Assembly (NCBI GenBank): GCA_013042915.1
Contig: JABDPF010000007.1
Span: forward strand, 1-64,000
Direction: 5' to 3'
DNA: 64,000 nt
Origin: Lysobacterales bacterium
Lineage (GTDB): Bacteria; Pseudomonadota; Gammaproteobacteria; Xanthomonadales; SZUA-36
The notes under the pieces were generated by a model, which did no database searches, had not been told where the DNA came from, and was given only the letters and a program-made list of their open reading frames with translations. Below, piece by piece: positions 1 to 64,000 of this stretch; position 1 is the first letter of the stretch, and each line of letters begins with the position of its first letter. Made by a program: the position numbers and the translations under genes.

Positions 1-2
1 GC

Positions 3-689
3 AAGGGCCAGGCCGTGTTGCGCGACCTCGAAGACCTGGAGCGCGCCTGGCAGAAGCTGGGTGACGCCGAATTGATCCTCGAAGCGTTCGTGCCGTTCGA
101 AGCCGAATGTTCGCTGATCGGTGTGCGCGGGGCGGACGGCGATACCCGCTTCTGGCCGCTTACGGAAAACGTTCACGACCAGGGCATCCTCGCATTAAGC
201 CGGCCGGGCGTTTTTGGTCCGGAACTGCAGGCCGAGGCCGAGAAACGCATGATCGTGCTGATGGAACATTTCGCGTACCGCGGCGTGCTGACCATCGAAT
301 TTTTCCTGCGCGACGGTGAACTCGTGGCCAACGAAATTGCCCCGCGCGTTCACAATTCGGGTCACTGGACCATCGACGGCGCCGCATGCTCACAGTTTGA
401 AAATCACGTTCGGGCGGTCGCGGGAATGCCCCTCGGCCCGACGGGCATGCTGCGTCCTTCACTGATGTTCAACTGGATCGGCGTAATGCCGAACCGGGAT
501 GCCGCGCTGGCCGTGCCCGGCGTGCACTGGCACGACTACGGCAAGGCGCCGAGGCCGGGCCGAAAAATCGGGCACGCGACGCTGACGGCGGACAGCGCGG
601 ACGAAATGATGGAAAACGCGGACCGGTTGGCCGAAGTGGCCGGTGGTCATTTTCCGGACCTGCTCACGAGATTGAAGGGTGGATCCTAG
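3..689 (+). CDS. purK: N5-carboxyaminoimidazole ribonucleotide synthase PurK, 3' part
   Basis: ATP-grasp enzyme of purine synthesis that carboxylates aminoimidazole ribonucleotide using bicarbonate. The 5' end lies outside the window; 228 residues of the C-terminal two thirds remain. Visible ATP-grasp features are the EAFVPFEAECSLI strand and the metal/ATP-binding stretch NEIAPRVHNSGHWTID, which is typical of PurK, followed by the SLMFNWIG segment and the C-terminal HWHDYGK...GRKIGHATL core characteristic of PurK. PurE would be expected just upstream. The gene converges on argD with about 40 bp between stops. Confidence 0.95.
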   Translation, partial: KGQAVLRDLEDLERAWQKLGDAELILEAFVPFEAECSLIGVRGADGDTRFWPLTENVHDQGILALSRPGVFGPELQAEAEKRMIVLMEHFAYRGVLTIEFFLRDGELVANEIAPRVHNSGHWTIDGAACSQFENHVRAVAGMPLGPTGMLRPSLMFNWIGVMPNRDAALAVPGVHWHDYGKAPRPGRKIGHATLTADSADEMMENADRLAEVAGGHFPDLLTRLKGGS

Positions 690-731
690 CCGGGAGACTG
701 CGCCCCGGTCCCGGCGGGTGCACCGCGCGGG

Positions 732-1901
732 TTAATCAATGGTTGCGATGCCGCCGCAGACGGCATCCACGATCAGGTCGGCCTGCTGCTTGTCGATAAT
801 GAGGGGTGGCAGAAGCCGCACCACGCGCTCCTGTGTCACGTTGACCAGCACACGCTGTTCCAGGCAATAATCCATTACGGCCGCCGCGGGGCGATCCAGC
901 TCGATGCCAATCATTAATCCGCGTCCGCGAATTTCTCGTACACGGGGGTCTTCTTCGAGGCGGTCGCGGAATGCCGTCATCATGGCTTGGCCGACATCCG
1001 CAGCGTGCTGCGCGAGCCGGTCTCGCTTCATGATGTCGAGCACGGTGCAGGCAGCGCGCGTGACCAGCGGATTGCCGCCGAAGGTCGAGCCATGGGACCC
1101 GGGCTTCATCAACTTTGCCGCCTCTCCGCTTGCAACGCAGGCGCCGATGGGCAGGCCGTTGGCCAGCGCCTTGGCCGAAGTCAGCACGTCGGGACGGATC
1201 CCGTCGTGCTGGTGCGCGAACCAGCGGCCGCTGCGACACAGGCCACTCTGGATTTCATCGCAGATCAGCAACCAGCCCTGCTCGTCGCAGATCTGCCGCA
1301 ACCGCTGCAGGTATCCCGCCGGCGGGGTATTGACGCCCGCTTCGCCCTGTATCGGCTCCATCAGTAAGGCAACCACCTGCCGATTGTTGGCGGCAATGTC
1401 CTCGATGGCCTCGACATCACCGAAGGCTGCGTGATGGAAGCCGGCCATCAGCGGTTCGAACCCGGCCTGCACCTTGCGGTTGCCGGTGGCCGACAGCGCG
1501 GCCAGCGTGCGGCCGTGGAAACTGTTTTTCATGACGATCACGGCCGGGTTGTCGATACCGCGCCGATGGCCGGCCAGGCGGGCGATTTTCAGCGCGCACT
1601 CGATCGCCTCTGCTCCCGAGTTACCGAAGAACACGCGGTCCATCTGCGTCGCGTCGGCGATTTTGTCGGCCAGGCGCTCTTGCCAGGGGATTCGAACGAG
1701 GTTCGATGTATGCATGAGCGTGGCGGCCTGCTCGCCGATGACGTGGGCGAGTTCCGGGTGTGCGTGGCCCAGCGCACACACGCCCAGGCCGGAGATGGCG
1801 TCCAGGTAGCGCCGGTCCTCGTCGTCCCACAGCCAGGCGCCCTCGCCACGTTCAAACGCCAGCGGCAGCCTGGCGTAGGTGTTCATCACGTGCTGGGTCA
1901 T
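732..1901 (-). CDS. argD: Acetylornithine aminotransferase ArgD
   Basis: PLP-dependent class III aminotransferase (389 aa, normal length) converting N-acetylglutamate semialdehyde to N-acetylornithine in arginine synthesis; it may also serve as succinyldiaminopimelate aminotransferase. Signatures: NSGAEAIECALKIAR (PLP phosphate binding), SFHGRT, ICDEIQSGLCRSGRWFA, and the PLP lysine in LTSAKALANGLPIGA. Starts at ATG, 13 bp after the rnt stop, so the two are probably one transcript. An ornithine or succinylornithine aminotransferase is the main alternative, but the length and the NTYARLPLAF N-terminus fit ArgD. Confidence 0.93.
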   Translation of the reverse strand: MTQHVMNTYARLPLAFERGEGAWLWDDEDRRYLDAISGLGVCALGHAHPELAHVIGEQAATLMHTSNLVRIPWQERLADKIADATQMDRVFFGNSGAEAIECALKIARLAGHRRGIDNPAVIVMKNSFHGRTLAALSATGNRKVQAGFEPLMAGFHHAAFGDVEAIEDIAANNRQVVALLMEPIQGEAGVNTPPAGYLQRLRQICDEQGWLLICDEIQSGLCRSGRWFAHQHDGIRPDVLTSAKALANGLPIGACVASGEAAKLMKPGSHGSTFGGNPLVTRAACTVLDIMKRDRLAQHAADVGQAMMTAFRDRLEEDPRVREIRGRGLMIGIELDRPAAAVMDYCLEQRVLVNVTQERVVRLLPPLIIDKQQADLIVDAVCGGIATID

Positions 1902-1914
1902 GGCGTTACCGAAA

Positions 1915-2520
1915 TCAGAACCCGGTCAGGATTTTCCATCGGTTGACGATGGCGCAGAACAGGTCGGCGGTTTTCTCGGTGTCGTAGATGGCCGAATGGG
2001 CTTCGGACTCGTTCCAGTCGAGCCCCGCTGCCTGCACGGCCCGTGACAATACTGTCTGGCCGAAGGCGAGGCCGCCCAGTGTCGCCGTATCGAAACTGCT
2101 GAACGGGTGGAAGGGGCTGCGCTTGTAGCCGGTGCGGGTGATTGCGGCATTGACGAAAGACAGGTCGAAAAAAGAATTGTGGCCGACCAGGATCGCGCGT
2201 TGGCAACCCGTCGCCCGGACTTCCTGGCGCACCGGCTGAAACAGCTTGCGCAGGGCATCGGGCTCCGGCAGGGCGCCGCGCAGCGGATGGTCGACCTGGA
2301 TGCCGGTGATCTCCAGTGACTTGGGGTCGATGCGGGCGCCTTTGAATGGTTCCACGTTCACGTCGTGCGTTTCCGCGACGAACAGCCGGCCGAAATCATC
2401 CATGCGGATAATGCAGGCGGCCACCTCCAGCAGGGCATCGGTATCGGCGTTGAACCCGCCGGTTTCGACGTCCACCACGACGGGCAAGAATCCCCTGAAT
2501 CGATCGGCAATGCGCGGCAT
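1915..2520 (-). CDS. rnt: Ribonuclease T
   Basis: DnaQ-family (DEDDh) 3'-5' exoribonuclease that trims tRNA CCA ends and the 3' ends of 5S and 23S rRNA. 201 aa from the ATG at 2520. The frame is open much further upstream, but homology begins at MPRIADRFRGFLPVVVDVET. Exo I contains VVDVETGGFNADTDALLEVA (D and E metal ligands), Exo II is GHNSFFDLSF, and Exo III is EAHSAIYDTEKTADLF with the catalytic His and last Asp. FHPFSSFDTATL and FGQTVLS are RNase T-specific. Divergent from the TraB gene with about 40 bp between starts. Confidence 0.95.
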   Translation of the reverse strand: MPRIADRFRGFLPVVVDVETGGFNADTDALLEVAACIIRMDDFGRLFVAETHDVNVEPFKGARIDPKSLEITGIQVDHPLRGALPEPDALRKLFQPVRQEVRATGCQRAILVGHNSFFDLSFVNAAITRTGYKRSPFHPFSSFDTATLGGLAFGQTVLSRAVQAAGLDWNESEAHSAIYDTEKTADLFCAIVNRWKILTGF

Positions 2521-2559
2521 AATGGACCCCAATAGGCAAGCCGTGGAGGATAAGGGATT

Positions 2560-3489
2560 GTGATTCAAATTGCCAAGAAATCGCGGGAAAGGCGCCGGCA
2601 GCGCCGCGTCTTTTCGCAGGGCCTGCTGGTTGCGTTGTCTTTGTTTGTCCTCTGCGGCAGCCTTCCGGCCGACGATACGGCGCTGTACTGGTCGATCTCC
2701 CGCAACGGGGAACCGGTGGGCCGACTGCTCGGCACGATCCACAGCGAGGACCCGCGGGTGCTGGATTTCCCGGACCCCTTCGTCGAAGAGCTCACTTCGC
2801 ACCGGGTGTTCGCGATGGAAATGGTTCCCAACTTGCCTACGCTGGCCCGGCTTACCGATTACATGCATTACCAGGACGGTTCCCTGCTGGCAGAGGTCGT
2901 TGGGATGGAGCGCTTTGAGCGCCTGCAGCACGCGCTTTCCAGCTATAGCATGCCACCTGGCTGGGTGGACGGCATGAAGGTCTGGGCAGCGGTGCTGACC
3001 CTCAGCGTGCCGCCGTCGAAGTCGGGCTTTTTCATGGACCTGTCGCTGTCGCTGCGAGCCGCCGGTGCGGGCCTGCAGGTGATTGGCCTGGAAACCCTCG
3101 AACAGCAACTCGCGTTTCTCGAGGAAATGCCTCTCGGGCAGCAATTGGAGCTTCTCGACCACGCGTTGGTCGAGCACGAACGGGTGGAGGCTGTGCACGT
3201 GCAGCTGGTCGACAGTTACCTGCAGGGAGACCTCGTAAAGCTCGAAGCGCTGTCAAACGAGCAGATGACGGAGTTGTCGAACGAGGCCCGGGAGTACTTC
3301 CTTCGAGAAGGCATCGATGAACGAAACCGGCGAATGTTGGAATCGATGGCTCCGGAACTGGCGCAGGGTGGTGTTTTTGTCGCGGTAGGCGCCCTGCACC
3401 TGCCGGGCGAGAACGGCCTGGTCAGCTTGCTGCGTGCAGGCGGATACGATCTCGAGCCGCTGCCGATGCCGTTTTCAACGCCGGAATAA
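2560..3489 (+). CDS. TraB/GumN family protein
   Basis: 309-residue protein of the TraB/GumN family (ChaN/Tiki-related haem-binding or protease-like fold; bacterial function unsettled). Family hallmarks are LLGTIHSEDPRVL near residue 55, the E-rich FAMEM strand, and the C-terminal GVFVAVGALHLPGENGLVSLLRAGGY, the two GX2H-type motifs expected to bind a metal. A hydrophobic N-terminal stretch (about residues 20-37) suggests export or a membrane anchor. The GTG start is preceded by GGAGGA at 2545-2550. Its 3' end overlaps the convergent DoxX gene by 15 bp. Confidence 0.8.
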   Translation: MIQIAKKSRERRRQRRVFSQGLLVALSLFVLCGSLPADDTALYWSISRNGEPVGRLLGTIHSEDPRVLDFPDPFVEELTSHRVFAMEMVPNLPTLARLTDYMHYQDGSLLAEVVGMERFERLQHALSSYSMPPGWVDGMKVWAAVLTLSVPPSKSGFFMDLSLSLRAAGAGLQVIGLETLEQQLAFLEEMPLGQQLELLDHALVEHERVEAVHVQLVDSYLQGDLVKLEALSNEQMTELSNEAREYFLREGIDERNRRMLESMAPELAQGGVFVAVGALHLPGENGLVSLLRAGGYDLEPLPMPFSTPE

Positions 3490-4134
3490 CGGCGTCAGCC
3501 CCACCAGCAGCGCGATCACGAAAAAGCCGATACCCCAGGCCGGTTCGACGAACACGGTCGTGACGCCGAGCACCGCGAACATCAGGGCCGCGGCGATGCC
3601 GTCGCCGAAGCGGTCGGTGACGCAGGCGTCGCGGCCGGTCAATTTCAGAAGGCCGTGGTCCAGGCTGATTTTTCCACCGCCGTGGAATACCAGCGGCAGC
3701 AGCATGCCGGCGAACAGCAGCGGCAGTTTGAAATTGCCCGAGCCGTCGGCGGTGATCACGTAGCCGGACCACAGCTCGGCTAGCGAACCCCATTGACCGG
3801 GCCAGTGCACCGCGGCCGTGGCCACGCCGGTGATGACCAGCAGGGAAACCGCCGCGAAGCGCGTGAAAAGGCCAAGCAGTAACAGCATCGCGAACACCAT
3901 TTCGCCCCAGGTGGCCGCCAGCCAATTGAGGTCGGGGCCCAAGGCGCTGATGGGCCAGGGAAAACCTTTTTGCCAGTCTGCCCAGGGGATGTCGCCGAAC
4001 CAGTTCTGGCCCCGGAACTTGCCGTAACCCGCTTCCCAGAACTCCCAGAAAAGCAGGGCACGAAGTGCCAGCGGCCAGAGGTAATCGCCGGCGACGCGAA
4101 GTCGGGCGGTCAGGTTGTCGTATGCGTTGTACAT
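3475..4134 (-). CDS. hvfD: DoxX family membrane protein (HvfD-like)
   Basis: 219-aa integral membrane protein of the DoxX family, with about four hydrophobic segments: ALRALLFWEFWEAG, MVFAMLLLLGLFTRFAAVSLLVITG, LPLLFAGMLLPLVFHGG and ALMFAVLGVTTVFVEPAWGIGFFVIALLVGL. It is the last gene of the hvfABCD-type operon; its ATG overlaps the hvfC stop by one base (TGATG). In Haemophilus Hvf and related bufferin loci a DoxX protein accompanies the modification enzymes, probably serving redox or membrane functions; its exact role is unproven. The long insertion GYGKFRGQNWFGDIPWADWQKGFPW is shared by this subgroup. Confidence 0.85.
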   Translation of the reverse strand: MYNAYDNLTARLRVAGDYLWPLALRALLFWEFWEAGYGKFRGQNWFGDIPWADWQKGFPWPISALGPDLNWLAATWGEMVFAMLLLLGLFTRFAAVSLLVITGVATAAVHWPGQWGSLAELWSGYVITADGSGNFKLPLLFAGMLLPLVFHGGGKISLDHGLLKLTGRDACVTDRFGDGIAAALMFAVLGVTTVFVEPAWGIGFFVIALLVGLTPLFRR

Positions 4135-4892
4135 CAGCAGGTCCTCCGTGTGCCGAGAAGGATGTCCTTGTGGCGGAAATCTTCGAGCAGGCCGGCACCG
4201 GCGGTGACGACGCGCTGCGGATCGGGGTGTTGGAGGGTCCGCGCCACTTCTTCGAGCAATTCCTGCCCACTCGCTCCGGGTTGTTGCCCGATGCGCTCCA
4301 GCAGGTGCCGGGAAACGTCATTCAGCTGTATGAAGCCGATGTCGTCGGACGCGTTGCGGTAAACCAATAGATGGGTGGCCCGGTCCGGCGGCGAGGCTGG
4401 TTGGAAATCCGGACCGATGCGGTGAACCGGGAAGCGGTATCCCAGCAAGTGCACCAGGGGACTCAAAACGGGTATCCCCTGCAGAAGATTGCCTTCGGAA
4501 TCGACAGATTCGTCTTCCAAATCGCGCTCGTCGAGCTCGAGCGCGATTTCGACCCATTCGTAGTGGGCCAGCTCCAGCAGGAACGGAGGGTCGTCTTCCC
4601 GGGCGCCCCGTTCGTCTTGCAGATAGCGCAGAAACTCCCGGGCGATTTCCGGAAACAGCGGCGTTCGACTGAGGTGTTCCGAATAAAATTCGCGGATCAG
4701 CTGACGCCAGCGCGTCTTGCCATAGATTTTTCGCAGAACCGGAAAATTGCCGGCAAGCAGGCTCTGCATGTTGTTGAAGAAGAGGTCGCGGTAGATTTTC
4801 ATCCGCCGATCTTCGACACCTTCGGGCGCAGGCTGGCCCTGTGGGTCGCGAATATGCGCGGTGAACGCGCGCTGGACGCGCTCGCGGTTCAT
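4134..4892 (-). CDS. hvfC: DUF2063 protein, HvfC-like partner of the DUF692 enzyme
   Basis: 252 aa with the DUF2063 N-terminal domain (FTAHIRDP....[25 protein letters not shown]....W..LIREF, residues about 9-75). In MbnC, HvfC and BufC proteins this domain recruits precursor peptide to the DUF692 iron enzyme. The C-terminal half ([18 protein letters not shown], then LLVYRN...IGFIQLND) also fits the family. Starts at ATG with a 4-bp ATGA overlap with hvfB, implying translational coupling and a heterodimer. The old label 'putative DNA-binding' is not supported by this context. Confidence 0.88.
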
Positions 4893-5737
4893 GCCTGCCT
4901 GGCGGTGGCCGACCGGTGCCGCTGCTGCATTTGGCTGATTCGGCGAACTTCGTCGAACAGCTCATCGATCGGGGGCAGGTTGAAGTCGCGCTCGAGCAGG
5001 ACGGGAAAGTCGCCGAAATGGTCGAACGCGCGCTCAAGGATGGACCAGACATCGGGTATCACGGCGGCGCCGTGCGTGTCGACGATCAGATCCTCGGCCT
5101 CGTTGTGGTGGCCGGCAATGTGTCCGTAGGCGATGCGGTTTCCGGGCAGTCCGCACAGAAATTCATCGACATCGTAGCGGTGGTTGACGCTGTTGACGTA
5201 GATGTTGTTGACGTCCAGCAGCAGATCGCAATCCGCCTCGGCCAGCACCGCGTTCACGAACTCGAGCTCGGTCATCTCGGCGCCGGGTGCCGCGTAATAG
5301 GACACGTTTTCCAGCGCGATGCGGCGCTCGAGCATGTCCTGGACCTGCATCACCCTGCCGGCTACGTAATGCACCGCCTCCTCGGTGAAAGGTATGGGCA
5401 TCAGGTCGTACAAGTGGCCCTCGTCCGAGCAATAGCTCAGGTGCTCGCTGTAGCAACGCACCCGGTGCTCGTCGAGAAACCGGCGCAACTTGCGCAGGAA
5501 CGTCTCGTCCAGCGGGGTCGGGCCGCCGATTGACAGCGACAAGCCATGGCAGACCAGCGGGTAATCCTCGACGACGTCTCGGAATTGGCGCCCCGGCCGG
5601 CCGCCGACCCCGATCCAGTTTTCGGGGGCGACTTCGAGAAAGTCGACTGGGCCGGGTCCGTGTTGGCGAAGCGGGCCCATCAGGGCCCGCCTCAATCCCA
5701 ATCCGGCGCCTTCCACCTTGTAGGACTTCGTGTGCAT
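4889..5737 (-). CDS. hvfB: DUF692 multinuclear iron enzyme (HvfB/BufB/MbnB family)
   Basis: TIM-barrel iron oxygenase of the DUF692 family, predicted to convert Cys residues of the HvfA peptide into oxazolone/thioamide or related copper-binding groups. Conserved family segments with probable iron ligands are [61 protein letters not shown] and [10 protein letters not shown] chose the ATG at 5737 (282 aa), where family homology begins ([19 protein letters not shown]); a GTG at 5791 would overlap hvfA. No strong Shine-Dalgarno is seen for the ATG, so the start is provisional. Confidence 0.92.
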
Positions 5738-5765
5738 ATCGGTGTGCGATCGCGCCCGGGTCAGA

Positions 5766-6098
5766 TCAACCCTCGTTGTCGTCCTTGGCACCGCACTTGC
5801 CCTCGGCGTGCTTGGCGGCCTTGTCCTTCATCTCGGCGCCGCATTTGCCTTCGCCACACTTGCCCTCGGCGTGCTTGGCAGCCTTGTCCTTCATCTCGGC
5901 GCCGCACTTGCCTTCACCACACTTGCCCTCGGCCTTCTTGGACTTGTGATGGTCGGCGACCATGTAGCCGGCGTCGAGCTCGGTGGCTTCGAACGGATCA
6001 TCGGCTGCCAGGACCGATGAGGAGCCGATCATGGACGTGACGAATGCAGCGCCAACGGCGGCAGCAACAGGCTTGTTGATCATTGATTTCTGTGACAT
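5766..6098 (-). CDS. hvfA: HvfA-type Cys-rich RiPP precursor with five EGKCG motifs
   Basis: 110-aa exported peptide. Residues 1-31 form a signal sequence (MSQK, a hydrophobic core [13 protein letters not shown], then SSSVLAA). The mature part begins acidic ([19 protein letters not shown]) and ends in a Lys/Gly/Cys-rich region with EGKCG at 57-61, 62-66, 78-82, 83-87 and 99-103; these are its only cysteines. In Haemophilus HvfA, EGKCG cysteines are modified by HvfBC and bind copper; a similar role is inferred here. The ATG at 6098 has GGAGAA 8 nt upstream; the longer TTG start is rejected. The leader holds a GGCCC-N3-GGGCC repeat (6126-6138) but no clear sigma-70 promoter. Confidence 0.9.
5797..5922 (-). 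repeat. Two tandem 63-bp units coding the EGKCG array in hvfA
   Basis: Units 5797-5859 and 5860-5922 differ at only about three positions, and a third partial unit starts at 5923. Each unit encodes 21 residues with two EGKCG motifs joined by [11 protein letters not shown]. The near-identity at DNA level, including third codon positions, points to recent duplication or slippage, so array length may vary between strains. Confidence 0.93.
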
Positions 6099-6220
6099 GT
6101 AAAGATTCTCCAATTGTGTATGTGTGGCCCCCAGGGCCTTGGCTCGTCAAGAGGGATTGTCGACCCCAAGCCTTATTTTGGCGGGGTTCGGATCAGGAGA
6201 CCGGGCTTCGCCGGCGATTA

Positions 6221-6856
6221 TTACAATACGGTTTTGTTGCGAAAGGTGCAAAGGTCGCGAAGGATGCACTCGGGACAATTCGGTTTTCGAGCCTTGCAGA
6301 CGTACCGTCCGTGCAGGATCAACCAATGATGCGCGTCTTTGAGATAGTCCTTCGGAACGGCCTTGAGAAGCTTTTTCTCGACCTGCAGCGGCGTCTTTCC
6401 CGAAGCCAGCCCGGTACGGTTCGATACCCGGAAAATGTGGGTGTCGACCGCGATCGTGGGTTGGCCGAAGGCGGTGTTCAGTACCACGTTCGCAGTCTTG
6501 CGCCCCACTCCGGGCAGGGCTTCCAACGCGGCCCGTTCGGACGGCACCTTCCCATCGTGCTGCTCGATCAGTATTCGGCAGGTCTTGATGATGTTTCCCG
6601 CCTTGGCATTGAACAGCCCGATGGTCCGGATGTAGTGCTTCAACCCATTCTCGCCCAGCTCCAGGATGGCCTGTGGGGTGTTGGCCGCGGGAAAGAGGCG
6701 GGCCGTGGCCTTGTTTACACCCACGTCCGTGGCCTGGGCGGACAGGATGACCGCCACGAGCAGCTCAAACGGGGTCTGGTACTCGAGCTCCGTCGTGGGT
6801 TCGGGCGTTACCGATTTGAGGCGCTCGAAGAATTCCACGCGGTCGGCGGCTTTCAT
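6221..6856 (-). CDS. nth: Endonuclease III
   Basis: DNA glycosylase/AP lyase that removes oxidised pyrimidines. 211 aa, the usual length. Shows the helix-hairpin-helix LPGVGRKTANVVL with its catalytic Lys, the catalytic Asp in VDTHIFRVSNR, and the C-terminal 4Fe-4S loop C-X6-C-X2-C-X5-C (CKARKPNCPECILRDLC). Overlaps rnfE by 4 bp as last gene of the rnf operon, the same order as E. coli rsxABCDGE-nth. Confidence 0.97.
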   Translation of the reverse strand: MKAADRVEFFERLKSVTPEPTTELEYQTPFELLVAVILSAQATDVGVNKATARLFPAANTPQAILELGENGLKHYIRTIGLFNAKAGNIIKTCRILIEQHDGKVPSERAALEALPGVGRKTANVVLNTAFGQPTIAVDTHIFRVSNRTGLASGKTPLQVEKKLLKAVPKDYLKDAHHWLILHGRYVCKARKPNCPECILRDLCTFRNKTVL

Positions 6857-7533
6857 GTGCCGGCCTCGGAAGCCTCGCTCGCGACCCGAGTCGTGGTGCC
6901 ACGCGGCTTGCGGTTATCCAGCCAGCTGCGGGCGGCGATCAGGAGACCCAGGCCGATGAAGGCGCCGGGGGGCAGCATGGCCAAAAGGAATCCCGGGTGA
7001 TCGGGCAGCAGCGTCACCTCCAGGTGGCGCCCCGTCTCGCCGAACATCAGCTGCGCCTGGGCGAACAACGTACCCTGCCCGATGATCTCGCGCATCGCGC
7101 CCAGCAACACGAGCGCGAGACAAAAACCCAGCCCGGTCGCGAGACCGTCGATTGCGGCCGCCAGTGGCGGGTTACGCGACGCGAACGCCTCGGCGCGCCC
7201 GATGATCGCGCAGTTGGTGACGATGAGAGGTATGAATATTCCGAGTACCCGGTACAGGTCGTGGAACCAGGCTTGCATCAGCAGCTGAATGACCGTTACG
7301 ACCGAGGCGATGATCAGCACGTAAGCGGGTATTCGAATCTCCGGCCGGAGCACGCCGCGGATCAGTGAAACGGCCAGGTTGGAGAACACCAGTGTCAGGG
7401 TCGTGGCGAGACCCAGCCCGATCGCATTGACCACGGTCCCGGTGACCGCGAGCAGGGGGCACAGGCCCAGCAGCACCACCAGGCCGGTATTCTGCTGCCA
7501 CACTCCGTCGCTGAAGATTTTGCGGTAGTTCAT
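6853..7533 (-). CDS. rnfE: Rnf/Rsx electron transport complex subunit E
   Basis: Integral inner-membrane subunit (226 aa) of the Rnf complex, which couples electron transfer between ferredoxin and NAD to ion movement, or in aerobes keeps SoxR reduced. Typical RnfE/NqrD sequence: NTGLVVLLGLCPLLAVTGTVVNAIGLGLATT, IRIPAYVLIIASVVTVIQLLMQA, YRVLGIFIPLIVTNCAIIGRAEAFASRN. Six membrane segments are visible. Starts inside the rnfG stop (4-bp overlap) and runs into nth. Confidence 0.96.
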   Translation of the reverse strand: MNYRKIFSDGVWQQNTGLVVLLGLCPLLAVTGTVVNAIGLGLATTLTLVFSNLAVSLIRGVLRPEIRIPAYVLIIASVVTVIQLLMQAWFHDLYRVLGIFIPLIVTNCAIIGRAEAFASRNPPLAAAIDGLATGLGFCLALVLLGAMREIIGQGTLFAQAQLMFGETGRHLEVTLLPDHPGFLLAMLPPGAFIGLGLLIAARSWLDNRKPRGTTTRVASEASEAGT

Positions 7534-8192
7534 GGTTCGCGCACCGTGTCGTCGGTCGGCGTGGTCGCGGCTTGCTGGAATACGCGTTCACGGTTGAGTC
7601 GATAGTATTCCAGCGCGGAACGCACGGCGTCCACCACGGCGCGTGGCGTGATGGTGGCGCCGGTGAACTGGTCGAATTGCCCACCGTCGCGCTTGACGGC
7701 CCATCCCCCCGGCCCGGGATCGCGCAGCGAGGTGCCGTTGAATCCCAGCACCCAGTCGCTTTTTTCAACCTCTATGGCGTCACCGAGCCCCGGTGTTTCG
7801 CGGTGCGAGACGACGCGCACGCCGGCAAGGGTGCCGTCGTACCGGGTGCCCGCAAGCAGGTGGATATTGCCGCTGTACCCATCGACCGCTTTGAATCGGA
7901 AGATCACGGCCACCGGCCGTGCATCCCGCCGCGCCCGGTAGGCGGTAACGACCTGGCCTCGGGGAAAATAGGCCTCGTCCTGCAGCTCGATCGTGTCGTG
8001 GAGCAGATCGTTGTCGTACTCGGAGGCGGGCAGTATCTGGCCGAGTTGCCGCTCCACGACGCGGCGCTCCTGGGCCTCGATCCGCTCGGCCGTCAACTGG
8101 TGCACGGCGGCCAGCAGCGCGGTGCCGAGCACGGCAACCAACCCCAGCGCCGCGGCGCTTTTGAACACCATGCGACCGCTATCGCCGTTCAT
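7530..8192 (-). CDS. rnfG: Rnf/Rsx electron transport complex subunit G
   Basis: 220-aa subunit with one N-terminal membrane anchor (AAALGLVAVLGTALLAAVHQLTAERI) and a periplasmic FMN-binding domain. FMN is expected to be attached to the Thr in the motif D-x-F-T-G-A-T (FDQFTGATITPRAVVDAV). HRETPGLGDAIE is the other family signature. Overlaps rnfD by 14 bp and rnfE by 3-4 bp, indicating a translationally coupled membrane-complex operon. Confidence 0.95.
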   Translation of the reverse strand: MNGDSGRMVFKSAAALGLVAVLGTALLAAVHQLTAERIEAQERRVVERQLGQILPASEYDNDLLHDTIELQDEAYFPRGQVVTAYRARRDARPVAVIFRFKAVDGYSGNIHLLAGTRYDGTLAGVRVVSHRETPGLGDAIEVEKSDWVLGFNGTSLRDPGPGGWAVKRDGGQFDQFTGATITPRAVVDAVRSALEYYRLNRERVFQQAATTPTDDTVREP

Positions 8193-9219
8193 GGCCGAAT
8201 ATCCGCGGTCGGGTAAATCGATCGATGAGCGGCGCCGCCATGTTCATCAGCAGTACGGCAAAGGCCACGCCATCGGGGTAGCCGCCCCAGCGCCGGATCA
8301 CGATGGTCAGGATTCCGACACCGGCGCCAAAGAACAGGCGCCCCCTCGGGCTGGTGCAGCCACTGACCGGGTCCGTGGCGATGAAGAACGCCCCGAGCAG
8401 CAGTGCGCCCGAAAGCAGGTCGATGATTGGCGACGGGTTGTGGCCGGGATCCGCCAACCAGGCGAGAGCACCCAGGGCAAGCGCGCTGCCGATCACGGCG
8501 GCGGGAACGTGCCAACTGATGATGCGACGAACCAACAACCAGGCGCCGCCCAGTGCGTAGCCCAGCGCGACCCATTCCCAGCCGCGTCCGGCTACGGTTC
8601 CGAAGACGGCCGTGCCGCGCAAGGATTCGATGGACTGCCCGGTCGATGCGCTGTTGCGAATGGCATCGAGCAGGGTTGCACCGCTGATGGCATCCCAGCC
8701 GACACCGCCGGGTGGTTGCCCGGCGATAATGGTCAGGGCGCTGTCGATCCATCCTGGTGCCTGTCCCGTCATGCCGGAAGCCGGCAGCCAGGCGGTCATG
8801 ACCTGGGGAAAACTCACCAATACGACCACGTAGCCCACCATCGCCGGGTTGAACAGGTTGTCGCCGAGCCCGCCGTACAGGTGCTTTGCGATCAGGATGG
8901 CGAACACCATGCCGACGAACGGGATCCACCAGGGCGCCAGGGGCGGCACGCAGAGCGCGAACAACACGGCGGTTACCACGGCGCTGTAATCGCCCAGGAA
9001 CAGTCGAACCGGTTTTCGGCGCACCATCAGCGCCAGGGCTTCCAGGCCGATTGCAAAAACCGCCGCAAGCAGAATCTGGAACAGGACGCCAGGACCGAAA
9101 AACCAGGTATGCGCCGCGATGCCCGGAACGAGGGCGTAGAGGACCTGGCGCATCACGCCGCCAACCGTCCGGGAGGGTGAATAGTGGGGCGCCATGCCGG
9201 TGTGAAATGGCCGGTTCAT
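8179..9219 (-). CDS. rnfD: Rnf/Rsx electron transport complex subunit D
   Basis: 346-aa polytopic membrane subunit, NqrB-like. The SGAT flavin motif (AISGATLLDAIRN, residues about 180-192) marks covalent FMN attachment. Other family segments are FNPAMVGYVVVLVSFPQVMTAW, FFIATDPVSGCTSPRGRLFFGAGVGI and the terminal GGYPDGVAFAVLLMNMAAPLIDRF. Start codon overlaps the rnfC stop by 4 bp. Confidence 0.96.
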   Translation of the reverse strand: MNRPFHTGMAPHYSPSRTVGGVMRQVLYALVPGIAAHTWFFGPGVLFQILLAAVFAIGLEALALMVRRKPVRLFLGDYSAVVTAVLFALCVPPLAPWWIPFVGMVFAILIAKHLYGGLGDNLFNPAMVGYVVVLVSFPQVMTAWLPASGMTGQAPGWIDSALTIIAGQPPGGVGWDAISGATLLDAIRNSASTGQSIESLRGTAVFGTVAGRGWEWVALGYALGGAWLLVRRIISWHVPAAVIGSALALGALAWLADPGHNPSPIIDLLSGALLLGAFFIATDPVSGCTSPRGRLFFGAGVGILTIVIRRWGGYPDGVAFAVLLMNMAAPLIDRFTRPRIFGHERR

Positions 9220-10799
9220 GCGTCGTTTTCCCTTCGTTTGCGAGAACGCGCTATCGCCTCGGCGATCCGGTCCCGGCTTACCCGGCTGTCGCGCAGGGCC
9301 TTCTTTTTTTCAGCAATTCGCTGTTTACGCTCTTTTTTCTGGCGGTCCAGTCGTTCTTCGCGGGCTTCGAAACGCCGACGCGCGAGGTCTGCGCGGGCCC
9401 GCTCCTCGGCCCGCTCCCGCAAGTGTGACTTGCCGAACCGGAACCACTCGACCAGCGGAATATGGCTGGGGCAGACGATATCGCAGCAGCCGCACTCGAT
9501 GCAGTCCGCCAGTCCGGCATCCGCGGTCTCGGTCCAGCGGCCGGCGCGAATGAAGCGGTTCAGCTGCTGGGGCAGGAGCCGGGCGGGACAGGCCGCGGCG
9601 CACTCACCGCAACGAATGCAGGGGAGTTCGCCCTGGGGCGCTACGAGGTCCTTTTCGGTGAGTACCAGGATGCAATTGGCCGCCTTGGTCACCGGGTTGC
9701 GGTCGTTCGCCAGGGGAAAACCCATCATGGGTCCGCCCAACACCAGGCGGGCCGCACCCGGCGCGTAACCCCCTGCCTGCTCGACCACGTCGGCTATCGG
9801 CGTGCCGATCGCGGTCAACACGTTGCGCGGCCTGCGGATCCCGTTGCCGGTAACGGTAACGATGCGCTCGACCAGCGGTTTGCCTTCGACCACTGCTCTC
9901 GCCACGGCCGTGGCGGTAGCCACGTTCTGGCAGAGCAGCCCCAGGTCGGCCGGGCGCCCGCCCGACGGCACCTCGAGCCCGGTGAGCACTTGGATCAGTT
10001 GTTTCTCTGCGCCCTCGGGATAAAGGGTGATCACCTTGATGACGTCGATCGCGTCGGCGCCGGAGCGCCCGACCGCGTCGCGCAGGGCGTGGTGGACGGC
10101 GCCCATCTGGTCCTCGATCGCAATGATGGTGCGCTCGGCGCCTACGGCCCGCTGCAGGATGCGCGCCCCCAGGACGATGGAATCGGGCTGTTCCCGCATC
10201 AGCATCTCGTCGCAACTGATGTACGGTTCGCACTCCGAGCCGTTGAGAATCAACGTGTGAATGCCCTTGTTCCGTGCATCGCTGACCTTGAACGCGGTGG
10301 GGAACATGGCGCCCCCGAGGCCGACGATGCCGCTTTCCCGGATTCGACGCAGCAGTTCCTCGGGTGAAAGGTCCTGCCAGTTATCCGCCGGTTCGGGCTC
10401 GATCCAGGTATCCAGGCCGTCGGGCCGGATCACAACGCAACGCCCCTCCATGCCGGAAGGATGGCTGATCGGGTGCTTGATGATGGCGCTGACGACGCCC
10501 GAGGTCGGAGCATGCACGCAGCCGCTGCCCCACTGACGAAAGCGCCCGATCGTCTCGCCTTTCAGAACCTGCTGACCCTCGCCGACGACCGGCTCTGCCT
10601 CGCGCCCCGACTGCTGCAGCAGCGGTACGTATAACCGTTGCGGCAGCGGCGTGCGTTCAAGCGGGTGCTCGCAGGAGATTGTTTTGTGATGGCGCAATCG
10701 CAAACCGCCGTGGAACGGAAACAGGCGCTCACCGGCTTCGAGAGCCTGTCGCTGTCGCCTTTCCTGCAGGCGGCGCTGATGCAATCGCCGCAGCATCAT
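9216..10799 (-). CDS. rnfC: Rnf/Rsx electron transport complex subunit C
   Basis: 527-aa peripheral subunit carrying the NADH/FMN-binding module and two 4Fe-4S clusters. Order: a lipoyl-like N-terminal domain ([14 protein letters not shown]...[13 protein letters not shown]), the NADH/FMN part ([59 protein letters not shown]), the clusters [12 protein letters not shown] and [12 protein letters not shown], then a charged coiled tail of about 75 residues. I start at the ATG at 10799, which overlaps the rnfB stop (ATGA); the open frame continues upstream only as the shadow of rnfB. Confidence 0.94.
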
Positions 10800-11341
10800 C
10801 TTCGTCCCGCGGCGGCTGGCCGGGGCCATGACCAGCTGTCTTCGTCTGGGCTGCGCGGCACCATGTCGATGCAATCGACCGGGCAGGGAGGCAGGCACAG
10901 ATCGCAGCCGGTGCATTCGGCGGCGATGACGGTGTGCATCAGCTTGGGCGCACCGACAATAGCGTCCACCGGGCAGGCCTGGATGCACAGCGTGCACCCG
11001 ATGCAGGTCTGCTCGTCGATCAATGCCACGGCAGGCGCCGCCTCCTCGCCGTTGTCGGGGTTCAGTGGCAGCGGTTCGACGCCGAGCAGGTCCGCCAGCG
11101 CCCGGATGCCGTCCTCTCCGCCCGGCGGGCACTGGTTGATCGGCGCCTCGCCGGATGCGATGGCCTCCGCGTAGGGCCGGCAACCCGGAAAGTTGCACTG
11201 CCCGCACTGCGTTTGAGGAAGGATGGCGTCGACCTGGTCCACCACCGGGTCGCTGTCGACGCGGAACCGGCGCGCCGCCCAGCCGAGCCCCAGCCCGAAC
11301 AGCATGCCTACCAGGGAAATGGACAGGATCGCCGTCAGCAT
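10796..11341 (-). CDS. rnfB: Rnf/Rsx electron transport complex subunit B
   Basis: Electron-input subunit (181 aa). It has an N-terminal membrane anchor ([25 protein letters not shown]), a Cys cluster near residues 46-70 ([11 protein letters not shown]...NQCPPGG), then two ferredoxin-type 4Fe-4S motifs, [16 protein letters not shown] and [16 protein letters not shown]. Placed 9 bp after rnfA and overlapping rnfC. Confidence 0.96.
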
Positions 11342-11350
11342 GCGTCGGCC

Positions 11351-11932
11351 TCAGACCCTGGCCAGGCCGGTGAAGCCCATGAAGGCAAGGGCCATCAGCC
11401 CGGCGGTAACCAGCGCGATCGGCGCGCCCCGAAAATGGATCGGAACGTCGGCATCCGCCAGCCGTTCCCGCATGGCCGAGAAGCTGATCAGCACGAGGCC
11501 GAAACCCGTTGATGCGCCAAAGCCGTAAAGGGCCGACTGCAGGAGATTGTGCTGTTCCTGAACGTTGAGCAGGGCCACGCCAAGCACGGCGCAGTTACTC
11601 GTGATCAACGGCAGGAAAATGCCGAGTACGCGGTACAGCAGCGGACTGGTTTGGCGCATCAACAGCTCGGTGAACTGCACGACGGCCGCGATCACGAGGA
11701 TGAAGCTCAGCGTGGCCAGGTATTCCAGCCCGAGCGGGATGAGCAGGTATTCGTTCAGCAGGTAACTGCTCATCGAGGAGAGCGTCAGCACGAACATCGT
11801 GGCCACCGACATCCCGACCGCGCCTTCGAACTTGCCGGATACGCCCATGAACGGGCAGAGCCCGAGAAACCGGACCAAAACGAAATTGTTGGCCAGGACC
11901 GTACTGACCAGTATCAGCAGGTAGGACTCCAT
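11351..11932 (-). CDS. rnfA: Rnf/Rsx electron transport complex subunit A
   Basis: 193-aa six-helix membrane subunit, the same length as E. coli RsxA. Diagnostic stretches are [49 protein letters not shown] and [23 protein letters not shown]. The ATG at 11932 is preferred to the TTG three bases upstream. It lies 42 bp after the metG stop on the same strand, so it may be read from the metG promoter as well as its own. Confidence 0.96.
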
Positions 11933-11974
11933 CAATCTTCGTTGAACCGGTCGTGTCGTTCCAAGCGCAGGTCC

Positions 11975-14008
11975 TCAGGTAACCCTCAGGCCCGGTCTTG
12001 CGCCCGTGTCCGGTTCAAGGATGTAAAGGTCTTCGCCACCCGGGCCGGCGGCCAACACCATGCCCTCAGACGTGCCGAACCGCATCTTTCTTGGCTTGAG
12101 GTTAGCCACCATGACGGTCAGGCGTCCCTCCAGGTCGGCGGGGTCGTAGGCCGACTTGATGCCCGCGAAGACCGTTCGGGTTTCGTTGCCGATGTCCAGG
12201 GTGAGCTTGAGCAGTTTGCGCGCCTCCGGTACCGATTTTGCTGAGACGATCCTTGCCACTCGAAGGTCGACCTTCAGAAAGTCGTCGATTCCGATCTCGT
12301 CGGCAAGCGGGTCGAAAGCTTCGGCCTCTGGTTCGGGGCCGGGCTCGGCACTGGGTTGCAGCGACTCCTTTGACGCCTCGATGATGGCCTCGATTTTTAC
12401 CGGGTCGACCCGTATCAGCAGAGGCTGGAAGGCATTGAGGGTGTCGCCCAGCAGGGGCTGATCCAGCCGGCTCCAGTCTGCAACGTCGGTGCCCAAAAAC
12501 TGGGAGGACTTTTCGGCCGTGAACGGCAATACCGGGGCCAGGTAGGCCATCAGCACGCGGAACAGGTTGAGGCCCTGGGTGCAGACAGCCTGCACGTGGT
12601 CTGCCTTGCCTTCTTGCTTGATCTGAACCCACGGTTTTTCCTCGTCGATGTAGCGGTTGGCCTCGTCTGCCAGGGCCATGATCCGACGCACCGCGGACTG
12701 GTAGTTACGCGTTTCGTAGTCGATGGCGACGGCTTCGCGGGCGGCCAAGAAAGTTTCCATGAGGTCCGGGCGGGGCAACGCCTGCGACAGGCGACCCTCG
12801 AATCGCTTGCCGATGAAGCCGGCGCAACGGCTTGCAATGTTGACCACCTTGCCGATGACGTCCGAGTTAACGCGCTGCACGAAATCGTCCATGCTGAGGT
12901 CGATATCACCGGTGCCGGGGCCCAGCTTGGCCGCGTAGTAATAGCGCAGGTAATCCGGGTGCAGGTGGTCGAGGTAAGTGCGCGCGTTGATGAAGGTGCC
13001 GCGCGACTTGGACATTTTGGCGCCATCGACGGTCAGGAAGCCATGGGCGTAGACGGCGGTGGGAACGCGAAAGCCGGCGCCCATCAGCATGGCCGGCCAG
13101 AACAGCGTGTGGAAATAGACGATGTCTTTGCCGATGAAGTGGTGCAGCTCGGTCTTGGAGTCCGGCCCCCACCAGGCGTCGAAATCGAGGCCTTCGCGTT
13201 CGCACAGTTCCATGAAACTGGCCGCGTAGCCCACCGGCGCGTCGACCCACACGTAAAAGTACTTGTCCTCGGTACCCGGGATGCGAAAACCGAAATACGG
13301 TTCGTCTCGCGAGATGTCCCAGTCCCTCAACCCATCGGTGAACCACTCCTGCAGCTTGTTGGCGATTTCCGGCTGCAGGGCCCCTGACGCGATCCATTCC
13401 TTGAGCGGCTCCTCGAATTCCGACAGGCGGAAGAAATAGTGCTCGGATTTCCTCAGGACGGGTGTGCTGCCGCTGACGGCTGAACGCGGTTCGATCAGGT
13501 CGGTCGGTGCGTAGGTGCTGCCGCAGGCCTCGCAGCTGTCGCCGTATTGGTCGGGGGTTTTGCACTTGGGGCAAGTACCCCGGATGAACCGGTCGGGCAG
13601 AAACATGCCTTCCTGCTCGTCATACAGTTGCTCGATATCGCGGCGCGCGATGTGTCCGCCGGCATCCAGATTTGCGTAAATTTTTTCGACGATCTGGCGG
13701 TTGAACTCGCTGTGCGTGGAGGTGTAATTGTCGAAGCTGATACCGAAATCGCGGAAATCGCCCTTGTGCTCCTCGTTCAGCCGGTCAATCAGTTCTTCCG
13801 GCGAGGTGCCCTCGGATCGCGCCCGTAACATCACCGGAGTGCCGTGCGCATCGTCTGCCCAGGCAAAGTAGCATTCGTGTCCCTGGCAGCGTTGGAAACG
13901 CGCCCAGATGTCGGTCTGGATGTATTCCAGCATGTGGCCCAGGTGGATGGCGCCATTGGCGTAGGGCAGGGCGCTGGTCACCAGAATCTGTCGTGTGTTC
14001 TCGTTCAT
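11975..14008 (-). CDS. metG: Methionyl-tRNA synthetase
   Basis: Charges tRNA-Met and initiator tRNA. 677 aa from the ATG at 14008, equal to the E. coli enzyme; the open frame upstream lacks homology. HIGH motif is [15 protein letters not shown], the zinc knuckle is [17 protein letters not shown], and KMSKS is [13 protein letters not shown]. The last 110 residues form the OB-fold tRNA-binding/dimerisation domain ([15 protein letters not shown]...[11 protein letters not shown]...MVLAA). A Glu/Pro-rich linker precedes it. Divergent from mrp, as in E. coli. Confidence 0.97.
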
Positions 14009-14087
14009 GGCGGTTCCGCTTCTCGGGGCGACGCATCGCGGGCGCGGCCCGGGGTGCAATGAATCGCGAATTATCTCACGACCGCGG

Positions 14088-14116
14088 TTCACGATCGACA
14101 CCCAAAACGCTACAAT
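14088..14116 (+). promoter_or_regulatory. Sigma-70 promoter candidate for mrp
   Basis: TTCACG at 14088-14093, a 17-bp spacer, and TACAAT at 14111-14116. The predicted start near 14123 gives a 57-nt leader before the mrp ATG. Lies in the 171-bp divergent region shared with metG. Confidence 0.6.
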
Positions 14117-14179
14117 GTGCCGCTTTATCACACGGCCCCGACGCCCATCGGCGCACCTCGCCCCCTGGAATGGATCATC

Positions 14180-15268
14180 ATGTCAGAACTCAACGAACAG
14201 TACGTACGCGAATTGTTGTCCACCTTCTTGGACCCATATGCCCGCAAGGACATCATCGACCTGGGCTGGCTTCGTGGTGTGGGCATCGACAAGGACCGGG
14301 TATCGGTTGACCTGCGGGCCGGTTACCCGATCGACGGTCTGCATGATGCGATGGCCGAGAAAATCGCCGCTGTCCTGGAGAACGATACGGCGATCGCCAA
14401 GGCTGTTGTGAACCTGGAGTGGCGGGTCGTTGCCCACAAGGTGCAAGGCGAGCTGAAACCGCACGAGAAAATAAAGAACATCATCGCCGTTGCGTCCGGC
14501 AAGGGTGGCGTGGGCAAATCGGCGACGTCGGTCAACCTGGCGCTGGCCCTGGCCGCCGACGGAGCCCGCGTGGGCGTCCTGGACGCCGATATCTACGGTC
14601 CCAGCATGCCACGCATGCTGGGCGTGTCCGGCCCGCCCGAAACGGAAGGCAACCGGATCGTGCCGAAAAGCGGGCACGGCCTGCAGATCATGTCTATCGG
14701 GTTCATGGTGGACGAAGACACGCCAATGATCTGGCGCGGACCGATGGTCACCTCCGCGCTGCAGCAATTGCTTAGTGAAACCAACTGGGAAGAGCTCGAT
14801 TACATGATCGTCGACCTGCCGCCTGGCACCGGCGACATCCAGCTGACATTGTCACAGAATATTCCTGTCGCCGGCTGCGTAGTGGTCACCACGCCGCAGG
14901 ACATCGCCACGCTCGACGCCCGGAAAGCCGTGCAGATGTTCCGCAAGGTGGAAATGTCGGTACTGGGCATAGTCGAGAACATGAGCACTCACGTCTGCAG
15001 CAACTGCGGCCACGAAGAGGCGATATTCGGCACCGGTGGCGGCCAGCGCATGGCCGAGCAGTACAACCTGCCCCTGTTGGGCCAGCTCCCCCTGGACCTG
15101 AAAATACGCGAGGACCTCGATAACGGAACGCCCACGGTGGCTAGTCAGCCCGAGTCGTCCATCAGCGCCAGCTACCGCGAGCTGGCCCGGAATGTCGCTG
15201 CGCGCCTGTCGGCGACGCCACGCAGCCTGACGCTGAGCGTGGCACCGATCAACGTACACAACAGTTAG
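14180..15268 (+). CDS. mrp: Iron-sulfur cluster carrier protein Mrp/ApbC
   Basis: P-loop ATPase that carries and transfers Fe-S clusters. 362 aa from the ATG at 14180, which follows a weak GGAA. N-terminal MIP18-like domain (residues 1-85, [26 protein letters not shown]), then the deviant Walker [23 protein letters not shown], Walker B ([11 protein letters not shown]) and the bridging cluster ligands CSNCGHEE. The divergent mrp/metG pair is conserved in gammaproteobacteria. Confidence 0.95.
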
Positions 15269-15321
15269 GGCATCTGCCGCGCGCCGGCGAGGCGTCGGTT
15301 ATCTTCCGGCCAGGGAATCGG

Positions 15322-16416
15322 TCAGAGCGGCGGTTGCTGGATCAGCGTCGCGTAGGTCTGGAAAGATTCGTTGCCGCGCTGCACGTCCAGCTCGACCGTG
15401 CTGCCCGGCACTCGTTGCGAGATCGCCAGACGGAATCCGCTTGCATCCGATACCGCGTCGCCGTCCAGCGTGCGAATTACATCGCCCGGACGGATGCCGG
15501 CGTTCCAGGCTGGGCCACTGCGCTGCACGTCACGAATCCCCACGCCGACCCGCATGGCGCTGCCGTCGGGCTGCAGGCTGGGGCGCAGGTCGCTGTACTG
15601 GGCGCCCAGCCAACCGCGCCGCACTGAACCGTAATCGATGATCTGGTCCATCACGTCTCGGGCCAGGGCGATCGGGATGGCGAACCCGATATTCTGAGCG
15701 CCCTTCGCGAATTCCATGTTGCGGGTATTGATCCCGATGAGGTCGCCGTTGGCATTGATCAGGGCGCCACCGCTGTTGCCCGCGTTGATCGCGGCGTCGG
15801 TCTGGATGAAGTCCTGGTAGACGAGAGACCGGAGGTCGTTGCGGCCCGTCGCGCTGACGATGCCCATCGATACCGTGTGGCTAAGACCCAGGGAGTTGCC
15901 GATGGCCAGGGCCACGTCGCCCACGCGCACCGGGGCGTCGTCCGAGATGGGAGCGACCGGCAGCCCTTCAAGGTCGACTTTCAGCACGGCGAGGTCGGTG
16001 GCCGTATCGGAGCCGACGACACGCGCCTGCAGGATGCGGTCATCCCACAGCACGACCCAGATTTCGGGAAAGTTGTAGATCACGTGGTGGTTCGTGATGA
16101 TGTAACCGTCTTCGCGCAGGATGACGCCAGAACCGTCGCTGGAAATGGCGCGAAGTTTCAACTGGCTGTAAATGTTGGGTTTTTCCTCGTCCAGTTGAAC
16201 CAGGGCGCGGGTCCTCACGCTGACCACGGCCGGTGCCGTTCGATCGACGGCCGCGGCGTAGGAGGCGGGCTCGGTACCGGCAACGGCAGGATTGCCGGCG
16301 CTGTTTTCGGGTCGATTGCTGATGGCCGGCCACAGGTAAACGACCACGAAAGCGACCGCGAGCCCGGCGATGATCGCGCGAACGATGAATGCGAGGGCGT
16401 TGCTCAAACGGGACAT
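15322..16416 (-). CDS. degS: DegS/AlgW-type periplasmic serine protease
   Basis: HtrA-family protease, 364 aa, anchored by one N-terminal helix (IVRAIIAGLAVAFVVVYLWPAI) with a periplasmic body. Catalytic triad: His in YIITNHHVIYN, Asp in ATDLAVLKVD, Ser in GNSGGALINANGDLIGINT. A single C-terminal PDZ domain (about residues 260-355, RRGWLGAQYS...AGIRPGDVIRTLDGDAV) places it with DegS/AlgW rather than two-PDZ DegP/DegQ. Such proteases cut the anti-sigma factor RseA/MucA when unfolded porins bind the PDZ. The substrate gene is not in this window. Divergent from petABC. Confidence 0.9.
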   Translation of the reverse strand: MSRLSNALAFIVRAIIAGLAVAFVVVYLWPAISNRPENSAGNPAVAGTEPASYAAAVDRTAPAVVSVRTRALVQLDEEKPNIYSQLKLRAISSDGSGVILREDGYIITNHHVIYNFPEIWVVLWDDRILQARVVGSDTATDLAVLKVDLEGLPVAPISDDAPVRVGDVALAIGNSLGLSHTVSMGIVSATGRNDLRSLVYQDFIQTDAAINAGNSGGALINANGDLIGINTRNMEFAKGAQNIGFAIPIALARDVMDQIIDYGSVRRGWLGAQYSDLRPSLQPDGSAMRVGVGIRDVQRSGPAWNAGIRPGDVIRTLDGDAVSDASGFRLAISQRVPGSTVELDVQRGNESFQTYATLIQQPPL

Positions 16417-16440
16417 TTCATCATTCTAGCGGTTAATGCG

Positions 16441-16470
16441 TTGTTTACCATGGCTTCTTTCGGATAAAAT
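16441..16470 (+). promoter_or_regulatory. Sigma-70 promoter candidate for petABC
   Basis: TTGTTT at 16441-16446, an 18-bp spacer and TAAAAT at 16465-16470, within the 188-bp region between degS and petA. It would give a leader of roughly 130 nt. No operator is recognised. Confidence 0.4.
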
Positions 16471-16604
16471 GATTTCTTTGCTAGCGGACTTGAAGCCGGA
16501 CCCGGTTTTTGCCGGCCGGGCGCAAGGCACACAGGCTTCTGCCACGCTCTTGAAAACTCTGAAAAGACAGACCCCGCAGGGCTCTAACCCATCTGGAGAA
16601 ACAG

Positions 16605-17201
16605 ATGCCAACTGATGGCGTGAACAAAAAGCGACGCCGATTTCTTGTCGCCACCACTTCGGTCGTGGGCGCGGTCGGCGCTGGATTTGCGGCCGTTCCC
16701 TTCATTTCCACCTGGAAGCCCAGCGCCAAAGCCAAGGCTGTTGGTGCACCTGTGCAGGTGCCAATCGATGGTCTTGAACCCGGCCAGATCATGAAGGTGC
16801 AGTGGCGCGGCCAGACCATCGGCGTGCTCCGCCGAACGGAAGGTACGCTGGACATGCTGGACGAGGTGTCGGACGATTTGAGGGACCCCGCTTCGCTCGA
16901 ATCGGATCAACCGGAATATGCTTCGAACGAAGCACGCGCCCTGCGCGACGAGTTCCTGGTCGTCAACATGCACTGCACTCATCTGGGCTGCATTCCGCAA
17001 TTGATACCCGAGGTAGGTTCGCAACCGTTTGAAGAGAATTGGAAGGGTGGATTCTATTGCCCCTGCCACAAGTCGAAGTTTGACCTGGCGGGCCGCGTCT
17101 ATAAAGGCGTCCCGGCCCCGACGAACCTCAAGGTTCCGCCTTACAGTTACCTAGATGACGACACTTTGATTATTGGCGTCAGTCCGGAAGGAGCCGTCTA
17201 A
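16605..17201 (+). CDS. petA: Ubiquinol-cytochrome c reductase Rieske iron-sulfur subunit
   Basis: 2Fe-2S subunit of cytochrome bc1 (198 aa). A twin-arginine-like N-terminus (KKRRRFLVATTSVVGAVGAGFAAVPFI) doubles as membrane anchor. The Rieske ligands are CTHLGC and CPCHKSKFD, with the two Cys/His pairs and the disulfide cysteines intact. A spacer rich in acidic residues lies between the anchor and the cluster domain. The ATG follows GGAG, and the stop overlaps the petB start by one base. Confidence 0.97.
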   Translation: MPTDGVNKKRRRFLVATTSVVGAVGAGFAAVPFISTWKPSAKAKAVGAPVQVPIDGLEPGQIMKVQWRGQTIGVLRRTEGTLDMLDEVSDDLRDPASLESDQPEYASNEARALRDEFLVVNMHCTHLGCIPQLIPEVGSQPFEENWKGGFYCPCHKSKFDLAGRVYKGVPAPTNLKVPPYSYLDDDTLIIGVSPEGAV

Positions 17202-18445
17202 TGGCCAACCCAGAGAACACCCAAGCCGCAAGCGACAACAAGCTGATGGCCTGGATCGACAAGCGACTGCCCGTTACGGCGCTCTGGAACAACGTGATGA
17301 CGGGCTACTACGCCCCGAAAAACTTCAATTTCTGGTACTACCTGGGCTCGCTGGCCCTGCTGGTGCTGGCGATCCAGATCCTGTCGGGTATTTTCCTGAC
17401 CATGCACTACAAGCCGGACGCAGAGTTGGCCTTCGCCTCGGTGGAGTACATCATGCGCGACGTAGAATGGGGCTGGCTGGTGCGCTATATGCACTCCACC
17501 GGCGCTTCCTTCTTCTTCGTCGTTATATACCTGCACATGTTCCGCGCCCTGCTGTACGGCTCACACCGCGAGCCTCGCGAACTCGTGTGGATTCTCGGCA
17601 TGCTGATCTACGTTGCGCTGATGGCCGAGGCGTTCATGGGTTACGTGTTGCCCTGGGGACAGATGTCTTACTGGGGCGCCCAGGTGATCATCAACCTGTT
17701 TGGCGCCATCCCCGGCATCGGCGAGCCGCTGACCGAGTGGATCCGTGGCGATTATTTCATCTCGGACGCCACGCTCAACCGATTCTTCGCCCTGCACGTG
17801 ATTGCGCTGCCGCTGGCCATCCTAGGCCTGGTAATGGTGCATCTCGTCGCGCTGCGCGAAAACGGCTCAAACAACCCTGACGGTATCGAGATCAAGGCCA
17901 ACAAGGACGAGAACGGCATTCCGAAAGACGGTATCCCCTTCCACCCGTATTACACGGTGAAAGATATTTTCGGTGTCGGTATGTTCCTGATGATTTTCGC
18001 CTTCGTGATTTTCTTCTGGCCCGAGGCCGGCGGGCTGTTCCTCGAACACGACAATTTCGTGCCCGCGGACCCATTGGTCACACCGGAACATATCAAGCCC
18101 GTGTGGTACTTCACACCGTATTACGCGATCCTGAAGGCTGTTCCTGACAAGCTGATGGGCGTGATCCTGATGGGTATCTCGGTCCTGATCCTGTTCTTTG
18201 TGCCCTGGCTGGACCGGTCACCGGCGAAGTCCATCCGCTACAAGGGCGCCTGGTACAAGATCATGCTGGGCCTGTTCGTGATCGCTTTCCTGCGTCTTGG
18301 AATGCTGGGCATGGCGGAGGGCACGCCGGCGCAGACCATTGAAATGCGCGTCTGGACGTTCGTGTACTTCGCGTTCTTCATCCTGATGTACTTTATCAGC
18401 CCGCGGGCCAAGACCAAGCCGCTGCCGGAGAGAGTGACGCACTGA
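17201..18445 (+). CDS. petB: Cytochrome b subunit of the bc1 complex
   Basis: 414-aa membrane protein oxidising ubiquinol at Qo and binding hemes bL and bH. Heme-ligand histidines sit in MHSTGASFFFVVIYLHMFRALLYGSH and in HVIALPLAILGLVMVHLVALREN. The Qo-site tetrapeptide reads PVWY (KPVWYFTPYYAIL) rather than the mitochondrial PEWY. It carries both the N- and C-terminal cytochrome b domains on one chain. Tightly spaced between petA and petC (one-base overlaps). Confidence 0.97.
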   Translation: MANPENTQAASDNKLMAWIDKRLPVTALWNNVMTGYYAPKNFNFWYYLGSLALLVLAIQILSGIFLTMHYKPDAELAFASVEYIMRDVEWGWLVRYMHSTGASFFFVVIYLHMFRALLYGSHREPRELVWILGMLIYVALMAEAFMGYVLPWGQMSYWGAQVIINLFGAIPGIGEPLTEWIRGDYFISDATLNRFFALHVIALPLAILGLVMVHLVALRENGSNNPDGIEIKANKDENGIPKDGIPFHPYYTVKDIFGVGMFLMIFAFVIFFWPEAGGLFLEHDNFVPADPLVTPEHIKPVWYFTPYYAILKAVPDKLMGVILMGISVLILFFVPWLDRSPAKSIRYKGAWYKIMLGLFVIAFLRLGMLGMAEGTPAQTIEMRVWTFVYFAFFILMYFISPRAKTKPLPERVTH

Positions 18446-19179
18446 TGAAACTCAAATCATTCGTCGTATTGTTGAGCCTGGCCGCGATCATCACGGCCAC
18501 TGCACCCACGTTCGCCGCAGGTGGTGGAGAACTGGAGCATGCCAACGTCAATGTTCGGGACACTGCTGCTGCCCAGCGCGGGGCTCAGCTGTTCGTGAAT
18601 TACTGCATGGCCTGTCACGGCGCCAGCTACATGCGCTACGGCCGCCTCGCGGCGGACCTGGATCTCAGCGAGGACACGGTCATGAAAAACCTGGTCTTCG
18701 GCGACGCGAAAATCGGTGACACGATGAAAACCGCGATGCAGCCCGATGACGCGGTCAAGTGGCTGGGCAAGGTGCCACCCGACCTGTCGGTGATCGCCCG
18801 CTCGCGAGGCGTGGACTGGCTCTACACCTACATGACCACGTTTTACCAGGACGCCAGCGGCGGCTGGAACAACAAGGTGCTGCCCAATGCATCCATGCCC
18901 CACGTAATGTGGCAACTGCAGGGCATCCAGAAACCCGTTTACGTGACGGACGAGGCAGGCATCGAAACCGTGGATGAACTGGTGCTCCATCGCGCCGGCC
19001 TTGAAACGCCCGAAGAGTATGAGGAGACGGTTCGCGACCTGGTGACCTTCCTGGCATACCTGAGCGAGCCCGCGCAGTTACAACGTAAATCAATAGGCAT
19101 CTGGGTGCTGCTGTTCCTGGCGTTCTTCACGATGATCGCCTATCTGCTGAAAGTCGAGTACTGGCGAGACGTTCACTGA
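18445..19179 (+). CDS. petC: Cytochrome c1 subunit of the bc1 complex
   Basis: 244 aa. Signal peptide (FVVLLSLAAIITATAPTFAAG), heme c attachment CMACHG near residue 55, the probable sixth-ligand Met in ASMPHVMW, and a C-terminal membrane anchor (SIGIWVLLFLAFFTMIAYLLKVEYWRDVH). It passes electrons from the Rieske centre to soluble cytochrome c. After the stop, an imperfect GC-rich hairpin (about 19199-19224) precedes sspA and could lower read-through. Confidence 0.96.
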   Translation: MKLKSFVVLLSLAAIITATAPTFAAGGGELEHANVNVRDTAAAQRGAQLFVNYCMACHGASYMRYGRLAADLDLSEDTVMKNLVFGDAKIGDTMKTAMQPDDAVKWLGKVPPDLSVIARSRGVDWLYTYMTTFYQDASGGWNNKVLPNASMPHVMWQLQGIQKPVYVTDEAGIETVDELVLHRAGLETPEEYEETVRDLVTFLAYLSEPAQLQRKSIGIWVLLFLAFFTMIAYLLKVEYWRDVH

Positions 19180-19243
19180 GCGCAACCGGGAAAATAAGGC
19201 CCGCGCGCCGGATGGCGAGCGGGCACCCTACAAGGAGAATAAC

Positions 19244-19879
19244 GTGGCAGTAGCAGTTCGAGGTCGTTCAACCATGGCATTGTATTCATCGGAAACCTCC
19301 CTGGATTGTCACCGGGTTCGTTTCGTCCTGGCCGAAAAAGGCATCAACGTGGACATCGTGAACATCTCGGCCGATGAATCCGCAGCCGCTGACCTGGCGG
19401 AATTGAATCCGTACAACGAAGCCCCGACGCTGGTCGACCGCGACCTGGTGCTATACGACGCCGGCGTCATCAACGATTACCTGGACGAGCGCTATCCTCA
19501 TCCCCCCCTGATGCCCGTGGACCCGGTATCTCGCGCCCAGTTGCGCCTGACACACCATCGCATCATCAAGGACTGGTATTCGCTTGCCTATGTGCTCGAA
19601 AGCGCCAGGGGCAAAGCTCGGGAGACAAAAGCCAAGCAGCTGAAAGAGGGCATCATCGCGGCAAACGAGCTGTTCCAGATGTCAGAGTTCGTGCTCAGCG
19701 ATGAGCTTAGCCTGGTCGACTGCACGCTGGGGCCGTTGTTGTGGCGCCTCCCGTTCTATGGTTTGAAGCTGGGCAAGCCCGGCGCCTCGGTCGAGGCCTA
19801 TGCGCACCGGATTTTTTCTCGGCCGTCTTTCAAGAGCAGCCTGACACAGGCTGAGCGCGACCTGGTCCTGCCCGCCTGA
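19244..19879 (+). CDS. sspA: Stringent starvation protein A
   Basis: Glutathione-S-transferase-fold protein that binds RNA polymerase and modulates transcription in stationary phase. 211 aa; the GTG start at 19244 has AAGGAG 7 nt upstream. N-terminal thioredoxin-like half (MALYSSETSLDCHRVRFVLAEKGINVDIVNI, NEAPTLVDRDLVLYDAGVINDYLDERYPHPPLMP) contains the PHPPL surface loop needed for SspA function. The petABC-sspAB order is conserved in this class. Confidence 0.95.
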   Translation: MAVAVRGRSTMALYSSETSLDCHRVRFVLAEKGINVDIVNISADESAAADLAELNPYNEAPTLVDRDLVLYDAGVINDYLDERYPHPPLMPVDPVSRAQLRLTHHRIIKDWYSLAYVLESARGKARETKAKQLKEGIIAANELFQMSEFVLSDELSLVDCTLGPLLWRLPFYGLKLGKPGASVEAYAHRIFSRPSFKSSLTQAERDLVLPA

Positions 19880-19889
19880 CTGCACGACC

Positions 19890-20291
19890 GTGTCAGAAGA
19901 AATGACCCCAAACCGGCCCTACCTGTTACGGGCCCTGTACGATTGGATCGGGGATAACGACATGACTCCGCACATCCTGGTCGACGCGGGTTTTCCCGGT
20001 GTTGAAGTTCCGGACCAGGCGGTGCAGAAAGGTAAGGTCATTCTGAATATTGACCAGGCGGCCGTTCGTGACCTCCAACTGGGTAACGATTGGCTGACCT
20101 TCAGCGCGCGGTTTTCGGGTCGATCTTTCAATGTTTCCGTTCCAGTCGAGGCTGTCCTGGCCATCTACTCCAAGGAAAACGGCCAGGGCATGATGTTCGC
20201 CCAGGAGGACGGCTCGGACTCCCCCGAGGACCCGGACGGCGGTCCCGGCCCGAACATGCCACGCCGCCCGCATCTCACGGTCGTCAAGTAA
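19890..20291 (+). CDS. sspB: ClpXP adaptor SspB
   Basis: 133-aa adaptor that tethers ssrA-tagged proteins and the RseA fragment to ClpXP. Globular domain RPYLLRALYDWIGDNDMTPHILVDA...FSARFSGRSFNVSVPVEAVLAIYSKENGQGMMF (residues about 8-110), an acidic Pro/Gly linker, and the C-terminal ClpX-binding tail RPHLTVVK. Start could be GTG at 19890 or ATG at 19902. With DegS nearby, the set matches the sigma-E proteolysis cascade, though anti-sigma genes are absent here. Confidence 0.95.
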   Translation: MSEEMTPNRPYLLRALYDWIGDNDMTPHILVDAGFPGVEVPDQAVQKGKVILNIDQAAVRDLQLGNDWLTFSARFSGRSFNVSVPVEAVLAIYSKENGQGMMFAQEDGSDSPEDPDGGPGPNMPRRPHLTVVK

Positions 20292-20350
20292 GCCCGATTC
20301 CCGGCGCGGCGAAAAGTTCTACTTCCGGAAGCATGTGAGGTTCCGAACCC

Positions 20351-20468
20351 GGTCCGGGGGGGTGTATACCCCTTTCCAGGGGACGCTCGGGCACGTCCGT
20401 GTGGCGCTCGGTCTGAGCCCGTCCAGGGCTCATACGCCCCTGGAAAGGGGTATACACCCCCCCGGACC
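20351..20468. repeat. Palindromic element copy A (118 bp)
   Basis: Perfect 32-bp inverted repeat: left arm 20351-20382, right arm 20437-20468, with a 54-nt centre. The centre holds a second hairpin, TGAGCCC-GTCCA-GGGCTCA (20414-20432). Arms contain the family core GTATACCCCTTTCCAGGGG. It lies between the converging 3' ends of sspB and the DUF3301 gene. Related copies are at 31346, 31519 and 48207. Confidence 0.95.
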
Positions 20469-20513
20469 TGGCTTTCGCCGCGCGTGGGTAGCCGATAACG
20501 GTTTTCGCCGCGC

Positions 20514-20840
20514 CTAGAGGTGTTCGATCAGCGGGCCTTCCGACGTTTCTATGACGATCACCGGGCGGTGGCCCGGGGCGAGCAGGACGACGCCGCCGTG
20601 GTTGAGGATGCCCTGGTGCGCGAAATCGAAGCGGTACTTGAGCCCCCAGGCGTTGACCGGATCTTCCTTGCGCAGCTGGATGGAGTCGAGCATGACCGTG
20701 TCGTCCATCAGCACCAACCCATGGTGCTTGCAGGTAGCGGCGGCGGCTGCCCGCGCCAGTTCCTTGCCTTTCAGAAGCCGCCACCAGGCGACGCCGGCAC
20801 TGCCCAGAACGACCAGTAGCAGGAGCCCGGTAATGCTCAC
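20514..20840 (-). CDS. DUF3301 family small membrane protein
   Basis: 108 aa with one N-terminal membrane helix ([24 protein letters not shown]) and a soluble domain typical of DUF3301 (ARAAAAATCKHHGLVLMDDTVMLDSIQLRKE...WGLKYRFDFAHQG). Function unknown. The GTG start overlaps the stop of the upstream Smr gene in a GTGA, which decides the start against longer readings and suggests coupled translation. Confidence 0.8.
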   Translation of the reverse strand: MSITGLLLLVVLGSAGVAWWRLLKGKELARAAAAATCKHHGLVLMDDTVMLDSIQLRKEDPVNAWGLKYRFDFAHQGILNHGGVVLLAPGHRPVIVIETSEGPLIEHL

Positions 20841-21373
20841 TTTCGAGAAACCGATGGCGCCGACAGCAGGACGTCGGTGGCCCCCGTGCCGCCATTGACG
20901 GGCAGGCACGAGGCGTAGGCCACGACCCGGGGGTGCTTGAACAGGATGCGGTTGGTGAGAATTTTCAAACGGGGTTGGGCTCGGGAGCGCAGGCCCTTAC
21001 CGTGAATGATGCGGATGCAGCCGTACCCACGGCCCAGCGCGTTGTCGATAAAATCAAGCAGCACGCCGCGTGCGGTTTCGACATTCATGTGGTGAAGGTC
21101 AAGCGTGTCGGCGACGCTGAAGTGGCCCCGCCGAAGACGCCGCAGCATTTTTGACGGATAGCCTGGCTTGAGCCAGAGCAACTCTTCCCCCGTTTCCACC
21201 GTGTCCAGGTTCGATAGGTCCATCAGTTCCCGCAGGACTTCCCGGTCATCGCGCGCCTGCTGAATGGCCCGCGGTGGCGTCCTGGCGGGCGACGGCTCGA
21301 TTCGCCCATCGCCGGGCAGCGGCGTGACGTCGGCCATTGCATCGCGGAAAATTTCGTTGTCGCCTTTTTTCAT
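20837..21373 (-). CDS. Smr domain protein
   Basis: 178 aa. The C-terminal Smr (MutS2-like) domain spans about residues 88-165: [39 protein letters not shown], with the LDxHxxxxxxA and HGKG signatures of nuclease-competent Smr domains. The N-terminal part ([11 protein letters not shown]...) matches stand-alone SmrA/YdaL proteins. Probable RNA/DNA endonuclease; the biological role is not established. Confidence 0.87.
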
Positions 21374-21384
21374 TGCGGGACTCG

Positions 21385-21413
21385 TTTCAGTCGGACTGCC
21401 CAGGCTTTACAAT
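21385..21413 (+). promoter_or_regulatory. Promoter candidate for the surE operon
   Basis: TTTCAG (21385-21390), 17-bp spacer, TACAAT (21408-21413). The start near 21420 would leave a 22-nt leader containing the GGAGAGGA ribosome site of surE. Confidence 0.5.
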
Positions 21414-21441
21414 AACGCATTCTGGTTTGCCTGGAGAGGAC

Positions 21442-22218
21442 ATGCATTTTCTGGTCAGCAATGACGATGGGATCGAGGCGCGGGGTATTCAAGTCCTTTT
21501 CGGCCGCCTGCGTGAACTGGGCAAAGTGACCCTGGTCGCACCCGATACCAATCGAAGCGGCGCCAGCAATTCACTGACGCTTGATTCGCCGGTGCGCATC
21601 GACGAAATCGGCGAGAGAACCTACCGCGTTCGAGGCACGCCGACCGACTGTGTTCACATTGCCCTGACTGGTTTGCTGGAGAAGGACCCGGATATCGTGG
21701 TCTCGGGTATCAACGCGGGTGCCAACCTGGGCGACGACGTGATTTATTCCGGTACAGTGGCTGCCGCCATGGAAGGGCGGTTCCTCGGCTTGCCTGCGAT
21801 CGCCGTCTCGCTGGTCTTCAATGATCGCCCCAAACACTTCGAAACGGCGGCTGAGGCCGTGGCCCTGATGGTGGAACGGCTACGTTCCGATCCGCTGCCG
21901 GCAGACACGATTCTGAACATCAACGTGCCGGACATTCCCTGGGCTGACGTCAGGGGTTTCGAGGTGACACGCCTGGGACATCGCCATCGGGCGGAGCCGG
22001 TGATCAAGATGGACGACCCGCGCGGGCGCCCGATGTACTGGATCGGCCAGGCCGGTGAAGGGGACGACGCCGGGCCGGGCACCGATTTCGACGCCGTGGC
22101 ACGGGGTTTTATTTCGGTCACCCCCATCCACGTCGATCTCACCCGCTACCAGGCGCTGGACCAGGTGTCCGGATGGGTGTCGGAAATTGCCACGGGTCGA
22201 TCCGGAGGCGATGCATGA
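21442..22218 (+). CDS. surE: 5'/3'-nucleotidase SurE
   Basis: Metal-dependent nucleoside monophosphatase (258 aa) of stationary-phase survival. N-terminal metal site [28 protein letters not shown] (the conserved N/S/SN ligands), [12 protein letters not shown] and [28 protein letters not shown] preceded by GGAGAGGA; the long upstream reading is rejected. First gene of surE-pcm-yqaA-nlpD-rpoS. Confidence 0.97.
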
Positions 22219-22904
22219 TCCATCGGCGCAAGCTCGAACCCTCTACCGGTGGCCGCGGGATGACCTCGCAGGGGACGCGCGACCGGCTGGTCAGGCGCCT
22301 GCGTGATCACGGTATCGCCGATGAGCGGGTGCTCGAAGCCATCGCAAACACGCCGCGCCACGCCTTTATCGACGAAGCTCTCTCCAGTCGCGCGTACGAG
22401 GATACCGCCCTGCCGATTGGTCTGGGGCAGACCATCTCGCAACCGTGGGTAGTGGCCCGAATGACCGAGGCGATGCTGGATGGCGGCACGCCCGAAAAAG
22501 TGCTGGAAGTCGGAACCGGTTCCGGCTACCAGGCTGCGGTTCTGTCCGCTCTCGTGTCACGGATATTCACCGTGGAGCGGGTGGAGGAACTGCTCAAGCA
22601 GGCGCGGCGGCGGTTTCACAAGCTGAAATTGAAGAATATCTACACTCGTCATGCGGACGGCCACCTGGGCTGGCCCAGCCAGGCTCCTTTCGATGGCATT
22701 CTGGTGACGGCCGCAGCCAGTGCACTGCCCATCGAGTTGGTGGCCCAGTTGAAAGAAGGCGCGGTGATGGTCGTTCCGGTAGCGCGGGGCGGCATGCAGC
22801 GGCTGTTGGCCGTGCGGAGAACCGAAGACGGTTACGACGAGGAGGACTTGGGCGGGGTCATCTTCGTTCCGCTGCTCGCCGGCCTGGCAAAGGCTGAACG
22901 TTGA
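22215..22904 (+). CDS. pcm: Protein-L-isoaspartate O-methyltransferase
   Basis: SAM-dependent repair enzyme (229 aa) that methylates isoaspartyl residues. [38 protein letters not shown] is the substrate-side signature; [19 protein letters not shown] is SAM motif [32 protein letters not shown] covers motifs II and III. ATG overlaps the surE stop (ATGA). Confidence 0.96.
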
Positions 22905-23512
22905 TGACGCCCAGGCAGCCCGGCGTGTTCCAGCGGCTCTACGATCGCATGTTGGCCTGGTCCGGCCATCCGCGCGCTCCTTCCATTCTCTGCGGCCTCA
23001 GTTTTGCCGAGTCGAGTTTTTTCCCGATACCGCCGGACGTCATGCTCGCGCCCATGTGCCTTGCTCGGCCGGCCAAGGCCTGGTGGCTGGCGACCATTTG
23101 CACGCTGAGCTCGGTTGCCGGCGGCATGTTGGGGTACCTGATTGGACGCGCGGCGTTCCACTGGATCGAACCCTGGTTGATGGCCTCGTCCTACGCGGAT
23201 GTCTTTCTCTCGGCCGTGGCTTCGTTTGAGCAGTATGGTGCGGCCTATATACTGCTGGCCGGGTTCACGCCAATTCCTTACAAGGTTTTTACGATAAGCG
23301 CGGGCGTGGTCGGTATGCCGGTGATGCCTTTCATAGGCGGGTCCCTGGCTGGGCGAGGCGGCCGGTTTTTCCTGGTGGCGGGCCTGATTCGGTTGATGGG
23401 GGACCGTGCCGCTGAGCGTCTGCGCCTGTGGATCGACCTGATCGGCTGGATCGTCCTGGCGCTGGCGGGTATCTTGTCGGTCCTATGGTATTTCTCAAGG
23501 GGTGCAGGTTGA
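22904..23512 (+). CDS. YqaA/DedA-like VTT-domain membrane protein
   Basis: 202 aa with a SNARE-associated (VTT/DedA) core: LSFAESSFFPIPPDVMLAPMCLA, TICTLSSVAGGMLGYLIGRAAF, GAAYILLAGFTPIPYKVFTISAGVVGM and a terminal helix WIVLALAGILSVLWYF. Such proteins move or help insert lipids; the YqaA subgroup has no firm function but is regularly found between pcm and nlpD. The ATG overlaps the pcm stop, and the end overlaps the nlpD start by one base. Confidence 0.88.
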   Translation: MTPRQPGVFQRLYDRMLAWSGHPRAPSILCGLSFAESSFFPIPPDVMLAPMCLARPAKAWWLATICTLSSVAGGMLGYLIGRAAFHWIEPWLMASSYADVFLSAVASFEQYGAAYILLAGFTPIPYKVFTISAGVVGMPVMPFIGGSLAGRGGRFFLVAGLIRLMGDRAAERLRLWIDLIGWIVLALAGILSVLWYFSRGAG

Positions 23513-24369
23513 TGCGCATCATTCAGATCATGGTCCTGGTCCTGCTGGCTGTCTCGCTGGGCGCCTGCAACAAGACGTTGGCGCCAGTGGAGGACCGCAG
23601 CACCGCGCGAATCGGGCAGGCCATTCCTTCGAGTGGGTATTACCGGGTCAAGCGCGGTGACTCCCTGCATGCCATCGCATTCAACTACGGCCTCGACTGG
23701 CGTGACATCGCGCGCTGGAATGATATTCGCACGCCCTACGTGATCCACCCCGACCAGACGTTGCGGCTGTCTGCCGAAAAACCCCGTGCTGCAGTGACCA
23801 CGCGGCCGGCCGGGCCACCGCCCACTGTCTCAGAGCGGGCGGTTGAGCGATCTCCGGCAGCATCCACCCCACGCCCCGCAGAAACCCCGCCGGCCGCCAC
23901 GTCATCACGACCTGTCGCCTCGACGGGCACTTCGCCCGCGTCGTCTCCCCCGAAGACGCCAACCGGGAAGCCGTCGACCGGCGCCACGACCGCGGATCCG
24001 TCACATTGGCTCTGGCCGGTGGAGGGCCGCCTGTTGAGTTCGTTCAAGGCGGGCGACCCCACGCGCAACGGAATCGAGATCTCGGGCACCGAGGGACAGG
24101 CGATACGCGCTTCTGCTGCGGGCGAGGTGGTTTACAGCGGCAGTGGGCTGATCGGCTACGGCGAGTTGATTATCGTGAAGCACAGCGACCGCATGCTGAG
24201 CGCTTACGCACACAATCGAACGAGACTCGTTGCCGAAGGCCAGGCCGTCTCGGCGGGTGAGAAAATCGCTGAGATGGGGCGGGATGAGCGCAATCGAGCC
24301 CTCCTGCACTTCGAAATCCGAAGAAACGGGACGCCGCAGGACCCCATGAAATATCTTTCCAAACGGTAA
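23512..24369 (+). CDS. nlpD: NlpD-type lipoprotein, amidase activator
   Basis: 285-aa outer-membrane lipoprotein. Signal with lipobox LLAVSLGAC (Cys at residue 19), LysM domain (YYRVKRGDSLHAIAFNYGLDWRDIARWN), a Pro/Ser/Thr-rich linker, and a C-terminal LytM domain (WPVEGRLLSSFKAGDPTRNGIEISG...LLHFEIRRNGTPQDPMKYL). The metallopeptidase ligands are replaced (NGIEIS where HGxDIA is usual, LHFE where HLHFE is usual), so it should activate an amidase such as AmiC rather than cut peptidoglycan. Directly upstream of rpoS. Confidence 0.93.
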   Translation: MRIIQIMVLVLLAVSLGACNKTLAPVEDRSTARIGQAIPSSGYYRVKRGDSLHAIAFNYGLDWRDIARWNDIRTPYVIHPDQTLRLSAEKPRAAVTTRPAGPPPTVSERAVERSPAASTPRPAETPPAATSSRPVASTGTSPASSPPKTPTGKPSTGATTADPSHWLWPVEGRLLSSFKAGDPTRNGIEISGTEGQAIRASAAGEVVYSGSGLIGYGELIIVKHSDRMLSAYAHNRTRLVAEGQAVSAGEKIAEMGRDERNRALLHFEIRRNGTPQDPMKYLSKR

Positions 24370-24404
24370 CTGCCACTACAAGAACATCGTCATTGCCATG
24401 ATCC

Positions 24405-24475
24405 GTGTCAATTAATTAAGATTTTTTCTGCAAGTTGTGCTAATTTAATTAGTCTATCTTGCGGGTTTTTTTTAT
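24405..24475. promoter_or_regulatory. AT-rich rpoS upstream region with a small palindrome
   Basis: A sharply AT-rich patch inside GC-rich DNA, containing TTAATTAA and the palindrome CTAATTTAATTAG (24440-24452). It sits 70-140 bp before rpoS. No good -35/-10 pair is visible. In relatives, the main rpoS promoter lies inside nlpD, so this may be an operator, leader element or second promoter. Confidence 0.4.
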
Positions 24476-24545
24476 GTCGTTTTCGGTAAACCGGAGTGGG
24501 TAAGAGCAAGATAGTTCCGGGACTAAGCGTGGTTTCACGTGAGGA

Positions 24546-25502
24546 GTGGGGGGAGTGAGAGAGAGTCATTCCGGAGGGCAGAAGGATTCCGCCACCGTAG
24601 AGTCACCAGGGAAGACGTCGCGTCCTGCGACACGCAAGAAGGTGCCCGCGGGAAACGGCAGGGCGGCCGTCAGTCATGACGTCACGCGCATTTATCTCAG
24701 CGAAATCGGCCGTTCCAGGCTGCTGACGGCCGAGGAAGAAATTCAATTGAGCCTGGCGGCCCGCGGCGGTTGCCTGGCCAGCCGCCAGCGAATGATCGAA
24801 TCCAACCTCCGCCTCGTCGTCAACGTGGCGAGAGCCTATGTAAAGCGGGGCCTGCCGCTTCTGGACCTGGTCGAAGAGGGTAATCTCGGCCTGATTCGTG
24901 CGGTTGAAAAGTTCGATCCCGAACGAGGTTGCCGCTTCTCAACATACGCCACCTGGTGGATTCGGCAGTCCGTCGAGCGGGCGATCATGAACCAGTGTCG
25001 GACCGTTCGTCTTCCAATACACATTATCCGCGAGCTGACCGTCTACCTGCGCACGTCTCGTGAGCTCGAGCAACGCACCAATCGCCGTCCCACCCCGGTC
25101 GAGGTCGCCAGGGAACTCGATATTCCCGCAGAGAACGTCGAACGTCTCTTCAGCCTGAGCGAGCCGACTTCATCGGCGGACGAACCGATTGGCAACGACC
25201 CGGGTCGTTCTGTGATGGATTCCATTGCCGACGAGCACTGCCGTAATCCCGAGTCCGAATACGCCGGGGATGCCGCCGGTCGCCTCCTGTCCACCTGGTT
25301 GGGCCAATTACCGACACAACAACGCGACGTCATGCTGCATCGCTTCGGCCTGGACGGGCATGGCCGCAAAACGCTCGAAGAGGTGGGCAAGTTGTTGGGC
25401 GTCACGCGCGAACGGGTCCGGCAGGTTCAGTTGGCCGCGCTGGCCAAATTGAAAGACATCTCCCGAAGCGAGGGCTACCGGGAATTCCCCTACATGGATT
25501 GA
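24546..25502 (+). CDS. rpoS: RNA polymerase sigma factor RpoS
   Basis: Stationary-phase/general-stress sigma factor, 318 aa. Region 1.2 (DVTRIYLSEIGRSRLLTAEEEIQL), region 2 (MIESNLRLVVNVARAYVKRGLPLLDLVEEGNLGLIRAVEKFDPERGCRFSTYATWWIRQSVERAIMNQ), region 3 (RELEQRTNRRPTPVEVARELDIP) and region 4 (QQRDVMLHRFGLDGHGRKTLEEVGKLLGVTRERVRQVQ). Its position after nlpD distinguishes it from RpoD/RpoH. No ATG is available; GTG at 24546 or 24555 is the start and neither has an ideal Shine-Dalgarno spacing. Confidence 0.95.
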   Translation: MGGVRESHSGGQKDSATVESPGKTSRPATRKKVPAGNGRAAVSHDVTRIYLSEIGRSRLLTAEEEIQLSLAARGGCLASRQRMIESNLRLVVNVARAYVKRGLPLLDLVEEGNLGLIRAVEKFDPERGCRFSTYATWWIRQSVERAIMNQCRTVRLPIHIIRELTVYLRTSRELEQRTNRRPTPVEVARELDIPAENVERLFSLSEPTSSADEPIGNDPGRSVMDSIADEHCRNPESEYAGDAAGRLLSTWLGQLPTQQRDVMLHRFGLDGHGRKTLEEVGKLLGVTRERVRQVQLAALAKLKDISRSEGYREFPYMD

Positions 25503-25546
25503 GGATTCTCTGTCGATGCCCGGGGCTTGGGCAATCGCGCGGCGCA

Positions 25547-25567
25547 TCATTTGGCGGCGCCGAATGA
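25547..25567. terminator. Hairpin between convergent rpoS and DUF498 gene
   Basis: TCATTTGGC pairs with GCCGAATGA (one G-T pair) around a 3-nt loop. No T run follows on either side, so intrinsic termination is uncertain. Confidence 0.3.
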
Positions 25568-25590
25568 CGACGCGTCCTTTGCAGCTGCGT

Positions 25591-25962
25591 TCAGTCCTGG
25601 ATCAGGGCGGCGACGACGTTTCGCTTTTCGGACAGAAGGACGTTGAAGGTTCGGCAGGCGGCCGGCGTGGTCATTGTTTCCAGCCCGATGCCACGCTCAT
25701 AAAATCTCATCAGCAGCTTGGGTTCGGGAAACACATGCTCGGCTCCCGTGCCGAGCACCACGATTTCGGGTTCGAGGGCTAAAATTGGTTCGAGATGAGA
25801 CTCGTCTAAGGCGTCTACCGATCGTACCGGCCAGTCGGATACCAGTTTCTCCCCGGACAATACCAGGCTGTACGGGTACACCGTGTTGGTCACGGTAATG
25901 CCCTCGGGCCCGAAGGAGCGGACGAAATAAGTGTCGTCAGGTTTGTGCAGGGTGAGGTCCAT
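25591..25962 (-). CDS. Mth938-like (DUF498) domain protein
   Basis: 123-aa single-domain protein of the Mth938/NDUFAF3 family: ITVTNTVYPYSLVLSGEKLVSDWPV, LEPEIVVLGTGAEHVFPEPKLLMRFYERGIGLETMTTPAACRTFNVLLSEKRNVVAALI. Mitochondrial relatives assist complex I assembly; the bacterial role is unknown. The ATG at 25962 marks the start of homology; upstream codons in frame are the shadow of yhbY. Lies 8 bp after yhbY. Confidence 0.85.
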   Translation of the reverse strand: MDLTLHKPDDTYFVRSFGPEGITVTNTVYPYSLVLSGEKLVSDWPVRSVDALDESHLEPILALEPEIVVLGTGAEHVFPEPKLLMRFYERGIGLETMTTPAACRTFNVLLSEKRNVVAALIQD

Positions 25963-25970
25963 GGATCGGT

Positions 25971-26264
25971 CTACTCGGGAAGCTCCAGCACGGGCTTTTC
26001 GCGGTTTTGCCGGTAGAAACTCGCCACCTGCCCGATACGGTGCACGATTACCGCGCCGCAGGACCGCTCGATCTCTTCGATCCACCGATTGCGGGTTTCC
26101 CTGTCCGAGCGTAACTTGACCTTGACCAGCTCGTGGTGATCCAGGGCGGTTTCGAGCTCGGACATCACGTTCTCGCTCAGGCCTTTGTCCGCCACGGTCA
26201 CAACCGGCTGCAGTGAATGCGTGAGGCCCCTGAGGTGCCGCCGCTGGCGGTTATTGAGTGTCAT
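25971..26264 (-). CDS. yhbY: YhbY/CRM-domain RNA-binding protein
   Basis: 97 aa, identical in length to E. coli YhbY, which binds pre-50S ribosomal particles. CRM-domain residues: LNNRQRRHLRGLTHSLQPVVTVADKGLSENVMSELETALDHHELVKVKL with the GLSENV turn (GxxG-like). Divergent from rlmE, as in E. coli. Confidence 0.93.
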   Translation of the reverse strand: MTLNNRQRRHLRGLTHSLQPVVTVADKGLSENVMSELETALDHHELVKVKLRSDRETRNRWIEEIERSCGAVIVHRIGQVASFYRQNREKPVLELPE

Positions 26265-26336
26265 ATTGCTGATTCGCTGTGGCAAACTGGTAACGTTCCG
26301 TGGTTGCGGATTCTAACACGAGGGCATCGGTCAGAT

Positions 26337-26960
26337 ATGGGGAAGAGCAAGAGCAGCAGGCGTTGGCTCAACGAGCACTTTGACGACCACTATGTCCGCC
26401 TGGCGCAGCAGCAGGGACTGCGCTCGCGTTCGGCGTTCAAACTGCTCGAGCTCCAGGAAAAGTACCGGCTGATCAAGCCGGGCATGACGATTGTGGACCT
26501 CGGCGCCGCTCCGGGCGGTTGGTGCCAGGTCGTGCAACCCCTGGTCGGGGCATCCGGCAGGGTCATCGGCCTGGATATTCTGGAGATGGAACCGCTGCAT
26601 GGTGTCGACTTCATCTGCGGCGATTTCACCGAGGATGAGCCACTGGCAGTGCTGGAAGAGATGCTGGGCGGCGCCAAGGCCGATCTTGTGTTGTCCGACA
26701 TGGCCCCCAATATGAGTGGCATGGCCGCGATTGACCAGGCCAAGGCCATGTACCTCGCCGAGCTCGCGTTAGAATTTGTGCGCGAACATTTGAAACCGGG
26801 CGGAGCGTACGTGGTCAAATTGTTTCAAGGCACCGATTTTGATCACTATGTGCGCGAAGTCAGGAGCCTGTTCGACAAGGTGCAGGTGAAGAAACCGAAA
26901 GCTTCACGCCCGCGCAGCAGAGAGGTGTACCTGCTGGCCCGTGGCCACCGTATGGAATAG
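26337..26960 (+). CDS. rlmE: 23S rRNA (uridine-2552-2'-O) methyltransferase RlmE
   Basis: 207-aa FtsJ-family enzyme methylating U2552 in the 50S A-loop. SAM motif VDLGAAPGGWCQV; catalytic K-D-K-E tetrad: Lys in RSRSAFKLLELQ, Asp in LVLSDMAPNMSG, Lys in GGAYVVKLFQG, Glu in SREVYLLARG. The ATG at 26337 starts homology. Followed by ftsH 30 bp downstream, a conserved pair. Confidence 0.96.
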   Translation: MGKSKSSRRWLNEHFDDHYVRLAQQQGLRSRSAFKLLELQEKYRLIKPGMTIVDLGAAPGGWCQVVQPLVGASGRVIGLDILEMEPLHGVDFICGDFTEDEPLAVLEEMLGGAKADLVLSDMAPNMSGMAAIDQAKAMYLAELALEFVREHLKPGGAYVVKLFQGTDFDHYVREVRSLFDKVQVKKPKASRPRSREVYLLARGHRME

Positions 26961-26990
26961 AGTGAACGTGGTAAAACCGAGGAAGATGAT

Positions 26991-28925
<1,935 letters not shown>

Positions 28926-28929
28926 CCAC

Positions 28930-28957
28930 AGCAGGGCCGCCGCAGGGCGGCCCTGCT
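28930..28957 (+). terminator. Strong hairpin after ftsH
   Basis: A perfect 12-bp GC-rich stem (AGCAGGGCCGCC / GGCGGCCCTGCT) with a GCAG loop, 4 bp after the ftsH stop. No T tract follows, so it may be a terminator, pause or mRNA 3'-end stabiliser before glmM. Confidence 0.45.
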
Positions 28958-29005
28958 AATTGTAGCCACCGGGACAATCCGTGCCGGTGGCGGTAAAATC
29001 CCCGC

Positions 29006-30352
29006 ATGACTCGCAAATACTTTGGAACCGACGGCATTCGCGGGCGCGTCGGAACACACCCGATTACGGCCGACTGGATTCTCAGGTTGGGGCGCGCCGC
29101 CGGCGTCGTGCTGGCCGGAAAGGAAAAACGGGCCGTCGTCATCGGCAAAGACACGCGCATATCGGGTTACATGTTTGAGTCGGCGCTCGAGGCCGGCCTC
29201 GCCGCCTCGGGAGCCAACGTGCTCCTGCTTGGCCCCATGCCGACCCCTGCCGTGGCCTACCTGACACGCACCCTTTACGCCTGCGCCGGTGTCGTGATTT
29301 CCGCGTCCCACAACGCCTACGAGGACAACGGAATCAAGTTCTTCTCCGCCGACGGTGAGAAACTGCCGGACGACGTGGAACTCGCGATCGAGGAGGAAAT
29401 CGACCGGCCCTTCGTGACGGTCGATTCGGTCGCCATGGGCAAGGCAGCCCGAGTTGACGACGCGGCCGGGCGCTACATCGAGTTCTGCAAGGGCACAATG
29501 CCTTTTGGAACCCTTCTCAGCGGTATTCGCATTGCGCTCGACTGCGCCCACGGAGCCACTTACAAGGTGGCCCCGGCGGTGCTTCGGGAACTCGGCGCCA
29601 AGGTCAAGGTCATCGGCAATAAACCCAATGGGACCAACATCAACGACGGCTTTGGATCGACCCAACCCGCCGCGATGCAGCGGCATGTGATCAAAACCGG
29701 TTCCGATGTCGGCATAGCGCTCGATGGGGACGGCGACCGGGTCGTAATGGCGGATGCCGACGGTTCACTGGTGGACGGGGACGAGATGCTGTTCATCATC
29801 GCCAGCACGCGCCACGCCGAGGGCCTGTTCCACGGCGGCGTGGTCGGAACGGTCATGACCAACTTCGGCCTCGAGGTTGCGCTCGAAAACCTGGGCATTC
29901 CGTTTCTCCGCACGGACGTCGGTGACCGCCACATCCATCGTGCCCTGGTGCAGAAGGGCTGGGTCCTGGGCGGTGAGACTTCGGGACACATGCTGGCACT
30001 CGATCGCGCCAGCACCGGCGACGGGCTCGTCAGCGCCCTGATCGTGCTCGAGTTGATGGCACGGAGCGGAAAGAGCCTGGCCGAACTGCGCCGCGGCATG
30101 GAGAAATTTCCCCAGACCATGATCAACGTTCCGGTTTCGGCAGGCGGAAAGGAAAAGCTGGGTGATTGCGAGAATATTGCGCAGGCCCTGCGCGACACCG
30201 AGTCGAAACTCGCCGGCAAGGGGCGCGTTATCCTCAGGCCGTCGGGCACCGAGCCCGTGATCCGGGTGACCCTGGAAGGTGCGGACCCTCAACGGGTTCA
30301 GGATCTTGCCGAGCGGTTGGCAGAAACGGTACGAACCGAGTTGGGCGGATGA
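29006..30352 (+). CDS. glmM: Phosphoglucosamine mutase
   Basis: 448 aa; converts glucosamine-6-P to glucosamine-1-P for UDP-GlcNAc. N-terminal KYFGTDGIRGRVG, phosphoserine loop GVVISASHNAYEDNGIKFF, metal loop ALDGDGDRVVMAD, sugar loop GGETSGHML and phosphate loop RPSGTEPVIRV. In E. coli folP separates ftsH and glmM; here folP is absent. TAAAAT at 28994-28999 lies only 6 nt before the ATG, with GGGACA 17 bp upstream, so a leaderless transcript is possible. Confidence 0.97.
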   Translation: MTRKYFGTDGIRGRVGTHPITADWILRLGRAAGVVLAGKEKRAVVIGKDTRISGYMFESALEAGLAASGANVLLLGPMPTPAVAYLTRTLYACAGVVISASHNAYEDNGIKFFSADGEKLPDDVELAIEEEIDRPFVTVDSVAMGKAARVDDAAGRYIEFCKGTMPFGTLLSGIRIALDCAHGATYKVAPAVLRELGAKVKVIGNKPNGTNINDGFGSTQPAAMQRHVIKTGSDVGIALDGDGDRVVMADADGSLVDGDEMLFIIASTRHAEGLFHGGVVGTVMTNFGLEVALENLGIPFLRTDVGDRHIHRALVQKGWVLGGETSGHMLALDRASTGDGLVSALIVLELMARSGKSLAELRRGMEKFPQTMINVPVSAGGKEKLGDCENIAQALRDTESKLAGKGRVILRPSGTEPVIRVTLEGADPQRVQDLAERLAETVRTELGG

Positions 30353-30362
30353 CCTCCCAACC

Positions 30363-31298
30363 GTGACACAGCAGGTACCGGTAATCGACCTGACCCGCCT
30401 CGCCGGGGATGCGGAAACAATGGTGGCTGAAGCCGGGTTGGCCTACCGCGAATACGGGTTTTGTGGATTTCGAAACCACGGCATCCCGAACGCGGTCATC
30501 AAAGAGGCCTACGACGCCATCCATCGGTTCTTCGAATTGCCGTTGACAGCCAAGCTGGTTTACCGTTCTTCCGACGGCGGGCAGAGGGGATACACGCCGC
30601 TCGGAACGGAGCGCGCGCGCGACAATCCCGTGCCGGATCTGAAAGAATTCTGGCACACCGGCCGCGAGATGCCGGGCGAAAATCCCTGGCCCGACATCAT
30701 GCGGCCGAACCGCTGGCCCGAGGAAGTTCCCGGGTTTCGACCGGCCGTCACGGCCCTCTACGAAGAACTCGACCGGCTCGGAAGGCGGATTCTGGCGATC
30801 ATCGCGCGTTCCATGGCGCTGGACGAAACCATCTTTGATCCCGCCGTGGACCGCGGCAACAGTATCCTTCGCGCGATTCACTATCCGCCGGTTACCGGCG
30901 CCGACACCCCGGCTGTGAGGGCGGCGCGGCACGAGGATATTAACCTGATTACCTTGCTGATCGGCAGCAGCGAAGCGGGGCTCGAGATCCTTGCCCGCGA
31001 TGGCAGCTGGGTGCCGGTGACCAGCATCCCCGGCACGATCGTCGTCAATATCGGCGACATGATGAAGCGCCTGACCAACCACGTGTTGCCATCGACTCCC
31101 CACCGTGTGGTCAATCCCCCCGGCGCTGCTGGCGGTCAGTCCCGCTATTCGATTCCGTTTTTCATGCACCCGAACCCCGACTACGTGATCCGGACGCTGC
31201 CCCAGTGCATTACCGCCAGGAACCCGGACCGCTATCCGGAGCCTATTTCCTCACACGAGTTCCTGCTGCAGCGATTGCGCGAAAACGCGATGATGTAA
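30363..31298 (+). CDS. Isopenicillin-N-synthase-like 2-oxoglutarate/Fe(II) oxygenase
   Basis: 311-aa non-haem iron dioxygenase. N-terminal DIOX_N domain (VPVIDLTRLAGD...YREYGFCGFRNHGIPNAVIKEAYDAIHRFFELPLTAKLVY) and C-terminal double-stranded beta-helix with the iron triad H-x-D (RAARHEDINLITLLIG) and distal His (LPSTPHRVVNPP), followed by the co-substrate Arg in SRYSIPFF. Substrate unknown; no biosynthetic partners are adjacent. I start at the GTG at 30363 where the DIOX_N homology begins, 10 bp after the glmM stop; the frame is also open 28 codons upstream inside glmM. Confidence 0.85.
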   Translation: MTQQVPVIDLTRLAGDAETMVAEAGLAYREYGFCGFRNHGIPNAVIKEAYDAIHRFFELPLTAKLVYRSSDGGQRGYTPLGTERARDNPVPDLKEFWHTGREMPGENPWPDIMRPNRWPEEVPGFRPAVTALYEELDRLGRRILAIIARSMALDETIFDPAVDRGNSILRAIHYPPVTGADTPAVRAARHEDINLITLLIGSSEAGLEILARDGSWVPVTSIPGTIVVNIGDMMKRLTNHVLPSTPHRVVNPPGAAGGQSRYSIPFFMHPNPDYVIRTLPQCITARNPDRYPEPISSHEFLLQRLRENAMM

Positions 31299-31345
31299 TC
31301 CGGTTTGCCCGCGGGGTGTGTATCCGTACGTTTGAACCCGGTCGC

Positions 31346-31444
31346 GGTGTGGCATACCCCTTTTCAGGGGACGTTCGAGCCATCCGTGGGCACTCTTCGG
31401 GCGTTCCCGACACCCGAAGCCCCTGAAAAGGGGTATGCCACACC
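31346..31444. repeat. Palindromic element copy B (99 bp)
   Basis: Perfect 25-bp inverted repeat: 31346-31370 with 31420-31444, centre 49 nt. Core GCATACCCCTTTTCAGGGG differs from copy A at several positions, but each change is matched on the other arm. An inner hairpin CTTCGGG/CCCGAAG (31395-31401 with 31413-31419) abuts the right arm. Lies between the convergent oxygenase and kbl genes, together with copy C. Confidence 0.93.
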
Positions 31445-31518
31445 ACGCCCTCGATGCAGGCAGTAATCCGCTGAAATCGGCCGCAGAGATTCAGATACTG
31501 CAACGGTCCAGGTCGTGG

Positions 31519-31624
31519 AGCCGTATACCTCCTTACAGGGGCGTATGAGCCCTGGACGGGCTCAGACCGAGCGCTACAGGGATGTACCCGCCAGGGAGCG
31601 TCCCCTGTAAGGAGGTATACGGCT
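31519..31624. repeat. Palindromic element copy C (106 bp), opposite orientation
   Basis: Perfect 23-bp inverted repeat: 31519-31541 with 31602-31624, centre 60 nt. Its centre is the reverse complement of the centre of copies A and D (the TGAGCCC/GGGCTCA inner hairpin is at its left side). Core GTATACCTCCTTACAGGGG again shows paired substitutions. Copies B and C fill the 386-bp gap between oxygenase and kbl; nothing else is seen there. Confidence 0.93.
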
Positions 31625-31683
31625 TCGCGGCCGGGTTCAAACGGCCGAATCCACACAGCCTGTGAGCAAGCCTGCTCAGAGCG

Positions 31684-32868
31684 TCATTTAAGGACACCGA
31701 GCTCCCTGCCGACGCGGGTGAAGGCGCCGATGGCCCGATCGAGGTGCTCTCTCGAGTGCGCCGCGGAAATCTGCACGCGGATGCGCGCCTCCCCGCGCGG
31801 GACGACGGGAAAGAAGAAGCCGATCACGTAGATGCCTTCCTCCAGTAAGCGGGCCGCGAACTCCTGCGCCAGCGGCGCGTCGTACAGCATTACCGGGACG
31901 ATGGGATGGACGCCTTCCTTGATATCGAAGCCCGCCTCCGTCATCGCGCTGCGGAAGTACCGGGTATTGTCTTCCAGTCGGTCGCGCAGTTCGGTTGTCG
32001 AGGAGAGCATCTCGAATACCTTGATGCCCGCGGCTACCAAAGGCGGTGGAAGCGTGTTCGAAAAAAGGTAAGGGCGCGAGCGCTGGCGCAACAGGTCGAT
32101 GATCTCCTGGCGCCCGGTCGTGAACCCACCGGATCCGCCGCCGAGCGCTTTTCCCAGCGTGGACGTGAAAATGTCGACCTTGTCCATGACGCCGTGGTGC
32201 TCTGCGGAACCCCGGCCGGTGGGTCCGAGAAAACCCGTTGCATGGCTGTCATCGACCATCACCAGGGCGTCGTACTTTTCGGCCAATGCCGTGATGTCGC
32301 CGAGCTTGGCGATGTATCCGTCCATGCTGAAGGCGCCGTCGGTTGCGATCAGGCGTGTTCGGCAATCCCGGGTGGCTTGCAGGGCTTTTTCCAGGGCCTC
32401 CATGTCGCTGTTGGGGTAACGGTGACGTTGGGCTTTGCACAGGCGAATTCCGTCAATGATGGAGGCGTGGTTGAGCGCGTCTGAAATCACCGCGTCCTCG
32501 GGACCCAGCAGGGTCTCGAAAAAACCGCCGTTGGCGTCGAAACACGAGGTGTAGAGGATGGTGTCGTCGGTACCGAAAAACGTCGAAATCGTCTGTTCCA
32601 GCTGCTTGTGCAGGTCCTGCGTGCCGCAAATGAAACGCACCGAGGCGAGACCGAAGCCGTGGTCGTCGAGCGCTTTGTGGGCGGCGTTGATCACGTCCGG
32701 GTTGTCGGCCAGGCCGAGGTAGTTGTTGGCGCAGAAGTTCAGAACCTCGCTGCCGTTCTGCACCCGGATTTGCACGCCCTGCGGGGTCGTGATGATGCGT
32801 TCCTGTTTGTAGAGACCGGCTTCGCGAATTTCCTTCAACGTGTTTTGAATGCGCTGCTGGGTGCTCAT
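31684..32868 (-). CDS. kbl: Glycine C-acetyltransferase (2-amino-3-ketobutyrate CoA ligase)
   Basis: 394-aa PLP enzyme of the alpha-oxoamine synthase family, splitting 2-amino-3-ketobutyrate with CoA into glycine and acetyl-CoA in threonine breakdown. [82 protein letters not shown] and the PLP Lys in [13 protein letters not shown] match Kbl closely. tdh, its usual neighbour, is not adjacent. Confidence 0.95.
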
Positions 32869-32975
32869 GCTGCTGCTCGCCTTGAAGTGGGTTTCAGAAG
32901 GTTATCAGACTCGTGCGCTAATGGAATGACCGGGGTCAGAGCCGTTGCCCCGACCCCGGCAAGCCGTTCTCCCGG

Positions 32976-35123
32976 TCACATTGACAAGCGCAGGCCAAGG
33001 ATGAAATTGCGGCCGATCTGGGGGGCCTGGTCCTTCAGATAGGACGTGCTGTTGCGGATGTCCTCGTCCAGCAGGTTGTGCCCCTTGAAGAACAGGTCCC
33101 ACTCGGCGCGCTCGAAAAACGGCAGTCGCCATGTGATCTCGGCGTTCAGCAGGTCGTAGCCCGGCGTGGGCGTTTCGTAGTCGGCGACGTCGCTGTGATC
33201 GTCGGCATGGATCCAGGTCAGGTTCGCCTGCCACGCACCCCGGTGCCAGTCAAGTCCGCCGCCAAATCGCATGGGCGGCATCAGCGGCACGTTATGGCCA
33301 TCAGCAAGTTCGCCGTCGACGTAGTCGAACAGCCCGAATATCCACCAATGGCCGCTGTCGTAGTGCCCGATATCGTAGCGCAATTCAATCTCGGCACCGA
33401 TGAAATCCGCGTCCTGCTGGGACCACTGCCGGAGCGGAAAACCGTCTTCCTCTTCGCCGGTGTTTTGCTGGTAAATGTAGTCGTCGAAACGGTCAACGTA
33501 GACCACCAGGGAGCCGCTCAGGAGATCACCGCTCACGCGGTACCCGATTTCGCCGTGCAGGTTACTTTCCTTGCGCAGCGAGGAATCGCCGATTTCGAAA
33601 GTCTGGCTGGCAACGTGCGGGCCGAAGGCGAACAGTTCCGGAGCCGTCGGCGCCCGTTCGGCGCGCGACAGGCTGAACGACAGGTGACGATCTTCTCTCA
33701 ACTGCCAGATCGCTCCGGCGGAGATCGAGAACGGCGAGAAGCTGCGGCGCAACGAGCCTTCGTCGTGTTCCTCCTCATCTTGGTGATGTTCGTGCGAGAG
33801 CTGTTCCAGCGCCGTGACTTTCACGTCCTCATAGCGCAGGCCGAGATCGACCTGCCAACTCCCGAATTCGGCGCTTTCGATCCAGAACAGGGCGGCGTTT
33901 TCCGAGTTGGACGGAGGCACGTAGGCCTCCTCGCCCACGGCGGTGAAGTCGGTGTCGGTGTACTGCAGGCCAAAGGCGCCCGACCAGCGGCCCCAGGGAA
34001 GATGGCGTAGCTCGAGCCGGACGTCGTTGGTGTCGCTGTCGAAGGTCGTCCCGATTTCCTCGCCCTCAAACTCGGTGTGTGTGTAATCGGTATTGGCGAA
34101 CCGGAAGCTGAGTTGCCCGAATCCGGCGAAGGGATCGTTGCCGACAACCTCGGTGTCCCAGCGCCGCGAGTCCAGCCCGACCGTCACGAGTTCCTCCTCT
34201 TCCTCTTCCTCGTGCATCCCCTCTTCCTCGTGATGGTGATGGTGCGCCCCCGGGATGCCGTAGTCGGATTCGTAGCCGGACCAGGATAGCCCCAGCCGCC
34301 ACCGTTCGCCGATCCAGCTTGCCCCCAGCGACCCGCCCTGGTTGTCAAGGAAACTGTTTTCGAGAAGACCGTTCATCGATTCGTCGTGATCCCCCTGTTC
34401 CCCGTGTTCCTCTTCGTCGGGGTACAGCTCGGCCGCACCCGGGATCTCGTAGTCGTCGGTCCGGCGATAGAAGCCATCGGCGTGGAAAGCAAACCCGGCC
34501 GTCCCGAAATCGATCCGTCCGGCCGCGAACCGCTGGTCGGCCGCAGAATCGAGTTGCGCCATAGCGCGTGCGTCGAAGCCGTCTGCGGGCACTTTCTCGG
34601 GTATCGTGTGCGAGACGATGTTGACGACGCCACCGATGGCGCCGGATCCGTAGAGCAAGGTAGCGGGGCCACGCAGCACCTCGATCTGGTCCGCCAGAAA
34701 CGGTTCTATCGCTACCGCGTGATCTTGGCTGACGGCCGATGCGTCGCTGGCGGACATGTTGTTGCTCAGTACCCCCACGCGCTGTCCCTGCAGGCCTCGG
34801 ATCACCGGCCGACCCACGTTTTGGCCAAAGCTGGCATTGGCCAGACCCGCCTGGCGGGTAAGGGTTTCGCCAATGTTGTTTGCCAGTTCGCGGTGCAGTG
34901 ATTCACCGCTGAGGATGGTTGCGGATTGCGACAGTTCGCCCAGGCTGCGTTGCAGCGGCGTTGCTTGGACGACGACCTCTTCGATTTCATCGTGTCCGTG
35001 GTATGTACCGTGCTCGTGTTTGGCCTCGGGCTGGGTCTGCGCATGTTCCTGCGAGGCCAGCGCGGAGGCGCTGGCCAGCGCCCCGCAGCACAGCAGGGCT
35101 GTTAAAGATTGATATGGGTTCAC
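32976..35123 (-). CDS. TonB-dependent receptor, ZnuD-like
   Basis: 715-aa outer-membrane receptor. Signal peptide (LTALLCCGALASASALA), a His-rich N-terminal stretch (KHEHGTYHGHDE), TonB box EEVVVQATP, plug (IGETLTRQAGLANASFGQNVGRPVIRGLQGQRVGVLSNNMSASDAS, LRGPATLLYGSGAIGGVVNIV) and a 22-strand barrel ending NFILGLRLSM. Extracellular loops carry His/Glu runs (HHHHHEEEGMHEEEEEEE; HEHHQDEEEHDEG), typical of ZnuD-type zinc receptors. GTG start with GAGAGGAA upstream. Substrate is inferred, not proven. Preceded on the same strand by a small Cys/His secreted protein. Confidence 0.88.
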   Translation of the reverse strand: MNPYQSLTALLCCGALASASALASQEHAQTQPEAKHEHGTYHGHDEIEEVVVQATPLQRSLGELSQSATILSGESLHRELANNIGETLTRQAGLANASFGQNVGRPVIRGLQGQRVGVLSNNMSASDASAVSQDHAVAIEPFLADQIEVLRGPATLLYGSGAIGGVVNIVSHTIPEKVPADGFDARAMAQLDSAADQRFAAGRIDFGTAGFAFHADGFYRRTDDYEIPGAAELYPDEEEHGEQGDHDESMNGLLENSFLDNQGGSLGASWIGERWRLGLSWSGYESDYGIPGAHHHHHEEEGMHEEEEEEELVTVGLDSRRWDTEVVGNDPFAGFGQLSFRFANTDYTHTEFEGEEIGTTFDSDTNDVRLELRHLPWGRWSGAFGLQYTDTDFTAVGEEAYVPPSNSENAALFWIESAEFGSWQVDLGLRYEDVKVTALEQLSHEHHQDEEEHDEGSLRRSFSPFSISAGAIWQLREDRHLSFSLSRAERAPTAPELFAFGPHVASQTFEIGDSSLRKESNLHGEIGYRVSGDLLSGSLVVYVDRFDDYIYQQNTGEEEDGFPLRQWSQQDADFIGAEIELRYDIGHYDSGHWWIFGLFDYVDGELADGHNVPLMPPMRFGGGLDWHRGAWQANLTWIHADDHSDVADYETPTPGYDLLNAEITWRLPFFERAEWDLFFKGHNLLDEDIRNSTSYLKDQAPQIGRNFILGLRLSM

Positions 35124-35193
35124 GTCTTACAGTTCCTCTCGTCTTCGAGTTTAACGCGGCGGTCTTGCGAAATGGCCGCCGAACAATCAGGAC

Positions 35194-35487
35194 TCAGGAC
35201 GAGAGGGGTGGGGCGCGAGCCTGGAACGGGCAGTGACTATCGTCATTTACGACGAGGTGCCTGGCTTGCTCGGGTTTTACCCGCCACCGGGGTGGCAGCT
35301 CCGCGGTTGCGTTGTCGACGGCGGCATGTTGCAGTGTGCTGCCGGCAGCACAGAATTCGCAGCTAACGGACGTGGTTGCATCCAGGTGTGTGGCTTCATG
35401 GGCAGCCAGCCCGGTGCCGTGTACGGCCAGCAACAGGATGAGCGCCAATGCGCGGAGGATTCTTGCCTTGTGTGTTTTCCGCCACAT
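35194..35487 (-). CDS. Small secreted Cys/His protein upstream of the zinc-type receptor
   Basis: 97 aa. Signal peptide (ILRALALILLLAVHGTGLAA), then HEATHLDATTSVSCEFCAAGSTLQHAA, a H-x3-H, C-x2-C, H pattern that could bind metal, and a second Cys/His near the end (DSHCPF). I do not recognise a named family with confidence; similar small exported proteins accompany zinc receptors. The ATG lacks a clear ribosome site. Same strand as the receptor, 70 bp apart, so probably co-transcribed. Confidence 0.6.
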   Translation of the reverse strand: MWRKTHKARILRALALILLLAVHGTGLAAHEATHLDATTSVSCEFCAAGSTLQHAAVDNATAELPPRWRVKPEQARHLVVNDDSHCPFQARAPPLSS

Positions 35488-35515
35488 GGGTAGAAGTTTA
35501 TGTAAAGCCCTGACA

Positions 35516-35536
35516 GTAAAGCAAGGATTGCTTTAC
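35516..35536. promoter_or_regulatory. Perfect palindrome upstream of the receptor operon
   Basis: GTAAAGCAA-N3-TTGCTTTAC, 9-bp arms, 29-49 bp upstream of the small secreted protein and overlapping the sirtuin stop codon. It could be an operator for a metal regulator or a weak terminator hairpin for the sirtuin gene (no T run follows). It does not match the usual Zur box. Confidence 0.45.
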
Positions 35537-36288
35537 GCGGTGCCCCGAAGTTGTTGCAGGACCGCCTGCAAGGCGCTGGAGGCCGGCCCCCGCAGGCGCC
35601 CGTCGGCCTGCGCGCTCAGCGCAGTGTCCACGGGATTGATTTCGAGCAGGATTGCGCCGTGCTGTTTCGCGAGCAGCGGCAGGCTGGCGGCGGGCTGCAC
35701 CAGTGACGTGGTGCCGACGGAAAAGCAGATGTCGCAGTTCCGCGCGGCGGCCATCGCAGTGTCAAGAGCATCCTGTGGCAGCACCTCGCCGAACCAGACC
35801 ACGTCCGGGCGCGCCAGGCCCTTGGCATTGTAGGGCGAGGGCGGTGGGCAGCCGGTGACGTCCTTGAGCCATTCTGAGCTGATGGGCCGGTGCGTTACGC
35901 TGCATTTCGAACGCAGGATGTTGCCGTGCAGCTCGATCACGCGCGCTGATCCGGCTTGCTGATGGAGTCCGTCGACGTTCTGGGTAGCGATCGTCAAGCT
36001 GGGAATCAAATGCTCGAGGGCTGCCAGGGCCTCGTGCCCGGCGTGTGGTCGCGCCTGTCGAACTTTCTCGCGCCGCTCCTCATACCAGCGCCACACCCGG
36101 CCGGGATCGGCGGCAAAAGCTTCGGGTGTGGCCAGCTCCTCGGGTCGGTAGCGGGCCCAGATACCGGTCTGCGCATCACGAAACGTCGGTATACCGCTTT
36201 CGGCGGACATTCCGGCGCCGGTCAGAACAAGGGCATGTTGCGCGCTGCGCAGGCGTTCCAACAATGTTTGATCGATCTCGTACTCCAT
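35533..36288 (-). CDS. Sir2-family NAD-dependent protein deacylase
   Basis: 251-aa class III (SIRT5/CobB-like) sirtuin removing acetyl or succinyl groups from lysines using NAD. NAD site [15 protein letters not shown]; class III Tyr/Arg pair in [23 protein letters not shown]; catalytic His in [30 protein letters not shown]. The zinc module retains only one Cys of each C-x2-C pair (SKCSVTH and TGCPPP), so zinc binding is probably lost. ATG at 36288; the open frame continues upstream only as the shadow of miaB. Divergent from miaB. Confidence 0.9.
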
Positions 36289-36393
36289 GTTCGTGTCCGT
36301 TCGGCGCGTTATTCCGTGGCGGCGGTCAGGCCATCGGTGTATTCTACGCGGTTCCTTTTGAACGCGTATCCGCAGGAGATTCAAGGCAGCGGC

Positions 36394-37728
36394 ATGAAAG
36401 GCAAGCTCTATATCAAGACCCACGGGTGCCAGATGAACGAGTACGACTCGGGCAAGATGGCGGACGTCCTGGCGGCGTCGCACGGCCTCGAACTCACCAA
36501 CCAGGCCGAAGACGCGGACGTCATACTGATCAACACCTGCTCGATTCGGGAGAAAGCCCAGGAAAAAGTTTTTTCGCAACTGGGCCGCTGGAAAAAGCTC
36601 AAGCAGGATAACCCCCGGGTGGTGATCGGCGTGGGTGGCTGCGTGGCGAGCCAGGAAGGCGCGGCGATTATCAAGCGCGCGCCCCTCGTGGACATGGTGT
36701 TCGGCCCCCAGACCCTGCACCGGCTGCCCTCGATGCTGGACGAGGTCCGCGCCAAGGGCTCGCATCCCGTCGACGTGTCGTTCCCGGAGGTCGAGAAGTT
36801 CGACAACCTGCCGGCGCCGGGCGCGCAGGGCGGTTCCGCGTTTGTCTCCGTGATGGAAGGCTGCAGCAAATACTGTACCTACTGCGTGGTGCCCTACACC
36901 CGGGGCGAGGAAATAAGCCGCCCGTTCGATGACGTGGTGGCCGAGTGCGCGGCCCTGGCGGAACAAGGGGTGCGCGAGATCAACCTGCTCGGGCAGAACG
37001 TCAATGCCTACCGTGGGCCGATGCACGATGGCACGACGGCCGACCTGGCCCTTCTGATCCACTACGTCGCGGCCATCGACGGCGTGGACCGCATCCGCTT
37101 TACGACCTCACACCCGATGGAGTTCTCGCAGAGCCTGGTCGACGCTTACGGCGAGGTGCCCAAGCTGGCCAATTACCTGCACCTGCCGGTTCAGAGCGGT
37201 TCCGACCGTGTGCTTTCCTTGATGAAACGCGGGCATACCGTGCTCGAATACAAGCAGAAGATCCGTCGCATTCGCGAGAACCGGCCGGACATCGCCCTGT
37301 CATCCGACTTTATCGTCGGCTTTCCGGGGGAGACCGACAGGGATTTCGAGGACACCATGAAATTGATCGAGGAGCTGGAGTTCGATCAGAGCTTCAGTTT
37401 TATTTTCTCGCCGCGCCCCGGAACACCGGCGGCCAGCCTGCCGGACGACACGCCGCTCAAGATCAAGAAAGAGCGCCTGATGCGCCTGCAGCAGCAGGTC
37501 AATCGTCAGGCCGCCCGTTACAGCCGGGCCATGGTCGGCAGCCGGCAGCGAATCTTGGTGGAGGGCGTCAGCAAGAAAAACGACCAGCAATTGTCCGGCC
37601 GTACCGAAAACAACCGGGTGGTCAATTTCGACGGCCATCCGCGGCTGGTCGGCCATTTCATCGAGGTGGAGATCACCGAGGCACTGAGCAACTCGCTGCG
37701 CGGCCGCGTCGTGACGGAGGCGGCATGA
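36394..37728 (+). CDS. miaB: tRNA-2-methylthio-N6-dimethylallyladenosine synthase MiaB
   Basis: Radical-SAM methylthiotransferase acting on i6A37 of tRNA. 444 aa. UPF0004 domain with three cluster cysteines ([29 protein letters not shown]), radical-SAM motif [16 protein letters not shown], and a C-terminal TRAM domain ([27 protein letters not shown]). ATG at 36394 with AAGG upstream; longer reading rejected. First of the miaB-phoH-ybeY-corC run. Confidence 0.96.
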
Positions 37729-38702
37729 GCGACCGACTCGCGCTGGAATTGGAGCCCGCCGATACGTTGCGGCTGGCCAACCTGTGCGGTGAGTTCGACG
37801 GGCATCTCAAGCAGATCGAATCCCGCCTGGGCGTGGAGATCTTCTGCCGCGGCAACCTGTTTACCATCCAGGGGGGCGAGCGCCCCACGCGCGCCGCGAG
37901 GCGGCTGCTGATCGATCTCTACACGTTGTCGGAAAACGAGGTGCTCACGCCGGACGTGGTCAACCTCCATCTGCAGGAATCGGGAATCGCCGAACTGGCC
38001 GAGGCGGACGCGGAGGCCGCGTTTCGTGATGAGGTCACGGTCAAGACGAGGCGCGGGATCATTCGTGGCCGAGGGCCCAACCAGAAAGACTACCTGCGCA
38101 ACATCGTCAGCCACGCCATCAACTTCGGCGTGGGGCCCGCGGGCACCGGTAAAACTTACCTGGCCGTGGCCTGCGCCGTCGCCGCGCTGCAGGAAGACCG
38201 GGTCCAGCGGATCGTCCTGGTCAGGCCTGCCGTCGAGGCCGGCGAGCGCCTGGGCTTCCTGCCTGGCGACATGGCGCAGAAAGTCGATCCTTATCTGCGA
38301 CCGCTATACGACGCGCTCTACGAGATGCTGGGATTCGAGCGCGTGACCACCCTGATCGAACGGAACGTGATCGAGGTGGCCCCGCTGGCGTTCATGAGGG
38401 GCCGCACACTGAACGATGCGTACGTGATCTGCGACGAAGCCCAGAACACGACGCGCGAGCAAATGAAAATGTTCCTGACCCGGATCGGATTCGGTTCGAC
38501 CGCGGTCGTAACCGGTGACATCACCCAGATCGACCTGCCGCGCAAAGAATCCTCCGGACTGCGCCATGCCCTGAAAATCCTCGAGGACGTGAAGGGCGTC
38601 AGCATCAGCCGTTTCAGCCCCCGCGACGTGGTTCGTCATCCGATGGTGCAGCATATCGTGGAAGCCTACGAGCGCGAGGAAGACAGAAGCGGTGGCGATT
38701 GA
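37725..38702 (+). CDS. ybeZ: PhoH-like ATPase (YbeZ)
   Basis: 325 aa. N-terminal KH-like region ([31 protein letters not shown]), then the PhoH RNA-binding ATPase: [20 protein letters not shown] (Walker A), [20 protein letters not shown], and [23 protein letters not shown] (Walker B). YbeZ partners the YbeY ribosome-maturation endonuclease. Starts in a 4-bp overlap with miaB and overlaps ybeY by 11 bp, so the three are translated together. Confidence 0.95.
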
Positions 38703-39138
38703 AGTCGATCTGCAATTCGCCGGTGAGTGGCCCGGCGTGCCCGGCGAGGAAGATTTTCGCCGCTGGATCGTCGCGGCCCTGGACGATCGGGAAGACGCGG
38801 AACTGACCGTCCGCGTCGTCGGCCGGGCCGAGAGTCGGCGGTTGAACCGAACGTACCGCCAAAAGGACCAGGAAACCAACGTACTTTCTTTTCCGGCCGA
38901 CTTGCCGGAGGGTGTCGACCTGCCTTTGCTTGGCGACATCGTCGTGTGCGCGCCGCTGGTGGCGGAGGAAGCCGCGGAGCAGGGAAAACTTGTGTCGGCG
39001 CACTGGGCGCACCTCACCATACACGGCGTTCTGCACTTGCTCGGTCACGACCACCAGGTGGTGGACGAGGCTGAGCAAATGGAAGCGCTGGAAATTTCCC
39101 TGCTCTCCTCTCTTGGAATCGCCGATCCCTACGCTTGA
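38692..39138 (+). CDS. ybeY: Endoribonuclease YbeY
   Basis: 148-aa zinc-dependent rRNA maturation and quality-control nuclease. The H-x3-H-x5-H zinc motif is intact ([15 protein letters not shown]), and the conserved [20 protein letters not shown] precedes it. GTG start at 38692 within the end of ybeZ. Confidence 0.96.
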
Positions 39139-39242
39139 GTCGGGCAAGGTTCCCAAGCAGCTTTTTGAAAAAAACACTGGATTAGCGCAGTCTGCGGCCC
39201 TATATTCGAGCTGACGCGCTACGCGTTGCCATCGTGAAAGAC

Positions 39243-40085
39243 ATGAGCGAAGACCAATCGGGCAACGGTTCCGGAAAGCGGACCTGGGTGGAGAAGATAG
39301 GCCAGGCATTCACGCATCAACCCCGGGACCGTGACGAGCTGCTGGATACCCTAAGAGAATCCCGCGACAACGGCATCGTGGACACCGACGCCCTCGCCAT
39401 GATGGAGGGCGCGCTGGAGGTTTCCGAAACCCAGGTGCGCGACGCGATGATCCCGCGATCGCAAATGGTCGTGGTGCACGTGGACTCCGATGTCGGGGAA
39501 TACCTGCCAAGGATTGTGGAATCCGGGCACTCCCGGTTTCCCGTGATCGGGGAGGACAAAGACGAGGTCATCGGCATCCTGCTGGCAAAGGACCTGCTTC
39601 CACACGTGGTGCCGGGCGGGCCGTCCATCGACCTGGCTTCGATCATTCGTCCGGCCGTCGTGATTCCCGAGAGTAAACGCCTGAACGTGCTGCTTCGGGA
39701 TTTCCGCGTCAGTCACAATCACATGGCGATCGTGGTCGATGAATACGGCGGCGTCTCTGGCCTCATCACCATCGAGGACGTACTCGAGGAAATCGTCGGG
39801 GAAATCGACGATGAGTACGACGAGGAAGTCGAGGATTTCGTGCAGCAGACCGGGGACAACACCTACATTGTCCAGGCCCTGACTCCGATCGACGAGTTCA
39901 ATGAAACCTTCGACAGTGACTTCAGCGATGACGACTACGGCACGATAGGCGGCCTGCTGCTGGCCCAGTTCGGGCGTGTGCCCGAGTTCGGTGAAGTGGT
40001 GACATTGGGCGAGCGCTTCGAGTTCCGGGTTGTCAAGGCCAACAACCGGCGCATCATCACGCTGGAAATGAATGTCCCGGTTTGA
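39243..40085 (+). CDS. corC: CorC/YbeX-type CBS-domain protein
   Basis: 280 aa. An N-terminal acidic stretch, two CBS domains (MIPRSQMVVVHVDSDVGEYLPRIVESGHSRFPVIGEDKDEVIGILLAKDLL; VIPESKRLNVLLRDFRVSHNHMAIVVDEYGGVSGLITIEDVLEEIVGEI) and a CorC/HlyC domain. Linked to magnesium/cobalt homeostasis and, as YbeX, to ribosome metabolism. I prefer the ATG at 39243, which aligns with E. coli YbeX (MSDD...), over the GTG at 39234. In E. coli lnt follows; here a DUF4105 gene does. Confidence 0.92.
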   Translation: MSEDQSGNGSGKRTWVEKIGQAFTHQPRDRDELLDTLRESRDNGIVDTDALAMMEGALEVSETQVRDAMIPRSQMVVVHVDSDVGEYLPRIVESGHSRFPVIGEDKDEVIGILLAKDLLPHVVPGGPSIDLASIIRPAVVIPESKRLNVLLRDFRVSHNHMAIVVDEYGGVSGLITIEDVLEEIVGEIDDEYDEEVEDFVQQTGDNTYIVQALTPIDEFNETFDSDFSDDDYGTIGGLLLAQFGRVPEFGEVVTLGERFEFRVVKANNRRIITLEMNVPV

Positions 40086-41256
40086 TCGGCCGTCACTGCG
40101 ACTCAGTTGGCTGATCGGCGCGGTTTTCGCCGGTTGGCTGGTTTCATGCGACGTCGCCGCTTCACAGACCGATCTGGAGCGCTCTGCGGCGCCGCAAACG
40201 GATGTATGGCTGGTGACTTACGGCCCCGGTGACCTTTACTGGCAACGGTTCGGCCACAATGCGATCTGGGTCGAGGCGCCGCATCTCGGTCTGGACCATA
40301 CCTTCAACTTCGGTTTCTTCGATTTCGCCCAGGAACATTTTTTTCATCGCTTCCTGATGGGGCGGATGCTGTATTTTTCGGCTGCCCAGCCTTCGTCGGT
40401 CGAGTTTGCCCAATACGTCGCGGAAAACCGCGGCATTGTCGCGCAAAAACTGGACATGACACACGTTCAGAAAGAGGCGCTGGTCTCCGAGCTGCTTGCC
40501 GTCATTCGGCCGGAAAACCGGGACTATCTTTACGATTACTACCTGGACAATTGTTCGACCCGCGTGCGCGATGCGCTGGACCGAGCGCTCGATGGCGCCC
40601 TGGGCTCCGCTTACCGCGACGTTCCTGCGCCGCTTGACCGTCGTGATCACACGAGAAGACTCACGTCGGGCGATTTCTGGCTGTATCTCGGCCTGGAACT
40701 CGCATTGGGGCGCACCGTCGACAAGGAAATCGACCGCTGGGAGGAGATGTTTCTGCCGGGCGAGCTTTATCAGGGCGTGGCGGAGCTCGATGACCTGGTC
40801 ATCGAAGAGCGGGTGCTGTACGAGTCGACGCTGGTGGCGCCGCCGCTCGAGCCCGACGCCCACTGGCTTCGATACCTTGTCGTGGCTCTGGGGGCGGTCG
40901 TCCTGGCGTGGCTGACGAGCCGTATCGTACCGGCGCCGCTGATCGCGCGTGCCTGGTTGAGCCTGTGTGGCCTGGCGGGACTGGCGCTGGTGTTTTTCTG
41001 GTTTGGCACTGACCATGCCGCCGCGACCAAGAACATGAACGTCCTGGTGTTCAACCCCCTGTTTCTGCTGGGCATGGTCTGGAAGGCAAGCGACCGTCAC
41101 CTGCTGCAGGGCACGGTGCTGTTTTCGGTTGCGGCCTGGGCGCTGGGGCTTGGTGGATCGCAGTACAACGTAGACGTTGTGGCGGCTTTTGTGCCACTCA
41201 ATCTGGCGGCCGCCTGGGTGCTGCACCGTCGCGCCGAGAGCCGCGCGGCGCCCTGA
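40072..41256 (+). CDS. DUF4105 family periplasmic/membrane protein
   Basis: 394 aa. N-terminal export signal (SWLIGAVFAGWLVSCDVAAS), a DUF4105 domain (WLVTYGPGDLYWQRFGHNAIWVEAPHLGLDHTFNFGFFDF...YLYDYYLDNCSTRVRDALDRAL; the His and the Cys in DNCSTR resemble an NlpC/P60-like catalytic pair) and five C-terminal membrane helices from about residue 270. Function unproven; some relatives act on peptidoglycan or as lipoprotein-modifying Lnb N-domains. ATG overlaps corC by 14 bp, so it belongs to that operon. Confidence 0.8.
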   Translation: MSRFDRPSLRLSWLIGAVFAGWLVSCDVAASQTDLERSAAPQTDVWLVTYGPGDLYWQRFGHNAIWVEAPHLGLDHTFNFGFFDFAQEHFFHRFLMGRMLYFSAAQPSSVEFAQYVAENRGIVAQKLDMTHVQKEALVSELLAVIRPENRDYLYDYYLDNCSTRVRDALDRALDGALGSAYRDVPAPLDRRDHTRRLTSGDFWLYLGLELALGRTVDKEIDRWEEMFLPGELYQGVAELDDLVIEERVLYESTLVAPPLEPDAHWLRYLVVALGAVVLAWLTSRIVPAPLIARAWLSLCGLAGLALVFFWFGTDHAAATKNMNVLVFNPLFLLGMVWKASDRHLLQGTVLFSVAAWALGLGGSQYNVDVVAAFVPLNLAAAWVLHRRAESRAAP

Positions 41257-41275
41257 TCGTGGAAAGAGGCGCCGG

Positions 41276-42358
41276 TCAGGCGCCGATTTCCGCCAGCAAT
41301 TCCGCCTGGTGTTCCTGCATCAGCGGGTCGATCACCAGGTCGAGGTTTCCGCCAAGAAATTCGTCGAGCTTGTACAGGGTCAGGTTGATGCGATGGTCGG
41401 TTACCCGTCCCTGGGGAAAATTATAGGTGCGAATGCGCTGCGAGCGGTCGCCACTCCCGACCTGTATCCGCCGCGATTCGGCAATTTCGGTTTGCTGGCG
41501 GGTCTGCTCCTGTTCCAACAGCCGCGCCTGCAAGAGCGACATCGCCCGGGCCCGGTTTTTGTGCTGTGAGCGCTCGTCCTGACACTCGACGACAATCCCG
41601 CTGGGGAGGTGGGTCAGTCGAATGGCCGAGTCGGTCTTGTTCACGTGCTGGCCGCCCGCACCGGAGGCGCGAAACGTGTCCACACGCAGGTCGGCCGGGT
41701 TGATGTCGATAGCTTCGACGTCCTCGACCTCGGGCAGGATGGCTACGGTACAGGCCGAGGTGTGGATCCGGCCCTGGGACTCGGTTTCCGGCACGCGCTG
41801 AACGCGGTGGGTCCCCGATTCGAACTTGAACCGCGAGTATGCCCCCTGGCCGGCCACGCGCACGATGATTTCCTTGAAGCCGCCGTGCTCGCCGGCGTTT
41901 TGGCCAAGTATGTCCATCGGCCAGCCACGGGACTCCGCGTATTTTTGGTACATGCGGAACAGATCACCGGCAAAAATCGCGGCCTCGTCACCGCCGGTGC
42001 CGGCGCGTACTTCGAGAAAAATGTTGTTGTCGTCGTTGGGGTCTTTGGGTAGCAGCAGCACCTGTAGGTCCTGTTCGAGCTGCTCTTGTCGCTGCTCGCC
42101 CTCTTGCAATTCCTGGGCCGCCATTTCGCGCATTTCGGGATCGCTCTCGTCCAGCATCTGGCGCGCTTCCTGGATCGCCTCGTCCGTTTCCCTCCATTGT
42201 CGCCACGCAGTGACGACGGGCTCCAGTTGGGCGTATTCACGGGACAGGTCGCGAAACCGGTCTTGGTCGGAAAACACGCTCTGGTCAGAGAGCAGCAAGC
42301 CGACTTCCTCGTATCGGGCAGCGACCTGCATCAACCGCTGTCGAATGGATTGTTTCAT
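41276..42358 (-). CDS. prfA: Peptide chain release factor 1
   Basis: 360-aa class I release factor for UAA and UAG. The peptidyl-hydrolysis GGQ loop is [53 protein letters not shown] and [13 protein letters not shown] are RF1 signatures. Starts in a 4-bp overlap with the hemA stop; the hemA-prfA order is conserved. Confidence 0.97.
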
Positions 42359-43611
42359 TCTTCATCCCGCCTGAAGATGCGATCGGCCGCCTTGAGCACG
42401 CTGTAGTCTTGCTTCTCCGCGGCTTCGCGCAGTTGCTTGCTGGGGGTGTGGAGAATCTTGTTGGTCAGCGTGCTGGCGAGTTGCCGCAAGACTTTTTCCG
42501 GGTCTTGCCCGGCCTGGAGGCGGTGTAGCGCACGCTCGGTCAGGTCGGTTTCAAATTCGTGTGACTGCTCTCGGATCCGCTTCAGGGTGCGCGCGGCCCG
42601 CATTCCGTAAAGCCAGCGCATAAACGCGGTCACCGCGTCGTCTACACTCGGCTGGGCTGCGCGGGCCGCTTCGCTGCGTTGCTGCATGTTGTCGTCGACG
42701 ACCTGCTGCAGGTCGTCGATGGTGTACAGGTAGACGTCCTTCACTTTGGAAACGGCCGGCTCGATATCGCGGGGCACGGCGATGTCCACCATGAACATCG
42801 GACGATACCGACGCTTGCGCAGCGCGGCTTTCACGTCGGTCGCGCGAATGACCGGTTCCGGGCTGGCGGTCGAGCTGATCAGGATGTCGGCTTTCGGCAG
42901 AGCCTCTTCGAGGCGGTCGAGCGTCATCGCGGTGGCGCCCAGTTCACCGGCGATTTCCTCGGCTTTGTCCCTGCTTCGGTTGAGAATCAGAAGTCGGTTG
43001 ATTCCGTGATCGACCAGGTAACGGCCGCACAGCTGCACCATCTCGCCCGCGCCCACGAGAACCACCGTCTTTGATTTGAGGTCGCCGAAGATCTGGCGCG
43101 CGAGCACAACCGCCGTGTACGCCACCGAGACGGGGTGTTCGCCGATACCGGAGGCCGTGCGTATGGTCTTGGCTGCCGCAAACGTGTGCTGGAACAATCG
43201 GTCGAGTACCTTGCCCAGGCTGCCGGCGTCATGCGCCTGCTGCCAGGCGTCCTTCAGTTGGCCCAGGATCTGGGTTTCACCGAGCACCAGGGAGTCCAGT
43301 CCGCTGGCGACCCTGACGAGGTGACGGGCCGCGTCCTCGCCCTGGTGGATGTAGATGTGCTCGTCCAGTTCTCCTGCCGGAATGCCGTTTGAACGGTGAA
43401 TCCATTCGATGACGGTTTCCCGACCCCCCTCCGAGGACAGACAATAAATTTCAGTCCGGTTGCAGGTTCCGAGGATCAGCAACTCCTCGATGCCCGGAAG
43501 CTCGCACAGTTGCTTCACGCGCTCCGTGAATTCGGTGCGCGATATGGCAACCTTCTCCCGTATTTCGATGGGAGCGGTGTGGTGGCTGATTCCGATCGTG
43601 AAAAGCGGCAT
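42355..43611 (-). CDS. hemA: Glutamyl-tRNA reductase
   Basis: 418 aa; first step of C5 heme biosynthesis, reducing glutamyl-tRNA to glutamate-1-semialdehyde. N-terminal [18 protein letters not shown], active-site Cys in [18 protein letters not shown] domain with [17 protein letters not shown], and a helical dimerisation domain. Divergent from the TPR lipoprotein/lolB/ispE operon, as in other gammaproteobacteria. Confidence 0.97.
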
Positions 43612-43714
43612 GGGGCAATCTGTTCCGTGAGGCGCTGATTCTGCGGGTGGAGCCCTTTTTTATCAAGTTCAGCAGGGAAGCGAAATTCATTTCATGGCCC
43701 CCAAGCCGACCGTG

Positions 43715-43743
43715 TTGGTTAGAAACGAGCAAACGCGTATCCT
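43715..43743 (+). promoter_or_regulatory. Promoter candidate for the TPR-lolB-ispE operon
   Basis: TTGGTT (43715-43720), 17-bp spacer, TATCCT (43738-43743). The predicted start (about 43750) is only 2 nt before the chosen ATG, which would make the mRNA nearly leaderless. Confidence 0.35.
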
Positions 43744-43751
43744 TGGCGCCT

Positions 43752-45494
43752 ATGAGAACTCAGAGGCACGAACGGCTCATTTCCACGCCGACAGCGATAA
43801 CGTTGCTTTTTGCGGCGATGCTGTCTGCATGCTCGTCCACCGGGCCGGCCATCGATACCCCTCCCGATGGGCCGGTAGTCGAAACGGTGGTCCCTCTCGC
43901 GCTCGAACCGACCGATACCGATGTGATGTACCGGGTGTTTGCCGGGGAGTACCTGGGCAGCGAACGCGATTTGAGCGCCGCGGTGGACGAGTACCTCGAA
44001 GCTGCCCTGTTGTCGCAGGATCCGGAGATCGCACGTCGCGCAACGCGGATCGCCTTTGCGGCGGAAGCCTGGCAGCAGGCCGTCATGGCGGCCGACCGAT
44101 GGGCCGTGCTGGCGCCCGAGAGCGTACCGGCGCACGAATCTGCCGCCAACGCAATGCTGCGGGTGGGTGACTTTTTCGGGGCGGAGTACGCCTTGGGCCG
44201 TATCCTGGAAATCCTGGAGGATTCTCCCGATGCCTGGTTGCTGGTATCTCGAATCCTGACCCTGTCGGGTGAACCCGATCAGGCGGACGCTACCTTGCTG
44301 CATCTGCAGGGCCAGCGTGCCGATGCTGACCCCGCCGACGTGTATTTCGCCAGAAGCAAGGTCGCTGCCTCCGCGCGCGAACTCGAGAAGGCGTTCGAGT
44401 ACGCCCGCCAGGCGGCCGAGCTGGATCCGGAACGGGTCGAATTTCTCGCCTGGGCCGGTCGCGTTGCGCTCAAACTCGATCTCGAGGAGACCGGCATCGA
44501 GTACGTGCGCCGAGCCTGGGAGCTTGATTCGGACAACCACGACCTCGCCCTGGGTTTTGCCGACCTGCTGGCGCGAACCGGTCGGGAGGGGCAGGCCCGC
44601 AAGGTCCTCGAGGGGATGACGCAAACGCCTGATGTGATGCTTTCCAGGATTCTCTTCGAGCTGTCTGCACAGAATCGCGTGGCCGCCGAAGACCTGTTCG
44701 GGGAGTTTGCCGGGCTCGCGTGGGACGATTCCGCGGAGAAGTCCTTTTACCGGGCGCAGGCGGCCGAGGCTTTGGGCATGGTGCAGCAGGCGATCGCACT
44801 CTACGGCTCCGTGACCCAAGGAGAGCGCTTGCTGGCGGCGTCCCTCAGACGCGCCGAACTGATCGCCCTGGAGGGCGACATGGACAGCGCCCGCGCGGCG
44901 CTCGCGAGGGTCCGCGAGGGCGGAGACGCTGAAGCGGTCGAGGCAGCCTGGCTCACGGAAGCCCGCATCCTGCGGGCAGCGGGCGGGCGGGAGGCGTCTT
45001 TCGACGTGCTCACCCGGGCACTGGATGGTAATCCCGATTCGGTCGACCTTCTGTACACCCGGTCTCTGCTGGCAGCGGAATTAAGGCGAGTGGATGCCGC
45101 GGAACGGGATCTGAGGGCCCTGTTGGCGATAGAACCCGAAAATGCGGCCGCCCTGAATGCACTGGGCTATACCCTGGCGGACCAGACCGAGCGTTATGAC
45201 GAGGCCGAGGAGTACATTCGACAGGCTTATATCCTGATGCCGAACGAAGCGTCTGTGATTGACAGCATGGGCTGGGTAGCCTACCGCCAGGGCCGGCTGG
45301 ACGAGGCGGAAGGATTTCTTTCCAGGGCCTGGACGTTGGATCGTAATGCCGAGATCGCTGCCCACCTGGGAGAAGTCCTGTGGATGAAAGGCGAGCGCGA
45401 GAAGGCCCTCGAGGTCCTGCGCGAGGGCCTGGACGTGGATGAGAACAACCCCGTGCTTCGCGAAACGCTCGATCGCCTGGGGGCTGCGCCCTGA
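43752..45494 (+). CDS. TPR-repeat lipoprotein
   Basis: 580 aa. Lipoprotein signal (ITLLFAAMLSAC, Cys about residue 26), then at least six tetratricopeptide repeats over the whole length, e.g. ERVEFLAWAGRVALKLDLEETGIEYVRRAWELDSDN and NAAALNALGYTLADQTERYDEAEEYIRQAYILMPNEASVIDSMGWVAYRQGRLDEAEGFLSRAW. Gene position just before lolB is conserved in Pseudomonas-like genomes, where the protein is unnamed. Probably scaffolds envelope proteins. The stop overlaps the lolB ATG by one base. Confidence 0.88.
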   Translation: MRTQRHERLISTPTAITLLFAAMLSACSSTGPAIDTPPDGPVVETVVPLALEPTDTDVMYRVFAGEYLGSERDLSAAVDEYLEAALLSQDPEIARRATRIAFAAEAWQQAVMAADRWAVLAPESVPAHESAANAMLRVGDFFGAEYALGRILEILEDSPDAWLLVSRILTLSGEPDQADATLLHLQGQRADADPADVYFARSKVAASARELEKAFEYARQAAELDPERVEFLAWAGRVALKLDLEETGIEYVRRAWELDSDNHDLALGFADLLARTGREGQARKVLEGMTQTPDVMLSRILFELSAQNRVAAEDLFGEFAGLAWDDSAEKSFYRAQAAEALGMVQQAIALYGSVTQGERLLAASLRRAELIALEGDMDSARAALARVREGGDAEAVEAAWLTEARILRAAGGREASFDVLTRALDGNPDSVDLLYTRSLLAAELRRVDAAERDLRALLAIEPENAAALNALGYTLADQTERYDEAEEYIRQAYILMPNEASVIDSMGWVAYRQGRLDEAEGFLSRAWTLDRNAEIAAHLGEVLWMKGEREKALEVLREGLDVDENNPVLRETLDRLGAAP

Positions 45495-46108
45495 TGCGAA
45501 GCTCCCTTCGGACACCCTGGTTGCTGGCCTTTGTGGTGCTGTTGGTGCAGGGATGCTCGACCGTTCCGACGACCCAGGCACCGGCCGCCATGCTGTACGA
45601 GGCCCGCTTCGAGGCGCTGTCATCGCTGCCTGGCTGGTCGCTGAGAGGACGGCTGGCGGTCCGCGATGAAAAGGATGGCGGCAGCGGAACGCTGCAATGG
45701 CAACACGCCATCGAGAGCAGTCGGATGGATTTTTACGGCGCCTTCGGGCGCGGTGCGTGGCGGCTCCAGGCAGACGGTTCCGGTGCGGAATTGGAGCTGG
45801 CCGATGGCAGTCGTTACGGTGCGCCCTCGGTTACCGAGCTGGTGCGGGCGCAACTGGGCTGGACCGTTCCGGTCGATGCGCTTTCCTGGTGGATACTCGG
45901 CCTCGCGGCGCCCGGGGAAATCGAGGCGCGGGTACTTTCCGACGATGGCACCCTGGAAAAGCTTCGGCAAAGCGGCTGGACCATCGAGTTTGGCCGCTAC
46001 CGCGACGTCGATGGTGTTTCGTTACCGCTGAAGCTGACGGCCATCCGGGATGAGCGAAGCGTGAAACTGGCCGTGCGCGACTGGGCGCTGGATTCACTCG
46101 ATGACTGA
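45494..46108 (+). CDS. lolB: Outer-membrane lipoprotein receptor LolB
   Basis: 204 aa. Lipobox LLVQGC; LolB body with LPGWSLRGRLAVRDEKDGGSGTLQWQHAIESSRMDFYGAFGRGAWRLQ and the hydrophobic exposed loop around LGWTVPVDALSWWILGL. Accepts lipoproteins from LolA and inserts them in the outer membrane. Overlaps ispE by 8 bp. Confidence 0.93.
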   Translation: MRSSLRTPWLLAFVVLLVQGCSTVPTTQAPAAMLYEARFEALSSLPGWSLRGRLAVRDEKDGGSGTLQWQHAIESSRMDFYGAFGRGAWRLQADGSGAELELADGSRYGAPSVTELVRAQLGWTVPVDALSWWILGLAAPGEIEARVLSDDGTLEKLRQSGWTIEFGRYRDVDGVSLPLKLTAIRDERSVKLAVRDWALDSLDD

Positions 46109-46958
46109 CGCGTCGCGGCGCACCTGGCCGGCTCCCGCCAAGATCAACCTGTTTCTGCACGTCACTGGCCGTCGGCCGGATGGCTACCACGATCTGCAAA
46201 CGCTTTTCCAGTTGCTCGACTGGGGTGACGAGGTTTCGATCACGCCGACCCGGGCACCGTCCATTAGCCGGACGGGTGCAGATTACGGCGTGCCTGAAGA
46301 TGAAGACCTGGTCGTGCGTGCCGCCCGGCTGCTGCAACGGGAGACGGCCAGCCGCAGCGGCGCGATCCTGGAAGTTCACAAGCGGGTGCCGATGGGCGCA
46401 GGGCTGGGTGGCGGAAGTTCCGATGCGGCCACGGTGCTGGTGGTGCTGAACCGCTTGTGGGGGTGTGATCTCGACACGGACCATCTCGCGGCGCTCGGCG
46501 CCCGCCTCGGGGCCGATGTGCCGGTATTCGTCCGCGGCCGCAGCGCGCTGGCGACCGGTGTGGGCGAGCAGCTGTCTGCGGTGACCCTGGGAGAGCGTCA
46601 TTACGTACTGGTATTGCCCGGCATCGTGATACCCACGCAACGTGTTTTTGACGATCCGCAACTCCGGCGCCACTCGCAGCCCATCGACCTGTCCGATTAC
46701 TGGGAAGGGGCGGGCAGAAACGACTGTGAACCCGTTGTTCGACAGCAGTTTCCCGAAGTGGACGAAGCGTTCCGAAAGCTCGCCGCATGGGGGCGGCCAC
46801 GGCTCACCGGCACCGGCAGCGCACTCTTCCTCGAGGCCGGAAGTTCGGCAAAAGCCCAGGCCACGGCACGGGCCATAAAAACTTTATATAATAGCCGCGC
46901 CGTCAGGGGGGTAGACCGATCGCCCCTGCATCGAATGCTGCTTTCTGATGGTGTGTGA
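46101..46958 (+). CDS. ispE: 4-diphosphocytidyl-2-C-methyl-D-erythritol kinase
   Basis: 285-aa GHMP kinase of the MEP isoprenoid pathway. PAPAKINLFLHVTGRRPDGYHDLQTLFQLLD at the N-terminus, ATP loop PMGAGLGGGSSDAATVL, and GARLGADVPVFVRGRSALATGVGE. Followed by tRNA-Gln and prs in the usual order. Confidence 0.96.
   Translation: MTDASRRTWPAPAKINLFLHVTGRRPDGYHDLQTLFQLLDWGDEVSITPTRAPSISRTGADYGVPEDEDLVVRAARLLQRETASRSGAILEVHKRVPMGAGLGGGSSDAATVLVVLNRLWGCDLDTDHLAALGARLGADVPVFVRGRSALATGVGEQLSAVTLGERHYVLVLPGIVIPTQRVFDDPQLRRHSQPIDLSDYWEGAGRNDCEPVVRQQFPEVDEAFRKLAAWGRPRLTGTGSALFLEAGSSAKAQATARAIKTLYNSRAVRGVDRSPLHRMLLSDGV
46887..46892 (+). promoter_or_regulatory. -10 element candidate for tRNA-Gln/prs
   Basis: TATAAT inside an AT-rich patch at the 3' end of ispE, followed by a GC-rich discriminator, as in stable-RNA promoters under stringent control. 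No convincing -35 box lies 16-18 bp upstream, so only the -10 is reported. Start would be near 46899, 84 nt before the tRNA. Confidence 0.4.
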
Positions 46959-46982
46959 AAGCTGAATGGATTTACTTTCTGC

Positions 46983-47059
46983 TGGGACGTCGCCAAGTTG
47001 GTTAAGGCACGGGGTTTTGATCCCCGCATTCGCAGGTTCGAGTCCTGCCGTCCCAGCCA
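46983..47059 (+). tRNA. tRNA-Gln (anticodon TTG)
   Basis: 77 nt with encoded CCA. Acceptor stem TGGGACG/CGTCCCA, discriminator G, anticodon stem CGGGG/CCCCG with a seven-base loop carrying TTG at 47017-47019, and a T loop GGTTCGAGTCC. Sequence and position between ispE and prs match gammaproteobacterial tRNA-Gln. Confidence 0.97.
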
Positions 47060-47101
47060 TTCATCCTTGATGGATGGCGAACTGCCAAACGGGGCCGGGG
47101 T

Positions 47102-48058
47102 GTGTCGATAGCTTCACTAATGGTTTTCTCGGGAAACGCCAACCTGAGACTGGCGAGCAGTATTGCTCAAGAACTCAATGTGCCGATCGGCAAGGCCGTG
47201 GTAAGCCGTTTCAGCGACGGCGAGGTCATGGTCGAGATCATGGAGAACGTCCGCGGCCGTGACGTCTACCTGATCCAATCCACCTGCGCACCCACCGCCG
47301 ACAATTTCATGGAATTGCTGGTCATGGTCGACGCTGTGAAACGCGCTTCGGCTTCACGCATCACCGCGGTAATTCCCTATTTCGGCTACGGGCGGCAGGA
47401 CCGGCGTCCCCGCTCAGCGCGCGTGCCGATTACCGCCAAGGTGGCGGCCACCATGATTGGCGCTGCCGGCACGGACCGTGTCGTGACCATGGATCTCCAC
47501 GCAGACCAGATCCAGGGCTTTTTCGATATCCCGGTCGACAACGTATACGCATCGCCCATCACCCTGGCCGATATCTGGCAGCAACAACAGTCGATGCACG
47601 AGGTCGTGGTGGTCTCGCCCGACGTGGGTGGCGTCGTTCGGGCCCGCGCCATCGCCAAAAGGCTCGACGCTGACCTGGCCATCATCGACAAACGCCGGCC
47701 TCGCGCCAACGTCGCGACCGTGATGAACATCATCGGCGAGGTCGAGGGCAAATGCTGCGTGCTGGTAGACGACATGGTCGACACCGCGGGTACCCTGTGT
47801 TCCGCGGCCAATGCGCTCAAAAAAGAGGGTGCAGTAAAGGTCGTCGCCTACTGTGTGCATCCCGTGCTGTCCGGTCCTGCAGTCGACAACATCATGAATT
47901 CAAAGATGGACGAACTGGTGGTCACCGATACCATCCCTTTGAGCGATGAGGCCCAGGCCTGCGGCAAGATCCGCCAGCTCTCGATCGCCCAGATGCTGGC
48001 CGAAACCATTCGCAGGATGGCGCACGGCGAGTCCGTCTCCTCGATGTACGTCGATTGA
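47102..48058 (+). CDS. prs: Ribose-phosphate pyrophosphokinase
   Basis: 318 aa; makes PRPP for purine, pyrimidine, His, Trp and NAD synthesis. [88 protein letters not shown] and PRPP loop [20 protein letters not shown] at 47102 aligns with Pseudomonas Prs; ATG at 47120 is the alternative. rplY and pth, often next, are absent. Confidence 0.96.
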
Positions 48059-48069
48059 GTCTTTCCTGC

Positions 48070-48091
48070 TGCCGGAGCCACGGCTCCGGCA
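48070..48091 (+). terminator. Hairpin after prs
   Basis: TGCCGGAGCC / GGCTCCGGCA, a perfect 10-bp stem with a 2-nt turn, 12 bp after the prs stop. The following ATTTCTTTGG is only a weak T tract. Confidence 0.45.
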
Positions 48092-48206
48092 CTCCGCGAG
48101 CATTTCTTTGGCTTCGCCAAAACCACTCTCGCTGCGTTGCCTGCGCGACACCGTGGTCTGGTTAGTTCCGTTGTGGCTGCCGGGGCCGTACACAGATACT
48201 TAACCC

Positions 48207-48322
48207 GGCCGTGCTGTTGTATACCCTCTTCCAGGGGACGCTCAGGCACATCCATGTGGCGCTCGGTCTGAGCCCGTCCAGGGCTCATACGCCCCTGGAA
48301 GGGGGTATACGCCAGCACGGCC
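48207..48322. repeat. Palindromic element copy D (116 bp)
   Basis: Imperfect 31-bp inverted repeat, arms 48207-48237 and 48292-48322, with about three mismatches. Core GTATACCCTCTTCCAGGGG. The 54-nt centre is almost identical to that of copy A and has the same inner hairpin. Lies in the 335-bp gap between convergent prs and nadA; apart from this and the prs hairpin, nothing else is seen there. Confidence 0.92.
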
Positions 48323-48392
48323 TGGACTCAGGCAGATGAAGGCCGCTCGCGGCGGGTCCCGGTTACGAACGCAATCGCACGCTAGCGGCCCT

Positions 48393-49442
48393 CTAAAGGG
48401 TTTTCTTGAAGTCCAGCATGCGCTGCAGGGGAATCATGGCCCGGTGGGCCAGGGCGGGGTCGACGAAAACCTCGTTGTCGTCCTGGTCGAAAACGGCGGC
48501 GAGCGCCTCGATTTCGTTCATCGCCATCCAGGGGCAGTTGGCGCAGGAGTAGCACGACGCGCCCTTGCCCGCGGTTGGAGCGATGATCAGTTCCTTGTCG
48601 GGAACCTCTTTTTGCATGTAGTGGAAGATGCCCTGATCGGTGGCCACGATGAACACGTCGTTGGGCAGCGACTTGGCCGCCTCGATGATCTGCGTCGTGG
48701 AGCCGACCAGGTCGGCTTCTTCGATGACCGCGGCCGGAGACTCCGGGTGCACGAGCACGGCGGCTTCCGGCCGCTCTTCGAGCAGGTGGCGGATTCCGTC
48801 GGCCTTGAATTCCTCGTGCACCACGCAGGCGCCGTCCCATATCAGCAGGTCCGCGCCGGTCACGCTCTCGATGTAAGCGCCGAGGTGCCGGTCCGGGGCG
48901 AACAGGATTTTTTCGCCCTTCGTGTGCAGGTGGGCCACGACGTCTTTGGCGATACTGGAGGTAATCACCCAGTCGGCCCGCGCTTTCACCGCGGCAGACG
49001 TGTTGGCGTAGACGACCACGGTCCGCTCGGGGTGCGCATCGCAGAACGGTGAAAACTCCTCGATCGGGCAGCCGATGTCGAGAGAGCAGGTCGCTTCCAG
49101 CGTGGGCATCAGGACACGCTTTTCAGGCGTCAGGATCTTGGCGGTCTCGCCCATGAACTTGACCCCGGCCACGATCAGAGTCTTGCCCGGGTGTTCGGCG
49201 CCGAAGCGGGCCATCTCGAGGGAATCGCCCACCATGCCGCCGGTTTCCTCGGCCAGGTCCTGAACGACGTCCGCCGTGTAATAGTGGGCAACCAGCGCCC
49301 CGTCCTCCGCAGCCAGGCGCTCACGGAACTGCGACTTCAGTTCTTCTTCGCGCTCGGGCGAAAGTTCGTCATCGCCCTGATGTGCCAGATGGTCTTTGAC
49401 CAGTTCGCGAATTTCCAGCAGGTGTTCGGATGCAATACTCAT
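48393..49442 (-). CDS. nadA: Quinolinate synthase A
   Basis: 349-aa 4Fe-4S enzyme condensing iminoaspartate with dihydroxyacetone phosphate for NAD synthesis. [41 protein letters not shown]-type segment ([18 protein letters not shown]), cluster cysteines in [23 protein letters not shown] and [13 protein letters not shown]. nadB and nadC are not adjacent. Confidence 0.95.
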
Positions 49443-49513
49443 GGAGATTAGATTGGGTCGCTGCGATTTGGGAACAATCCTAGCAAAACCAGGGAAACGG
49501 AGGGTCGGGACAC

Positions 49514-49543
49514 AAAAAAACCCCGCTCGAAAGCGGGGCTTTT
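49514..49543 (-). terminator. Rho-independent terminator of rplU-rpmA
   Basis: Stem CCCCGCT/AGCGGGG with a tetraloop, followed on the minus strand by seven T residues. It lies 17 bp after the rpmA stop. Confidence 0.9.
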
Positions 49544-49559
49544 CCAGAATGCGGTTCGC

Positions 49560-49817
49560 TCAGTCGGATTCGACGCTGACGAATTTGCGCTTGGGCATGC
49601 CTCGGGTTTCGAACTTCACGGTGCCGTCAGCCAGGGCGAACAGCGTGTGGTCATTGCCCACACCGACGTTGGGGCCGGCATGAAAGCGCGTGCCGCGCTG
49701 GCGCACGATGATGTTGCCCGCAAGCACGGATTCGCCGCCGTAGCGCTTGACGCCGAGGTACTTGGGGTTCGAATCGCGGCCGTTGCGTGTACTACCGCCT
49801 GCTTTTTTATGTGCCAT
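49560..49817 (-). CDS. rpmA: 50S ribosomal protein L27
   Basis: 85 aa. [61 protein letters not shown] is the canonical L27 sequence; its N-terminus reaches the peptidyl-transferase centre. Co-transcribed with rplU, 26 bp apart. Confidence 0.98.
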
Positions 49818-49843
49818 GAAACTTTACTCCTGTGTCCGAGCGA

Positions 49844-50155
49844 TCAGGCGTCGATGCCGGTGATTTCGATCTGGGTGAAATACTGCCGGTGGCCCATCGT
49901 CCTGTGGTAGTTCTTGCGGCGCTTGAATTTCACGACCTTGATCTTGTCGCCACGTCCGTGGTCGACAATTTTCGCGGTCACCTTGCCACCGTCGAGGAAC
50001 GGCGCGCCAATCTTGACGTCTTCGCCCTCGCCCACCATCAGAACCTGGTCCAGTTCGACCGTGGAGCCCTTTTCGGCTTCTATTTTTTCGACTTTTATCA
50101 CGTCGCCGGTCGCTGCGCGATACTGCTTGCCACCGGTTTTGAATACTGCGTACAT
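49844..50155 (-). CDS. rplU: 50S ribosomal protein L21
   Basis: 103 aa. [98 protein letters not shown] matches L21 end to end. The leader (50156-50250) contains a GCCC/GGGC hairpin that might serve autoregulation; a TAGAAT -10-like box lies near 50250. Confidence 0.98.
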
Positions 50156-50353
50156 TGGATTCCAGCTCCGTGTTGGAAACGGCCCTACAAAAGGGCGAGA
50201 ATGTTAGCTGTTTTTTGGGCCGTGGTCAACCGCGGTCAGCGCTGTATTCTACACCTAACCTGCCTTTGCCAGCCAATCGTTTCGGGGAGTATAGTAGTTG
50301 GTTTTGGTGGCGCGGGTTCCGACCTGCCGTTACCGGCAACAGGCCCAAGATTA

Positions 50354-53200
50354 ATGGACAAGATCCTGATACGCGGCGCGCGTACCCACAACCTGGCGAA
50401 CATCGACATCGACCTGCCCCGGGACCAGTTGATCGTCATCACCGGTCTGTCCGGGTCCGGTAAATCCTCCCTGGCCTTCGATACGATCTACGCCGAAGGC
50501 CAGCGACGCTACGTCGAATCGCTGTCCGCTTACGCCCGGCAGTTCCTGTCGATGATGGAAAAACCGGATGTCGACCATATCGAGGGTTTGTCGCCCGCCA
50601 TCTCGATCGAACAGAAGTCCACCTCGCACAATCCTCGCTCCACGGTGGGAACCATCACGGAAATCTACGACTACCTCCGCCTGCTGTTCGCCCGCGTCGG
50701 CTCGCCCTGCTGCCCCGACCACGCTATCCCGCTGCAGGCCCAGACGATCAGCCAGATGGTCGATCACGTCCTGGCGCTGCCGGAAGGGAGCAAGCTGATG
50801 CTGCTGGCGCCGATCGTGCGCGACCGCAAGGGCGAGCACCTGCAGCTGTTCGAAGAATTACGAGCCCAGGGCTTCGTGCGCGCCCGGGTGGACGGCGAGG
50901 TGTATGAACTGGACGAGGTTCCCGCCCTGGAGTTGCGCCGCAAGCACACGATCGAAGTCGTGGTCGATCGGATCAAGGTTCGCGAGGACCTCAAGCAACG
51001 CCTGGCCGAATCGTTCGAGACCGCCATTATCCTCACCGACGGCCTGGCCCTTGTATCGCCCATGGACGAGGACAGCGCACTGGAAGACAAGCTTTTCAGC
51101 GCACGCTACGCCTGCCCGTATTGCGATTACAGCCTGCAGGAACTCGAGCCGCGGATGTTCAGTTTCAACAACCCGAACGGCGCCTGCCCCGAATGCGACG
51201 GCCTGGGTGTCAGCCAGTTTTTCGATCCGGACCGGGTGGTCAGCAGTACCCACGTCAGCCTGGCCGGCGGCGCGGTGCGCGGCTGGGACCGGCGCAACGC
51301 CTACTACTTCCAGATCATCCAGTCGCTGTCACGCCACTACGACTTCGACGTGGACACACCCTTCGAAGACTTGCCCAAAAAGATTCGCGACGTGGTGCTG
51401 TTCGGCAGCGGCGAGGAGATCATCGAGTTCCAGTACTTCGGCGACAAGGGGGTTCAGAAACGCCGCCATCCCTTCGCCGGCATCATTCCGAACCTGGAGC
51501 GCCGCTACCGCGAGACCGACTCGCGGATCGTTCGGGAGGAGCTCTCGAAATACATCTCGCAGAAACCCTGCACGGTCTGCGACGGACAGCGACTCAACCG
51601 CGAGGCGCGGCACGTGTTCGTGGCGGACACCAACCTGCCCACCATCACGGCCTGGCCGATCGAGACCTGCCTCTCGTTTTTCGAATCGCTGCAACTGGAA
51701 GGCCAGCGCGGCGAGATCGCGGGAAAAATCGTCAAGGAAGTGCACGAACGCCTGCATTTCCTCGTCAACGTTGGCCTCGACTACCTGACGCTCGACCGCA
51801 AGGCCGACTCGCTGTCGGGCGGCGAGGCTCAGCGTATTCGACTGGCCAGCCAGATCGGCGCCGGGTTGGTCGGGGTGATGTACATCCTGGACGAGCCCTC
51901 GATTGGACTGCACCAGCGCGACAACGAACGGTTGTTGGCCACGCTGACCCGATTGCGCGACCTGGGCAACACGGTGATCGTGGTCGAGCACGACGAGGAG
52001 GCCATTCGCAGTGCCGACCACGTGGTGGATATCGGCCCCGGCGCGGGGGTTCACGGCGGACGCATCATCTTCAGCGGAACCCCGGCCCAACTGGAGGCCG
52101 ATCCCGATTCCGTGACCGGCCAGTACCTGTCCGGCGTGCGGGAAATACCCACCCCAAACGATCGCGCGAAACCCGACCCCGAGCGCATGCTCAGGGTGGT
52201 CGGCGCCCGGGGCAATAATTTGAAGAAGGTCACCCTGGAAATACCGGCGGGCCTGTTTGTCTGCGTCACCGGGGTCTCCGGTTCGGGCAAATCCACGCTG
52301 ATCAACGACACCCTGCACCGGATGGCCGCCCGCGAGATTTATGGCAGCTCGCCGCAACCCGCGCCCTACGCCTCGGTGGAAGGACTGGGCCTGTTCGACA
52401 AGGTGGTGGACATCGACCAGTCACCGATCGGCCGGACGCCGCGGTCGAATCCGGCGACCTACACCGGCCTGTTCACCCCGATCCGGGATTTGTTTGCCGG
52501 CACCCAGGAGGCCCGCGCCCGCGGCTACAAGCCCGGACGCTTCAGTTTCAACGTCAAGGGCGGGCGCTGCGAGGCGTGCCAGGGCGACGGCATGATCCGC
52601 GTTGAAATGCACTTTCTGCCCGACATCTACGTTCCGTGCGATGTCTGCAAGGGCCGGCGCTACAACCGCGAGACCCTGACCGTTACCTACAAGGGCAAGA
52701 GCATTCATGACGTGCTGCAGATGACGGTGGAGGAAGCCCTGGAGTTTTTCGAGGCCGTGCCGGCCATCGCGCGCAAGCTGCAGACGATGACCGACGTCGG
52801 GCTTTCCTACATCCAGCTCGGACAGAGCGCCACCACCCTGTCGGGCGGCGAGGCGCAGCGCATCAAGCTGGCCAAGGAACTCAGCAAGCGCGACACCGGG
52901 CAGACGCTGTACATCCTCGACGAACCCACGACCGGCCTGCACTTCCAGGACATCGAATTGCTGTTGGGGGTGCTGCACCGCCTGCGCGAGCACGGCAACA
53001 CGGTGGTGGTCATCGAGCACAACCTGGACGTCATCAAGACCGCGGACTGGGTGATCGACCTGGGTCCGGAAGGCGGCGACAAGGGTGGTGAAATTATCGC
53101 CCAGGGAACACCCGAGCAAGTGGCCGAGGTGGAGCACTCATATACCGGGCAATTCCTGGCCCGCATGATGGGAGCTGCCCAGGCGCGCAAGCGGGCTTAA
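50354..53200 (+). CDS. uvrA: Excinuclease ABC subunit A
   Basis: 948-aa damage-recognition ATPase of nucleotide excision repair. Two ABC modules: Walker [14 protein letters not shown] and [16 protein letters not shown], signatures [16 protein letters not shown] and [16 protein letters not shown], and Walker [16 protein letters not shown] and [15 protein letters not shown]. Zinc modules CPYCDYS...CPECDG and CEACQGDG...CDVCKG. Start at the ATG at 50354; the open frame runs 174 codons further back across rplU and is a shadow. No LexA box is seen upstream. Confidence 0.97.
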
Positions 53201-53228
53201 TCCGGGGTGAGCTCGGGGCGAAGTGCCC

Positions 53229-53672
53229 TCAGCGCTTTTCCACCGGTACTTCGAAGTGAAACACGCGACCATCGGCCGTGTGCAGATCCAGCGTGACGAT
53301 CTGGTCGGCCGTCATGTTGGTCAGGGGGCCCATCAGCATCAGGTGGTAACCGCCGGGCGCCATTTCCAGGCGTTCACCCGGCGCCAGCGTGTATTCTCGC
53401 ACCTCCGACATGCTGCTGACGCCGTCGATCACCTCGGTACGGTGCAGGCTGACATCGCGAAACGCCGTGCTGCTGAATCCCTCGATCTCGATCGTTTCCG
53501 TCGTCAGGTTGTTCAGCGTGCCGAAACCCGCCGTCATCTGCATCCCGCCGGGCAACGAGCGGATCCAGCTGTTGTCGAAACTCGGTTCCGTCGGGACCGG
53601 TTCGGCGGTGCAGGCTACCATGAGGGATAAGGCGAGGACTGCTTGGGCGACTAGCAACGACAATTTTTTCAT
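53229..53672 (-). CDS. PCu(A)C-type periplasmic copper chaperone
   Basis: 147-aa lipoprotein (lipobox LMVAC) with a PCuAC domain: NSWIRSLPGGMQMTAGFGTLNN, SLHRTEVIDGVSSMSEV and LAPGERLEMAPGGYHLMLMGP. The H...M...HxM copper ligands are present. Family members deliver Cu(I) to cytochrome oxidase. No oxidase genes adjoin. Divergent from the DUF4139 gene by 60 bp. Confidence 0.9.
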   Translation of the reverse strand: MKKLSLLVAQAVLALSLMVACTAEPVPTEPSFDNSWIRSLPGGMQMTAGFGTLNNLTTETIEIEGFSSTAFRDVSLHRTEVIDGVSSMSEVREYTLAPGERLEMAPGGYHLMLMGPLTNMTADQIVTLDLHTADGRVFHFEVPVEKR

Positions 53673-53732
53673 GTGTTAACCCCGTTTTCGTGTCCGCCGC
53701 GTTGATGGGGGTAAGACCACGGAGGACAAGCA

Positions 53733-55268
53733 ATGAAACAGACAAAATCCAATCGACCCCCTATCGTACACAAGCTTTGCACCGGATTGGCTGCCGGCGC
53801 ACTTGGAATTTGTTCAGCAGCGCAGGCTGCCCCGGAAAGCGCAGATTCGATCACCATTTATTCACGCATGCAACCCGGCGCGGTGGCGCCCGAGACCTAC
53901 CGGCCGACCGCGGGCCGCAATTACCAGGGCCAGGTGCCCGGCTACGCGATCGTGCGGCATGACCGGCCCTACACGCTGAAGCGCGGCGCCCACCCGCTGC
54001 GGGTCACCGACGTGGCGGCGCTGATCGACCCGACCACGGTGACGTTTGCATCCCTGGATGAGCCACGAACCCGCGTGTTGGAACAGAGTTTTCAATTCGA
54101 CCTGGTCAGCCAGGCCCGCCTGCTCGAGCGCTACTTGGGTGAGCGCGTGACGGTGGAACTGCCGCGCGGTGAGCACGTCGACCTCATCGAGGGTACGCTG
54201 CTGGGGGCCGGCGACGGGCTGACGCTGCAAATGGACGACGGCAGCGTGCAGGCCATTCGGCACTACGGCAACATCCGATTTTCCGAGTTACCCGGTGGCC
54301 TGATTACCAAGCCCACGCTGGAATGGCTGCTCGACAGTCCGTCGGCCGGCACGCAGCAGACCCGCATCGCCTATGAGACGCAGGGCATGACCTGGTGGGC
54401 GGACTACAACATCATTTATGACGAGTCCAGAGACTGCTCGATGGACCTTTCGGGCTGGGTCAGCATCATCAACCAGTCCGGCGCCGGTTTCGAGAACGCC
54501 AAGCTGAAACTCATCGCGGGCGACGTGAACCGCGCGCCGACAGGCCGTCAGCAGCGCGACGTGGTGCGCAAGATGGTGATGGCAGAGGAAATGTCGCAGG
54601 CGCCCTTTGCGGAAAAAGCGTTCTTCGAATACCACCTTTACACGCTGGGACGCCCGGCCGACCTGCCGGACCGTTCGACCAAGCAACTGCAGCTCTTCCC
54701 CACGGCGCGAGGGGTGCAGTGCGAGAAGGAATTGGTGTTTGCGCCGACCCTCAACATGGGCTATTACGGGCATCACCAGATCGATCGCGAGTACGGCCGC
54801 TACGGCCAGGGCGATGTGAACGTCTTCCTGCGTTTCGAGAACGAGGAAAAGCGCAACCTGGGCATGCCGCTGCCGGCAGGACGCATCCGCGTGATGCAAC
54901 TCGACACGGACGACGACAGCCTCGAGTTCATTGGCGAAGACGTGATCGACCACACGCCGCGCGGCGAAGAAGTCCTGATCGAGATGGGTAACGCCTTCGA
55001 CGTCGTCGGCGAGCGCAAGCAGACCGACTTCAGGGTAGACACGCGCACGCGCAACCTTTGGGAAACGTTCGAGATTCGGCTGCGTAATCACAAGGACCAG
55101 CCGGTCGAAGTTGCCGTGCTCGAGAACCTGTATCGGATGGCCAACTGGAAGATCGAGAACGCCAGCCAGTCCTGGGACAAGGAAAACAGCAACCGCATCC
55201 GTTTCGATGTGAAGGTGCCCGTCGATGGTGAAAAGGTGATCAGCTACACCGTTCACTACAACTGGTAA
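53733..55268 (+). CDS. DUF4139 domain exported protein
   Basis: 511 aa. Signal peptide (LCTGLAAGALGICSAAQA), then a beta-rich protein with DUF4139 at the C-terminal half (YETQGMTWWADYNIIYDESRDCSMDLSGWVSIINQSGAGFENAKLKLIAGDVNRA ... LENLYRMANWKIENAS). Function unknown. ATG after GGAGGACA. Ends 15 bp before a bidirectional terminator. Confidence 0.8.
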   Translation: MKQTKSNRPPIVHKLCTGLAAGALGICSAAQAAPESADSITIYSRMQPGAVAPETYRPTAGRNYQGQVPGYAIVRHDRPYTLKRGAHPLRVTDVAALIDPTTVTFASLDEPRTRVLEQSFQFDLVSQARLLERYLGERVTVELPRGEHVDLIEGTLLGAGDGLTLQMDDGSVQAIRHYGNIRFSELPGGLITKPTLEWLLDSPSAGTQQTRIAYETQGMTWWADYNIIYDESRDCSMDLSGWVSIINQSGAGFENAKLKLIAGDVNRAPTGRQQRDVVRKMVMAEEMSQAPFAEKAFFEYHLYTLGRPADLPDRSTKQLQLFPTARGVQCEKELVFAPTLNMGYYGHHQIDREYGRYGQGDVNVFLRFENEEKRNLGMPLPAGRIRVMQLDTDDDSLEFIGEDVIDHTPRGEEVLIEMGNAFDVVGERKQTDFRVDTRTRNLWETFEIRLRNHKDQPVEVAVLENLYRMANWKIENASQSWDKENSNRIRFDVKVPVDGEKVISYTVHYNW

Positions 55269-55283
55269 GGCGAAACCTCAACG

Positions 55284-55317
55284 AAAAGGCCGGCGACTTC
55301 CCTGTCGCCGGCCTTTT
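55284..55317. terminator. Bidirectional terminator
   Basis: 14-bp perfect stem (AAAAGGCCGGCGAC / GTCGCCGGCCTTTT) with a 6-nt loop, flanked by A and T runs that serve both the DUF4139 gene and the convergent His/Gly-rich gene. Confidence 0.9.
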
Positions 55318-55329
55318 GTTGCGATCGAT

Positions 55330-55677
55330 TCAGTGCCGTCTGTGCTTGCGGCCACGATTCGGGTGATAGGCGGCGTGATGGTGACGGCCATGCCCCTTTC
55401 CGTAACCACGTTCGCCGCGATACCCACCGTGATACCCGTGGGAGGGATGACGGCAAGCTGGGCGGTAGCCGTGGTCGACGTAAGCCACCCGAGGCGCCGG
55501 CAGCGCCACGACCGGGCCATAGCCGAGGGCACCTCCGACAGAGAGGTGACCTTGGGGCGTAACGGCGACGGTCAGGCCGCCGGACCAGTCTCCGCCGTGG
55601 TAGTCGTGGGCAACGGCCGTACCGGAAAACACGACGGCCAGCATTCCTGCGAAAAGCGTTTGATAAGCGATGTTCAT
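55330..55677 (-). CDS. Small exported His/Gly/Arg-rich protein
   Basis: 115 aa. Signal peptide (LFAGMLAVVFSGTAVA), then a short beta-like part (SGGLTVAVTPQGHLSVGGALGYGP) and a low-complexity tail rich in His, Gly, Arg and Tyr (CRHPSHGYHGGYRGERGYGKGHGRHHHAAYHP). No family recognised. The ATG has GAAGGTG 6 nt upstream, and codon use looks coding. His content suggests metal binding; this is inference. Confidence 0.65.
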   Translation of the reverse strand: MNIAYQTLFAGMLAVVFSGTAVAHDYHGGDWSGGLTVAVTPQGHLSVGGALGYGPVVALPAPRVAYVDHGYRPACRHPSHGYHGGYRGERGYGKGHGRHHHAAYHPNRGRKHRRH

Positions 55678-55751
55678 CGTTTCACCTTCGTTTTGAGTTT
55701 CCCGGGTACAGAGTCTAGACTTCGCCCGATGAATCGATCCTGAACAGGAAC

Positions 55752-56510
55752 ATGCACATGTTGGAACGTCACGACCACGGCCCCGTCAGGGAAATCCGGC
55801 TCAACCGCCCCCCCGCAAATGCCCTGAATGGAGACCTGATCTCCCAGCTCGACCAGGCATTGAAATCTGCATCCAACGAGGCCGGCGCGGTCGTGCTCTC
55901 GGGTTTGCCCGGTATGTTCTCTGCAGGACTGGATGTGCCGGAATTGCTGGAGTTGGACCGCGCGCAATTCTCAGGTATGTGGCAGCGCTTTATCGGTGTT
56001 CAGCGAACCATCGCCACCCTACCCGTCCCGATTGCCTTCGCGTTGACCGGACACGCGCCGGCCGGGGGCATCCTGCTGGGCGTGTTCGGCGACTTCCGCG
56101 TGATGCCGAGCGGCGCCTACAAGACCGGCCTGAACGAAGTGAAACTCGGTCTTGTCGTGCCCGAACCGCCGTACCACGCACTGGTCAGGCTGATTGGCCA
56201 GCAAGTCGCCGACGAACTGGTCATGACCGGCGACATGCTGTCATCGGAGCGGGCGGTGGAGATCGGGCTGGTCGATGAATTGGCGGACTCACCCGAAGCG
56301 ACGGTTGCTCGGGCCGTGGAATGGTGCGAGTCGCGCCTCGCCTTGCCGCGGCCAGCGATGCTTATGTCCCGGGAGATGACGCGCCGGAGCCTGCATCGTA
56401 TCTTCGAGAACTACGACGCGGCAGGGGACGACGTGTTCATCGACCTCTGGTTCCAGGACAGCACCCAGGCCACGCTGCGCGAAATGGTCGCGCGCCTGAA
56501 AAAACGTTAG
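55752..56510 (+). CDS. Enoyl-CoA hydratase/isomerase family protein
   Basis: 252-aa crotonase-fold protein. NRPPANALNGDLISQLDQAL, SGLPGMFSAGLDVPELLELD (oxyanion-hole strand), GHAPAGGILLGVFGDFRVM and GLNEVKLGLVVPEPPYHAL. The catalytic Glu of hydratases is not clearly present, so an isomerase-type (dodecenoyl-CoA isomerase-like) activity is more likely. Start is ATG at 55752 or the next Met two codons on. Confidence 0.85.
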   Translation: MHMLERHDHGPVREIRLNRPPANALNGDLISQLDQALKSASNEAGAVVLSGLPGMFSAGLDVPELLELDRAQFSGMWQRFIGVQRTIATLPVPIAFALTGHAPAGGILLGVFGDFRVMPSGAYKTGLNEVKLGLVVPEPPYHALVRLIGQQVADELVMTGDMLSSERAVEIGLVDELADSPEATVARAVEWCESRLALPRPAMLMSREMTRRSLHRIFENYDAAGDDVFIDLWFQDSTQATLREMVARLKKR

Positions 56511-56548
56511 CCCTCGGCGGGCGCATTCCGGCTGGCAACGTGTTTGGG

Positions 56549-57397
56549 TCAGGGGCCTGTGGCGATCGGGCGCTCGGGGTTGCGGATCCATTCGCTCCAG
56601 GAACCTGGGTAGAGCCTGGTCCCGGCCAAACCGGCAAGTTCCATCGCGAACAGGTTATGGCAGGCCGAGACGCCAGACCCGCAGGAGTGCACCACTGATC
56701 CCAGCGCTTTGCCTTCGAACAAGTCATCGAATTCCTCGCGCAACTCCTCAGCGTCTCGAAAACGGCCATTTAATTCGAGGTTGGACCCGAAGGGACGGTT
56801 AAGCGCGCCCGGGATATGGCCGGCCCGCGTATCCAGCGGTTCGACGGCACCCGTGAAACGCTCAGACCCCCTGGCGTCCAGGATGGTGAGGGACTCGAGG
56901 TTCTCGGCCAACTCGGCGGTGTCCACCGTCATCGCCGGGTCCTCTCGCAAATCAGGCACCGCGGTCGATGGACTCGCCGTCTCGCCCGCCTCCAGCGCTC
57001 CTCCCGCCGCCTTCCACGCGTCCAGGCCGCCGTCCAGCAGCGCGGCCGGCTTGGCGTGATAGCGCATCAGCCACCAGAGGCGCAGCGCGAAAGCGCCCGG
57101 ACCGTCGTCGTAGGCGATAAGGAGTCGATCCTCGGTCCAGCCAATGCGCCCAAGGAATCGTGCAAAGTTGGCGGTCGACGGAAGCGGATGGCGACCGGTA
57201 TGGGGCTCGATCGGCGAGGACAGGTCGTCGTCGAGGTGCGCGTAGCGGGCACCGGGAATGTGTCCTTTCAGCCAGGCCCGTCGGCCCTCGTCGGGGTTTT
57301 CGAGTTCGAAGCGGCAATCGACGACCAGGCAGCCGCCATTTTGTATACCGGCCTCAAGCTGTTCGGCGGACAGCAGGATCCTTCCGGTCACGGACAT
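56549..57397 (-). CDS. sseA: Sulfurtransferase (SseA/rhodanese family)
   Basis: 282 aa with two rhodanese domains; the C-terminal one carries the active Cys in HSCGSGVSACHN. LIAYDDGPGAFALRLWWLMRYHAK and ILDARGSERFTGAVEPLDTRAGHIPGALNRPF fit 3-mercaptopyruvate or thiosulfate sulfurtransferases; the CGSGVSA loop favours mercaptopyruvate. Its start overlaps the upstream Nudix gene by 44 bp, an unusually long overlap, but homology to SseA begins at this ATG. Confidence 0.9.
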   Translation of the reverse strand: MSVTGRILLSAEQLEAGIQNGGCLVVDCRFELENPDEGRRAWLKGHIPGARYAHLDDDLSSPIEPHTGRHPLPSTANFARFLGRIGWTEDRLLIAYDDGPGAFALRLWWLMRYHAKPAALLDGGLDAWKAAGGALEAGETASPSTAVPDLREDPAMTVDTAELAENLESLTILDARGSERFTGAVEPLDTRAGHIPGALNRPFGSNLELNGRFRDAEELREEFDDLFEGKALGSVVHSCGSGVSACHNLFAMELAGLAGTRLYPGSWSEWIRNPERPIATGP

Positions 57398-57992
57398 TCT
57401 CCAGGCGGTTAACGAGGTTCATGAGCATGGCGGCGGTCACACCCCAGATTTCATACCCGTCCCAGTGCAGGGTCCAGACCCGGTGTTTTTGCCCATCCCG
57501 TTCGAAAATGCCGGGCTCGTAGTTGGCGCGGTTAAACACGATAGACGCCGGCACGGTGAATACTTCGGCCACTTCACGCTCGTCGATCAGCCAGTCGACG
57601 GACGGCCTGACCATGGCGACGACGGGAAGCACACGGTAGTCAGAGACCGTATCCATGCGATCCAGGAACCCAATCGGCAACGCGGCGTCAAGCGGCAAAC
57701 CGATCTCCTCGTTGGCCTCGCGCAAAGCGGTCTGTACCGCGGACACATCGTCTTGCTCGGCGGCGCCCCCGGGAAAGGCCACCTGGCCGGGATGATGCGG
57801 CAGGTGTTCTGCGCGACGGGTCAGCACGAGCTCGGGTTCATCACGGTCGAGAATCGGCACCAATACCGCAGCGGTACGGCGGGGCCGCCGGTAATCGAGA
57901 TCGCCGGGGTGCTGGCCGTTGATGCGCAGGGAGCGCACGCCGGAATCGAACGGCGAAACGGCGTCGAGCAGTAATTTACGCCATGGGTTCAT
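57354..57992 (-). CDS. Nudix hydrolase, CoA pyrophosphatase (NudL-like)
   Basis: 212 aa. The CoA-specific segment LVLTRRAEHLPHHPGQVAFPGG runs into the Nudix box (GGAAEQDDVSAVQTALREANEEIGL), the arrangement of NudL/YeaB CoA diphosphatases. N-terminal SFDSGV... and DGYEIWGVTAAMLMNLVNRLE at the end are typical. Probably removes damaged CoA. Confidence 0.88.
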   Translation of the reverse strand: MNPWRKLLLDAVSPFDSGVRSLRINGQHPGDLDYRRPRRTAAVLVPILDRDEPELVLTRRAEHLPHHPGQVAFPGGAAEQDDVSAVQTALREANEEIGLPLDAALPIGFLDRMDTVSDYRVLPVVAMVRPSVDWLIDEREVAEVFTVPASIVFNRANYEPGIFERDGQKHRVWTLHWDGYEIWGVTAAMLMNLVNRLENVRDRKDPAVRRTA

Positions 57993-58016
57993 GACTAGAG
58001 GATAGCGCAGAACAGC

Positions 58017-58042
58017 GAACGGGGCCGAGGTCGGCCCCGTTC
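58017..58042. terminator. Hairpin after the FKBP gene
   Basis: GAACGGGGCCGA / TCGGCCCCGTTC, 12-bp perfect stem with a 2-nt turn, just beyond the FKBP stop on the minus strand and upstream of the Nudix gene. No T run, so attenuation or mRNA stabilisation is as likely as termination. Confidence 0.45.
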
Positions 58043-58052
58043 GGACAGTATC

Positions 58053-58730
58053 TTAATTGACGATTTCAACCAGTTTCAGGTCGAACATCAGAGCCTCGTT
58101 CGGTCCGACAGGCGGATTGCCCCGGGCGCCGAAAGCCAGTTCCGGCGGAACGAAGATCTGCCACGTGGCGCCTGTCTTCATCAGCGGAAGAACTTCCTGC
58201 CAACCCCGCAGCACGGTGTTTACCGGAAACTCTTCCGGTACGCCTCGTGCGAACGAACTGTCGAACTCGTGGCCGTCGGTCTTGGAGCCACGGTAATGGA
58301 CCTTCACGGTGTCTTCCATGCCGGGTCGCGCGCCGTCACCTTCTTCGATGACGCGATACTGGACCCCACTGGGCAGAACCACGATGCCATTCTTGGACTT
58401 GTTCTTCGCGAGGAAGTCGTCAGCTGCTATCTGGTTGTCATCAGCCAGCTTCTGGAACGCTTCTGCCTGCTCCTGGCGCACTTTCTGCTGAAGTTCAGTC
58501 AGCATGGCGACCATTTGCTCGGCGGGTACCTGCGGGTCCCTGCCGGCGGACGAATCGCGGATTGCCGCAATAATGGTTTCAACGTCAAACTCGGCGCCGC
58601 GGCGCTGGATGTCTTCACCGATATCCCAGCCCACAGCGTAGCTGAGCTTGCCTTTATCCGATTGGATGTCCTGCGCCAGGGCGGGGGATGCCACCAACGC
58701 CAGAACGATGAGCGCGAAAATCACTCGCAT
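58053..58730 (-). CDS. FKBP-type peptidyl-prolyl isomerase, Mip/FkpA-like
   Basis: 225-aa periplasmic folding factor. Signal peptide (IFALIVLALVASPALA), helical dimerisation domain (KLSYAVGWDIGEDIQRRGAEFDVETIIAAIRD...MLTELQQKVRQEQAEAFQKLAD) and C-terminal FKBP domain (VQYRVIEEGDGARPGMEDTVKVHYRGSKTDGHEFDSSFARG...LPLMKTGATWQIFVPPELAFG). AGGAGGAG precedes the ATG. Confidence 0.94.
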   Translation of the reverse strand: MRVIFALIVLALVASPALAQDIQSDKGKLSYAVGWDIGEDIQRRGAEFDVETIIAAIRDSSAGRDPQVPAEQMVAMLTELQQKVRQEQAEAFQKLADDNQIAADDFLAKNKSKNGIVVLPSGVQYRVIEEGDGARPGMEDTVKVHYRGSKTDGHEFDSSFARGVPEEFPVNTVLRGWQEVLPLMKTGATWQIFVPPELAFGARGNPPVGPNEALMFDLKLVEIVN

Positions 58731-58790
58731 CAGGTACTCCTCCTAGTCAAACTTGATAACCGACAGTTAAGCCGGAGCTACAAACGCGGC

Positions 58791-58820
58791 ATTTTACCGA
58801 ACCCTTGGGCTCCGTGTCAC
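58791..58820 (-). promoter_or_regulatory. Sigma-70 promoter for the FKBP gene
   Basis: On the minus strand GTGACA (58820-58815), 18-bp spacer and TAAAAT (58796-58791), start near 58784, 54 nt before the ATG. Both boxes match consensus at 5 of 6 positions. Confidence 0.6.
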
Positions 58821-58982
58821 ATCTAAATTACATCGCGTCCCCGGGATAGACCCTCCACCACGCGACAAGTTTCCGCCATGTTTTGGCCGAATTTACCAAC
58901 CGTCGTAGCTGGAAACGCGCCGTATTCGCATAACTAATTATTTAAACTCGTAATATCAGACACTTAGAACTGTAAGTCAAGA

Positions 58983-58998
58983 TGGCATGATTGATGCT
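58983..58998 (+). promoter_or_regulatory. Sigma-54 promoter of the psp operon
   Basis: TGGCATGATTGATGCT: GG at 58984-58985 and GC at 58996-58997 separated by exactly 10 bp, close to the TGGCAC-N5-TTGCA consensus. The start would be near 59009, 30 nt before pspA. E. coli pspA is also sigma-54/PspF controlled. AT-rich DNA upstream (58920-58980) could hold IHF and activator sites; no pspF is in the window. The rest of the 308-bp gap holds only the FKBP promoter. Confidence 0.75.
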
Positions 58999-59038
58999 TT
59001 GTACTAGGCAGAGAACGTACAAATCAGGAGCCATACCG

Positions 59039-59716
59039 ATGGGAATTTTTTCACGCTTCAGCGATATCGTTAATGCCAACATCAATGCCGTGCTCGAGAA
59101 GGCGGAAGAACCGGAAAAAATCATCCGCCTGATGATCCAGGAAATGGAAGACACGCTGGTCGAAATCCGATCCGCCGCTGCCAAGTGCATCGCGGACCGC
59201 AAGGAACTCGGCCGACACGTCAAGTACCTGGAAGGCGAGCGGGACGAGTGGGCGCGCCGGGCCGAACTGGCCGTACGTCGTGACCGCGAGGACCTGGCGC
59301 GCGCCGCCTTGGCTGAAAAGCAGGCCATTACCGACCAAGTCGACAAGATGCACCGCGAAATCGAGGGACTGGACGGTCAACTCGAAAAGTTCAACGGTGA
59401 CATCCAGCAGTTGCAGAGCAAGCTGAACGATGCCAAGACACGGCAACGCAGCATCACCATCCGCCACAAGACGGCCACCTCGCAGCTGTCGGCCCGCAAG
59501 CACATTCACAGCGACCGGCTCGATGAAATGATGTTTCGTTTCGAAAACGCCGAACGCCGGATCGACCGGGTGGAATCGGAAGCGGAAGCGATCAACATGG
59601 GACGCGGCGCCACACTGGCCGACGAAATTGCCGGCCTGGAAGACGACGACCGCGTGGAAGAGGAACTCGCCAAGCTGAAGACCGAGCTGGGCTCTGAGAA
59701 GAAGGACGAAAGCTGA
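59039..59716 (+). CDS. pspA: Phage shock protein A
   Basis: 225-aa ESCRT-III-like membrane-repair effector and PspF inhibitor. N-terminal amphipathic helix (MGIFSRFSDIVNANINAVLEKAEEPEKIIRLMIQEMEDTL) followed by a near-continuous coiled coil to residue 185. ATG at 59039 has AGGAG 8 nt upstream; the longer open frame is rejected. Confidence 0.97.
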   Translation: MGIFSRFSDIVNANINAVLEKAEEPEKIIRLMIQEMEDTLVEIRSAAAKCIADRKELGRHVKYLEGERDEWARRAELAVRRDREDLARAALAEKQAITDQVDKMHREIEGLDGQLEKFNGDIQQLQSKLNDAKTRQRSITIRHKTATSQLSARKHIHSDRLDEMMFRFENAERRIDRVESEAEAINMGRGATLADEIAGLEDDDRVEEELAKLKTELGSEKKDES

Positions 59717-59931
59717 TGGATATGGTTCCCATTCTGTTTCTGACGATTATTCTGCCGCTTTGGATCGTTCTGCATTACATCACCAAGTGGAAATCCTCGA
59801 AGGGACTGTCCAACGAAGACGAGAAAATGCTCAGCGAGATCTGGGAGTCGGCCAACCGGATGGAAGAGCGTATCAATACGCTGGAACGGATCCTGGACGT
59901 TGACTCTCCCGACTGGAGGCGCCGCGCATGA
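59716..59931 (+). CDS. pspB: Phage shock protein B
   Basis: 71 aa. Membrane helix (ILFLTIILPLWIVLHYITKW) and a cytoplasmic coiled coil (EDEKMLSEIWESANRMEERINTLERILD). Senses envelope stress with PspC and draws PspA to the membrane. Overlaps pspA by one base and pspC by 4. Confidence 0.96.
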   Translation: MDMVPILFLTIILPLWIVLHYITKWKSSKGLSNEDEKMLSEIWESANRMEERINTLERILDVDSPDWRRRA

Positions 59932-60320
59932 ACGAGTTCAACAAACGTGAGAACCCGCACCGCCTGTTTCGCGACAAGGACAACGCGATCCTGGCCGGGG
60001 TTTGCGCGGGCATCGCCGAATACGCGGGCCTAAGCCGCAAGGGAACGCGCGTCGCGATAGCGCTGCTGACGATCTTCCCGCCGTTGACGATGTTCATGAT
60101 TATTACCTATCTCGTGCTGGCAATCGTGCTGCCCGCCAAGCCGGCGGACCTGTACGAAACAGAAGAGCAAGCCGAGTTCTGGCGCGGGGTCAGCAATGCA
60201 CCCGCCGACGTTTTCGGCTCGGTGCGACACCGCTTTCGCGATCTCAACCACCGGCTCGAGCGGATGGAAGCACACGTGACGTCGAAAGAATTCGAAATTG
60301 ACCGTGAGCTGAACCGATAG
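59928..60320 (+). CDS. pspC: Phage shock protein C
   Basis: 130 aa. The PspC domain (HRLFRDKDNAILAGVCAGIAEYAGLSRKGTRVAIALLTIFPPLTMFMIITYLVLAIVLP) contains the amphipathic/membrane helix, and the C-terminal part has a predicted helix (FGSVRHRFRDLNHRLERMEAHV). Partner of PspB in stress sensing. Confidence 0.95.
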   Translation: MNEFNKRENPHRLFRDKDNAILAGVCAGIAEYAGLSRKGTRVAIALLTIFPPLTMFMIITYLVLAIVLPAKPADLYETEEQAEFWRGVSNAPADVFGSVRHRFRDLNHRLERMEAHVTSKEFEIDRELNR

Positions 60321-60505
60321 ACTGCAAAGCCGCGGACAGAAAGTTGGGAAGCGAGAGGGCTTTTTAACGACGAAACGAGACAAATTGCGGCCGGGGCGTA
60401 ACCATTTCGCGATTGAGATCGTCAATAATCATAAGCAAGGATGGTGGTGTGAGGGTAACGGCACTTGGCGCTACCGGAAACCACCTGGGGAAGGAGAGAA
60501 TGACA

Positions 60506-60628
60506 ATGAAGGAACAACCGCAAACCCAATCGAAACCGAAGCCCGCACAGGCGCCGCTGTACGCGTCTGCCTGGGTCGCCCTGTTCGTGCTGCTGCGCAA
60601 GGAATGGCAAGCGCCCCGCTCTTCGTAA
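60506..60628 (+). CDS. Possible small membrane-associated protein downstream of pspC
   Basis: 40 codons. ATG at 60506 has AAGGAG (60491-60496) at good spacing; a second ATG at 60500 is possible. Gln/Pro/Lys-rich N-terminus (KEQPQTQSKPKPAQAP), then a hydrophobic segment (LYASAWVALFVLLRKEW). It is co-directional with pspABC, 185 bp downstream. Not homologous to E. coli PspD by eye. No family recognised. Confidence 0.5.
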   Translation: MKEQPQTQSKPKPAQAPLYASAWVALFVLLRKEWQAPRSS

Positions 60629-60637
60629 ACCCCCGAT

Positions 60638-60661
60638 CCGCGGTACCGCCCGGTACCGCGG
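60638..60661. terminator. Hairpin between the psp operon and DUF1684 gene
   Basis: CCGCGGTACCG / CGGTACCGCGG, 11-bp perfect stem with a 2-nt turn, between convergent genes. No T tract. Confidence 0.5.
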
Positions 60662-60671
60662 CTCTGCACTT

Positions 60672-61556
60672 CTAATCGTGGTATTTCTTCTCGCCGGCCC
60701 TGACGGCAACTTTCAAGCGATTCTGCTGCGGCGGTAAAGGACAGGTGGAATAATCATTGAACGCACAGGGCGGGTTGTACGCCTTGTTGAAATCCACCAC
60801 GAGTTTGCCGTCTTCGGGCATTCCCTCGCTGTACAAAAAGCGCCCGGCCCCGTAAGTTTCGCGCCCGCTGGTCTTGTCGGCGAACAGGAACCACAGGTCC
60901 TGGGACTCCTCGGTACCCAGCGCGATCATGCTCAAGGGCTGGCCATCACGTTCAAATTCAAAAGTGCCGTATACCGGCGAGGGGCTGGTCTGACCGAGCA
61001 CGTTTGCGATTTCTATCGTGGCGCCCTCCTCCGCTCGCTGCAGGCGGCCCTCGACCCGCCAATCCGGCTCGATGCCATAAACGGGCACCCCCTCGAATGC
61101 CACCAGGGTGGGGGCTCGGCGATCCTTGACGCGCAGTGCGTAAGACTCGCGGTCGATGACGTGAAAGCTCATGCCCCCACTGCGAACAACGGTGGGCTGG
61201 CCCTGGCTGTCAGCAACCAGGTCGGCTTCCTCGACGGCCTGGCCATCGACTTCGATTCCACTTCCCGGTGTCGGAACGAAGCGCATCGCATCGCCAGTGA
61301 GGTGGATAGTGCCCCATGACACGGGGCCGCCAGGGATGCGGGCATCGCTGTCCTTCGCCGAGCCTACGGAATTGCTGCCTTCGTCGAGCCATTCAAGGCC
61401 CACCAGGGTGAGCCAGCCGTCCGGGTCGGCCAGCCGCTGATGGCGCGCCTCTCTCCAGTCCTCGATGTGCTGCTCGTAGTCTGCTTCGCCCGCAACCGCG
61501 CCTGGTGTCGAGATAAAAAGGCCGCTCAGCATCAGGCCGGTGATCAGAATCTTCAC
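60672..61556 (-). CDS. DUF1684 domain exported protein
   Basis: 294 aa. Signal peptide (ILITGLMLSGLFISTPGAVA), then the DUF1684 pattern: HIEDWREARHQRLADPDGWLTLVGLEWLDEGSNSVGSA, YGAGRFLYSE and the conserved VVDFNKAYNPPCAFNDYSTCPLPPQQNRLKVAVRAGEK. Function unknown; often annotated as hypothetical. GTG start forms a GTGA overlap with the manC stop. Confidence 0.85.
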   Translation of the reverse strand: MKILITGLMLSGLFISTPGAVAGEADYEQHIEDWREARHQRLADPDGWLTLVGLEWLDEGSNSVGSAKDSDARIPGGPVSWGTIHLTGDAMRFVPTPGSGIEVDGQAVEEADLVADSQGQPTVVRSGGMSFHVIDRESYALRVKDRRAPTLVAFEGVPVYGIEPDWRVEGRLQRAEEGATIEIANVLGQTSPSPVYGTFEFERDGQPLSMIALGTEESQDLWFLFADKTSGRETYGAGRFLYSEGMPEDGKLVVDFNKAYNPPCAFNDYSTCPLPPQQNRLKVAVRAGEKKYHD

Positions 61557-63013
61557 GTTTTGCTCTCCGGTGTTCCGTAAACGTCTTCAAAGCGCACAAT
61601 ATCGTCTGCCCCGATGTACTCTCCCACCTGGACTTCCACCAGCTGCAAGTCCACCGCCCCGGTGTTTTCCAGCCGGTGACGCGTGCCCGCTGGAATCGAC
61701 AGCATGTCACCTGCTTTGAGCTGAATTTCACGTTCATCGATTCGCGCCTTGGCGGCACCTGAAAGCACCGTCCAGTGCTCGGAGCGCCTTTCGTGCAATT
61801 GCAGCGCAAGCACCTGCCCGGGTTTGACCGTGATCCTTCGTACCTTGCAATCCGCTTCGTCGCTCAGCACCGAGTAGCGGCCCCACGGCCGGTGGACGGT
61901 CTTGTGGTAGACGGCCGCCTCATGTGCCCCGGCGGAGAGTTGATCGACCACGGCCTTGACGTCCTGGGCCTTATCGCGATCGGCAACCAGCACGGCGTCC
62001 CCGGTATCGACGATGACCAGGTTGTCGACGCCCACGGCCGCCACCAGGCGCTGCTCTGACTGGATAAAGCAATCGCGGCTTTCCACCACCACTGCCTTGC
62101 CGTGAATGCTGTTGCCGGCCTCATCGCTGTCGTACAGTTCCGCCATCGCACGCCAGGTTCCGATATCGCTCCAGCCGAAATCACCCACGACCACGGCGCA
62201 GTTGTCCGCTTTTTCCATCACGGCGTAGTCAATGGAAATCGAAGGACAGCGCGCGAAACGCTTGGCGGGGATTTCCAGCGGCTGGTCCGAGCGGTCCATG
62301 TCGCTGAAACAGGCCTTGGCGGTCTCGGCGACCTCCGGTGCAAAACGCTCCAGCGCCTCGATGAACCCGCCGGCCGTGAAGCAGAACATACCGGAATTCC
62401 AGTGGTACTCACCGCTTTCCAGGTAACCTTGAGCGGTTTCCAGGTCCGGCTTCTCGACGAAGGCGGCAACTTCGAAGCCTGTCGAATCGGCTAGCCCCCG
62501 GCCCCTGCGTATGTAGCCGTACCCGGTTTCGGGGTGGGTGGGGTACACGCCAAAGGTGACCAGGTATCCGCGGGCCGCCAACGCTACGGCCTCCCCTGCC
62601 GCCGCGATGAAGCTGTCTTCATCGCGCAGGAGGTGGTCAGCCGGCATCACCAGCATGATGGCGTCGCTTCCTTGTTGCGCCTGTATTTCCAGCGCGGCCA
62701 GGGCGATCGCCGGCGCGGTGTTGCGCCCCATCGGCTCCAGCAGAAAGGGATGCCGAGACACCCGTTCGTCCACCCCTTCGTACAGGTCGCGGGTATAGAA
62801 AAAATAGTCCCGGCTGGTCACGGTCATGACCGGGCCGTCAGCGGCCAGTCGCAGGGCGCGGCGAAAGGTCTTTTCGGCCATGGTTTCGCCGTCCAGCAAC
62901 TGCATGAACGGTTTGGGATGGGCACGACGCGAGACGGGCCACAGACGAGACCCGGCGCCACCGGACAGGATCACCGGGTAAACAGCGCTTTTCACGGCAT
63001 CATCGCCTGGCAC
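61553..63013 (-). CDS. manC: Mannose-1-phosphate guanylyltransferase/mannose-6-phosphate isomerase
   Basis: 486-aa bifunctional enzyme making GDP-mannose. N-terminal nucleotidyltransferase: VILSGGAGSRLWPVSRRAHPKPF, FVEKPDLETAQGYLESGEYHWNSGMFCF and FGWSDIGTW. C-terminal cupin isomerase: HRPWGRYSVLSDEADCKVRRITVKPGQVLALQLHERRSEHWTVLSG. GTG at 63013 has GAGGAG 9 nt upstream, deciding for this start; it overlaps rmlD by 14 bp. Part of a surface-polysaccharide gene group running off the window. Confidence 0.94.
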   Translation of the reverse strand: MPGDDAVKSAVYPVILSGGAGSRLWPVSRRAHPKPFMQLLDGETMAEKTFRRALRLAADGPVMTVTSRDYFFYTRDLYEGVDERVSRHPFLLEPMGRNTAPAIALAALEIQAQQGSDAIMLVMPADHLLRDEDSFIAAAGEAVALAARGYLVTFGVYPTHPETGYGYIRRGRGLADSTGFEVAAFVEKPDLETAQGYLESGEYHWNSGMFCFTAGGFIEALERFAPEVAETAKACFSDMDRSDQPLEIPAKRFARCPSISIDYAVMEKADNCAVVVGDFGWSDIGTWRAMAELYDSDEAGNSIHGKAVVVESRDCFIQSEQRLVAAVGVDNLVIVDTGDAVLVADRDKAQDVKAVVDQLSAGAHEAAVYHKTVHRPWGRYSVLSDEADCKVRRITVKPGQVLALQLHERRSEHWTVLSGAAKARIDEREIQLKAGDMLSIPAGTRHRLENTGAVDLQLVEVQVGEYIGADDIVRFEDVYGTPESKT

Positions 63014-63917
63014 GTTTCAACTCCTCGAGGCAAGCCACGAGCGACTCGCGCAGGCCCGATTGCTCAATTCCGAATATTCGGCGCGCCAGGCCCGCATCGA
63101 GAACAGAATACGCAGGTCTCTTGGCTTTCTGGGGGTATTCGTCTGATGTGATCGACTTTACCGTGGGGACGTTCTCCAACAAGCCGATCGATCTTGCCGC
63201 ATCGAAAATCGTTCTGGCAAACTCACACCAGGAAACGGCGTCGCGGTCGCAATAGTGGTAGAGGCCGGAAAGATCGTCGGACGATTGCGGCAACACGCGG
63301 TCCAGCATGTCTCGACTGACACGGGCGAGGTTGCGCGCCCAGGTGGGGCAGCCATGCTGATCATCGACAATGCTGAGCGTCTCTCGCTCGGCCGCCAGCC
63401 GCAGCATCGAAAGCGCGAAGTTGCTGCCGTGGCCCGAGTAAACCCAGGACGTGCGCAACAGCAGGTAACGGCACCCGCTTTCCAACACGGCCGCTTCACC
63501 GGCCTGTTTGCTCTCTCCGTAGACATTGAGCGGCGCGACCGAATCGCCTTCAAGGTAAGGCCGGGTAGCGTGGCCGGGAAACACGTAGTCCGTCGAGTAG
63601 TGAACGAACCAGGCGCCGTGGCGGGCTGCCCACGAGGCCAGCTGTTCAGGCAGTTCCGCATTCAGCAAAAAGGCCGTGTCGCGATCGTCCTCGGCCGCAT
63701 CCACGGCGGTATAGGCCGCGGCATTGATGATCAGGCCGGGCTGTAAATCCAGCAGCAGCGAAGAGACGCCGGCACGGTCGGCCAGGTCTTGCTCGAGCGT
63801 ATTGGAGTCACCCGTAAGTACATCGCGGTCGGCGCCCACCACGCGGCCGAGCGGCTCGATGAGTGGCCTCAGTTCCCTACCCAACTGGCCCGAGGCACCG
63901 GCAAGCAGGATGTTCAT
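63000..63917 (-). CDS. rmlD: dTDP-4-dehydrorhamnose reductase
   Basis: 305-aa SDR enzyme finishing dTDP-L-rhamnose synthesis. NAD(P)-binding GASGQLGREL, INAAAYTAVDAAEDD, VHYSTDYVFPGHATRPYLEGDSVAPLNVYGESKQAGE with the Y-x3-K pair, and RTSWVYSGHGSNF. ATG overlaps the rmlC stop. Confidence 0.96.
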   Translation of the reverse strand: MNILLAGASGQLGRELRPLIEPLGRVVGADRDVLTGDSNTLEQDLADRAGVSSLLLDLQPGLIINAAAYTAVDAAEDDRDTAFLLNAELPEQLASWAARHGAWFVHYSTDYVFPGHATRPYLEGDSVAPLNVYGESKQAGEAAVLESGCRYLLLRTSWVYSGHGSNFALSMLRLAAERETLSIVDDQHGCPTWARNLARVSRDMLDRVLPQSSDDLSGLYHYCDRDAVSWCEFARTIFDAARSIGLLENVPTVKSITSDEYPQKAKRPAYSVLDAGLARRIFGIEQSGLRESLVACLEELKRARR

Positions 63918-64000
63918 GTCGGCAGGCGCGGAAGCCTGTCCTCCGCGATTTCCTCCAGGCGTGGCGCAACAGCGTCCTTGGCCGATAGCTCGCCCTCAGA
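63914..64000 (-). CDS. rmlC: C-terminal end of dTDP-4-dehydrorhamnose 3,5-epimerase (RmlC)
   Basis: 28 codons plus stop, open to the window edge. The residues GELSAKDAVAPRLEEIAED resemble the RmlC C-terminus (LSxKDxxAPxL), and the position just before rmlD, with an ATGA overlap, fits. The body of the gene lies outside the window, so the call rests on the tail and context. Confidence 0.65.
   Translation of the reverse strand, partial: SEGELSAKDAVAPRLEEIAEDRLPRLPT

Follow-up and report, generated by a model that had tools for sequence, protein, structure and literature searches.

A complete hvfABCX operon of the oxazolin/captophorin type in a Lysobacterales bacterium, with a family-wide promoter-like leader element

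The window (the whole 64,000-nucleotide stretch of Lysobacterales DNA analysed here) carries at 3475-6098, on the minus strand, a four-gene locus, hvfABCX, that is very probably a complete oxazolin/captophorin-type RiPP operon making a copper-binding 5-thiooxazole peptide. The locus adds one more member to a RiPP class that has been published before, the oxazolin/fontiphorin “captophorins” of the Lys-Cys group, or Buf_EGKCG bufferins. Its gene content, family membership, catalytic and contact residues, and conservation through the bacterial family are directly observed; we infer the chemistry, export and copper binding in this organism from characterised homologues. The cassette is of a standard, widespread kind with a good published description, and this example alters nothing in the accepted picture. 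Novelty may lie only in an element in the leader of hvfA, whose function is a prediction.

All four genes named in a preliminary description of this DNA are present at that place. The first, hvfA (5766..6098), encodes a precursor peptide of 110 aa. It is followed on the same strand by hvfB (4889..5737), encoding an MNIO (DUF692) maturase of 282 aa, hvfC (4134..4892), encoding a DUF2063/NGO1945_C partner protein of 252 aa, and hvfX (3475..4134), encoding a DoxX-family membrane protein of 219 aa. HvfB scores 431.6 bits with NCBIfam model NF003818 (cut-off 360), and the DUF2063 partner and DoxX protein of the preliminary description are confirmed by NF050145 (HvfC, 314.1 bits, cut-off 142) and NF050144 (HvfX, 112.2 bits, cut-off 80). 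Pfam scores are far beyond chance for MbnB_TglH_ChrH (PF05114, 7e-104), DUF2063 (3e-27), NGO1945_C (4e-29) and DoxX (PF07681, 1e-15). The solved structure 3DEE is matched by HvfC, and the one nearest to HvfB is 3BWW, which has been described as close to HvfB (PMC13419390). The four genes had been called overlapping, which is true of hvfB/hvfC (4 nt) and hvfC/hvfX (1 nt) and not of hvfA and hvfB, which lie 28 nt apart if hvfB begins at ATG 5737. That ATG was taken as the start because homology to relatives begins there; hvfA overlaps hvfB only under an alternative GTG start at 5791. On the plus strand, a TraB/PrgY/GumN-family gene (2560-3489) converges on hvfX with a 15-nt overlap and is kept beside hvf in the family.

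The translated hvfA contains five EGKCG motifs in the order 2+2+1, with a 21-residue repeat, and its N-terminus, MSQKSM...SVLA/ADD, is a predicted signal peptide as judged by eye. In an NCBIfam profile search, the HvfA-family KCGExKCG domain model NF050137 matches at 59.4 bits against a cut-off of 19.5. These features agree with the signal-peptide-bearing, EGKCG-rich precursor described earlier. The narrower equivalog model NF050188, which represents close orthologues of Haemophilus HvfA, matches at 59.1 bits, below its cut-off of 95. This result counts against a captophorin-type operon, and since the cut-off is not reached, the claim made here is membership of the HvfA family rather than orthology with HvfA.

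Alignment of 69 homologues shows no variation at the residues of HvfB presumed to act as iron ligands or in catalysis, matched by motif rather than by structure (H64, H99, E143, D175, N178, H206, H210, D220, H222, E249 and D251); the DUF692 enzyme had been credited with conserved motifs, and it has lost none of these ligands. The published substrate contacts of FonB, an EGKCG enzyme, are two Arg and an Asp-Phe, and residues of this type are present in HvfB as R16, R17, D251 and F252. The same cassette is known from Haemophilus, Fontimonas and Neisseria, where it converts EGKCG cysteines to 5-thiooxazoles and the products bind copper; the chemistry of HvfBC has been revised to installation of a 5-thiooxazole, not an oxazolone/thioamide (PMC12668002, PMC13419390). 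By homology, the product here is most likely a periplasmic copper-binding peptide with a 5-thiooxazole, rather than an oxazolone/thioamide, at each of its five cysteines. The earlier proposal of a periplasmic modified, probably copper-binding peptide keeps its identity and likely role, given the family models, the catalytic residues and the architecture in relatives, and is outdated in its implied chemistry.

In the proposed pathway, HvfA would be synthesized with a Sec signal peptide, and HvfC, as partner, together with HvfB, as a multi-iron MNIO, would turn the cysteines of the five EGKCG motifs into 5-thiooxazoles with a loss of about 4 Da per Cys. The HvfA peptide would then be exported, and its thiol-bearing rings would bind Cu(I) in the periplasm. 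HvfX, the DoxX protein, may assist in a membrane or redox step. The operon would be expressed from an ECF-sigma promoter at 6225-6198 that responds to stress, a step held less firmly than the chemistry, export and copper binding. Assignment as bufferin Buf1/BufB was rejected, since the precursor has no DUF2282 match in Pfam and the BufB model gives 264.3 bits against a cut-off of 310. Methanobactin was also rejected, with the MbnB equivalog at 46.2 bits against a cut-off of 325.

The genome contains a single hvf locus, and a search of the whole genome found no second precursor or MNIO. HvfB is present in 35 of 39 family genomes, and in all 22 of those with a completeness of 90% or more and little contamination. 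Its identity to named relatives (Lysobacterales, Wenzhouxiangella and Salinisphaerales bins) is 64-71%. The order rnfABCDGE-nth-hvfABCX-TraB, with TraB convergent, is kept in family stretches wherever the contig reaches, the lone exception being one insertion before TraB (L088), and it is largely kept in Wenzhouxiangella relatives too, which retain rnf-nth-hvf; the stretches compared, family and Wenzhouxiangella together, are window 2560-14131 and loci L073-L092 and L036-L046. That the cassette holds one position suggests vertical inheritance. A decayed or chance locus lacking a working pathway is scarcely credible given the intact frames, high curated scores and invariant ligands, the conserved leader element, and the near-universal presence of the locus in the family.

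The preliminary description had set this locus apart by the number of its motifs and by its tandem-unit organisation. Neither distinction survives: relatives' precursors have 0-14 EGKCG and published precursors vary in repeat number, which rules out motif number as a distinguishing feature, and Haemophilus HvfA is itself tandem, with three units (PMC13419390). It is likewise very improbable that the five motifs and tandem 21-residue units mark a distinct subtype whose product is unlike the characterised ones. While the motif-pair spacer does exceed the unit of 17 residues published for many precursors, Haemophilus HvfA is built from the same unit, number and spacing vary freely among close relatives, and every contact residue is retained in HvfB.

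Among the relatives' precursors read, EGKCG is the commonest motif (274) and EGSCG the second (128), and many precursors mix the two. In ten complete precursors, Cys is never preceded by Lys and the motifs are EGSCG/EGACG only, and their HvfB retains the contact residues; these precursors lie upstream of hvfB in L037, L039, L041, L046, L049-L052, L054 and L061. In the main texts of the articles consulted, neither EGSCG nor EGACG is mentioned. Published work showed that FonBC accepts Ala, Arg or Thr in place of that Lys, and this tolerance makes it plausible that EGSCG/EGACG precursors are modified as well.

The leader of hvfA contains a bipartite promoter-like element with −35- and −10-like boxes, TGTAATAATC-N12-CGGTCT (6198..6225, minus strand), about 100 nt upstream of the hvfA start, with its first half covering the stop codon of nth. 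The element or a close variant, with invariant spacing, occurs in 25/25 family leaders, the window's included; these are all the family leaders in which hvfA could be placed, and because the relatives share ancestry, the count overstates their independence. Across the 25 leaders, no change is seen in the starting T and G, in the second A of TGTAAT, or anywhere in CGGTC. Within the 64-kb window the element scores 33.6 and nothing else exceeds 8, and in the genome it is the only exact match. Sites with one mismatch number seven in the genome, the hvf site included, as compared with two for a reversed control, and none of the seven lies at a sigma locus. There are 12 sigma-70 region 2 genes in the genome; a cognate sigma factor was sought by its autoregulation, and the element is absent near the ten sigma loci read. 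A scan for the sigma-70 consensus around the operon gave nothing above chance. Outside the family, hvf loci lack the element apart from one near match in L049. General occurrence of the element at hvf loci was rejected, a loose version occurring in 3 of 35 outside-family leaders as compared with four for a reversed control. In longer leaders there is also a TGCTAGNCT block, possibly another promoter.

A parallel to the element comes from Neisseria, where the SigE consensus is GTMAGBWTT, 12-13 nt, CGTCTAAH (PMC2893595). The element shares with the promoters of neisserial SigE and Haemophilus RpoE2 (PMC2893595, PMC7907618) a −35-like GTAA, a spacing of about 13 nt, and a GTCT before the same DoxX operon. 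It differs in having CGGTCT rather than CGTCTA, and the operon here contains no sigma gene. Given the likeness to the SigE consensus and the ECF control of the homologous operons in Neisseria and Haemophilus, the element is most likely a predicted ECF-sigma promoter. Those homologous operons use ECF sigma factors to answer oxidative stress, so other signals may act beside copper or outweigh it. It could be that the same modified peptide serves mainly to protect the envelope against oxidative or hypochlorite stress rather than to buffer copper. In Haemophilus and Neisseria, oxidative-stress ECF sigma factors control both the homologous operons and msrAB (PMC7907618, PMC2893595), the leader element resembles such ECF promoters, and DoxX proteins have been linked to redox stress. 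However, characterised EGKCG products bind copper, related bufferins raise copper tolerance, and stress and copper roles are compatible. A mainly protective function is a rather unlikely alternative to the copper-binding role preferred here.

A second feature of the leader is a GC-rich hairpin, GGCCC-TGG-GGGCC (6126..6138, minus strand), upstream of the hvfA ribosome-binding site GGAG (6111-6108). Comparable hairpins occur in 19 of the 25 family leaders as compared with 3.4 expected from shuffles, a count subject to the same overstated independence, and the sequence changes from genus to genus with base pairing preserved. As a whole, the window's leader is no more stably folded than shuffled sequences (z −0.2); the small hairpin is the exception, and it becomes apparent only when the family is compared. 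Known RNA families gave no match over threshold in the leader; the best, the histone 3' stem-loop (19.3 bits against 34), was rejected as a chance match to a short hairpin. In four leaders (L011, L015, L016 and L020), the hvfA ribosome-binding site is immediately preceded by a hairpin and then a T run, an arrangement reminiscent of an attenuator or a terminator; the window's hairpin has no T run. Taken with the motif variation in relatives, the leader features suggest a broader model, which we put forward tentatively, at a little under even likelihood: an ECF sigma factor nearly dedicated to it, acting at TGTAATAATC-N12-CGGTCT, would drive the family-wide operon behind rnf-nth, with the hairpin before the ribosome-binding site, to supply the peptide in an envelope-stress response, and the EGSCG/EGACG motifs of relatives would imply a wider substrate motif.

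These observations extend a recently characterised class of copper peptides to a family whose members nearly all carry it, at a constant chromosomal position. The leader element offers a concrete handle on the regulation of EGKCG loci whose operon has no sigma gene, and the EGSCG-bearing relatives provide natural substrates for studying maturase specificity.

Among characterised systems, the oxazolin locus hvfABCX of nontypeable Haemophilus influenzae has the same four products, the same precursor unit, and conserved HvfB ligand and contact motifs. It differs in having six EGKCG rather than five and shorter pair spacers, whereas the locus described here lies behind rnf-nth with a family-specific leader element. 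The fontiphorin (fon) system of Fontimonas thermophila, whose 5-thiooxazole product binds copper, also combines an EGKCG precursor with an MNIO and a DUF2063 partner, and often DoxX; its precursor FonA has seven modified sites, one of them EAKCG, and the present precursor has five EGKCG as predicted sites (PMC12668002). The Buf_EGKCG/oxazolin bufferins, a group of ~2,000 proteins with a variable number of two-EGKCG repeats, share the signal peptide, those repeats, and the precursor-MNIO-DUF2063-DoxX core (PMC12452194). The repeat is 21 residues here and 17 in that group, a difference that falls inside the variation seen in relatives, and the operon includes a DoxX gene, which is frequent, but not universal, in HvfA/oxazolin loci.
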